Shown: positions 1 to 38,191 of the stretch, piece after piece
Numbering within the stretch: position 1 is the stretch's first letter
How the letters are laid out: each line of letters opens with the position of its first letter
The notes under the pieces: model-generated
Told to the model about the DNA's origin: nothing
Databases searched by the model: none
What the model saw: the letters and a program-made list of their open reading frames with translations, nothing else
Made by a program: the position numbers and the translations under genes
NCBI GenBank assembly: GCA_001304015.1
Contig: LJUY01000019.1
Coordinates: 1 to 38,191, forward strand
Direction: 5' to 3'
DNA length: 38,191 bases
Origin: a candidate division Zixibacteria bacterium SM23_81
GTDB lineage: Bacteria > SM23-81

Positions 1-230
1 GTTTCTTCTGTTCTACTAACTCCTGGCCCCGTGTTCACATTCTCTACCTTTATGCGGGCTACGTCCAAGCCGAACTCGAGAACCATATTGGTGCCCACCA
101 AGAATCCGAAATAGCTGGACTGCACCATGGTAGAGGGCTTAACGCCCATAAACATGTCAGCCTGGGCTCCAGCAGTCATCACCACGACGACCACAGTGAA
201 GACAACGGCGCTGAAAAGAACCTTTTTCAT
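1..230 (-). CDS. Exported outer-membrane barrel-like protein (3' end outside window)
   Basis: A minus-strand frame opens at ATG 230 and runs off the left edge without a stop, giving the first 76 residues. It begins with a clear signal peptide: MKK, then a hydrophobic stretch of about 15 residues, ending in an AQA cleavage site before Asp at about residue 24. The mature part has short alternating hydrophobic and polar segments with glycines and aromatics (near residues 35-70), as in the first strands of a small outer-membrane beta-barrel; that identification is an inference. The start is supported by GGGAGGT nine bases upstream and by a promoter at 368-396. A small overlapping frame on the other strand has no such support. 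The specific family is not recognisable from this fragment. Confidence 0.75.
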   Translation of the reverse strand, partial: MKKVLFSAVVFTVVVVVMTAGAQADMFMGVKPSTMVQSSYFGFLVGTNMVLEFGLDVARIKVENVNTGPGVSRTEE

Positions 231-287
231 CTCTGTTACCTCCCTTCAATGTACATTCGAACTTATTGGCTCTTATTTACGAAATCC

Positions 288-317
288 CCTGCGGATTTCT
301 GCTCAATTGACCGCAGG
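288..317 (-). promoter_or_regulatory. Leader hairpin in the 5' UTR of the barrel-like gene
   Basis: The arms CCTGCGG (288-294) and CCGCAGG (311-317) form a perfect 7-bp stem with a 16-nt loop. It lies in the roughly 130-nt untranslated leader between the promoter at 368-396 and the ATG at 230. No U-run follows, so it is not an intrinsic terminator; an mRNA-stabilising or regulatory role is inference. Confidence 0.4.
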
Positions 318-367
318 AACTCTATGTTGACGAAAGAGACCACCTCCTTTCCAGCTAAGTTAGTTCA

Positions 368-396
368 AATTTAGAATATTCTCTTCGAGATGTCAA
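368..396 (-). promoter_or_regulatory. Sigma70-type promoter for the barrel-like gene
   Basis: Read on the minus strand, TTGACA (391-396) is followed after exactly 17 bases by TAAATT (368-373). The -35 box is a perfect consensus and the -10 box matches four of six positions. It points at the signal-peptide gene starting at 230 and predicts a start of transcription near 361. Confidence 0.65.
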
Positions 397-516
397 GTTT
401 TTTCCTGACACAATTTTCTTTTATTTCGTCTCTTGCGTCCACGAATAAGTAATCCGCAATATCTCAGAATCCCAGGCTTTCATCGAGAGGGCTCGGTGAA
501 GGCCCGAAGATTTATG

Positions 517-545
517 TTGACAGAAGCAATTGCGCAACGTATAAT
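517..545 (+). promoter_or_regulatory. Consensus-perfect sigma70-type promoter
   Basis: TTGACA (517-522), a 17-base spacer (523-539) and TATAAT (540-545) match the housekeeping promoter consensus at all twelve positions. Transcription would start near 552, about 58 bases before the acyltransferase ATG at 610, so this is expected to drive the acyltransferase and the adenosine-specific kinase gene strongly. Confidence 0.85.
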
Positions 546-609
546 GTAATGCTTTAGCTAGTGGAAAACTCTCCGGTCACAGGCAGAAGACACCAGCTTC
601 GTTTCGAAT

Positions 610-1344
610 ATGGTTGAACTCAAAGAGGATATGAGGCCATACTGGAGGTGCAAAGTTCGCCTCACCAGACTTCTGCATACCCTAAGAGTACGCACCACCG
701 GCCTTGAACACTTGCCTGAAATCGGAAGCGGCCTCCTGGCAGCCAACCACCTCAATTGGAAGGACGTCCTGTTCATCGCCACCAGGGCGCCTAGGCCCAT
801 CCATTACGTGGCCACTGAAGAGCTTTTCGACGAAGAACTCTGCACGAAGATGTTTTATCAGTTCGCTCGGGAGAAATTGGGTCCCAAGTTAGCTCCCCTA
901 ACGAGGGAGTTCTGCGCGAACCTGGCCCGATATATCGTCCCGGGAGTTAAGAAAATCGGGACCATTCCCACTACCAGAAAACCTTTCGACAAGCGTCTTT
1001 ACAGCCGGTTAATGCAAGCTTTGCGGGATGGAAAATTGGTTTGCATCTTTGCTGAGGCGGGAACAAGCATTCCGGGCAAGATCCGAAAGTTCAAAAAGGC
1101 GGCGGCCAAGGTGATTTACGACCTCTATAGCGAGGGCTTTACCGATATCCCCGTGGTTCCAACCTTAGTGGTGGGCACCGAAAAGCTATTCCTGCCAGGT
1201 CGGCAATTAGGTCTCCACTTCGGCACACCTCTGTATATTAGAGATTTCATCCTGGACGACGGGAAGCAGACCATCGTCCGCTTCACTCAGTCGCTGGAAG
1301 ACTCGGTCCGTCGCCTTTTGAATCACTCCAAATCACCAGGATGA
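610..1344 (+). CDS. PlsC-like 1-acylglycerol-3-phosphate acyltransferase family protein
   Basis: A 244-residue protein of the PlsC/LPLAT fold, which transfers an acyl chain to a lysophospholipid or related acceptor at the inner membrane face. The catalytic HX4D motif is present as H47...D52 in NHLNWKD. The second block, usually FPEGTRS, is degenerate: FAEAGTS at about residues 148-154, followed by the expected basic stretch (KIRKFKKAAA) and a PVVP segment. No clear membrane helix is visible. ATG 610 follows the promoter at 517-545 but lacks an obvious ribosome-binding site; an in-frame ATG eight codons later has AGAGG only two bases upstream. The adenosine-specific kinase gene follows after 10 bases. 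The family is clear; the acceptor lipid is unknown. Confidence 0.75.
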   Translation: MVELKEDMRPYWRCKVRLTRLLHTLRVRTTGLEHLPEIGSGLLAANHLNWKDVLFIATRAPRPIHYVATEELFDEELCTKMFYQFAREKLGPKLAPLTREFCANLARYIVPGVKKIGTIPTTRKPFDKRLYSRLMQALRDGKLVCIFAEAGTSIPGKIRKFKKAAAKVIYDLYSEGFTDIPVVPTLVVGTEKLFLPGRQLGLHFGTPLYIRDFILDDGKQTIVRFTQSLEDSVRRLLNHSKSPG

Positions 1345-1354
1345 GGAGGCCACA

Positions 1355-1837
1355 ATGGAGTTCGAATCGATCCAGATGGAGATTCCCAGTGAGGCCAACA
1401 TCATCATCGGGCAGACACATTTTATCAAAAGCGCCGAAGATCTCTATGAGGCCATCGTCTCCTCGGTGCCGGGAGCGAAGTTCGGGTTAGCCTTCTGTGA
1501 GGCCTCCGGGCCTTGTCTGATCCGCGTTGAGGGTAACGACGAAGGCTTGAAGAAAGCGGCCATTCAAAACGCTCGCCAGTTGGGTGCCGGCCACAGCTTC
1601 GTCATTTTGCTCCAAGATGTCTTTCCCATCAACGTGCTGGGCGCTATCAAAAGTTGCCATGAAGTTTGTACCATCTTCTGTGCCACTGCCAATCCCGTTC
1701 AGGTCGTGGTAGCCCAGTCGGAACAGGGACGAGGTGTAATGGGCGTCATCGATGGATTATCGCCACAAGGCGTGGAGGGTCCCAAGGACGTCAAGGAGAG
1801 AAAGGAGTTCCTCAGGAAGATCGGTTACAAGCGGTAA
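1355..1837 (+). CDS. Adenosine-specific kinase family protein (DUF355, PF04008)
   Basis: A 160-residue protein that aligns by eye over its full length with the small adenosine-specific kinase family known mainly from archaea and thermophilic bacteria. Landmarks are IIIGQTHFIKSAEDLYEA near residues 16-33, KFGLAFCEASGP (42-53), FPINVLGAIK (about 90-99), CATANPVQVVVA, EQGRGVMGVIDG and a C-terminal FLRKIGYK. The family has been reported to bind adenosine and related nucleosides; the physiological reaction in bacteria is uncertain. The ATG has AGGAGG seven bases upstream, and the gene sits 10 bases after the acyltransferase stop, so the two are probably co-transcribed. A terminator hairpin follows at 1913-1932. 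Confidence 0.9.
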   Translation: MEFESIQMEIPSEANIIIGQTHFIKSAEDLYEAIVSSVPGAKFGLAFCEASGPCLIRVEGNDEGLKKAAIQNARQLGAGHSFVILLQDVFPINVLGAIKSCHEVCTIFCATANPVQVVVAQSEQGRGVMGVIDGLSPQGVEGPKDVKERKEFLRKIGYKR

Positions 1838-1912
1838 TTCTAATACCTCTCAGCGAGTTCCCACATGCCTAGCCACCGGAAAACTGTGAACGCTAGATCC
1901 TGAGACATCTGT

Positions 1913-1932
1913 CCCCAAAAGATGGGGTTTTT
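1913..1932 (+). terminator. Intrinsic terminator after the adenosine-specific kinase gene
   Basis: CCCCA (1913-1917) and TGGGG (1923-1927) form a 5-bp stem with a 5-nt loop, directly followed by five T. It lies 75 bases after the kinase stop. The stem is short, so termination may be partial. Confidence 0.6.
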
Positions 1933-2277
1933 GATAACAAAAAGAGGCTCGTATTCCTAAAGATCGCGGTGGAAGGACCTTTGGGGCTATCCGACTCGGT
2001 CAGGAGAAGGGTGGATCTGGCGTTGCCCTTGCCCAGGTTTGAGTTCACTCATGGAATCTTCCTGGCAGTGCTTCCGGCGCAGTTCTGCCGAGCTTGGGCT
2101 CTTCCTCGAGACGAAAAAAATCACAAGGAGTCCAGGGACGAGAGTTTATTCTATGGTAAGAAGTCAATGCTAAAATAGTAACTTCCAACCTTAAGGAGGT
2201 TGTCTATACGTTTCTCTCCGAGTCGAAGATGTAGTTCATGTCAATGTAAATTTGAAAACCGAGCGGAGGAAGATTTC
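1933..2277. other. Gene-free stretch upstream of malic enzyme
   Basis: About 345 bases with no convincing gene. A 69-codon frame (1969-2178, GTG start) lacks a ribosome-binding site and resembles no family. An orphan AAGGAGGT stands at 2193-2200, about 78 bases before the malic enzyme ATG. TAAAAT at 2171-2176 could be a -10 box but has no good -35 partner. No known riboswitch was recognised. Confidence 0.5.
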
Positions 2278-3621
2278 ATGCCAGAAAAGCTCACTGAAGA
2301 ACAACTTCTGGCCAAGGCCCGAAAGCCGGGCGAGGACGCCATGAAATTACATCCTTTTTACCGTGGCAAAATCGAGATCGTGCCCAAGTGCCGCATCAGG
2401 GATTTCGACGACTTTGCCATCTGGTATACCCCCGGCGTGGCGCAACCCTGCCTGGACATCCACAAAAACCCGGAGAAGGTACTGGATTACACCAACAAGT
2501 CGAACATGGTTGCTGTGGTCACCGACGGCACCAGGGTTTTGGGCTTGGGGGATATCGGTCCCGAGGCGGGAATGCCGGTGATGGAGGGTAAAGGAATTCT
2601 CTTCAAGTACTTGGGTGGCGTGGACGCCTTCCCCATCGGCTTGGATACCAAAGATCCCGACGAGATCATCCAGGCCGTGAAGTGGCTGCACCCCTCTTTT
2701 GGAGGAATCAACCTTGAGGACATCTCCCAACCCAAGTGCTTCCATATCCTGGACACCCTCCGGGCGGAGATGCCCATACCCGTCTGGCACGACGACCAGC
2801 AGGGCACCGCGGCCATCACCCTGGCCGGGTTGATCAACGCCTTGAAAATCGTGGGCAAAGAGATCAATCAGGTCAAGGTAGCCATGATCGGCGCTGGAGC
2901 CTCCAACATCTGCATCGCCCGCTTATTGATCAGCGCCGGGTTTGACCCGGCGAAAATAGTGCTGGTGGACAGCAAGGGCACCCTGCACAAAGGCAGAACT
3001 GAGCTCCAAGAGAGATTCAAGGAGAAGTGGGAGATGTGCCAGAAGACCAACGTCGAGAGCATCCAGGGCGGCCCAGCGGAGGCCATCAAAGGCTCCGACG
3101 TCTGCATAGGCCTATCCACCCCAGGACCGGACACCATCAAGAAGGAATGGATCGCCAGTATGGCCGAAGATGCCATCGTCTTCGCCTGCGCCAATCCCAT
3201 TCCGGAGATCTGGCCCTGGGAGGCCGAAGAAGCCGGAGCCCGGGTAGTGGCTACGGGACGCTCCGATTTCCCCAATCAGGTGAACAACTCCCTGGGTTTT
3301 CCCGGCATCTTCCGGGGCACCCTGGATGTGGAGGCACGAACCATCACCGACGAGATGTGCATCGCCGCTGCCTACGAGCTGGCCCAGTGTGCCGAGGATA
3401 AAGGGCTTTCCGAGGAGTATATCGTCCCCACCATGGATGAGTGGGAGGTGTTCCCTCGGGAAGCCACGGCGGTGGGCATGAAGGCCATCGAGCAGGGAGT
3501 GGCTCGTTTAAACATGACCAGGGAAGAGCTGTATGAGAAATCCTCTGCCATCATCAAGAGGGCCAGGGAGGAAACCATGATGTTGATGAGAGAAGGTTTC
3601 ATCCCCAAGGCTCCCGAGTGA
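2278..3621 (+). CDS. NAD(P)-dependent malic enzyme, short bacterial form
   Basis: A 447-residue cytoplasmic enzyme that oxidatively decarboxylates malate to pyruvate and CO2 with reduction of NAD(P). Visible motifs are WYTPGVA with the catalytic Tyr (about residue 50), the VTDGTRVLGLGDIGP block (about 80-95), PVMEGKG with the catalytic Lys, NLEDISQPKCF and VWHDDQQGTA with the metal-binding acids. They are followed by the Rossmann segment GAGASN (about 202-207), FACANPIPEI and the TGRSDFPNQVNN loop. There is no C-terminal phosphotransacetylase domain, so this is the short form. ATG 2278 has GGAGGA seven bases upstream. The frame extends 26 codons further to a TTG at 2200, but that codon directly abuts its Shine-Dalgarno sequence and the added residues resemble nothing in the family. 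A strong terminator follows at 3648-3682, so the gene is probably monocistronic. Confidence 0.95.
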   Translation: MPEKLTEEQLLAKARKPGEDAMKLHPFYRGKIEIVPKCRIRDFDDFAIWYTPGVAQPCLDIHKNPEKVLDYTNKSNMVAVVTDGTRVLGLGDIGPEAGMPVMEGKGILFKYLGGVDAFPIGLDTKDPDEIIQAVKWLHPSFGGINLEDISQPKCFHILDTLRAEMPIPVWHDDQQGTAAITLAGLINALKIVGKEINQVKVAMIGAGASNICIARLLISAGFDPAKIVLVDSKGTLHKGRTELQERFKEKWEMCQKTNVESIQGGPAEAIKGSDVCIGLSTPGPDTIKKEWIASMAEDAIVFACANPIPEIWPWEAEEAGARVVATGRSDFPNQVNNSLGFPGIFRGTLDVEARTITDEMCIAAAYELAQCAEDKGLSEEYIVPTMDEWEVFPREATAVGMKAIEQGVARLNMTREELYEKSSAIIKRAREETMMLMREGFIPKAPE

Positions 3622-3647
3622 TGGAGAGAAAGGCCTGAACGTATGGG

Positions 3648-3682
3648 GCCCTTTGCCCTTTTATAGGGCGAAGGGCTTTTTT
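3648..3682 (+). terminator. Strong intrinsic terminator after malic enzyme
   Basis: A 12-bp stem (3648-3659 with 3665-3676, one G-U pair) closes a 5-nt loop and is followed by six T (3677-3682). It begins 26 bases after the malic enzyme stop. Confidence 0.92.
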
Positions 3683-3696
3683 ACAATTATGGTGGC

Positions 3697-4014
3697 AATG
3701 GCTATAGCAATGGCAATAGCAGTCGGCAGGAAGCATGAGGCAGGAGGCAATTTTCCAAACCCCGAATCCTGGGTCTTGGATTTCAGCTTTTCACGATCAC
3801 CGATAGCCGATCAACGATTCCCGTGTCTCAAATCTTCAATTTTCAATCTTCAATGCCTTTACATTAAGTCTCGAATCTCGATTCACCAGTCTCCTGTCTC
3901 TGTCATCCAACATCTAGGATCAAGGATCGGTCTTTCTTTTCACGATTCACGAGCCTCAAGTCTCCATTCTGTAAGAATCGATCCTGCATACTGCCTGCTG
4001 CTTACTGCCACCGG
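3697..4014. repeat. Degenerate heptanucleotide-phased tandem repeat tract
   Basis: Four hexamers (AATGGC, TATAGC, AATGGC, AATAGC; 3697-3720) are followed by 42 consecutive 7-base units from 3721 to 4014 in one unbroken register. Neighbouring units are often near-identical while the word drifts along the tract. GAGGC-ending units occur at 3735 and 3742. Four units ending CGAT occupy 3791-3818. TCTTCAA occurs at 3833 and 3847, with TTTTCAA between. GTCTCGA/ATCTCGA lie at 3868 and 3875, TTTCACG/ATTCACG at 3938 and 3945, and units ending CTG at 3980-4007. A 7-base period cannot encode a protein repeat, and the frame reading through it (3653-4102) is not a gene. The tract lies between a terminator and the next promoter, so it is probably mostly untranscribed. 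It resembles in style the short tandemly repeated heptamers known from filamentous cyanobacteria, but the words differ. Confidence 0.85.
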
Positions 4015-4020
4015 AAGTGT

Positions 4021-4050
4021 GGTGGCAGGAGGCTCCTGCTTCCTGCCACC
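4021..4050. repeat. Perfect 10-bp inverted repeat next to the heptamer tract
   Basis: GGTGGCAGGA (4021-4030) and TCCTGCCACC (4041-4050) are exact reverse complements around a 10-base loop. CTGCCACCGG occurs at both 4005-4014 and 4043-4052, so the central arm could pair on either side. It lies 44 bases upstream of the TPM-operon promoter; no T-run follows. Confidence 0.6.
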
Positions 4051-4093
4051 GGGGAATGGTTGGGAGGCGAAGGTCCTTCCTCCAGGAAAAGAG

Positions 4094-4122
4094 TTGACAT
4101 GAAGCACCCCTTTGACTATACT
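4094..4122 (+). promoter_or_regulatory. Sigma70-type promoter of the TPM / nucleotidyltransferase / LemA operon
   Basis: TTGACA (4094-4099), a 17-base spacer and TATACT (4117-4122) give a near-consensus promoter. Transcription should start near 4129, about 50 bases before ATG 4180. This argues against the longer reading frame beginning at 4060. Confidence 0.8.
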
Positions 4123-4179
4123 TCTACCAACAACTCACTGAATTTCTATTCACTTTTCTCTCCACAGGGGTCACAGCCC

Positions 4180-4941
4180 ATGCCCCGGATTCTCTTGCTC
4201 ACCATATGCGGTCTGCTTTTGCTGCTTGGCCCATCATGGGGCCAGGAAGAGTTTCCCGATCCCCTAGGCTACGTCAGCGACTTCGCTGGAATTATTTCTG
4301 ATCAGGATGAGGCCCGAATGACGTCGGTCATCTCCGAGCTGAGGGAAAAAACCACGGCCGAAATCGCTGTGGTGACCATGCCCGATATCGGCGGCCAAAG
4401 CGAGGAGATTTACGCCAATAAGCTTTTTCGAGCCTGGGGGCTAGGCGTCAAGGGCAAGGACAATGGCATCCTTCTGTTCCTGACCATACAGGAGAGGCGA
4501 TTCCGAATCGAGACGGGCTACGGCCTGGAGGGCATCCTGCCAGACGGCCTGCTGGGCCAGATCGCCGACGAACGGATCATCCCTTTTCTCCGGGAAGGCC
4601 AGTATGGAGACGGCCTGCTCTCCGGGACATTGGAGGTGGCCCAGATCATCGCCGCCGATGCTGGGGTTGAGCTATCGTCTGTGACAGACTTACCGCCCCC
4701 ATCGACCACCACCAGCCGGGGAACCAAACCTTTTCGAATTCCATTCTTTCTAATCATACTCCTGGTCTTCTTCATCTTCGGAGGCCGCATGGGCTTGCTG
4801 CCTCTTCTCTTTTTTGGGGGTCTGCCTCGAGGCCGCGGCAGATTCGGGAGCGGTGGCTTCGGAGGGGGTGGTTTCGGGGGTGGGTTTGGAGGATTCGGCG
4901 GAGGGCTTAGCGGAGGGGGAGGCGTTAGTCGAGGTTTTTAA
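4180..4941 (+). CDS. TPM-domain (YgcG-like, DUF477) membrane protein with glycine-rich tail
   Basis: A 253-residue exported and membrane-anchored protein. A signal peptide (residues 1-21, hydrophobic core ILLLTICGLLLLL) precedes a TPM domain (about 27-155) with the family blocks VSDFAGIIS, AEIAVVTMPDI, DNGILLFLTIQERRFRIETGYGLEG and a hydrophobic GTLEVAQII helix. A Pro/Ser/Thr linker follows, then one or two membrane segments (about 185-212) and a Gly/Phe/Arg-rich tail of about 35 residues ending GVSRGF. TPM proteins are thought to act at the envelope; a phosphatase activity has been described for a plant relative, but the bacterial role is unsettled. The start is chosen because a promoter at 4094-4122 would begin transcription downstream of the earlier in-frame starts. 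The ribosome-binding site (AGGGG) is weak. It heads an operon with a nucleotidyltransferase-like gene and lemA. Confidence 0.88.
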   Translation: MPRILLLTICGLLLLLGPSWGQEEFPDPLGYVSDFAGIISDQDEARMTSVISELREKTTAEIAVVTMPDIGGQSEEIYANKLFRAWGLGVKGKDNGILLFLTIQERRFRIETGYGLEGILPDGLLGQIADERIIPFLREGQYGDGLLSGTLEVAQIIAADAGVELSSVTDLPPPSTTTSRGTKPFRIPFFLIILLVFFIFGGRMGLLPLLFFGGLPRGRGRFGSGGFGGGGFGGGFGGFGGGLSGGGGVSRGF

Positions 4942-4974
4942 CGCTACACTATTACCCTAGGAGGCTGGATCGGC

Positions 4975-5727
4975 ATGGGCAGAGCACCACAAAATCCGGA
5001 GGAGATCTTCACAGAATTCAAAGGGGATCTGCAGAAGGCTTTCGGGGAGGACCTCGTCTCCATCGTTCTATACGGAAGCGGAGCTACGGGGGAATATCAT
5101 CCCGGAAAATCGGACCTGAACTTTCTGGTGGTTCTTAAAGATGACTCGGTGGGGTCCCTGCAGCGTGGGTTGAAGCATGTGACCAAGTGGCACAAGAGAA
5201 TGGTCAACACACCGCTATTCATGATCCCCGCCTACATCCACTCCTCTCTGGACTCCTATCCCATAGAATTTCTTGACATGCAGGCCAACTACCGGCTGGT
5301 CTACGGAGAGGATATTCTTAAGACCCTGGAGTTTCGTCCAGCCGACGTGCGCGTGCAGTGCGAGCGCGAGCTGAAGGGAAAGTCCCTCCGCCTACGGCAG
5401 GTCTATCTGGAGGCCCAGGAGAAGCCACGGGCCATGAGGGAAATCATCGCCAGCTCCATCACAGCATTCACCTCCCTATTTCAGGGCTTGCTGTTTCTAG
5501 TGCGAAAGGAGATTCCCAAGACCAAGCGAGAGATCATAGAACTAGTATCCCAGGAATTTGGCCTGGATGAGGATACTTTTATGAAGCTGCTGGCCATTAA
5601 AACTGGGGAGGCGAAGGCCACCGGACAGGAGATCTCGGAGTTGTTCAAAAAGTATGTGGGGGAAATCGACGCCCTGGGCAAAGCCGTGGACAGACTCCCC
5701 CTGGAAAAGGAGGAGAGCGAAACATGA
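4975..5727 (+). CDS. Nucleotidyltransferase-fold protein with degenerate metal site
   Basis: A 250-residue protein with an N-terminal MNT-type nucleotidyltransferase signature: VLYGSGATGEY...SDLNFLVVL at about residues 31-53, with G34-S35 and D47. The second carboxylate expected two residues after D47 is Asn (N49), so catalysis as a standard nucleotidyltransferase is doubtful. The remaining 150 residues are mainly helical and charged, with a LFQGLLFLVRKE hydrophobic helix near 165-176, and resemble a helical-bundle or HEPN-like partner region without an identifiable active site. No signal peptide is seen. AGGAGG precedes the ATG, and the gene overlaps lemA by 4 bases (ATGA), so it is translated with LemA and TPM. 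Function unknown; a cytosolic sensor or scaffold role for this envelope operon would be a guess. Confidence 0.7.
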   Translation: MGRAPQNPEEIFTEFKGDLQKAFGEDLVSIVLYGSGATGEYHPGKSDLNFLVVLKDDSVGSLQRGLKHVTKWHKRMVNTPLFMIPAYIHSSLDSYPIEFLDMQANYRLVYGEDILKTLEFRPADVRVQCERELKGKSLRLRQVYLEAQEKPRAMREIIASSITAFTSLFQGLLFLVRKEIPKTKREIIELVSQEFGLDEDTFMKLLAIKTGEAKATGQEISELFKKYVGEIDALGKAVDRLPLEKEESET

Positions 5728-6311
5728 ACCAAAAAGGCAAAGCTTGGATCGCCGTGCTGGTAGTCCTGGCTGTCATCGTCGTTTTAATCCTCATTTTAGT
5801 CCTCTCAGGGGTGGGCATGTACAATCGCATGGTGAACCTCGACGAAGGGATCAAAGGGGCCTGGGCCCAGGTGGAAAATCAGCTCCAGCGCCGGTTTGAT
5901 CTGATTCCTAATTATGTGGAGACGGTCAAGGGGTACGCCAAGCACGAGCGGGAGGTCTTCATCCAGGTCACCGAGGCTCGCTCCAAGGTGGGTAGTGCCA
6001 GAAGCGTTCCGGAGATGATCCAGGCCAACAACGAGCTGTCCAGCGCCCTGGCTCGGTTGCTGGTGGTTGTGGAGAGATACCCGGATCTGAAGGCCAACCA
6101 GAACTTCATTCGCCTTCAAGATGAACTGGCCGGCACGGAAAACCGCATCGCCACGGAGAGGATGCGCTACAACGAGGCTGTCAAGGTCTACAACGCTACC
6201 ATTCGTCGTTTTCCCACCAGGTTCATCGCCGGCCTGTTCGGCTTTGAACGGGCCACCTTCTTCGAAGCTCCAGAGGCTGCGGAGACGCCCCCGGAGGTAA
6301 GTTTCGAGTAG
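5724..6311 (+). CDS. lemA: LemA family membrane protein
   Basis: A 195-residue LemA protein. It has a short Lys-containing N-terminus, one long membrane helix (about residues 7-32), and then the family's coiled helical region. That region includes NRMVNLDEGIKGAWAQVENQLQRRFDLIPN (about 34-63), the VETVKGYAKHE block, AxxELSSALARLLVVVERYPDLKAN and LAGTENRIATERMRYNEAV, followed by FPTRFIAGLFGF. The topology puts the bulk on one face of the inner membrane with a short extension at the other. LemA and TPM proteins are frequently encoded together in bacteria, and here they flank a nucleotidyltransferase-fold gene. The start overlaps the preceding stop as ATGA. A terminator lies 31 bases downstream. 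Biochemical function of LemA in bacteria is not established. Confidence 0.93.
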   Translation: MNQKGKAWIAVLVVLAVIVVLILILVLSGVGMYNRMVNLDEGIKGAWAQVENQLQRRFDLIPNYVETVKGYAKHEREVFIQVTEARSKVGSARSVPEMIQANNELSSALARLLVVVERYPDLKANQNFIRLQDELAGTENRIATERMRYNEAVKVYNATIRRFPTRFIAGLFGFERATFFEAPEAAETPPEVSFE

Positions 6312-6342
6312 CTGTGAATAAGGTCTCTGCTGCCCTTCGAAA

Positions 6343-6375
6343 AGCCCGGCTTCCTTTGAGGAGTCGGGCTCTTTT
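6343..6375 (+). terminator. Bidirectional intrinsic terminator between convergent genes
   Basis: An imperfect stem of about 11 bp (6343-6353 with 6360-6370, including G-U pairs) is followed by CTTTT on the plus strand. The complementary strand also ends the same stem with a run of T. It sits between the lemA stop (6311) and the Nudix stop (6397) and probably serves both. Confidence 0.75.
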
Positions 6376-6396
6376 GAACAGAGAGTATTCCAGAGG

Positions 6397-6939
6397 TCAG
6401 GGATTCGAGGATTCAAGGGGTCCCACCCTACTGTCTCCAAACCTCAAATCAAAATCCAACATCTGGTCACCATCGAAGACAAATCGACCATCAAAGGTTC
6501 TTCCGCTCAACATGACTGGCACCCAGTGGCTGTCGTCCTCCCACATCTGTTCATACGGTATCGCGTCGATGGGCGTCCAGATCGGCTCCGCCTCATCGGT
6601 CTCCTGCGGACTTCCTACACAATCTTTGGCCACGAATACATATACGTGCAACGAAAGCCCATCAACAAACTGAAAGCGAAGCTCCCCCATTTGTCGAATA
6701 CCAACAGGTATTACACAAAGCTCCTCCTGCGCCTCCCGAACGGCACCTTCTAACGGTGTTTCCCCCGATCCAATCCGCCCCCCGGGCGCATTGATCTTTC
6801 CTACCCCCAGGCCCTTTCTCTTTCTGATCAGGAGCACCTGCCCATCCCGAATCACAAAGACGAGTGTAGCTCGTTGTTGTGGCTTCCAATTTTGCCAGTC
6901 TATGTCCCGCAGTCTCAATCTATCCTCACGCCTTGACAT
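6397..6939 (-). CDS. Nudix hydrolase (MutT/MTH1-like)
   Basis: A 180-residue Nudix protein, expected to hydrolyse a nucleoside diphosphate linked to another moiety. The full Nudix box is present: G54-x5-E60-x7-R68-E69-x2-E72-E73-L. It is preceded by RKRKGLGVGKINAPGG, which resembles the segment before the box in MTH1/8-oxo-dGTP-type enzymes; substrate assignment from this is inference. The frame is open for 48 more codons upstream, but those lie inside the preceding gene. The chosen ATG 6939 overlaps that gene's stop by one base (TGATG), indicating translational coupling, and the family's first strand follows soon after. Last gene of the ten-gene minus-strand array; shares a bidirectional terminator with lemA. 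Confidence 0.85.
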   Translation of the reverse strand: MSRREDRLRLRDIDWQNWKPQQRATLVFVIRDGQVLLIRKRKGLGVGKINAPGGRIGSGETPLEGAVREAQEELCVIPVGIRQMGELRFQFVDGLSLHVYVFVAKDCVGSPQETDEAEPIWTPIDAIPYEQMWEDDSHWVPVMLSGRTFDGRFVFDGDQMLDFDLRFGDSRVGPLESSNP

Positions 6940-7811
6940 CACCGGGGGCTGTGAGCATGAATCTTCATCCTCTGCATCCCGAAGATAACTCGCTTTACCT
7001 TTTGCCTCTCTTCCACCGGGGTCAGCAGCTCCAATCGCGACGCTGGCCAATCCAGGCTGGAGACCAGGCCCAGGCCGAGACACTCACCTTGACCATCGTG
7101 CAACCCTACGATCTGTCCAGACCAATTGGCGCGCTCTTCCCCGGGTGCAATCCCCTCAAGAGCCAGGCTGTCCATGGTGAGATTCAGCTGAGCGGCCCCC
7201 CTGAGGTAGTTTGCCCAAGCCTGCTCCCTGAGCTTCCTGCGGCGAGCCGTCGATTTGCGCCGGATGCCCGGGGCCGACTTCAGCTGGTGGCAGGTCAAGT
7301 CCTCCTGCTCGTGGCACAATTGAGTCAGAGATTCCAAGTTCACAGTCCTGGTCAGCAGGACCATGCGATCCGGTCCCACCATCTCCATCATTCCCCGAGC
7401 CAGCCTCCAGGCGAACTTCCCCTTGACCAATCCGCAGCTGTCCACCACGATCAGGGATAACTTCTTGCCCCTGGCCCTGGCCACCATCTTAGCCACTCCC
7501 ACGCCCATGCGAGAAAAGTGCCCGGCGGGGGAATGAGATCCGATGAAATAGAGGGCCTCTGCTGGAACGGCGCTGAGCTCCGGAAAGGGCTTCTCCATTA
7601 TGCCCATGCCAATGGCAGCCGGAGGGCCGATATGGGACTGGCCCACGTCGGCATCCACCACGGCAACCTTCAGGCCGGCCTGTGCTCCGGCATTGGCCAA
7701 AAACAAACAGAAAGCGGTTTTGCCCACATCCCCCTCGCCGGCCACCATCACCGTTCCCGGAGACTCGATTATTCTCCCAATGGCGTGCTGCCAATGTGTG
7801 GGGCAGCGCAT
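6939..7811 (-). CDS. Clp1/Grc3-type polynucleotide 5'-hydroxyl kinase
   Basis: A 290-residue P-loop protein of the Clp1_P type, the family that phosphorylates 5'-OH RNA (or DNA) ends with ATP or GTP. The Walker A loop is GEGDVGKT at residues 25-32. The family-specific block VDADVGQSHIGPP lies at 52-64, and a Walker B-like IVVDSCGLVKGKFAWRLARG strand-helix follows near 120-140 with the MVGPDRMVLLTR strand. The Arg-rich segment RRKSTARRRKLREQ at about 182-195 fits the basic region of the family. A C-terminal beta domain ends the protein; the eukaryotic N-terminal extension is absent. GGAGGG stands nine bases before ATG 7811. It is encoded in the same array as a KptA 2'-phosphotransferase. Substrate (RNA or DNA) is not determinable from sequence. 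Confidence 0.8.
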   Translation of the reverse strand: MRCPTHWQHAIGRIIESPGTVMVAGEGDVGKTAFCLFLANAGAQAGLKVAVVDADVGQSHIGPPAAIGMGIMEKPFPELSAVPAEALYFIGSHSPAGHFSRMGVGVAKMVARARGKKLSLIVVDSCGLVKGKFAWRLARGMMEMVGPDRMVLLTRTVNLESLTQLCHEQEDLTCHQLKSAPGIRRKSTARRRKLREQAWANYLRGAAQLNLTMDSLALEGIAPGEERANWSGQIVGLHDGQGECLGLGLVSSLDWPASRLELLTPVEERQKVKRVIFGMQRMKIHAHSPR

Positions 7812-7840
7812 GACGCATAACCCTCCGGTTAAAGTGAATC

Positions 7841-8686
7841 CTAACGCCCCGAGCTGTCTGCGGGCCAGATGGCCATGATATCCCGGGTGGTCAACAGTTC
7901 CTCAAACTCTTCCTCCCGCATCTCCGACAGTGCCCTTTCCACCAGACGATACGCCAGATACATCCCCGTCCGGGGAGGTATACCAGCACCGGGTTTTCCT
8001 CGTTGAAAAAAGACTGGCACCAGGCGTGAGGATGTGAGCTCTCGTTCGGCTGTGGTTTTTAAAAGCTGTTCGTTTTGCTGACACCAGTTCAATCGCCGTC
8101 GGGACATGAGCAGGTGGTCGAACAGCCTTCGCTGGGGATAGACTCGCTGAGAGAAATATACGCTTAGCCCTTCTGAGAGAAGTTTTTGGCCCAAGGTTTC
8201 CGGCTCTGTTTCCGCGCATGAGCCCAGAGCCAGGTAGCGGGCACAGTGGCAGTATTCATGAGCTAAAATGATGTCCAGGAGTCGAAAGTCCTTAAACCGC
8301 TCCAGACCGATGCCGATGGCCGGCCGACTGTTCACGTTTACGACGAATCCATCGGCACTGAAGAAGCCCACTATGAGGTAAACGTCCGGTTCCGGAAGCC
8401 TGGGCAAATGGGCCCGGCAGCGAGACAGATTTTCCTGCACGATGTCCTCCGGCCTGCTCTGGCCTATGAGATGTTCTAAAGCCGCATAGTGGCCACGCCG
8501 AACCTGCCTGACCCTGTCCTGCAGTGTCCGTACATCCATCAGGGGAAAGAAGGTTCTCCAGTAGGCCCCGAAGAAGTTTTTATGAGGACGAAAATACATC
8601 TCCTCATAAACCTCCCAGGGATCTTCCCCGACCTCCAGGACCTCCAGGAAGCGGAAGAAATCCTCGTAGATGGGAAAAACAGCCAT
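7841..8686 (-). CDS. Putative Zn-dependent protease, DUF2268-like
   Basis: A 281-residue soluble protein with a zinc-metallopeptidase signature: LAHEYCH, with H143-E144-xx-H147, and a downstream LLSEGLSVYFSQ helix where E172 is placed to be the third zinc ligand. This is the gluzincin layout seen in DUF2268 proteins. No signal peptide or membrane helix is visible, so it should act in the cytoplasm. GGGAGAG lies six bases before ATG 8686, and the start is separated from the DUF72 stop by a single base, indicating coupling. Substrate unknown. The match is by motif and order, not by alignment, so a neighbouring gluzincin family is possible. Confidence 0.7.
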   Translation of the reverse strand: MAVFPIYEDFFRFLEVLEVGEDPWEVYEEMYFRPHKNFFGAYWRTFFPLMDVRTLQDRVRQVRRGHYAALEHLIGQSRPEDIVQENLSRCRAHLPRLPEPDVYLIVGFFSADGFVVNVNSRPAIGIGLERFKDFRLLDIILAHEYCHCARYLALGSCAETEPETLGQKLLSEGLSVYFSQRVYPQRRLFDHLLMSRRRLNWCQQNEQLLKTTAERELTSSRLVPVFFQRGKPGAGIPPRTGMYLAYRLVERALSEMREEEFEELLTTRDIMAIWPADSSGR

Positions 8687-8687
8687 T

Positions 8688-9407
8688 TCAGCTCTCCCGG
8701 CTCTCCACCAGGTCTCGAAAACGCAGGGCGTCCTGATACCTGGTCATGTTGTTAAATAGGCACAGGCTGAGGGGCTTGTCGACGCACATCTGGTACAATT
8801 TCTCCAGGTCTTCATCGGAGTAGCGATACCGATACCCGCCCATGCCGTGCAGCCGAAAATAATTGAATTTCCCGTGCTGGGGAGGCCGGGCAAAGGGATC
8901 CACAGCATGGACCAAGTTTAGCTCTCGGCACAGCTTGCCGATGAGCTCACCAGACCATCGGCCCCGGGGCTCCCAGGCAAAAGAGAGGTTTTCTCTTTCC
9001 GCTGTTCTAAAAAATTCCCTCAGCTGAGCCAGGTTCTCCTCCTCAGGCTGGAAACTGGCCGGACACTGGAACAGGACGATCTCGGTCCTGAGGGCTTGGG
9101 CCACTTCCTGGGTTCGTATCCAGGCTTCCCGGACATCCTCTGTGGGTCGAAAGGACCCGTAACGATTCCTTTTGTCATCTGGAATTTTGACCCTGAGCCT
9201 GCGGTACGTAGGGCTGGAGGGCGTATGGGTGATGAGCTGCCAGGCTTTGAGTACAAACTGAAAACTTTCAGGCACTTCTTTGCGCCAACGGAGAGCCGTC
9301 TCCACTTTGGGAGGCTGGTAGAAGGTCTTCTGGACCTCCACCAGCTTAAGCTCTCGGCCATAAATCAACTTGGCTTTAGGAAATCCACAGCACCCTATCT
9401 GGATCAT
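8688..9407 (-). CDS. DUF72 (YecE-like) TIM-barrel protein
   Basis: A 239-residue DUF72 protein. Family landmarks are the N-terminal IGCCGFP (residues 3-9), FYQPPKVETALRWRKEVPESFQFVLKAWQLITH (about 29-61), ILFQCP-like VLFQCPASF (about 111-119), FAWEPRG (a variant of FEFRH) and YFRLHG near 182-187. A SDEDLEKLYQ segment and LCLFNNM at the end, equivalent to YvyFNN, complete the set. The fold is a TIM barrel of unknown enzymology. The start ATG overlaps the kptA stop by four bases (ATGA) and the stop is one base before the protease start, so all three are translated from one message. Confidence 0.9.
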   Translation of the reverse strand: MIQIGCCGFPKAKLIYGRELKLVEVQKTFYQPPKVETALRWRKEVPESFQFVLKAWQLITHTPSSPTYRRLRVKIPDDKRNRYGSFRPTEDVREAWIRTQEVAQALRTEIVLFQCPASFQPEEENLAQLREFFRTAERENLSFAWEPRGRWSGELIGKLCRELNLVHAVDPFARPPQHGKFNYFRLHGMGGYRYRYSDEDLEKLYQMCVDKPLSLCLFNNMTRYQDALRFRDLVESRES

Positions 9408-9953
9408 ACTTCGTCAGGATCTGAAGTAACTATGAACTGTGGTGGCACAAACTCGACCAGATACACATCCCCTAATAGGTAAAAGTCGAGCCCCTCCCGG
9501 TACACTTCCCCTGCCCTTACAGTGAGGATCGCAGGCTTCGAATCTCGCCGCTTGCCCACCTGATGGGCTTGTTTCTCCGTCAGACCCAGGTGTACATACC
9601 GACGTCCCCCAGGCAGCAAGCCCTTCTTCTGGATGGAGTCGACAAACCCTCTGGCCGTGCCATGATAGAGGAACTCCGGGGGCTCAGACGACTCTAATTG
9701 AAGCGTCACCTCTTGAGAGTGGCCATATCGGGCTCTGTATTTTCTCTCCTGAAATCTCAAAGCGAAGCTTGTGTGAGGTCTTCACCAGCTCCCGGATGTC
9801 ATCCACATGTACACTTAGGGCGCCGGCCAGCTCACCAAGAGAGACAAAGCCCTGGGAATCAAGGGTCAAGCCATGCTTCTCCGGCCCGTGGCGCAGGATG
9901 TAGCTCATCCGTTTGCTCAGCTGAATTTGGCAGAGTCTGGCATCTTTCATCAT
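9404..9953 (-). pseudogene. kptA: RNA 2'-phosphotransferase gene with a +1 frameshift
   Basis: KptA/Tpt1 removes a 2'-phosphate from RNA in an NAD+-dependent reaction. Two overlapping frames together encode a complete protein of about 182 residues. The upstream frame, from ATG 9953 or 9950, carries LSKRMSYILRHGPEKHGLTLD...GFVSLGEL...TSHKLRFEISGEK. The downstream frame carries YRARYGHSQEV, PPEFLYHGTARGF, LLPGGRRYVHLGLT, VGKRRDSKPAILTV and VPPQFIV. The frames meet at a run of four A on the coding strand (9740-9743); one extra A explains the shift, since three would give GEK-YRARYGHS as in the family. All motifs are intact on both sides, so decay is recent or the insertion is a sequencing error. 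The gene starts seven bases after the AmrS stop and overlaps DUF72 by ATGA. Confidence 0.85.
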
Positions 9954-9960
9954 GTTACTT

Positions 9961-11067
9961 TTATAATCCCACGCTCCCCAGGCCATGAGGGCTTATATAG
10001 CGGCCTACAATGGGGATCTTTTCCCCACAAGTTGGGCAATGACCGTCCTCGATGGCGTGGGTGAGAATTTCGTAGTTCCGCCTTTCGATGAGAGTTCGCT
10101 GGCAGCTGGGACAATATGTATTTTCCCCTGGATGACCAGGGACGTTGCCCAGATAGACAAAACGCAGGCCGGCGTCTAAGCCTAACTGACGAACCCGTTC
10201 CAGGTTTTTTATGGGTGTGGGCGGGAGATGGCTCAGATGTCGATGAGGAATGAACCGGGTGATGTGCCAGGGTGTATCCTGGCCCAGACGGTGGCAAATC
10301 CAATGGGCCAGGGCTGTCAACTGCCTCTCATCGTCGTTGTGTTGCGGAATGATGTTGGTGATCACCTCCACGTGCATATTCCATTTGTGCCTGGCCCGCT
10401 CGGTTACCTCCAAGATGCCAGCGTGGTCTTTTACATGAGCGATCCGGCGGTAAGCATCCTGGGAAAATCCCTTGATATCCACGCGATACGCATCCAGAAA
10501 CGGCCCTAAAAGATCCAAGCCCTGGGAGGTGATAAATCCGTTGGTCACCACATTTGTGAACAGGCCCATCTCCTTGGCTTGCTTAGCCCCCTCCAGGATA
10601 TACTCCAACCACAGCGTGGGCTCGTTGTAAGTCCAGGAAAGGCCCTGACAGCCTGACTTCCGGGCCAGACGAACCGACTCTTGAGGAGAGATGAAGGTGG
10701 TGCCCCTGTCCAACGCCTCCCGAAACTCGGCATCCAGCTGGACGTGAGCGATCTCCCAGTTCTGACAGCCGGGACAGCGAAAGTTGCACCCCACGCTGCC
10801 CAAAGACAGATAGCGACTGCCGGGGTAGAAGTGGAACAGCGGTTTGATCTCGGCGGGTGCCACCCTCCAGGTGGAGACCCGTCCGTAGATGAGGGTGTAA
10901 AGCCTACCATCTCGGTTGATTCTGGTAGCACAATATCCCAACCCTCCTAAGGGAATGATGCACAGTCGCTGACAAACCAGACAGCGAGCTCGGCCCCCCT
11001 TCATCCTCCGGTAAAGAAGTGCCTCTCGGCCATCCTCCTGGCTGTCACCTCTCTCCGACCGCATCAT
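9961..11067 (-). CDS. amrS: AmmeMemoRadiSam-system radical SAM enzyme (AmrS, PflA-like)
   Basis: A 368-residue radical SAM protein. The cluster motif CX3CX2C is C94-C98-C101 in VGCNFRCPGCQNWEIA, and SAM-binding segments follow (GLSWTYNEPTLW near 155-166, TNVVTNGF, VDIKGF). An N-terminal segment contains C29, C32, C36 and C46 (CLVCQRLC...GYCATR), and a C-terminal zinc-ribbon-like pair CPSC...CPTC lies near 323-351. This is the architecture of the radical SAM member of the AmmeMemoRadiSam system, named for its co-occurrence with AMMECR1 and Memo proteins; neither partner is in this window. The substrate is unknown. The ATG overlaps the AIR-synthase-like stop (ATGA). Confidence 0.88.
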   Translation of the reverse strand: MMRSERGDSQEDGREALLYRRMKGGRARCLVCQRLCIIPLGGLGYCATRINRDGRLYTLIYGRVSTWRVAPAEIKPLFHFYPGSRYLSLGSVGCNFRCPGCQNWEIAHVQLDAEFREALDRGTTFISPQESVRLARKSGCQGLSWTYNEPTLWLEYILEGAKQAKEMGLFTNVVTNGFITSQGLDLLGPFLDAYRVDIKGFSQDAYRRIAHVKDHAGILEVTERARHKWNMHVEVITNIIPQHNDDERQLTALAHWICHRLGQDTPWHITRFIPHRHLSHLPPTPIKNLERVRQLGLDAGLRFVYLGNVPGHPGENTYCPSCQRTLIERRNYEILTHAIEDGHCPTCGEKIPIVGRYISPHGLGSVGL

Positions 11068-12068
11068 GAGCCCTCGAAGAGCCGAGTCACTTCATCCCTT
11101 TTGAATATGGGCAGCGCAGAGCCATCTTCCCAACACACTTCTCGTTGGGCGGTGGCGGTGGCGATAGCCGCCGCATCGATACCCGCTCCCGACAGGGCAT
11201 TTAAAGCACCCTGGGAGTCCTTCGGTCCGACAGCTATGAGCAAAGCCCCTGAGGCGATTGCTCCCAGAGGATCCAGTCCATACTGCTCACACAGACGGAC
11301 CGTCTCCGGCAGGATGACGATGGCCTCTCGACTGACCCTCAAGCCCACCCCAGAGGCTTGTGACAGTTCCCAGAGGCCCATGGCCAGACCTCCCTCCGTG
11401 GGATCATGCATGGCGTGTACCCGAACCACCTCCGTGGCAACCATGGCGTCGCGAAATACTCCAATGCCGGGATCATAAAGAAACTTCTTACATCTTTCTA
11501 GAAATTCATCACGATACTTAACTCTAACCTCTTGTTCTTTTTCCCGTGCGATGAGAGCTGTGGCCTCCACGGCGATTCCCTTGGTCAGAATGATCACGTC
11601 CCCAACCTGCGCGCCCGCGGAGGTCACCAAACGATCCTTGGCCACCTCCCCCAGCATGGTACCCACCACGATGGCACGGTCCAGCCCCGAGGTGATCTCG
11701 GTGTGCCCTCCAATCCAGGACACACCCAACTGTTGGCAAGCTCGCGATAGCTGGTCAAAAATAACTCGAACCAGCTTTTTGGTGGTCTGCTGCTCTGGAA
11801 GGAGCAGAGTGGCCAGAAACCACCGGGGTGCTGCGCCCATGGTGGCGATATCGTTGGCATTGATGTGAACGGCGTACCAGCCGATGGCCTCGGTGGCAAA
11901 GGTGATGGGATCGGTGCTGGCCACCAGATAGGATGAGCCCATATCGATGACGGCGGCGTCCTCCCCGACGCGAGGGCCGACAATCACCTGAGCATCAGCC
12001 CGGCAGTGCTCCCGCAAAAGCTCATCCAGGTAGGTTGAGCTCAACTTGCCCACTGCCAGCCTGTTCAT
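11064..12068 (-). CDS. AIR synthase-related (PurM/HypE-like) protein
   Basis: A 334-residue protein of the PurM/HypE/ThiL superfamily of ATP-using dimeric enzymes. Features are GPRVGEDAAVIDMG (about 31-44), the STDPIT metal/ATP segment, HINANDIATMGAAPRWFLATLLLP (about 68-91), GGHTEITSGLD and ILTKGIAVEATALIA. HDPTEGGLAMGLWELSQASGVG (about 218-239) and a final EDGSALPIFKRDE complete the pattern. The C-terminal PRIC cysteine motif that HypE carbamoylates is absent, so this is not a standard hydrogenase maturase. GTG 12071 is also in frame, but ATG 12068 has AAGGAG eight bases upstream. The start lies 47 bases inside the DUF488 gene and the stop overlaps amrS. Reaction unknown. Confidence 0.8.
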   Translation of the reverse strand: MNRLAVGKLSSTYLDELLREHCRADAQVIVGPRVGEDAAVIDMGSSYLVASTDPITFATEAIGWYAVHINANDIATMGAAPRWFLATLLLPEQQTTKKLVRVIFDQLSRACQQLGVSWIGGHTEITSGLDRAIVVGTMLGEVAKDRLVTSAGAQVGDVIILTKGIAVEATALIAREKEQEVRVKYRDEFLERCKKFLYDPGIGVFRDAMVATEVVRVHAMHDPTEGGLAMGLWELSQASGVGLRVSREAIVILPETVRLCEQYGLDPLGAIASGALLIAVGPKDSQGALNALSGAGIDAAAIATATAQREVCWEDGSALPIFKRDEVTRLFEGS

Positions 12069-12519
12069 CACACTCTCTCCTTGTCACGGACCGCCAAGTC
12101 CGATCCTGATCGATGATGTGGACCACTCGCCAGCCCAGATCCTCCAGGGCCGTTGCGATGAAACGCCGGTGACATCTCCATGGAAATCGTTCGGCACATA
12201 GGAAAACCACTTTTCTCTCAAGGGCTAATCTTTCCAGGCGATCCAGCCCTAAGCGAAACTCGGCCGTTTTCAGGTGTTGAACATAGCCTCCCGCCCGGTA
12301 ACCTCCTAGCAGATCCCCGAGATAAAAATACTCCAGCCCCCTCCTCTCAGCCAGGCTCGCTAGAATCTTCCGCGAGAAGTGAGGCCATCGGCTAATGGGA
12401 AAGCGCCGGACGTCCACAAGGCGACGGATGTGGTGCTGGGCTAGCAGGCAAAAAAGTTCCTCGGCAGATCGATTGCTGGATCCCACTGAGAATATGGTTC
12501 TCTGTGCCAATTTACCCAT
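12022..12519 (-). CDS. DUF488 family protein
   Basis: A 165-residue DUF488 protein. The family's VDVRRFPISRWPHFSR block is near residues 36-51, followed by LEYFYLGDLLGG and LFLCAE-like VVFLCAERFPWRCHRRFIA near 105-123. No enzymatic function is established for the family. A GTG codon is in frame just before, but ATG 12519 has GAAGG six bases upstream. The 3' end overlaps the next gene by 47 bases, the longest overlap in this array. Downstream neighbours are the AIR-synthase-like and AmrS genes; TIGR04076 lies upstream. Confidence 0.88.
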   Translation of the reverse strand: MGKLAQRTIFSVGSSNRSAEELFCLLAQHHIRRLVDVRRFPISRWPHFSRKILASLAERRGLEYFYLGDLLGGYRAGGYVQHLKTAEFRLGLDRLERLALERKVVFLCAERFPWRCHRRFIATALEDLGWRVVHIIDQDRTWRSVTRRECDEQAGSGQVELNLPG

Positions 12520-12546
12520 CACGTGCCTTCGAGGGGCTTTTTACCA

Positions 12547-12840
12547 TCAGCCTTCCTGGCATATCTCCAGGATCACCGTTCCTCCTCCGGTACGCTCACA
12601 CGGGTCCAAACACTGAACATAAGCCACCCCATCCGAGGTGCGATTAAGACCCAGCTGAGCGGGATCGACGCCATGAGAAAGGGCTACGTAATAGGGCATG
12701 ATGGACGCCAAAGAGTGCATACAAACTCGACAGGAGTGCTCACAGTCAAGTATATACCCTTGTTCCAGAAAGAAGACATCCTCCAAGCTGTAAACGGGAC
12801 AATGCCCCTTTATCTCCTTCACCCGGATGACGGTTCGCAT
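12547..12840 (-). CDS. TIGR04076 family protein
   Basis: A 97-residue cysteine-rich small protein matching the TIGR04076 pattern. It has an N-terminal VRVKEIKGHCPVY, a conserved middle CEHSCRVCMHSLASIMPYYVALSHG and a C-terminal YVQCLDPCERTGGGTVILEI. The paired cysteines suggest a metal or redox site, but no function is known. GTG at 12846 overlaps the comF stop, while ATG 12840 has AGGA eight bases upstream and is preferred. It lies between comF and DUF488 in the minus-strand array. Confidence 0.82.
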   Translation of the reverse strand: MRTVIRVKEIKGHCPVYSLEDVFFLEQGYILDCEHSCRVCMHSLASIMPYYVALSHGVDPAQLGLNRTSDGVAYVQCLDPCERTGGGTVILEICQEG

Positions 12841-12845
12841 TTTCA

Positions 12846-13622
12846 CTATCCTTTCTTGGCTTCCCCCGATGCCCCCGGCTCCACGGCCCTGGCTATGGTA
12901 ACCACTGAGACCTGGGCGGCTCCCGCCCTCAAGAGGGTTCGGGCACAGGCGTCGGCCGTGGCGCCCGTGGTCAAGACATCGTCCACCAGAACAATCCGTC
13001 TATCCTGAATTTGCCGGGACCCCTTGATCCGAAAGGCGTCCTGAACGTTCTCCACCCTTGCGCTCAAGTTCAATTTAGATTGAGATTGAGTATTTATGGC
13101 GCGAACCAGAACTTTGTCCAGGAGCGGCAGGCCTGTGATCCTGGAAAGATCCCGAGCCAATAGCTCGCTCTGATTATAACCCCGGGCGCGACACTTAACC
13201 GAGTGAAGGGGCACCGGGATAAGCGCCTCCATTGGAGAGTATCGAGCATCCCCCCTCACCGTTGCGCCCATGAGGGCAGCCAAAGGCCTGCTTAAACTCA
13301 GCTTTCTACGATATTTAAACAGATGAATGATCTTCTGAAAGGTCTCGTCAAAAGGACCATAGGACCGGGCAAAGGAGAAAACGTGGTCGCGTACTTCACA
13401 GGCGGAACACAGCAGGTTTAGAGGGGAGGTAGGGAGACCGCACCTTGGACAGAAGGGAGCAGCGATGCAACTTAAAGTTTGCCAACAGCCAGCGCATATG
13501 ACCGCATCCTCCCTGCTCAGCTCTCGGCCACAGACTCCACAGCGAGATGGATAGATGAAATCCAGCAGATCCCCCAGGAGCAGCTTCAAGAAGTTGACCA
13601 AGATGTCAGCCCCGTGGCGCAT
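12846..13622 (-). CDS. comF: ComF family phosphoribosyltransferase-like protein
   Basis: A 258-residue ComF/GntX protein. It has an N-terminal double zinc ribbon (CGVCGREL...CAGC and CPRCGLP...CSAC, about residues 28-75) and the linking IHLFKYRRKLSL segment. A phosphoribosyltransferase domain follows with LIPVPLHSVKCRARGYNQSELLA (about 133-155), LNLSARVENVQDAF and the PRPP loop IVLVDDVLTTGAT (about 210-222). ComF homologues are linked to DNA uptake in Firmicutes and to less clear roles elsewhere. The hydrophobic VNFLKLLLGDLLDFIYP start is typical. No strong ribosome-binding site precedes ATG 13622. It is the first gene of the ten-gene array; the 112 bases upstream contain no convincing promoter. 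Confidence 0.9.
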   Translation of the reverse strand: MRHGADILVNFLKLLLGDLLDFIYPSRCGVCGRELSREDAVICAGCWQTLSCIAAPFCPRCGLPTSPLNLLCSACEVRDHVFSFARSYGPFDETFQKIIHLFKYRRKLSLSRPLAALMGATVRGDARYSPMEALIPVPLHSVKCRARGYNQSELLARDLSRITGLPLLDKVLVRAINTQSQSKLNLSARVENVQDAFRIKGSRQIQDRRIVLVDDVLTTGATADACARTLLRAGAAQVSVVTIARAVEPGASGEAKKG

Positions 13623-13734
13623 AATGTCAATTCCGGTATCCAGGTAGGGGGAGAAGGATTCCCAACAAACTTCATCTATAAAAACTAGGAAGTGGCGTTA
13701 ACAGAGGATGTCCCGAAAACTCCTGGCTCCGGTA

Positions 13735-14574
13735 TTAAGATTTTCTGAGCGGCGATAGTTGGTTTTTCTGCTTGGCTGACTTCCTTAATCGAAAACGGAG
13801 AAACAGAACCACAGACAGAGCCATGATGATCAGGCTGATTCCCTGATTGACGGTGAAGGGGACTGTTCCCAGACGAAAAAGGATCACGCTGTCCTCGAAG
13901 TAGCGAAAGAAGTCCACGATCAACCTCAGAAGGCCGTAGAATATGAGGGTTAAAAGAAAGGTAAACCCCTGGAAGGTTTTAAATCTCTCCAAGGAAATCA
14001 ACAAGCCCAGCATGACCAATCCTCCCAGCGCGTTGTAAAGCTGCGCCGGGTGAAGGGGAATATCAGGATAGACCCATCCCGCCGGGCTGTCTTGGGGAAA
14101 AACCACGCTCAGGCTTCCGGAGTAGGGTGTGCCGAAGCAGCAGCCGTTGAGAAAGCAGCCCAGGCGAGTGAGGAAGATGCCCAGGGCAAATGAGGGACCC
14201 AAAGCGTCCAGAGTGATCAGAACGGGCTGTCGGGTCAGACGCAGAAACGCCCAGCCACATAGAACGGCCAAAACCAGCCCTCCATCCATGGCCAGCCCCG
14301 CGATACCAATTCCCTGAGAATTGTTAAGAGGATTGATGATGTCCAGGGGACGACCTGCGAACTCGTCCCAGTGGAAGACCACGTAGAAGAGTCTTGAACC
14401 AATGATGGAAGCGATGATGATGACCACTGTGAGGTCGACCAGCTTCGCGGGATCCCCCCCCATCCGCTTGAATCTCTTACCGGCGAAGAGGATGCCCAGC
14501 AAAAAGGAAAGGGCTAACAGTAGCCCATATGATCGAAGGGCAAAAGGACCGATTCTGAAAAGGATGGGATGCAT
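13735..14574 (-). CDS. lgt: Prolipoprotein diacylglyceryl transferase
   Basis: A 279-residue polytopic inner-membrane enzyme that transfers diacylglycerol from phosphatidylglycerol to the lipobox cysteine of prolipoproteins. About seven membrane helices are visible. Conserved motifs are RSYGLLLALSFLLG near the N-terminus, DGGLVLAVLCGW, the signature TRLGCFLNGCCFG (about 159-171), the HPAQLYNALGG segment with the conserved His, and LRLIVDFFRYFE near the end. The in-frame GTG at 14577 is one codon earlier; ATG 14574 with GGGGAG upstream is preferred. It lies 15 bases downstream of rodA and is probably the last gene of the shape/wall transcript. Confidence 0.95.
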   Translation of the reverse strand: MHPILFRIGPFALRSYGLLLALSFLLGILFAGKRFKRMGGDPAKLVDLTVVIIIASIIGSRLFYVVFHWDEFAGRPLDIINPLNNSQGIGIAGLAMDGGLVLAVLCGWAFLRLTRQPVLITLDALGPSFALGIFLTRLGCFLNGCCFGTPYSGSLSVVFPQDSPAGWVYPDIPLHPAQLYNALGGLVMLGLLISLERFKTFQGFTFLLTLIFYGLLRLIVDFFRYFEDSVILFRLGTVPFTVNQGISLIIMALSVVLFLRFRLRKSAKQKNQLSPLRKS

Positions 14575-14589
14575 CACATCTCCCCAGGC

Positions 14590-15816
14590 TTAATACTCCT
14601 GCCAGCGATAACGTATGTTTAACACCAGACCAATGAGAATCATGTTCGTGATCAGAGAGGACCCACCGTAGCTCAAGAAGGGTAGCGGCAATCCTGTGAC
14701 TGGCATGATCCCCAAAGAGACCCCCACGTTAACGAAGACGTGAAAAAAAATGACGGCGGCGCTGCCCATAGCCACCAACCCAGCGAACTTGTTTCTGGCC
14801 ATATATGATGTCTTAATTGACCGGAGAATCAAGACCAAAAGCAGCACCAGAAGGACCAGGCTTCCCAAAAATCCAAATTGCTCTCCAAAGGAGGAAAAGA
14901 CGAAATCTGTATGCTGAGCTGGCAGGAAGGCCAATTGTGTCTGAGTGCCATGAAGAAATCCCTTGCCCAGAAATCCCCCTGAACCCAGGGCCACTTTGGA
15001 TTGAATCACCTGGTAGCCCGCACCCCAAGGGTCACGCCCCGGGTTTAGGAAGACCAAAATTCTTTTCTGCTGATATTCGTGCAATCCCCTCCAGAGAATG
15101 GGCGTTACAACGCCAACGGCGAAGTTCAGCACAAAGATGGCTGCGGTGGTCAAAACGCGGGGACGGGACAGAAAAAGCATCAGAAGAAGAAGGAGAATGA
15201 ACAGCATCCAGGAACCTAGGTGAAAAGCACACACAACGCTAAGACCTGGAGAGAGGATCAAAAACAGGTTCGCCAGCTTCATCCCGGCACGGTAGAGCAT
15301 GGCCACCAGGATAGCTAGAAAGACCAGGGCGGTGCCGAGATCCGGTTGCCTGATGATCAGGACAATGGGTAAACCCACCAGCAGGAGAGTGGGAAGAAAT
15401 GGTTTGATTCCTCCGGTGGCCATTTTCCGGCTGGAGAGATATCGCGCCATGATAAAGATGGTGGCCACCTTGACAACCTCCGCGGGTTGCAGGTGAAAGG
15501 ATCCCAACTGGTACCAACGATTCGCCCCCACCTGCTCACGGCTGCCCACAAAGATCAACAGAAGAGACAGGATGGAGAAGGCATATATGATGGGACTGAG
15601 CACATAGTAAACCTTATAGGGAATGACTGCCGCCAGACCCAGCGCTAACAGCCCCAGGCCAAACCAGAAAAGCTGTTTGAGATGCAGGTTTTTGGCCATA
15701 AAGACCTCGCTCCCCTGCAGCGTGCTGAAGATGGTGATGACCCCCACCCCACACAGTACCAATACTATAGCCACAAGCCACAGATCGACATTTCGGATGG
15801 CACCGTTCTTAAACAC
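14590..15816 (-). CDS. rodA: Rod-shape SEDS glycosyltransferase RodA
   Basis: A 408-residue SEDS-family peptidoglycan polymerase with about ten membrane helices, working with PBP2 in lateral wall elongation. Motifs include GANRWYQLGSFHLQPAEVVKVA (about 98-119), IRQPDLGTALVFLAI, KRILVFLNPGRDPWGAGYQVIQSKVALGSGG, FLPAQHTDFVFSSFGEQFGF and the terminal GLPLPFLSYGGSS block. The start is a GTG overlapping the mrdA stop (TAGTG), with GAGGTG about nine bases upstream. Its position directly after mrdA matches the usual elongasome arrangement. Confidence 0.96.
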   Translation of the reverse strand: MFKNGAIRNVDLWLVAIVLVLCGVGVITIFSTLQGSEVFMAKNLHLKQLFWFGLGLLALGLAAVIPYKVYYVLSPIIYAFSILSLLLIFVGSREQVGANRWYQLGSFHLQPAEVVKVATIFIMARYLSSRKMATGGIKPFLPTLLLVGLPIVLIIRQPDLGTALVFLAILVAMLYRAGMKLANLFLILSPGLSVVCAFHLGSWMLFILLLLLMLFLSRPRVLTTAAIFVLNFAVGVVTPILWRGLHEYQQKRILVFLNPGRDPWGAGYQVIQSKVALGSGGFLGKGFLHGTQTQLAFLPAQHTDFVFSSFGEQFGFLGSLVLLVLLLVLILRSIKTSYMARNKFAGLVAMGSAAVIFFHVFVNVGVSLGIMPVTGLPLPFLSYGGSSLITNMILIGLVLNIRYRWQEY

Positions 15817-17591
15817 TACACGCCACCTCTTCTGAGATAGGCTTCTATGATCTTTCCGGCTATGGGTGCTGCCGTCACGCCGCCATGACCCCCATGCTCA
15901 ACCAGTACCGCAACTGCTATCCTGGGATTGTCCAGAGGCGCAAATCCCACGAACCAGGCGTGATCCTCTCCGTGAGGATTCTGGGCCGTGCCCGTTTTGC
16001 CGGCTACCTCCACCCTCTCTACCGCTGCCAGCCTTCCGGTGCCATCGGGATCGTCTACCACGGCCCGGAGAGACCTCTTGAGAATCTCAAGGTGCTGGGT
16101 CGAAAATGGTAATCGGCCATCATCCTTGGGATAATCTCCGAAATCTACCCTTGGCCCTTTTCGAAACTCCTTCAAGATGTGAGGCCGATAACGAGTCCCC
16201 CCGTTGGCCACAGCAGCAATTAGAGAGGCCATCTGAAGGGGTGTCGCCAGAATCTCTCCCTGACCGATGGCCAGGTTCAACAAAACTCCTCTGGTCCATT
16301 TCCCCTCGCCGTATCGATGGTTGTATAAAGACCTGTCGGGTATCAGACCTCCGGTCTCGTCCGGCAAATCCAGCTCCAGCGCTTTCCCAAAACCGCACTC
16401 CGTAGCCAGCCGACTCCAACGATCCAGCTCTAACTCCTGGCCGAGCTGATAAAAATACACGTCACAGGACTGTGCCATAGCACCCACCAGAGCAAGCGAC
16501 CCGTGACCCTCGGGCTTCCAGCATCGGAACCAGCGAGCTCCATATTTATAGGCTCCAGCGCAGGGCTTAAAACGTTTCTGTTCACTAATAACGCCATATT
16601 TCAGACCGGCGCCGGCCGTGATGACCTTCATGGCAGATCCGGGAGGATAAGAGGACTGAATAGCCCGGTTTAGCAGTGGATGGCCGGGGTCCTCGTTCAG
16701 GGAGCGCCAGGTACTCTCTGACACCACGGTGCTGAAGAGGGTGGGATCATAGGTAGGGCGGCTGACCATGGCCAGCACCTCTCCACTTCTGGGGTCTATA
16801 GCCACCACAGCCCCAGAGACTGTATCCGAGAGGGCTTCCTCCGCGACCCTCTGGAGGGCAAGGTCGATGGTCAGGACGATATCGCTTCCGGCATCAGCCG
16901 AATCAGGCGGGCACAAGGGTCCAATCACCCGGCCACGGGCGCTGACCACCTTATATTCACAACCATCTTGGCCCCGTAAATTGCCTTCATATTGCTTCTC
17001 GACTCCCCATTTGCCGATGAGCGAACCAGATCGATAATTTGAGCGATATTGAGGGCTCTCCAATTCCTGTGAGGATATTTCCCTCACAGCGCCCAAGAGG
17101 TGGGAGGCTAGTCGTCCCTGAAGATACTCCCGTCTGGGCTCCACCTGATAGATAACGCCTGGCAGCTCCAATGTATTCGCCTGTATAATGGCCAACGTTT
17201 TGAAATCGATGTCCCTTTTGATCTTGACGGGCTCGAATCTCCTAAATTTATTCTGGTTTACCTTTTCGGCGATCTCCTGGGGATCCATGTCTAAGATCTC
17301 ACCCAACAGCTGTATGGTCGTGTCCATCTTGGTCAGCTCGAAGGGAATTACAGAGACCACATATGAGGGCCGGTTGCAGACCAATATCTCCCCATGGCGG
17401 TCTAGAATATATCCCCGTGGGGCATCTACCGGGACCTTCCGGATGCTGTTCTCCTCTGAGAGCCGCCGATAGGTCTCGCTACGAACCACCTGGAGGCCGA
17501 AGAGCCGGATGATCAGGACGGAAAACAGCACGACCACCACTAAGGAGGGCAAAAAACCACCGTTGTAGCGAAAAGGATTCCCTGATTTCAT
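15816..17591 (-). CDS. mrdA: Penicillin-binding protein 2, class B transpeptidase
   Basis: A 591-residue class B PBP that crosslinks peptidoglycan during elongation. It has one N-terminal membrane helix (about residues 12-33), a dimerisation/pedestal domain with DAPRGYILDRHGEILVCNRPSY (about 56-77), and the transpeptidase domain. The catalytic tetrad is S319-A-M-K322, the second motif is S375-C-D377, and the third is K532-T-G534. The length is normal for PBP2 and all active-site motifs are intact. AGGA lies six bases before ATG 17591, which overlaps the mreD stop by four bases. The order mreC-mreD-mrdA-rodA is canonical. Confidence 0.97.
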   Translation of the reverse strand: MKSGNPFRYNGGFLPSLVVVVLFSVLIIRLFGLQVVRSETYRRLSEENSIRKVPVDAPRGYILDRHGEILVCNRPSYVVSVIPFELTKMDTTIQLLGEILDMDPQEIAEKVNQNKFRRFEPVKIKRDIDFKTLAIIQANTLELPGVIYQVEPRREYLQGRLASHLLGAVREISSQELESPQYRSNYRSGSLIGKWGVEKQYEGNLRGQDGCEYKVVSARGRVIGPLCPPDSADAGSDIVLTIDLALQRVAEEALSDTVSGAVVAIDPRSGEVLAMVSRPTYDPTLFSTVVSESTWRSLNEDPGHPLLNRAIQSSYPPGSAMKVITAGAGLKYGVISEQKRFKPCAGAYKYGARWFRCWKPEGHGSLALVGAMAQSCDVYFYQLGQELELDRWSRLATECGFGKALELDLPDETGGLIPDRSLYNHRYGEGKWTRGVLLNLAIGQGEILATPLQMASLIAAVANGGTRYRPHILKEFRKGPRVDFGDYPKDDGRLPFSTQHLEILKRSLRAVVDDPDGTGRLAAVERVEVAGKTGTAQNPHGEDHAWFVGFAPLDNPRIAVAVLVEHGGHGGVTAAPIAGKIIEAYLRRGGV

Positions 17592-18082
17592 GGCGATTCC
17601 TGCTCAGATTGAACTTGTTCTTTTGGGCGCATGAGGTAGAAGACCACGTAACCCAAAAGTGCGGTGTAGAATGCCGTAGGGAGCCCATATCTGACCAATT
17701 GCCACAAGCTTTCGCTTACATCTGGCCAGAAGGAAATGAAAAAGTACAGGATATCATGGGCCACGACGGCGCCAAAAAGTATCAGGGCACGGGCCACCAG
17801 GGTTTCCACAAAGACGCCCCGCTTGCAGTAACCAAGGCCAAAACCAATCAAGGATTTGCAGAGGGCGTTGAGGCCCAGGAGCTCCGCAGAATAGACATCC
17901 TGGGCCAGCCCCATGCAGAATCCTGCGATGGTAGCATTAAAAGATCCCTCCAATAAGGCCATATAGAACAAGACCAGAAGAACCAAGTCTGGCTTGACTT
18001 GCCCGACGGCCACGAGTTTCAGCAGAGTGCCCTGCAAAATCAAGGCCCCCGCGGCCAGAAGGATGTAGCGCAAAACTTTCAT
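17588..18082 (-). CDS. mreD: Rod-shape determining protein MreD
   Basis: A 164-residue membrane protein with about five helices and the weakly conserved MreD pattern: ILQGTLLKLVAVGQVKPDLVLLVLFYMALLEG (about 17-48), then AGFCMGLAQDVYSAELLGLNALCKSLIGF. It is an inner-membrane part of the elongasome. Identity rests on this pattern plus its position between mreC and mrdA, with four-base ATGA overlaps on both sides. Confidence 0.93.
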   Translation of the reverse strand: MKVLRYILLAAGALILQGTLLKLVAVGQVKPDLVLLVLFYMALLEGSFNATIAGFCMGLAQDVYSAELLGLNALCKSLIGFGLGYCKRGVFVETLVARALILFGAVVAHDILYFFISFWPDVSESLWQLVRYGLPTAFYTALLGYVVFYLMRPKEQVQSEQESP

Positions 18083-18891
18083 CTTTCCTCTTCCCTCATT
18101 TCGGAGGACCTCTTCATGATGACGAAAACCTCCTCCAAGCTATTGAAGTCCACCGCAGGCTCCACCTCGATTTTATGAAAAAGTTGTCGTTCGCTCCTTT
18201 CATAAACCTTGCTCACCCTGCCCAGCAGCAAACCCTTGGGAAATTGCTCCCCCAGGCCGGAGGAGATGACCGTGTCTCCCTCCACTACGTCCATGCGAGA
18301 GAGGACATTCTTCAAGTAGAAGTCGTTGTCATAAACCAAAATTCCCGAAACTCGGTTTCTGCGGATCATTGCGGGCACTGGACAGTTGCGATCCTTGATG
18401 AGCTGAACGAGGGAGGTGTTCTCCGAGGGCATCGAGACACGGCCCACCAATCCTTGTGCGGTTACCACTGGCATATATTGTTCTATCTGCTGTAAACGGC
18501 CAGATCCAATAGTAATTGTGTTCATCTCCCGAGAGGGTTCCATGGTGATGACCTCTGTCAACAACATCGAAGTCCACTCTTTCCTCTCACGGAAATCTAG
18601 GAGCTGCCGAAGTCGCTTGTTTTGGAGCTGGGCCTCTCGGAGCAATTGGTTTTCCAGAGAGAGCTCCGTGATCAATCGCTTCAAGCGTCGATTCTGGGTG
18701 TGCACATCCCAGAACTGATTGGCCAGGGATATGCCCCTTTGCACAGGGGCCAAAACGGTGATTGTCAATCCTTTCATTAGAAAGAGCTTTTGGCTGGATC
18801 CCATGGAAAGCAGCACTGTCGAGATGATGAAGGCACACCCCAACACGATGTATTGTCTGGACTTATCCGTCCAGAAAGTGAACCTGGCCAT
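18079..18891 (-). CDS. mreC: Rod-shape determining protein MreC
   Basis: A 270-residue bitopic protein with an N-terminal membrane helix (about 14-35), a coiled coil (about 60-100, leucine-rich NRRLKRLITELSLENQLLREAQLQNKRL) and the periplasmic beta domain. The beta domain includes VVTAQGLVGRVSMPSENTSLVQLIKDRNCPVPAMIRRNRVSGIL and a later VVEGDTVISSGLGEQFPKGLLLGRV block typical of MreC. GTG 18900 is in frame but has no spacing to its Shine-Dalgarno; ATG 18891 lies eight bases after AGGAG. MreB, normally just upstream, is not here; the preceding genes are a zinc-ribbon protein and accA. Confidence 0.95.
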   Translation of the reverse strand: MARFTFWTDKSRQYIVLGCAFIISTVLLSMGSSQKLFLMKGLTITVLAPVQRGISLANQFWDVHTQNRRLKRLITELSLENQLLREAQLQNKRLRQLLDFRERKEWTSMLLTEVITMEPSREMNTITIGSGRLQQIEQYMPVVTAQGLVGRVSMPSENTSLVQLIKDRNCPVPAMIRRNRVSGILVYDNDFYLKNVLSRMDVVEGDTVISSGLGEQFPKGLLLGRVSKVYERSERQLFHKIEVEPAVDFNSLEEVFVIMKRSSEMREEER

Positions 18892-18902
18892 TTTCTCCAC
18901 TC

Positions 18903-19067
18903 CTAGAATTTCTCCGCCTCATCCAACAGCATGACTGGGATGTCGTCCTCGATGCGAAATTTTAGCCTACAGGCTTGGCAAATCAGCTTCTCATTTTCAC
19001 CATCGTATTCCAAAATCCCCTTACAAGCGGGACAAGCCAAAATGTCCAAAAGCTTCTGGTCAATCAT
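18903..19067 (-). CDS. Trm112-like (UPF0434/YcaR) zinc-ribbon protein
   Basis: A 54-residue protein with four cysteines in two pairs (C12, C15, C30, C33), an N-terminal IDQKLLDILACPACKG block and a C-terminal RIEDDIPVMLLDEA. This is the UPF0434/Trm112 small zinc-ribbon pattern; eukaryotic Trm112 activates several methyltransferases, while the bacterial role is unclear. AAGGGG stands seven bases before the ATG. It lies 18 bases after the accA stop, and its own stop codon forms part of the mreC ribosome-binding site (TAGGAG), so all three genes appear co-transcribed. Confidence 0.9.
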   Translation of the reverse strand: MIDQKLLDILACPACKGILEYDGENEKLICQACRLKFRIEDDIPVMLLDEAEKF

Positions 19068-19085
19068 CTCCTCACCCCTTTATGC

Positions 19086-20048
19086 TCAAACTTCCTCGAC
19101 GATAGAGCCCATTCGGGAGAACTTCTCGATACGCTGGGCCACTAAATGCTCTGGGGTCAGCTTATCCAACTCCTCAAGTGCCTCCCAGGCTTTGGCTCTA
19201 AGACTTTGGGCCACAGACTCGAAGTCTCTGTGAGCACCGCCCAGAGGCTCCGGTACGATGGCGTCGATAACCCCAAGCTTCATCAGGTCCTGAGCCGTCA
19301 ATTTCAGCGCCTTGGCCGCCTGGGATGCCTTGGCCCGATCCCGCCACAAAATGGCTGCGCACCCCTCTGGTGAGATCACTGAATACCAGGCGTTTTCCAG
19401 CATCAAGATGCGATCTCCAATCCCGATCCCCAAGGCCCCCCCGCTGGCGCCCTCCCCGATGATGGCGATGATGATGGGGACGGGCAGATGGGACATGATC
19501 TTAAGATTGGTGGCGATGGCCTCTGCTTGCCCCCTCTCCTCTGCTCCGATGCCGGGGTAAGCCCCTGGAGTATCGATAAACACGATCACTGGCCGACTAA
19601 ACTTAGCTGCTAACCGAAAGAGTCTCAATGCTTTTCTATATCCTTCGGGGTGTGCCATGCCAAAATTACGTCGCAGGTTCTCTTTGGTGTCCCGGCCCTT
19701 CTGATGGCCTACCACCACCACCGGCCGGCCCTCGAATTTGGCCAACCCACCGACGATGGCTTTGTCATCTGCAAAAAGACGGTCACCATGAAGCTCTAAG
19801 AACCCATCCATAAGCTGGTTTATGTAATCCAGGGTATAAGGCCTTTTAGGATGCCTGGCCAGCTGGACCCGCTGCCAGGGCGTTAAGTTGGTGAAGATCT
19901 CCTGGCGCAGCTTCTCAGCACGTTTCTCGAGTCGCTGGATCTCCTGAGACAGCTCGAGGTCTTCTCCTGAGCTGAAATCCTTCATGTCTTGGATCTTCTT
20001 TTCCAGCTCCGCAATAGGACGTTCAAAATCGAGAACGAACTCGTTCAT
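19086..20048 (-). CDS. accA: Acetyl-CoA carboxylase carboxyltransferase subunit alpha
   Basis: A 320-residue carboxyltransferase alpha subunit, which with AccD transfers the carboxyl group from biotin-BCCP to acetyl-CoA to form malonyl-CoA. Typical blocks are [14 protein letters not shown] at the N-terminus, [16 protein letters not shown] (about 61-76), [60 protein letters not shown] (about 157-179), [15 protein letters not shown] and [14 protein letters not shown]. Length is normal. GAAGGG precedes ATG 20048. Its first 26 bases overlap the end of the glycosyltransferase fusion gene, so it may be read from the long glycan transcript. No accD is in the window. Confidence 0.97.
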
Positions 20049-22311
20049 TCTCTACCCTTCCGTCGTCGATGGAAGCATATGGCTGCTTCCCGGACCGCAG
20101 AGGCTCTTGCTCCAACTGAGAGGGCGACTCACGGAAACCGATGCCCCGGAGCAAATCCCACAGCGCGCGCAATAGCACTTGGAGATCTAACATCAGGGAT
20201 TGATGGCGGAGGTAATAGATCTCGTATTCCACCTTCTCCTCTGGAGTGAGGCCCTCCTTGAGGTGGATTTGGAGAAAGCCAGTCAACCCAGGCTTGAGTG
20301 CCGAAATTCTCGCCCTTCCCATCTCCCAAACATCTGGTCCCACGAAACTGAGATCACCCCGGAAAACACCCCAGAGCAGGGGCAGTTTGTCGAGAGCCCA
20401 TCGATAGTGGAAACGCCGAATCCAGTCCGATTTGCGCGATGACAAAGCTTCGATCTCATGAGTTATTAGGTTGATGGGCTTGTCTCCCCTCCCGCATATG
20501 GTGCGACATAAGCTGTGATACTTCTGCGAGGACACTTTTCGCAGGAGCTCCCAGACTATGGTCGCGGGCAAGGTGATCGCCAATAGCCCGGTGGAAAGGA
20601 CCAGGTCTGCAGTCCTCTTCACGGCCCGATTCCATCCCAACATAGGTCTATAACCTATTTCCACCATTGGGATGTCGTCGATGCGATCGATTTGAGCGTC
20701 GCCGATCATGACCTCATGCGGACTGGGAACAAGCTTAAAGTTAACTCGAAATGGCGCGCAGCTTGCCATCATCTCCAGGATGGAGGTGTAAGAGCTCGAA
20801 GAGGTGGTGACGATGACCTCATCGATGTTTTCTTGCTCCACAATCTGAGAGAGATCCTTCACGGGGCCCATGATCGGCAGACCGCCCAGTGAGTCGATAT
20901 CCCGACTTGCTCCATCGCTCAGAAAGCCCACCACCCGATAGCCCAGGTCGAGCCTCCCCCTGAGACGATCCATGATGGCTCTTCCGGCTTCATCGGCCCC
21001 CACGATGAGGGCCCGCTTGAAGGCCAGAGATCGCCCCATGGGAGTCTTGGCCATGAGTCGAAACAACAGTCGCCAGCCACAGAGCATGATCAAATTCAAA
21101 AGATAGGTACCCAAGATGGCGATGCGGGAAAAAGCATATTCCTGTTTGAAGTAGGTCAGGGTGGAGATCAACAAAAATCCCAGGGTGACAGCCCAAAAAG
21201 CCTGGACAGAGGAATATCTGCGACGGTCATACAGTCCCAGAGCCCAAAAGCTCCCCAACCAGATCAAGCTGCAAACCCCATGAACCATCAGATAGGAGAG
21301 GTAATTGCCAAAGGGCGGAAGCGGAACGAAGCCGCGGAAGCGCAGAGCAAGGGCGACAAACAGAGACAGGTTCACCAAAAGCAAGTCCAGAAAAACGGGA
21401 AAGGCCCCATGAAGGATCCGACCTGCAAAAGAGGCTCCGGCCCTGATAGCTATACCCAGGGTGAGAAACCAATGGAGAAAGAAGAGGTATTTCCTCCGGA
21501 GGTGCTTTCTAACGAAGATGACCATAGCTCTATAGAAATCAAGGACGGTGCTGGCACTGACCTCGGTGCTTCGGCCTTTGTAGTGAATAATCTGAGTGGT
21601 GGGCACGTAATAAATCTTCCAGCCGGCCTTTTTGATGCGGTAACAGAGATCCAAGTCCTCCCCGTACATGAAATACTCCTCATCCAGGAGGCCCACTTTC
21701 TTCAGGGCTTCCGGGCGTAGGAACATGAAGGACCCAGAGAGAGCGTCCACTTCAGCCGTCTTGTCAGGATCTAGATAGGTGAGGTTATATTTGCCAAAAA
21801 GCCGACTCTTAGGAAACAGCCACCCAAGCCCCAGAATTTTGGAAAGAGCCACCCATGGAGTAGGAAAGCTGCGACGACAGGACAACTGGAGGGTGCCATC
21901 CGGGTTGAGGATCTTGCAGCCCACTGCTCCGGCCTCTGGGTGGGCATCCATAAACTCGCTCATGGCCTCCACAGTATCCTCTCGGGCCAGAGTGTCGGGA
22001 TTGATGAGCAAAATGTATCTCCCTCTGGCCCTTTTGAGAGCCTGATTGTTGGCTCTGGCGAAGCCGACATTGATTCGGTTTTCCATTAATTGTACCCAAG
22101 GAAACCGACGCCTGACCATCTGCGCGCTGGAGTCGCGGGAAGCGTTGTCCACTACAAATACCTCAGCTTTCAGGTGTTGACAGGCCCTGCGGAGAGAGTG
22201 GAGACACTGTTCCAGAAAGTCTCGCACGTTGTAATTGACGATGATGACCGAGACGTCCCTAGTGACCCTTGTCTGGCCTCTGGCCATCGCATTTGGCTTA
22301 GAGATACTCAA
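20023..22311 (-). CDS. GT2 glycosyltransferase fused to a polyprenyl-phosphate sugar transferase-like domain
   Basis: A 762-residue three-part protein. Residues 20-270 are a GT2 transferase of the WbbL/rhamnosyltransferase type ([50 protein letters not shown]). Residues about 305-420 hold four or so membrane helices. Residues about 430-540 form a nucleotide-binding-like fold ([17 protein letters not shown]). Residues about 560-725 match the bacterial sugar transferase family (WbaP/PglC-like): [41 protein letters not shown]. The catalytic Asp-Glu of that family appears as D641-K642, the usual KFRTM motif is not recognisable, and VGPRP reads VGPDV, so phosphosugar transfer by this domain is doubtful. 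The start is TTG 22311, with AAGGAGG about nine bases upstream inside the preceding gene's end. Confidence 0.85.
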
Positions 22312-22314
22312 CCC

Positions 22315-23028
22315 TCAGATCCTCCTTAAAAGGCTCAGTAGCCGAAGGCGCCACACCATCCACACCGCCTCATGCACGATCTTCTTCGACATCTTTGAGC
22401 GACCTTTCTGGCGCTCGTAAAAAATGATGGGTATCTCGCAGACTCGAAATCCCTTTTTCCAGCATTTAAAGGTCATCTCGATCTGGAAGGAATAGCCGTC
22501 AGACTTCACTTGGTCTAAATCCACCGCCTCTAGTGTCTCTCTACGGAAACACTTAAAACCGCCAGTGGCGTCCTTCACGGGAAGTCCGGTGACGATTCTG
22601 GTATAGAGGTTGGCAAAATAGCTCAGTAACAGTCTTGACATAGGCCAGTTGATGACATTAACCCCCTGGATGTAACGAGAACCCAAGACCACATCGCAAT
22701 CTTGGATCTTCTCCAGAAAACGAGGAATGTAACTAGGATCATGTGAAAAATCGGCGTCCATCTCGAAGATCAGATCGTAACCGTGATTCAGGGCAAAGTT
22801 AAAACCCTGAATGTATGCTGATCCCAAGCCCAGTTTGCCCGGACGGTGAAGAACATGAACTCGTCTGTCCCCAGCCGACAGCCGGTCTGCTATCTCCCCG
22901 GTACCATCGGGCGAGTTATCGTCGACGATGAGGATCTCTATGTCACGATCCAGATCGAACAAGGCCCCAACGAGCCTTTCGACATTCCCTTTTTCGTTGT
23001 AAGTGGGAACGATGATAAGAGATTTCAC
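22315..23028 (-). CDS. Polyprenol monophosphomannose synthase-like GT2 (DPM1 type)
   Basis: A 237-residue GT-A glycosyltransferase of the DPM1 type that moves a sugar, usually mannose, from GDP-sugar to polyprenyl phosphate on the cytoplasmic side. Motifs are IIVPTYNEKGNVERLV, LIVDDNSPDGTGEIAD (about 33-48), GKLGLGSAYIQGF, the metal-binding EMDADFSHDP (D-A-D near 94-96), VLGSRYIQGV and the C-terminal FYERQKGRSKMS. There is no membrane anchor, so it is the soluble form. The GTG start overlaps the rmlD stop (GTGA) with GGAGG upstream. The actual sugar cannot be told from sequence. Confidence 0.88.
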   Translation of the reverse strand: MKSLIIVPTYNEKGNVERLVGALFDLDRDIEILIVDDNSPDGTGEIADRLSAGDRRVHVLHRPGKLGLGSAYIQGFNFALNHGYDLIFEMDADFSHDPSYIPRFLEKIQDCDVVLGSRYIQGVNVINWPMSRLLLSYFANLYTRIVTGLPVKDATGGFKCFRRETLEAVDLDQVKSDGYSFQIEMTFKCWKKGFRVCEIPIIFYERQKGRSKMSKKIVHEAVWMVWRLRLLSLLRRI

Positions 23029-23948
23029 GGCACCTCCAACTGCTCTGGGGGAATTTGGCCCTTGAGAATCTCAAGCCCCGCCTGAACGCCGATCATCGAA
23101 ATCCCCTGCTCCTTCACTATCCTATCGGTCTTCAACCCACCCCAGTGTGGCCGCGGTGCCCGTTGAGAAAGCTGGGCCGAGACAACCGGAACGATGAGTT
23201 CCTTGTTGAGTTTGAAGACATCGGCGATCTTCATGGCAAAGGCCCAGCGACTCAGGTAGTCTAATCCAGCGATGTGATAGATCCCCTGGCGATGTGCCCG
23301 TACAATACTCAGGACCCCCTCGGCCAGGTTATCGGCCAGGGTTGGATTGCCGTACTGATCGATAGCCGTCCTGATATATTGCCCCGCTAATAGATGGGAG
23401 CGAACCCACAGGACGAAGTTCAGACGGACTCCCCTGGCCCACCCATAGAGCACGTTGGTCCTCACCACGGCCCAAGGTGTTTGATTTCCCACCAAAACTC
23501 GCTCGCTTTCCATTTTGGTCAGCCCGTAATAGCCACTGGGGTTGGGAGGAGCATCCTCTCCATAGGGACCCTCTTCACCGTCGAAAACGTAATCAGAGGA
23601 AATCTGAATCAGACTGCAGCCCGTCTTCTGGCTCGCCTCCAAGAGAAACCTGACCCCCTCCACGTTCACCTGCCAAGCCAAGTCCCGCTCACGTTCACAA
23701 GCATCAACATTCGTCATGGCAGCGGTGTTAACGATGCTGGTGGGCGAGATTTTCTCTACCGCATCCCGCACGGCCTCTTGCTGGCTTATATCCAGGGTGA
23801 TATATTCGTTCACCGAACCCAGAGGTTTATCTTGCAAGTCTGCACCCGCTATCCAGAATTGAGGCTTGGCTAACTCCACTACTTTTTGACCTAGCAGGCC
23901 ATTGCAGCCCGTGACCAGCAACTTCGGCTTTTTGGTTTTGCCGGCCAC
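23025..23948 (-). CDS. rfbD: dTDP-4-dehydrorhamnose reductase-like protein (RmlD)
   Basis: A 307-residue extended short-chain dehydrogenase that would reduce dTDP-4-keto-rhamnose to dTDP-L-rhamnose. The NAD(P) loop is TGCNGLLGQ (about 13-21), followed by LDISQQEAVRDAV, IVNTAAMTNVDACE, the catalytic ISSDYVFDG and YYGLTKMESE (YxxxK), and NPTLADNLAEG. A TTG seven codons upstream abuts its Shine-Dalgarno, whereas GTG 23948 has GAAGGAG eight bases away and is chosen. rfbA, rfbB and rfbC are not in the window. The GT2 domain two genes downstream resembles rhamnosyltransferases, which fits. Confidence 0.85.
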   Translation of the reverse strand: MAGKTKKPKLLVTGCNGLLGQKVVELAKPQFWIAGADLQDKPLGSVNEYITLDISQQEAVRDAVEKISPTSIVNTAAMTNVDACERERDLAWQVNVEGVRFLLEASQKTGCSLIQISSDYVFDGEEGPYGEDAPPNPSGYYGLTKMESERVLVGNQTPWAVVRTNVLYGWARGVRLNFVLWVRSHLLAGQYIRTAIDQYGNPTLADNLAEGVLSIVRAHRQGIYHIAGLDYLSRWAFAMKIADVFKLNKELIVPVVSAQLSQRAPRPHWGGLKTDRIVKEQGISMIGVQAGLEILKGQIPPEQLEVP

Positions 23949-23965
23949 CTTTGCGACTCCTTCTA

Positions 23966-26356
23966 TCAACTCCTTTTATGCATTTTCGAACTGCTGAGCC
24001 GGGCGAACAAAATGATTCCTGAAATGCCCAGAAGAAAGATGATGCTAATCCACAAGCCGGCTCGAAAGGTCCAGGGACGATAGTAAAAGCTAATCTCATG
24101 TTTTCCCTCTGGAAGATAAATTGCCCGTAGCAAGTAGTTGGCCTTGTAGATTATCGTTGGTTGACCATCTACCAAGGCCTTCCAGCCAGCGGGGTAATAG
24201 ATTTCGCTCAGCACCAGAAGGCAGCCCCCCGAAACATCCGCTTTCAGTTGAATTTCGTGGTTTCCATAGCTGACCACCTGTACATCACCACCATCTGTGG
24301 GCTCTAAGGAGAAGGGAGGGCTGTTTTCCAAGATGGTCACCTTTCGGGGATCGAACTCCGGTGACCTCATACGGGCAAGAATCTCCTCTTTTTCGTTAAT
24401 AAACTCAAACTGGTTGACGGTAAATACTCTGGGCATGACTTCCCTGTTCCAGTAGATATTGCCCGCAGAAGTCTGCAGCACCCGTTCAAAACGGGGATGT
24501 TCAATCTGCCTTTTGGTAATCAAATATTTGACGTTAAGCAGATCCAGCAGGTTGGGATTACCGAAACCGATTTTTTCCATAACCTCTTGATAGATGCCTA
24601 ATTTAGCCGGATGATACCCTCCCGCTGAGCTGATTCCAAAGTAAGCATATTCGTTGGTGCTCACATTATCTAGAGGCAAGATGCGAAACAGCGAGGCGTC
24701 TTTTTGCAAAAAGCGAACGATCTCATTCTCCCGAGAACGGTAATAGATACGATCATACCCCCTGTCAAGCTGGAAACGAACCAAGCCAAAATCCACCCAG
24801 AGAAAATCTACGAGCAGCAAGCAGACCAACATGCCCACGAAGATACGTCGGCTCAATTTATTGCCCAGGTAGAAGAACGTTAGCAGGCTGGCAGCAGCTA
24901 GCAACAGGAGCATTTTCCAGATATCCCTAAATGCCATGGTGAACCGGCGAGCATCCAGCTGGGCTCGAACCTGCGGGGAGATCTGCGAGTAACGACCTAA
25001 GGTAAGGTCGACATGGTCGTAAGCCGACATGAGACTTCGGGATAAGGGTCCTTGGGCCAAGGTCACCAGGATCCCCAATAAAACCAAGCCCACAGCCAAA
25101 CGCAAGAGGAATTTCCTGAACCTGTGCCTCTTTCCCTCTGCTTTTTGGCTTCCTGAGCTGGATCCCAACTCTATAAGAGCTTGGGCTCCTAAGCCTACCA
25201 GGACAGCCACGCAGAAGAACAGCAGCATCAGAATCATGGCCGGCACACGAAATTTACTGAAAAAGGGGAACAGAACATACATGGGTTTATAGAGAAGGGG
25301 AAAGAAGCGGCCAAAGGAGACCAGGATGGCCAAGCACCCAGCTATGGAGAAGAAGATGGTGGTCCTATTGCGGCGTAAGACCAGGGCCATTGCTGCCAGA
25401 AACAATGCCACGATACCGAGATAGTTTGGACAGTGGGTGAAGGGCATGTATCCCCAATAGGTCTGCCCACCGAATCCCATGAAGGAGGGGATCACAAAGG
25501 TTAACATCTCCTTGGGGTGCAAGGACCAGCTGGTGGCGAAGTGATATGCGGCCACAGGGTCCCCCGAACCCCGCTGTGAGTAGGGTGCATACTCGTAAAT
25601 GGAAAGCAGAAGGAAGGCTGCCACGCCCAGGCCGATGATCAGGCTGCTTAGCAAAAGCCTCCCTCTGCGGAGGACCTGCCGGAAACCAGCCTTCTGCTGG
25701 AAATCAAAGATGGCCTGGCCCAGGAAATGGAGGCCTAGAAAGAGCCAGGTGTAATAGACGATCTGTAGGTGGTTGGCCATCATCTGAAAGCCAATGGCCA
25801 GGCCAGCCAAGGCAAGGGAGACTGTATCTCGACGGTGATAAAGTCTCCTGACAAAGTAATAAAGAACAGGAATATACATAATGGTGATGATCCGATTAGT
25901 ATGATGCAAGGAGGCGACCATTGGACTGAAGATGAAAGCCGCTGCTGCTAAAAAGGCGCTGGGCCTGTTTAGTTTGTAGGAACGCATCAGCAGGTAGGTG
26001 AATAGCCCTCCCAGGAAGAAGTGGGTGATACTAGAGTGGAGAAAATGGAGTCCGAAATGATCCAGAAAATAGAGGATAATCCGCACAGGATAGACGAACA
26101 GATTGAAGGACATGCTGGCGAAAAAGGGCATTCCCGAGAAGATATAAGGACACCAGAGGGGATATCGATGGTAGACAGTGAAGTAGTCAAACCAGAACTT
26201 CCTGAAGACCACGCTCTGGCCGATGATGTCGCCGAAGTCAGAGGAGGCGAACATCTTGTTGAAAAAGGCTACATCCCGATATAAAAACAGAACCAGAGCG
26301 TAAAGAAGCGCTAACCATCCCAGGTCTTTTTTCCATCTGCTCAACCAAGCGGCCAC
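23966..26356 (-). CDS. YfhO family polytopic membrane protein (GT-C-like)
   Basis: A 796-residue membrane protein with about 12-14 helices. The first loop carries acidic residues after helix 1 (FASSDFGDIIGQ, about 36-47), followed by PLWCPYIFSGMPFFAS, YLLMRSYKLNRPSAFLAAAAF, an extracytoplasmic FxxPSFMGFGGQTYWGYMPF segment (about 283-302) and many further helices. A large soluble C-terminal domain ends in IYLPEGKHEISFYYRPWTFRAGLWIS and a last helix. This is the YfhO layout; a YfhO homologue in Gram-positives is linked to glycosylation of lipoteichoic acid using lipid-linked sugar, so a GT-C role here is inference. GTG start with GGGG six bases upstream. The 375 bases before it are gene-free. 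Confidence 0.82.
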   Translation of the reverse strand: MAAWLSRWKKDLGWLALLYALVLFLYRDVAFFNKMFASSDFGDIIGQSVVFRKFWFDYFTVYHRYPLWCPYIFSGMPFFASMSFNLFVYPVRIILYFLDHFGLHFLHSSITHFFLGGLFTYLLMRSYKLNRPSAFLAAAAFIFSPMVASLHHTNRIITIMYIPVLYYFVRRLYHRRDTVSLALAGLAIGFQMMANHLQIVYYTWLFLGLHFLGQAIFDFQQKAGFRQVLRRGRLLLSSLIIGLGVAAFLLLSIYEYAPYSQRGSGDPVAAYHFATSWSLHPKEMLTFVIPSFMGFGGQTYWGYMPFTHCPNYLGIVALFLAAMALVLRRNRTTIFFSIAGCLAILVSFGRFFPLLYKPMYVLFPFFSKFRVPAMILMLLFFCVAVLVGLGAQALIELGSSSGSQKAEGKRHRFRKFLLRLAVGLVLLGILVTLAQGPLSRSLMSAYDHVDLTLGRYSQISPQVRAQLDARRFTMAFRDIWKMLLLLAAASLLTFFYLGNKLSRRIFVGMLVCLLLVDFLWVDFGLVRFQLDRGYDRIYYRSRENEIVRFLQKDASLFRILPLDNVSTNEYAYFGISSAGGYHPAKLGIYQEVMEKIGFGNPNLLDLLNVKYLITKRQIEHPRFERVLQTSAGNIYWNREVMPRVFTVNQFEFINEKEEILARMRSPEFDPRKVTILENSPPFSLEPTDGGDVQVVSYGNHEIQLKADVSGGCLLVLSEIYYPAGWKALVDGQPTIIYKANYLLRAIYLPEGKHEISFYYRPWTFRAGLWISIIFLLGISGIILFARLSSSKMHKRS

Positions 26357-26731
26357 TTTAAGCCCCCCTTATTGCTAAATAACTAGCTCAGCTTCCGCCT
26401 TCAGGCTCAAAATATCACGGCTCAAGAGATATCTTCTACACTTTGGAAAGCTGTAGAATGCCTCTATTTCTCTATAGATAACAATAACTACCACCTTTGG
26501 CATAAGGGCATCGGCTATGATGTTTCGTCCTCATGTTAGTTTCGGGAGGATTTTAAAGACCAAGGTTCCACTTATATCTAAGGCAGTATCTAGGGCTTGA
26601 AGGATATCTCTGGCTGGTTAAACAAACAGCCGTCCTCTTTAATCGATGATTGTTAATTCAACGCACGCTCAAGTCTCTCCAAAGGAGTCAAATCTAATTA
26701 ACAACTGTGGTTTGATACTACACTTCACTAT
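26357..26731. other. Gene-free, AT-rich gap inside the glycan cluster
   Basis: This is the only gap over 150 bases in the minus-strand array above 13735. One 60-base sample (26461-26520) is 40% G+C. No coding frame with a plausible start, no terminator with a T-run and no consensus promoter was found on either strand, although the YfhO transcript should need a promoter here if the upstream message ends. Confidence 0.5.
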
Positions 26732-27412
26732 CTATTTTGTTGAGGAGTCTCTTTTTAGCGTAAACTGCTTATTTTCAATCTGGATTACTGTGACACCCCC
26801 TCTGGCTACAAACTCATCAACTGCTTTTTTTACACCCCCTTGCCACCAATCACCGGTAACATAATCGTCACCCATCATAAACCCGTTTTCCTTGACCTTA
26901 TTATAGTACAGCTCTAAATCCTTCTTGACAAATTCATACAGGTGATTGCCGTCTATATAAATCCAGTCAAAGTACTGGTCTTCAAAGTCGTTACATACTT
27001 CATAGGAATATCCACGATGAACCACTACTTGCCCGTTCTCAATCTCCAGCCGAAATCTTTTTACCACTTTTTGATACCTCTTATCCATGTGAGCTTGACT
27101 CCCGCCCAGGGCACCACCATAGAGCGTGTTCTTATAGATTTGCTCCTGTTCATATTTCCAAGGATCTATTAAATGTAACTTCATGGGTCTGACAATATCC
27201 AGTATTCTCCTGGAAAAATCTCCTCGATCAACACCAATCTCGGCACAGATTGAATTTGTGGGCATAGCCTTTAATAGAAAATCTCTTGAAGATTCCCCCA
27301 CCTTCAACAATCTTATGAGTCGCCGATATCCTGGTATGTGCTTTAAATAAGTTCTCATAACATGTGACATTTTTCTACAGCGTACAACAGCGTGTATCGC
27401 ATTGCTCTTCAT
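26732..27412 (-). CDS. Class I SAM-dependent methyltransferase (Methyltransf_24-like)
   Basis: A 226-residue protein with a Rossmann methyltransferase core. SAM-binding motif I is SICAEIGVDRGDFSRRIL (about 53-70), then LHLIDPWKYE (motif II region), a VVVHRGYSYEV segment, and FDWIYIDGNHLYEFVKKDLELYY with NGFMMGDDYV (about 148-182). This resembles methyltransferases of glycan and natural-product clusters; the acceptor is unknown. The start overlaps the GT4 gene stop (ATGA). Base composition differs from its neighbours: two 60-base samples (26761-26820, 26941-27000) have 24 and 23 G+C, against 35 in 27541-27600 of the next gene. This suggests separate acquisition. Confidence 0.8.
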   Translation of the reverse strand: MKSNAIHAVVRCRKMSHVMRTYLKHIPGYRRLIRLLKVGESSRDFLLKAMPTNSICAEIGVDRGDFSRRILDIVRPMKLHLIDPWKYEQEQIYKNTLYGGALGGSQAHMDKRYQKVVKRFRLEIENGQVVVHRGYSYEVCNDFEDQYFDWIYIDGNHLYEFVKKDLELYYNKVKENGFMMGDDYVTGDWWQGGVKKAVDEFVARGGVTVIQIENKQFTLKRDSSTK

Positions 27413-28566
27413 GTGAGTAGATCTTCATAGAGTGCATATGTCTCCCGGAGCATCTGTTCCGTCGCGTAGCGCTTGACCGTCTCCCGGGCGTTCTTGATCA
27501 ACGTCCGGCGAATCTGTTCGTCCTGGAGCAGGTGCAAAATTTTACCAGCCAAGGCTCGATGGTTCCTGGGGGGGACTAGCAGTCCATTGACCCCATCCTG
27601 AATGAGCTCCTTGATCCCGCCCACATCGCCGCCGATGACCGGGACTCCCGAGGCCATGGCTTCCAAGAAGACGATACCGAAGGCTTCCATGAGAGATGGC
27701 ATAACAAATACCGAAGCTCTCCGATAATCCTCTTGGATCTGGTCATGAGAGCGCCATCCCGTGAAATGAAAGCTCTCCCGCACCCTGTGCTGCTCGCAGA
27801 GGGCCATCATGGCCGCCAGATTCTGGTTGTCTCCCACCACCACAAACTTGGTCTGGGGAAAGACCTCCAAGATGGACGGGGCGGCACGAATCAAATCCGG
27901 AAGACCCTTTCGCTGCACATTGCCGCCGATGAACAGCACACAGGGGGCGCCATCCTCTGGCCGGCGAGGCTGGAAAGTGTATCGGCTCAGATCGATGCTC
28001 ATGTAGATGACCCTCATCCTCTCGGCAGCCAGCCCATACTGCTCGGTCAGCTCCTTTTGGGTATACTGGCTGTTGCAGATGATGGCAGTGAGCTTTCGCA
28101 GAGCTCGCTGTTCTAGGAGGCGCACCGTGTTATAGTAAGCCCAGCGCACCTTCCAGTCCACATAATCTGCCTTAAATGACCACGGGCTTCGTGGTGCCGC
28201 AGCGAAATAGTAGTCGTTCACCATGCCCAAAACCGGGAAGTCCCTCCGGGGGCAAAACAACGCATCTCTGGCGTCTGTGAAGTGGACCAAATGGAACTTT
28301 TGGCGGCGGTACAGGGTCTTCAGAGCCCGGCCAAATCGCTGGGAGAGCATGAACCATCGGACGTGAGAGGAGCCCGTTCTCTTCTCGGAGACCAGCTCCA
28401 GTCGGAGGTTCTGAAGGCTTGTTGAAAGGCGCTCTCGTGGACAGATGAGGGTAACAGAATGACCATCAGTCAACAGACCCTGGGCTAAATTCCGAGCATA
28501 GACACCCACGCCACTTTTCACCTCGCTGAATTGCTGAGAAACCAGACAGATCTGCAATCTCGGCAT
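27409..28566 (-). CDS. GT4 family glycosyltransferase
   Basis: A 385-residue GT-B enzyme of family 4. The N-terminal domain opens with ICLVSQQFSEVKSGVGVYARNLAQGL, the glycine-rich acceptor-side loop. The C-terminal donor domain has VLFIGGNVQRKGLPDLIRA (about 210-228), KFVVVGD, FTGW and the E-x7-E motif EAFGIVFLEAMASGVPVIGGDVGGIKELI (about 303-331). It should add a nucleotide-sugar-derived residue to a growing surface glycan in the cytoplasm; the sugar is unknown. A membrane anchor is not evident. The methyltransferase gene overlaps its stop by four bases. Confidence 0.92.
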   Translation of the reverse strand: MPRLQICLVSQQFSEVKSGVGVYARNLAQGLLTDGHSVTLICPRERLSTSLQNLRLELVSEKRTGSSHVRWFMLSQRFGRALKTLYRRQKFHLVHFTDARDALFCPRRDFPVLGMVNDYYFAAAPRSPWSFKADYVDWKVRWAYYNTVRLLEQRALRKLTAIICNSQYTQKELTEQYGLAAERMRVIYMSIDLSRYTFQPRRPEDGAPCVLFIGGNVQRKGLPDLIRAAPSILEVFPQTKFVVVGDNQNLAAMMALCEQHRVRESFHFTGWRSHDQIQEDYRRASVFVMPSLMEAFGIVFLEAMASGVPVIGGDVGGIKELIQDGVNGLLVPPRNHRALAGKILHLLQDEQIRRTLIKNARETVKRYATEQMLRETYALYEDLLT

Positions 28567-28602
28567 GTGCCTTGCCTCTACAACCGAGGGTGCTGAGGGA
28601 AC

Positions 28603-30042
28603 TCAGGAAAAGGTGGGCCACAGACTTCTAATCCGACGGAAATCCTCCTGGCCAACTTCCCTCAGTAAAACTAAGCAACCCACATACAGGGTGAAAAGAA
28701 ACAGACATTTCAACACAAACAGGGGCCCCTCCAACGGAATCAGCGCAGACAGACCGAAGATCACGGCAGCAGTCAGGATCATCTTGACCAGAGATTGCCT
28801 CCGGATAAGAACCTTGAACTGTCGGAAAACCAAGCCTCCCAATATGGCCGTACCCAGTAGCCCGGTGACGGTTGTGGCCAGGGCAGCCCCCACCAGCTCC
28901 ATCCGGGGCACCAGGGCCCCGTTCAAGATTACATCAACCAAAATCAAAACCAAGCTATACAGCAGAGCCGCCAGAGGCCTCCCCGCCACCGACAAAATGA
29001 TGGCCAAGGTGAAGAAAACAGTGAACAAGATCATTCCCCAGGTCAACACCGTCAGGGGTAGAACAGCCGGACTGAAATGAGCACCGTAGAACAAACCCAC
29101 CACCGCCCGGGGGGCCGAGGAGACAATGGCTCCAGCGGGCAACAGGGTCAAGGCCAACAGGCGAATGGCCTGTTTGATCTGAACACGGCTCACCTCGGCC
29201 TGCCCGCTGCTAGTAGACTGGGACAAGGCCGGAAACAGTGCCGCGGTGAGCCCTAAAAACAGAAAATAGGGCACCCGAGAGATGGCCTGAGCCGAGGCAT
29301 AGAAGCCGGTGGAGGCCGACTGCTTGAGCAGAATCTTTACCGACCACAGATCTACATTGAGTAATAGCTGGGCGGATAGAAGAAACAGGGTATAGGGAAC
29401 CCCGAAGCTGAGTACTCGATCGATGAGCCGGTAATGATCCCCCGACGGCTGGGGAAGGCGAATCAGATAGAGTGCTAACGCCAGAGCTGCTGCCGACCCT
29501 AGTACATTGGCCAATAACGCTCCCCGTACCGAGAGGCCGGTAACCACCAATAACACGGTGGCCACGACCTTAAACAGGATACGAGAGGTGAGGACGATCC
29601 CCTGCCGCCCAAACTGCTGCAGTCCGTTGAAATAGGTCAAACAAACGGAGAGTAGCGCAAAAAAGGGGATGTCCAAGGCCGCCCACCAGAGCAGGACCTT
29701 CACGGTCCTATCCCCCAGAACCCCAGCCAGGATTGGCGAGAGAGCCAGAAATAGGGCTAGGATGGCCAACGAGAAAACCAGCTGGAGGGTGGCTCCTTGA
29801 CAAAAAACTGTTGGCGCTAGGGTTTTCCTCTCGCTGATGACCTTGGAAATAGCCCAGGGCACGGCCGAGTTTACGATGACTTCAAACCACAGCAAAAGGG
29901 ACATGGCTAATCCATAATGGCCATAGCCCCCTGGACCCAGGGTTCTCCCCAGGAAAACGTGAATCATCACGCTGCCAGCCAGGAAAAGGACCTTGGAGAT
30001 CATCAGCACAACGGTACCTCTGGCAGTGGTCGCTGGGGCCAT
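28603..30042 (-). CDS. Wzx-like polysaccharide flippase (MOP superfamily)
   Basis: A 479-residue polytopic protein with about 14 membrane helices and the N-terminal pattern FLGRTLGPGGYGHYGLAMSL (about 32-51) common to Wzx/RfbX and related MOP-family exporters. Such proteins flip undecaprenyl-linked oligosaccharides across the inner membrane. The frame is open for 30 more codons, back to a TTG at 30132 inside the upstream gene. That part has no ribosome-binding site or family similarity, while ATG 30042 follows GGAGGG and lies shortly before the first helix, as expected. No Wzy-type polymerase was recognised in the window. Confidence 0.87.
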   Translation of the reverse strand: MAPATTARGTVVLMISKVLFLAGSVMIHVFLGRTLGPGGYGHYGLAMSLLLWFEVIVNSAVPWAISKVISERKTLAPTVFCQGATLQLVFSLAILALFLALSPILAGVLGDRTVKVLLWWAALDIPFFALLSVCLTYFNGLQQFGRQGIVLTSRILFKVVATVLLVVTGLSVRGALLANVLGSAAALALALYLIRLPQPSGDHYRLIDRVLSFGVPYTLFLLSAQLLLNVDLWSVKILLKQSASTGFYASAQAISRVPYFLFLGLTAALFPALSQSTSSGQAEVSRVQIKQAIRLLALTLLPAGAIVSSAPRAVVGLFYGAHFSPAVLPLTVLTWGMILFTVFFTLAIILSVAGRPLAALLYSLVLILVDVILNGALVPRMELVGAALATTVTGLLGTAILGGLVFRQFKVLIRRQSLVKMILTAAVIFGLSALIPLEGPLFVLKCLFLFTLYVGCLVLLREVGQEDFRRIRSLWPTFS

Positions 30043-30104
30043 CAGCCCTCCGCACGCAATTGGAGGAATTTCAAGACGAAACCCGGCCTGGCGGCCCAAA
30101 GCCC

Positions 30105-31241
30105 TCAGGTCCGGCGCAACATCCTTTGACAAAGAGCTTTCAATTGTTTACCCAAGGCCTCTGTGCTACATCGCCGCCGAAAGATCTCCTGGCCCCCCAG
30201 AGCGATTTTTTTCCGCAAAGCCCTATCCCCCTTCAGGGTACGAATGGCACCGGCCAGGGCCTCCGGATTGGCCATGGGCACTAATGCAGCGCTCTGACCA
30301 CCCGTCAACAGCTCTCTGCTGGCAGGGGAATCTCCGGTAATAACCGGCATGCCTACAGCCAAACCCTGAAAAACCTTGTTGGGAATAACCCTGCGGGCCT
30401 TTCCGCTCTCCCCGAAGATGCCCAAACAGAGGTTGGCTTGAGCCATCTTGTCCGCCAGCTGCTGGTAGGGAATCCAATCGGTGAAGGCGATGTTCTTCAC
30501 AGCCAGTCGACGATATAGCTCCATTATTTCGTCGTACAGCTGACCTGATCCGACAATTTCGAATCGGATGTCTTCCTCCTCGAGCATGCTAGCAGCGGTG
30601 ATGATATAGGGAATACCATGAAGGGGAATGAACTTGCCCACGAAGAGAACGACAAATGGAGAAAGCCTCTTCTGCCAAGGTCTGGAAGAAAACACCTCCT
30701 CGTCAGCCCCGATGAATACCCGCTCAAACTTATCTCGATCTATTCCGAATTTTTCGGAAATATAATCAATATGAACGTCCGTGTCCAGAATTATCCTGTC
30801 CGCCAGGCGAAAAGCTAATCGGTCGAGGAAAAAAAGGAAATGGGCCGCAAGGGAATCCGGTGAGAAAAGGCTACGATCATCGACGAGGGTGTCGTAAAGG
30901 GAAACCAAAGGGTTGAAGATCAATTTCCTCCTCTTCCCCACCATGCTCAGCAACTTTGCCAGCACAAGATCCAGCTGCCCGATATAGCCCACCATCACCA
31001 ATTGGGCATCGCCAGCGCGCCTTAAGAAGGTCACAATGAGCTTCACATACCCCTTTAAAAATCTCAAAGTGAATGCCAACAAAGACCTTGGACTGAGGAA
31101 TGGGCCCGTTTTGTGGCGAATCAACTCCCAGAGGGGATGATGACATTCCAACACCTCCACCCCTGCCATACGCATAGCGTCGATGACCACTTTGTTACGT
31201 GGGTAACTCTGTTCATAGGTCCCGAAGTAGCAAACCCTCAC
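30105..31241 (-). CDS. GT4 family glycosyltransferase
   Basis: A 378-residue GT-B glycosyltransferase. The N-terminal domain is divergent (RVCYFGTYEQSYPRNKVVIDAM) with a hydrophobic region near 60-95. The donor domain has VVLFVGKFIPLHGIPYIITAA (about 203-223), FEIVGSGQLYDEI, FTDWIPYQQLADKMAQANLCLGIFG and KVFQGLAVGMPVITGD...SRELL. The E-x7-E motif is less canonical than in the GT4 enzyme at 27409. GTG start with GAGG seven bases upstream. Sugar specificity cannot be read from sequence. Confidence 0.85.
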   Translation of the reverse strand: MRVCYFGTYEQSYPRNKVVIDAMRMAGVEVLECHHPLWELIRHKTGPFLSPRSLLAFTLRFLKGYVKLIVTFLRRAGDAQLVMVGYIGQLDLVLAKLLSMVGKRRKLIFNPLVSLYDTLVDDRSLFSPDSLAAHFLFFLDRLAFRLADRIILDTDVHIDYISEKFGIDRDKFERVFIGADEEVFSSRPWQKRLSPFVVLFVGKFIPLHGIPYIITAASMLEEEDIRFEIVGSGQLYDEIMELYRRLAVKNIAFTDWIPYQQLADKMAQANLCLGIFGESGKARRVIPNKVFQGLAVGMPVITGDSPASRELLTGGQSAALVPMANPEALAGAIRTLKGDRALRKKIALGGQEIFRRRCSTEALGKQLKALCQRMLRRT

Positions 31242-31258
31242 CGAGAAACCTCTTCTGC

Positions 31259-32212
31259 TCAGGTGAGCATCTTCTTGATGGAGTAATCGCTCCTGTTTCG
31301 ATCCTGGCTCGTGATCATCTCCCCAATAAGGCCCATGAGGAGAAACTGAGCACCCACGATGACCAACAACACTCCCAGAAATAGCAGCGGGCGACGTCCG
31401 ATCCCCACCTTATGCAACCACAGCCAAGTGAGGTGCAGGTTGATGATCAGTCCTATGAGAAACAGAACCAAGCCCAGTACTCCGTACAGATGCATGGGCC
31501 GCCTGGTGTATTTGGTCAGGTACAGCACCGTCAGAAGATCCAGAAATCCTTTGATAAAACGGCTTATACCAAATTTGCTTTTGCCATGCAGTCGGGGGTG
31601 ATGGCGCACCTTCAGCTCACCGATCCTGAAACCTCTCCAGTGCGCCAGAACCGGAAGATAGCGGTGAAGCTCACCGTAAACTCGGATATTCTCCGTCACC
31701 TCCCTGCGGTAGGCCTTGAGGCCACAGTTAAAGTCATGGATTTTAATGCCCGATAACAGAGAAGTCACCCTATTGAACAGCCTCGAGGGTATGGTCTTGG
31801 AAAGGGGATCACGTCGCTTGAATTTCCAACCAGAGACCAAATCGTAACCTTCCTGAAGTTTACCTAACAGATTGGGAATCTCGGCGGGATCATCCTGTAA
31901 GTCTGCGTCCATGGTGATAATCACTTCGCCAGAAGCTTTCTCAAACCCGACGGCCAGAGCCGCCGACTTCCCGTGGTTCATCCGAAACTGGATGGCTTTC
32001 ACCCTCTCGTTCTCCGCGTGCATCCGCTCCAGGACCTGAAATGAGCCGTCCGTACTGCCATCGTCTACGAAGATCACCTCATACCGCTTGCCCAGCGGAG
32101 CCATGGTCTCCTGAATCTTGGCCATCAATAGCTCCAAGTTCTCCTGCTCATTGAACAGTGGAACGAGGATGGACACCTCCATCGAGGTCTTTTGGGAATT
32201 GATTTGATTCAT
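31259..32212 (-). CDS. GT2 polyprenyl-phosphate glycosyltransferase with two C-terminal helices (GtrB/ArnC-like)
   Basis: A 317-residue GT-A enzyme: VSILVPLFNEQENLELLM (about 12-29), VIFVDDGSTDGSFQVL, NHGKSAALAVGFEKASGEVIITMDADLQDDP (D-A-D near 102-104), HDFNCGLKAYRREV and HHPRLHGKSKFG. Two membrane helices follow near 235-260 and 272-296. This layout is that of GtrB, ArnC and dolichyl-phosphate-sugar synthases, which make polyprenyl-phosphate sugars. ATG 32212 (GGGAG nine bases upstream) is chosen over an ORF start at 32263; either way the gene begins inside the UPF0104 gene's end. With the DPM-type gene at 22315 this makes two candidate lipid-sugar synthases. Confidence 0.87.
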   Translation of the reverse strand: MNQINSQKTSMEVSILVPLFNEQENLELLMAKIQETMAPLGKRYEVIFVDDGSTDGSFQVLERMHAENERVKAIQFRMNHGKSAALAVGFEKASGEVIITMDADLQDDPAEIPNLLGKLQEGYDLVSGWKFKRRDPLSKTIPSRLFNRVTSLLSGIKIHDFNCGLKAYRREVTENIRVYGELHRYLPVLAHWRGFRIGELKVRHHPRLHGKSKFGISRFIKGFLDLLTVLYLTKYTRRPMHLYGVLGLVLFLIGLIINLHLTWLWLHKVGIGRRPLLFLGVLLVIVGAQFLLMGLIGEMITSQDRNRSDYSIKKMLT

Positions 32213-33272
32213 GACCATTCTCTCCCATGGCATGGATCGCGGGCTCAATTTCCCCCGACCCATCCTGCTTCAGAGAAAACCCTCCGGAGGAAACCTGGGC
32301 CTCCAGGGACTGAATTTGCCGGATAGAGAGTTGCTCTTTCCATAGAAAAAAGAAGCCCAAACCTGTCAAGGGAACATACCACAGAGCGTGCAAGACGACA
32401 GAAAAGCTGAAGGCCTGGCTCTTGTCTATGGCGAAAACGGACAAGCAGACCCAGCAAAGATAATGGTATGGACCCACATATCCAGGTGAGGAGGGAATTA
32501 ATGCTCCCAGATTGACCACTGCCAATAGCAGCAACCTGGCCGAGAAGGGAACCTCTATTTCGAAAGCCAGAAGGGTATAATGAAGAGCCACCGCCCACAT
32601 CGACCACACAGCCAGGGATAGGAGGGTAATCCAGAGAAACCCTCTGCCCGTTTTGACAATGACCAGGCCCTCCACAAAGGCGTTGACTCGCTCCATCATC
32701 TTCTCTTTTCTCGCCGGTGACAGAAAGGAGAGCGATCTGTTGAAGAAACTGAGAACCATTTCCTTTCGAAAATGAACGAAGATCAGAATGATCACAAAGA
32801 CAACGAAGATCACGCCAGCAAGGATGCTCATTCTCTCCACACTCTTGGGCAAAGAGAAGAAAAGACCCACGATGAGCGCTGAGAGCAGCAGGGCTGCAAA
32901 ATCAGAAAGGCGCTCCAGCACGATGGTGGCCAAGGAGAGGCTCTTGCGAATGCCCGTCTTCTTGGCTAAAAAGTAAGCTCTGATCACTTCCCCCAACCGT
33001 GCCGGCAAAACATTGTTGGCCATAAAGCCAATGCTCAAAAGGGAGAAAACCTGGGGCAAGGCGATCTCCTTGATGGGACGAAGGATATACCTCCATCTCA
33101 CCGCCCGAATGGCAAAGCTGACCAGAAAGACGCACATGGCCCAGAGGAGAACGGGCACATGAACCTGGCCCAGGGACCGACGGATCTCGATGAACTGTAC
33201 ATTTCTCAGGGCCAGATATAGAAACAGAACGCTGATGACCAGGCCCAACCATAACGTTAGCTTTTTTTTCAC
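32148..33272 (-). CDS. Flippase-like UPF0104 / lysylphosphatidylglycerol synthase TM-domain protein
   Basis: A 374-residue protein with about eight membrane helices and the PF03706 pattern. Visible segments are AIRAVRWRYILRPI (about 55-68), LLSIGFMANNVLPARLGEVIRAYFLAKKTGI (about 78-108), TIVLERLSDFAALLL and a late LGALIPSSPGYVGPYHYLCW (about 254-273). The family's membrane domain is proposed to flip lipids or lipid-linked sugars; the lysyl-transferase domain is absent. The C-terminal 50 residues are polar and of unknown role. GTG start. Its 3' end overlaps the GT2 gene by about 65 bases. Confidence 0.87.
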   Translation of the reverse strand: MKKKLTLWLGLVISVLFLYLALRNVQFIEIRRSLGQVHVPVLLWAMCVFLVSFAIRAVRWRYILRPIKEIALPQVFSLLSIGFMANNVLPARLGEVIRAYFLAKKTGIRKSLSLATIVLERLSDFAALLLSALIVGLFFSLPKSVERMSILAGVIFVVFVIILIFVHFRKEMVLSFFNRSLSFLSPARKEKMMERVNAFVEGLVIVKTGRGFLWITLLSLAVWSMWAVALHYTLLAFEIEVPFSARLLLLAVVNLGALIPSSPGYVGPYHYLCWVCLSVFAIDKSQAFSFSVVLHALWYVPLTGLGFFFLWKEQLSIRQIQSLEAQVSSGGFSLKQDGSGEIEPAIHAMGENGHESNQFPKDLDGGVHPRSTVQ

Positions 33273-33327
33273 CTTAACCCGCCTTCTGGTTCATGTCCCC
33301 AAAAGCCCCTTGGGTGGGCGAATATGA

Positions 33328-34989
33328 TCATCGCTGGTCATATCCACCTTCCTCCTTTTGAGAGAGGCCCTCCGCTTTCAAGACCCATGTCTTGGGATTA
33401 TCCAGGCCATACACCGCACGAAATTTATCTTTATGGCTTATGACTGCAGGCAGCAAGTATCTCAACGTGGTGCTCGTCCAAGTGAAGCCGTCTAGAATTA
33501 CATAGTTCACCTTGTTGTTTGCCATAAAAGTGATCATCTCCTCTGTGTCCGCCGTATATGGGTAATTTAAGGCCTGCCTACGGGCCCTGAGGTAGAACAG
33601 ACCGGGCTTTCGAGCCACAAAGACGCTTCCCTCGGGGGTATGCTCTCGACACCACTCGGCGACGAGAAAATAGTTCTGCCACTCTGGGGAATATCGGCGA
33701 GGGCGCCCAGAGGCCCAGGCCAGAGCCGAAAGGCTGGAAACCATCATGACGATGAAGACAAGCCAAATGAGGAGTCTGCCCACCACAGGTGTGAGCCGCG
33801 TCACAATACTTCCGGCCACGCCCCGTAACCCCACAAGGAAATAGTAGATCAAAAAAGGCAGCACGGGGATCAGGGGCCGCATCCCGGCCCACATCTGAGG
33901 CCACACCACCAGGACTCCCAGTAAGAAAAAGGTGTATAGCTCTATAAAAGCAATGGATCTACGAACTTTAAAGATAAAACCCAGCAGAGCTATTACAGTC
34001 ACCATCACTCCCAGAACGGGAAGCATCCCAGAGAAACCCCTATGGCCCGCCGTTGGGGACAGGGATGGGAACAGAGCTTGGGGAATCACAAAAACTCCAT
34101 ACGTCTTGAGGCCGCTGGCCATACGAGCCAGTATGTCACCAACTGTCACTTTGCCCAGAGCCGGGTTGTAGGAATTCTTCAGCAGGAAATGGTCTATGTA
34201 GCCTGGACCCTCAGCAAACGCTTGATTCCTGAGAGCCCAGGGGATGACCAGACAAAGGATAGCCAATCCAGACAAGAGAGCCAATCGATACCGCTTTTTC
34301 AGAGCCAAAGAGGCAAGCAAAGCCATCAACAGGACCACCCCAATAGACCGGATGTGATAGGAGACAACCAAAATAAGCACGGAGAGCCCGAACAGTATCT
34401 TTTCCCTCCGGGTCATACCAGTGTCTGCTGACCTCAAAGAACGCTGCAGGAGGAAAATGCCTAACAAGGAGAAGAACAGGAAAGGAATCTCTGTCATCAC
34501 CATGTGGCCGAAATCCAGCAGGTTTAGGTTGATGGCCGACAGGGCGGCAACGCCTAGCGCCAGCAGGATACTTTCTGCCCTGTCTCTGATCACCAACAAA
34601 AGAAGGGGCAGAGAGAGGAGGAACAATATGGTGGAGAGAAGTTTTAGCGGGAGGTAGTTGTAAGGGAACAAGGCCAGAAAGGGCGACAGCATCAATGGGT
34701 AACCTGGAGGCACCATGGTGTGCGGCGACACTCCCGGTCTGTGGACGACCCTGTGTCCTGTACCCTGAGCCCAGGACATTCCCAGGGAGATGTACAGGGC
34801 GTTGTCACCGTTGGTGTCCAGATTGGTGTCAAAGACCAGGAGGCTACAGAGCCCCCCCAGGAAGATCAAGCCCAGAGAAACCCACCATATGTGCCTTTCC
34901 AGAAAATTGCTCAGTTTGTCAGCCAGCGATGATCTGCTCGGCACGGGTGTCGACACTCCGGGTTTTCGCTTTCGCTTTCTTCTACTCAT
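33328..34989 (-). CDS. GT-C family membrane glycosyltransferase (GT39/ArnT-like)
   Basis: A 553-residue polytopic protein with a basic N-terminal tail, about 11-12 helices and a soluble C-terminal domain of about 110 residues. The first external loop after helix 1 has acidic residues in TNLDTNGDNALYISLGMSWAQG (about 55-76) and then VPPGYPLMLSPFLALFP, a GT-C hallmark also seen in ArnT/PMT-type enzymes. Such proteins use polyprenyl-phosphate sugars on the outer face of the inner membrane, which fits the two synthases nearby. AAGG lies three bases before the ATG. The acceptor is unknown. Confidence 0.8.
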   Translation of the reverse strand: MSRRKRKRKPGVSTPVPSRSSLADKLSNFLERHIWWVSLGLIFLGGLCSLLVFDTNLDTNGDNALYISLGMSWAQGTGHRVVHRPGVSPHTMVPPGYPLMLSPFLALFPYNYLPLKLLSTILFLLSLPLLLLVIRDRAESILLALGVAALSAINLNLLDFGHMVMTEIPFLFFSLLGIFLLQRSLRSADTGMTRREKILFGLSVLILVVSYHIRSIGVVLLMALLASLALKKRYRLALLSGLAILCLVIPWALRNQAFAEGPGYIDHFLLKNSYNPALGKVTVGDILARMASGLKTYGVFVIPQALFPSLSPTAGHRGFSGMLPVLGVMVTVIALLGFIFKVRRSIAFIELYTFFLLGVLVVWPQMWAGMRPLIPVLPFLIYYFLVGLRGVAGSIVTRLTPVVGRLLIWLVFIVMMVSSLSALAWASGRPRRYSPEWQNYFLVAEWCREHTPEGSVFVARKPGLFYLRARRQALNYPYTADTEEMITFMANNKVNYVILDGFTWTSTTLRYLLPAVISHKDKFRAVYGLDNPKTWVLKAEGLSQKEEGGYDQR

Positions 34990-35066
34990 AAACCTTCTCT
35001 AAGCCTTTTATTGTCAGACACTTAGATAGTTGCTCCGCCGTGCCCACGGATCCGGAGTTCCGATCT

Positions 35067-36053
35067 TCAACTGTGGGCTAGACGCCCCAGGGACTTAGCC
35101 CCCTTCAGCAGGTAGAAAATCCCCCCCACCAGGCTGGCCAGCAAGCTCAATCCATAGATGAGAAGCGACAGGGTCAAAGCCTCAGAACCGCTATGGCCGA
35201 TCTTGGAGAGAAGAAAGACATAGCCCGTCTCTCGCACACCGACGCCGTTGATAGAAATGGGCACCAGGCTGATGATAACCGTCACAGGGACGCAGAGCAT
35301 GAAGTAGCGGAGAGAAATCCCCAGATCCAGGGAAAAACCCACCAGATAGCTGAAGATCACGATCATGAGCTGATAGGCGATGGAGATGAGGAAAACCAGG
35401 ATCAGGACCCCCTTCTGCCTCTGGTAGAGAGCTAAAGCCTGATATAATCTCAACAGCTTCTGGCCTAAGCCCCACAAGGATACCTTTCGGGCTAGCAGCT
35501 CCAGGAACTTGAGGGTGCGCCGGTTGAAAAAAAGGATCAGCAGAAGAACAATAACTGCACCGAAACCCAGAGCTAACGCTCGGATGTATGCATCGGCTAC
35601 TTGGTGAACTACCAGCGTCACGGCTAGAATGGCCAGCGCTGCTACAGCTAGCATGCCCAGCAATCTCTCCACCAGCACCGAGGCAGCAGAGATGGCCCTC
35701 TTCCCGCTGTTCTGTCCCGCCCCAAGGGCTCGATAGATATCACCTCCGATGCTAGTGGGCAAAAAGTTGTTGAAGAAAAATCCGATGAAATATAGGGATA
35801 ACACCTGACCGAAAGGAAGGGCTGCCTGCTGGGACATCAACAGCAGCTTCCAGCGCCAGGAGATCAAGACGATGGTCGAGGAGTAAACAAGCAGGGCTAG
35901 CAGTAACATGACTATATCGGCAGATTGGGCCACCAGGAAAATCTCGGAGAGCCCCGCTTTGTAAATCAAGAAGACCAGCAGGCCGACGCTAACCAGAATC
36001 TTGAAGGCTCTGAAGAGGACTTTTCCCATGAATTTCCTCGCAGTAGTTCTCAT
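35067..36053 (-). CDS. Flippase-like UPF0104 / lysylphosphatidylglycerol synthase TM-domain protein
   Basis: A 328-residue membrane protein, second PF03706 member in the window. Landmarks are LISWRWKLLLMSQQAALPFGQVLSLYFIGFFFNNFLPTSIGGDIYRALGAG (about 63-113), SVLVERLLGMLAVAAL and SLVPISINGVGVRETGYVFLL (about 261-281). It matches the membrane domain of MprF-like proteins without a synthase domain. The ATG overlaps the GT9 gene stop by four bases. It shares the family pattern but little obvious identity with the paralogue at 32148, so the two probably handle different lipids or arose from an old duplication. Confidence 0.87.
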   Translation of the reverse strand: MRTTARKFMGKVLFRAFKILVSVGLLVFLIYKAGLSEIFLVAQSADIVMLLLALLVYSSTIVLISWRWKLLLMSQQAALPFGQVLSLYFIGFFFNNFLPTSIGGDIYRALGAGQNSGKRAISAASVLVERLLGMLAVAALAILAVTLVVHQVADAYIRALALGFGAVIVLLLILFFNRRTLKFLELLARKVSLWGLGQKLLRLYQALALYQRQKGVLILVFLISIAYQLMIVIFSYLVGFSLDLGISLRYFMLCVPVTVIISLVPISINGVGVRETGYVFLLSKIGHSGSEALTLSLLIYGLSLLASLVGGIFYLLKGAKSLGRLAHS

Positions 36054-37189
36054 GACCCGCTTGGCTGCCCCACATCCCTCAACAGCTGTCTAACGGCATC
36101 GATGACCTGATTGATGCCAACTCCCTCGATGCAGGCAAAATCCCCTCGGGCACAGGTAAGAGGCTTGGCTGAGTAGTAAAAACAGGGGCTGCATGGCAGG
36201 TCTCGGCGCACAATCCGGTATTTAGTGCCAAAGGGGTAGACCCATTTCGGATTCGTGGGGCCGAAGATCACCACGCAGGGCACCTTCATGGCCGCTGCCG
36301 TGTGCATCAGCGCCGAATCGTTGCTGACGAACAGAGCACACCTCTCGATGAGGGCTGCCGTCTGTCTCATGGTAGTGTCCGAGACTACCAGCGCCGACTT
36401 GGACATCCCGGAGCGGATGTTCTCTTTCAGCTCCTGTTCGTCAGGGCCCCCGAAGATCAGGACTTGAGCTCCAAGCTGCTCCGTCAAGGCATCGCCGAGC
36501 TGGGCGAACTTCTCCTTGGCCCATCGTCTTTTGGCTTGGTTTTTAAACTCCGCTGTGCCGGCGTGGAAGCCTATAAGCAAGGCTCCTTCTAGCGGACGCT
36601 GGGCCAGCCAGCTGCGGGCAAAAGCTCGATCTTCCTCTGATAAGTACAGCTCCAAGGAGTATTGGCTCTCAACCTCTATGCATAGAAGCTGCAGCAAAGC
36701 GAGATTTTCCTCCACATTATGCCGTTGGTCATCTTCCCTGATGGTGCGTCCGTGGAGAATGTTCAGGCTGCTCAGGTCTCGATGGTGATAACGGTGACCA
36801 TATCTCTTTCTCGCTCCCGCCAACAGATGAACCAAGCTGTACTCAATGCGATTGGCAGGGTAGGCCATGATGGAGATGTCAAAATGCTGGCGGCGCAGAT
36901 TTAGGAGGAACTTGAACGACCGAAAAGCTCCCTCCTTGAGGAACTCCCAGAGGAGAACCTCGTCGACGTGAGGATTTTTCTCTAAGACCTCTTGGGAGCC
37001 TCTAAACATGACCAGAGCCCAAATCTGCGCATGGGGAAAACGCTCACGCAAGACCCTTAAAGCCGGAGTGAACAGCAAGGTATCCCCGATGCCTGGCAGG
37101 CACAGCACCAGAATTTTCCTGATATCCCTCCAATCGGCCGCGGAACCCTCCCTTTGCCCTCGCAAACAAAGAGCTCTCGGGAGACCCAC
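36050..37189 (-). CDS. GT9 (heptosyltransferase-family) glycosyltransferase
   Basis: A 379-residue GT-B enzyme of family 9, the family of ADP-heptose:LPS heptosyltransferases. Motifs are KILVLCLPGIGDTLLFTPALRVLRERFP (about 25-52), IGFHAGTAEFKNQAKRRWAKEKFAQLGDAL (about 213-242), VLIFGGPDEQEL and FVSNDSALMHTAAAMKVPCVVIFGPTNPKWVYPFG (about 297-331). A CSPCFYYSAKPLTCARGDFACIEGV segment with several cysteines lies near the end. GTG 37189 is chosen: AGGAGG stands six bases upstream and overlaps the DUF2723 stop, whereas ATG 37219 has no ribosome-binding site. Heptose specificity is not proven. Confidence 0.88.
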   Translation of the reverse strand: MGLPRALCLRGQREGSAADWRDIRKILVLCLPGIGDTLLFTPALRVLRERFPHAQIWALVMFRGSQEVLEKNPHVDEVLLWEFLKEGAFRSFKFLLNLRRQHFDISIMAYPANRIEYSLVHLLAGARKRYGHRYHHRDLSSLNILHGRTIREDDQRHNVEENLALLQLLCIEVESQYSLELYLSEEDRAFARSWLAQRPLEGALLIGFHAGTAEFKNQAKRRWAKEKFAQLGDALTEQLGAQVLIFGGPDEQELKENIRSGMSKSALVVSDTTMRQTAALIERCALFVSNDSALMHTAAAMKVPCVVIFGPTNPKWVYPFGTKYRIVRRDLPCSPCFYYSAKPLTCARGDFACIEGVGINQVIDAVRQLLRDVGQPSGS

Positions 37190-37191
37190 TG

Positions 37192-38191
37192 CTATCCTCC
37201 TCTTTGGGGACCGGACCATCCCAGCAGCATTCTCGCAGCAGTGGTATCACTTGGGTGCCGGGACAGCCAGTGGCTGAGTAGATCTTTGGCCCTCGCGGTG
37301 TTACCCTGAGATTCATAGAGCTCGGCCAGCTCCAAAACCACGGGGCGGGAGTCAGAATTGAGCTGATAAGCCTTCTCATAGTGAACCAGGGCCTGGCCTC
37401 CCTCACTTAGGAGATGATAGACGGAACCCAGCATGTGATGGAGCATGAAAAATTCGGGATTGTGGCTAATGCCCTTCCTCAATTCTCTCTCGGCGGAGCG
37501 ATAATCACCTGATCGGACATAGAGATCGGCCATGAAGGCATAAGGACGCCAGTCACCCGTTAAAACCTCAACGGCGCGTTGAAGTTGTAGCATAGCCTCT
37601 TCTCTTTGACCGCGTCTGTTATAGGCATCGGCCAAAGAGATGAAAGCCGAGGAGAGATTATGCAGCAATCGGCGCGTGTTCTCCGAATGATACATGGTGG
37701 TATCGGCCATCCCGCGATAACGATAGACCTCCCAAAGGTTTTCGCGGGTTTTAGCGATATTCACCAGATCAGGTTTTTTCTCGGGCGTCACACGATAGAC
37801 CATGGCCTCCATGTGGAGATAGCCACTTAGGGGCGGCCTGTTCCCGGGAGGTACAGTCACAGCGAAGTATATCGGACGCTCCCAGTTGTTGGCTGTGATG
37901 ATTTCTTGAATCATTTGGTCTTGAACCCGAAGGATGGTTCCATTTTTCAGACGCACGGGTATCAGCCGATCTATCTGATAATGGGAAAGCTCCATGGGCA
38001 CTTTGGGCTCCATATCTTTAAGCTGTTTGATGTACCAGCTGGTGTTGAGCAGGCTCAGATTAACCACCCGCACATCCTTACGAACTCCCTCCACCTCCTG
38101 CAAAAACCACAACGGAAAGGTATCATTATCACCATTGGTAAACAAGATTCCGTTCTGATCACACGAATTCAAGATGTTATACCCATAATCA
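37192..38191 (-). CDS. DUF2723 protein with C-terminal TPR repeats (5' end outside window)
   Basis: The frame enters from the right edge with residues DYGYNILNSCDQN; the first 333 residues shown here are the soluble C-terminal part. The segment ILFTNGDNDTFPLWFLQEVEGVRKDVRVVNLSLLNTSWYIKQL is characteristic of DUF2723 proteins, which have an N-terminal multi-helix GT-C/protein O-mannosyltransferase-like domain (not in this window). Past about residue 165 of the visible part come tetratricopeptide-like helical repeats (AFISLADAYNRRGQREEAMLQLQRAV and at least three more units). Stop TAG at 37192-37194 lies within the ribosome-binding site of the GT9 gene. An apparent start at 38172 is internal. 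Confidence 0.88.
   Translation of the reverse strand, partial: DYGYNILNSCDQNGILFTNGDNDTFPLWFLQEVEGVRKDVRVVNLSLLNTSWYIKQLKDMEPKVPMELSHYQIDRLIPVRLKNGTILRVQDQMIQEIITANNWERPIYFAVTVPPGNRPPLSGYLHMEAMVYRVTPEKKPDLVNIAKTRENLWEVYRYRGMADTTMYHSENTRRLLHNLSSAFISLADAYNRRGQREEAMLQLQRAVEVLTGDWRPYAFMADLYVRSGDYRSAERELRKGISHNPEFFMLHHMLGSVYHLLSEGGQALVHYEKAYQLNSDSRPVVLELAELYESQGNTARAKDLLSHWLSRHPSDTTAARMLLGWSGPQRGG

Follow-up and report, generated by a model that had tools for sequence, protein, structure and literature searches.

How can a stretch of intergenic DNA keep a step of seven bases while its word changes from one unit to the next? The question is raised by a spacer that separates the genes for a malic enzyme (2200-3621) and a TPM-domain protein (about 4180-4941) in the window, that is, the whole stretch of 38,191 nt analysed here. 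The window belongs to the uncultivated candidate division Zixibacteria bacterium SM23_81, whose genome (G000) comprises 3.07 Mb in 99 contigs. Within this spacer, the tract stands between a hairpin with a T run that resembles a terminator (3655-3682) and a predicted promoter (4094-4122).

Period and register of the tract

The autocorrelation of 3721-4014 was determined against a background of 1000 dinucleotide shuffles. The identity at lag 7 is 0.540 versus 0.257 ± 0.026 (z = 10.8), so the period of 7 bases is real, and lags 5, 6, 8, and 9 lie at the background or lower. The identity is 0.443 at lag 14, 0.337 at lag 21, and 0.320 at lag 28. A maximal-segment scan placed the lag-7 tract at 3719-4059. 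It is the sole one in the window, where nothing else comes near it. The hexamers that an earlier note had placed ahead of the heptamers were recovered by TRF at 3693-3721 with a period of 6/12.

The same note had read 42 heptamers in one unbroken register. This reading fails, as lag-7 matching collapses at about 3847-3854 and again at about 3964-3968, and the in-phase correlation is gone after 4-5 units. Identical 6-mers at most 35 bases apart are in phase in 19 of 19 pairs. On the other hand, 8-mers that recur at distances above 35 bases never do so in phase: CAATTTTC at 3748 and 3837 (offset 5), TTTTCACG at 3788 and 3937 (offset 2), and CGATTCAC at 3879 and 3943 (offset 1). These far repeats represent few independent events, and the claim is therefore restricted to a loss of register. 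None of 45 far 6-mers is in phase in the window, a count which is not taken as significant because about five independent word recurrences underlie it.

About nine blocks, each of 3-6 imperfect heptamers, make up the window tract as a mosaic, with a hexamer block ahead of them. Its features and immediate surroundings are listed below, with the strand where one is assigned. G001 denotes the nearest relative compared, a member of the same family and of another genus.

3655-3682, + strand: hairpin and T run resembling an intrinsic terminator, downstream of the malic enzyme gene; a comparable one lies in the orthologous G001 spacer
3693-3721: hexamer block GGCAAT/AGCAAT, outer, in purine-rich orientation (TRF; sisters at C29:55816 and C92:10808)
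3722-3749: heptamer block GGCAGGA/GGCAGTA (TRF, autocorrelation, sister matches)
3750-3786: mixed heptamer block with words of the CCCGAAT and CTTGGAT types (autocorrelation, vocabulary)
3787-3825: linker TTTTCACGA and heptamer block GATNACC/GATCAAC (match to L019, 87.5% over 40 bp)
3826-3858: heptamer block AATCTTC (sisters at L009, 90% over 63 bp, L013, and L035)
3859-3902: heptamer block GTCTCGA/ATCTCGA (vocabulary, sister matches)
3903-3928: heptamer block GGATCAA/GGATCCA (vocabulary, sister matches; the block is also present in G001)
3929-3937: non-periodic linker within GGATCGGTCTTTCTTTT, kept at many loci of both genera
3938-3970: heptamer block ATTCACG/AGTCTCC (vocabulary, sister matches)
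3980-4013: heptamer block TACTGCC, the reverse complement of the 3722-3749 word (TRF, vocabulary)
4021-4050: hairpin GGTGGCAGGAGGC-TCCT-GCTTCCTGCCACC, built from the TACTGCC/GGCAGTA word (folding analysis)
4094-4122, + strand: sigma-70-like promoter TTGACA-17-TATACT of the TPM-domain gene, conserved in G001

The junction of the 3826-3858 block to the next block recurs at three other loci, with a 2-base indel in two of them and a larger gap in the third.

Pfam gave no match to the sole long open reading frame over the tract (3653-4102) and Rfam none to the window, and the period is not a multiple of 3. By these tests, the tract is not a known RNA, nor is it a decayed gene, the outcome which the earlier note had set against its own reading. 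Elsewhere in the window, positions 6939-7811 on the minus strand encode a protein whose P-loop kinase domain is of the CLP1 type (PF16575), a family that takes its name from an mRNA cleavage factor.

A dispersed family with a common vocabulary

A DNA search of the genome with the tract found 28 further places in G000 at E <= 1e-3, and nearly all of those fetched hold the same kind of tract. A sample of 430 kb was made up of the window, three long contigs, and a portion of another. In this sample, 19 lag-7 tracts reached the threshold versus 0 in a Markov-5 control, and no tracts were found at lags 10, 11, 13, 16, and 17. About 20 of its spacers bear tracts. The tracts of a genome would number about a hundred or more, which is a rough extrapolation because the sampled contigs each already had at least one match to the window tract. 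The tracts are nearly all intergenic and are confined to spacers of at least 200 bp, which they often fill. The gene arrangement is tandem at 19 of 21 tract spacers versus 99 of 113 other spacers, which is close.

The word classes were set by eye. About ten words are recurrent, namely GATTCGA/GATTCGT, GGATCCT, CGGGATC, GATCGTT, GATTGAA, GTGAAAA, ACGTAAT, and GGCAGTA, together with words that have a period of their own, GGCAAT (6), AAGGATTC (8), and GAGAGTTTA (9). The hexamer and GGCAGTA tend to stand outside and the others inside, which is a tendency and not a rule. Linkers such as AAAGAAAGACCGATCC recur alongside the vocabulary words, and linkers such as GGATCGGTCTTTCTTTT are conserved genome-wide and in another genus. 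Inside the tract, distant units do share almost nothing, as had been stated. Genome-wide, however, nearly every block has close and significant sisters elsewhere. The drift of the words is therefore not free, contrary to the first description, and the words come from a vocabulary on which dozens of loci in two genera draw.

Spacers that are not homologous share segments of 60-356 bp at 70-93% identity, non-periodic linkers included. For instance, 3826-3886 matches C49:25457-25519 at 90% across the junction of two different words, and 3912-3970 has matches at many loci of both genera that include the non-periodic linker GGTCTTTCTTTT. A composite of 150-200 bp is common to five loci. The comparison of copies indicates that the heptamer tracts end raggedly. 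Four loci whose flanks are unrelated have kept an octamer element of about 165 bp. The element is sharply delimited, its octamer arms are inverted, and its conserved ends carry terminal inverted repeats.

A nested dispersed element of roughly 110-130 bp, GTCATGCCTGCG..GCAGGCATCTCC ... GATTCCGGCATTCGCCGGAATGAC, is found nearly identical within heptamer tracts of G001 at L153 (~1833), L154 (~1775), L161 (~1768), and L181 (~1327). The G000 tracts at L040 (~2050) and in L021 hold a related element, CATTCCCGCG..GCGGGAATC.

Turnover between two genera

The malic enzyme contig of G001 coincides with GenBank DAOVRJ010000076.1 (Candidatus Zixiibacteriota CSMAG_1598). Its malic enzyme-TPM spacer also carries a tract between terminator and promoter, made of different words. 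This orthologous tract ranks 12th of 14 G001 tracts in similarity to the window tract, no higher than unrelated tracts, and non-orthologous G001 tracts match the window tract well. Two other orthologous pairs rank 1st and 5th. One of the three pairs is still a mutual best match; therefore, turnover is incomplete in places. At another position, a G001 spacer has a tract and its G000 counterpart is about 50 bp long and tract-free. The flanks of this single presence/absence pair are too diverged for a target duplication to be read. One tract sits between a promoter and a start codon.

Copies are separated by gaps of 7, 14, and 21 bases. Among gaps of at least 4 bases, 4-5 of 6-8 are multiples of 7, varying with the gap costs, in a small sample and with a periodic sequence that eases the alignment of such gaps. 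Repeated local duplication, which had been suggested from the window alone, fits the decay of identity per unit and these indels of exactly 7, 14, and 21 bases.

Two G001 contig pairs have about 122-125 bases in common and then diverge inside a tract. They look like strain variants, and chimeric assembly is the alternative. Contig starts lie within tracts in 4 of 20 cases in G001 and 0 of 20 in G000. Contig ends were considered as proof of strain hypervariability and rejected as such, being suggestive at most. L171 (1-140) and L172 (3331-3767), from G001 contigs C72 and C212, have about 125 bases in common before they separate within the tract, and the longer branch ends in an apparent insertion-sequence end with GGCTATACTCCTT repeated in inverse. 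L146 and L147 (C302 and C271) have the TPM promoter side and part of the tract in common and differ in their upstream neighbours, through either a strain rearrangement at the tract or a chimeric contig. The comparison of L170 (902-3740) with L048 (6-3308) shows that G001 has the gene upstream of the C49:1023 tract in inverted orientation and no tract after it, which places a rearrangement breakpoint at or near that tract. In L194 and L207 (starts of G001 C7 and C22), the same 60-mers recur throughout both, probably as a low-complexity or masked stretch.

Polarity and folding

Tract spacers run from purine-rich on the left to pyrimidine-rich on the right by 18:3 (18 of 21), versus 35:50 in tract-free spacers. 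This polarity is independent of the strand, as it is unchanged on taking the other strand. Two distant genomes, G041 and G042, gave the same polarity, by 20:3 among the tracts fetched. Left halves resemble the reverse complement of right halves more than the direct strand, and this match is no better within a locus than between loci. The G042 tracts are hairpin-like with a recurrent core, and their folding was not weakened when right arms were swapped between loci. In L233-L242 of this genome, several hairpin-like tracts pair as short helices interrupted by mismatches seven positions apart, since the words in one arm differ systematically from those in the other. Folding is weakly better than that of shuffles (window z = -2.1; median -1.0 in G000 and -1.9 in other lineages). 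A conserved hairpin with co-varying arms was rejected, since the arm match within a locus is not above that between loci. Considering also the harmless arm swaps, the inverted arrangement belongs to the vocabulary and is not a demonstrated maintained hairpin.

Tracts in other lineages

Seventy-nine loci of other lineages (793 kb), chosen solely for encoding a malic enzyme relative, were scanned. Intergenic lag-7 tracts appeared in 17 of the 79. Each of the remaining lags between 3 and 16 gave at most 5, and the lag-7 controls gave 0. The words are different (for example, GGAGTAA, GGGAATA, and GGAAGTG). The decay of identity per unit is nearly alike, with 0.49, 0.40, 0.34, and 0.29 in G000, 0.50, 0.39, 0.32, and 0.28 in G001, and 0.55, 0.45, 0.38, and 0.32 in the other lineages, a likeness that may be overstated as the tracts were picked by their lag-7 signal with one scoring scheme.

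Origin of the tracts

The best explanation, to which we assign a probability of roughly 0.55, is a dispersed mosaic family of intergenic repeats that would grow by slippage in steps of 7 bases and spread by block copying, with no host function needed. The comparison of sequences establishes periodicity, blocks, vocabulary, dispersal, unit-sized indels, and turnover at a conserved position. From these we infer slippage as the growth step and recombination or conversion, with no dedicated transposase, as the spreading step. Locally, a block of 3-6 imperfect heptamers (or, for particular words, of 6-, 8-, or 9-mers) would gain and lose whole units, and the simplest route to this is slippage during replication or unequal exchange, 7 bases at a time. 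One or more blocks, together with their linkers, may be copied from spacer to spacer, so that each spacer would be a shifting mosaic of words used across the lineage. The drift from unit to unit would come from point mutations between such events. Between a terminator and a promoter, growth of the window array would cost little. Slippage with copying leaves the step of 7 and the opposite word orientation of the two halves unaccounted for. Slippage alone is opposed by the polarity and the shared vocabulary, neither of which follows from it. Slippage ordinarily gives perfect units; adjacent units within the tracts differ at about half their positions.

The main rival is a non-autonomous mobile element, MITE- or REP/BIME-like, with a transposase encoded elsewhere, in which the tracts are nested insertions and the heptamers are degenerate inverted-repeat arms. 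It is possible and rather doubtful. The polarity with nested word order in many tracts, the sharply limited octamer element, the hairpin-like G042 tracts, and the presence or absence of a tract between genera would all suit it. However, the heptamer tracts have ragged ends, neither a clean insertion site nor a target duplication was recovered, the flanks of the single presence/absence pair being too diverged to read, and co-variation of the arms within loci is absent in G000 and G042. A RAYT/Y1 transposase as the mover was rejected, as none of the three PF01797 genes of G000 has a period-7 tract in its fetched flanks; a hexamer block lies near one of them. Selection for a regulatory or structural element, be it a transcription boundary, a bidirectional hairpin terminator, or a binding lattice with a step of 7 bases, is unlikely. 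The exact position of the window tract between terminator and promoter, its retention there in the other genus, and the same period in distant lineages speak for it, but the folding is scarcely above shuffles, tracts come and go between genera, one of them separates a promoter from a start codon, and the gene arrangement is near that of other spacers. Selection on a spacing of 7 bases had been one of two alternatives in the earlier note. For the whole tract it is rejected as the main reading, because units more than about 35 bp apart are no more alike in phase than the background, or less so.

A dedicated copying enzyme, such as a reverse transcriptase or a repair polymerase with a step of roughly 7 nt, could write the tracts and would explain why the decay is so alike in G000, G001, and other lineages despite unrelated words and why 7 is strongly preferred over neighbouring periods. 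Polymerase slippage is also expected to give a shared step, and we consider such an enzyme very improbable. More tentatively than the family of slipping and copied blocks, and with considerable doubt, one common unrecognised copying process, polymerase- or hairpin-based, might continually write and rewrite intergenic DNA in distant lineages. The footprint of this doubtful process would be words that differ between lineages, combined with a shared 7-base step, decay over 4-5 units, and purine-to-pyrimidine polarity. An artefact of assembly or binning, or a decayed gene, is hardly credible. The assembly is fragmented and G001 contigs sometimes start in tracts, but in two genomes that were binned independently, tracts are found between orthologous genes in the interior of long contigs, G000 contigs do not start in them in the 20 cases, and the protein and RNA families gave no match.

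Relation to known repeats

REP/BIME elements are intergenic mosaics of motif blocks and linkers with inverted motifs in many copies. A mosaic of recurring motifs and linkers in many spacers was found here too. The REP/BIME unit is a palindrome of roughly 20-40 bp, whereas the unit of the present family is a heptamer block, and the RAYT (Y1) association was not found in the fetched flanks of the 3 PF01797 genes. Cyanobacterial STRR sequences have a heptamer period at many loci, as in the present family, and a fixed word per element. The word of the window tract, in contrast, changes block by block. Tandem heptameric simple-sequence repeats share the above-chance period 7 and the intergenic location with the window tract but consist of a single word throughout the array; here the adjacent identity is 0.54 and reaches the background by 5-6 units.

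The TAACTGA direct repeats of Beggiatoaceae are likewise intergenic heptamers at many loci, with a single fixed word in 2-6 copies mostly right upstream of start codons (PMC4679880). This word is absent from the window tract, and a promoter stands between tract and gene. The heptamers of Xanthomonas (GGGAATC) and Nostoc (GGGGA(C/T)T) are found between the same gene pairs in related species with extensive variation of length and sequence, and a polymerase-tied slippage step was proposed for them (PMC4692102). They resemble the present family in being intergenic and variable with conserved gene neighbours, and some form inverted pairs. However, each genome uses one G-rich, quadruplex-forming word, mostly in about four units, against about ten words here, and the window units have no G-run lattice. 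The same report mentions heptanucleotides of Calothrix and cites an over-representation of heptamers in prokaryotes (PMC4692102). In the SPADE survey, heptamers are the most abundant intergenic periodic repeats over a wide range of prokaryotes, with no clear functional clue (PMC6344855). These general heptamers agree with the present family in period, intergenic location, and wide occurrence. The SPADE arrays are near-perfect (tolerance up to about 10% DNA noise; PMC6344855), whereas adjacent units here are about 50% identical over whole tracts, with several successive words per spacer and blocks common to loci.

No description of a degenerate, multi-word, dispersed mosaic form with polarity was found in the open-access literature searched. 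The degenerate mosaic form, the shared vocabulary, and the polarity appear to be new; abundant intergenic heptamers as such are known and unexplained. The family has the look of a poorly known form of the 7-base repeats common in bacteria, not of a dedicated device. Tracts with a locally lasting period and a changing word separate the step from the word. This suggests that the step of 7 stems from the copying of DNA and not from a reader of DNA. The decay per unit, the unit-sized indels, and the polarity make up a countable signal that is comparable across genomes.
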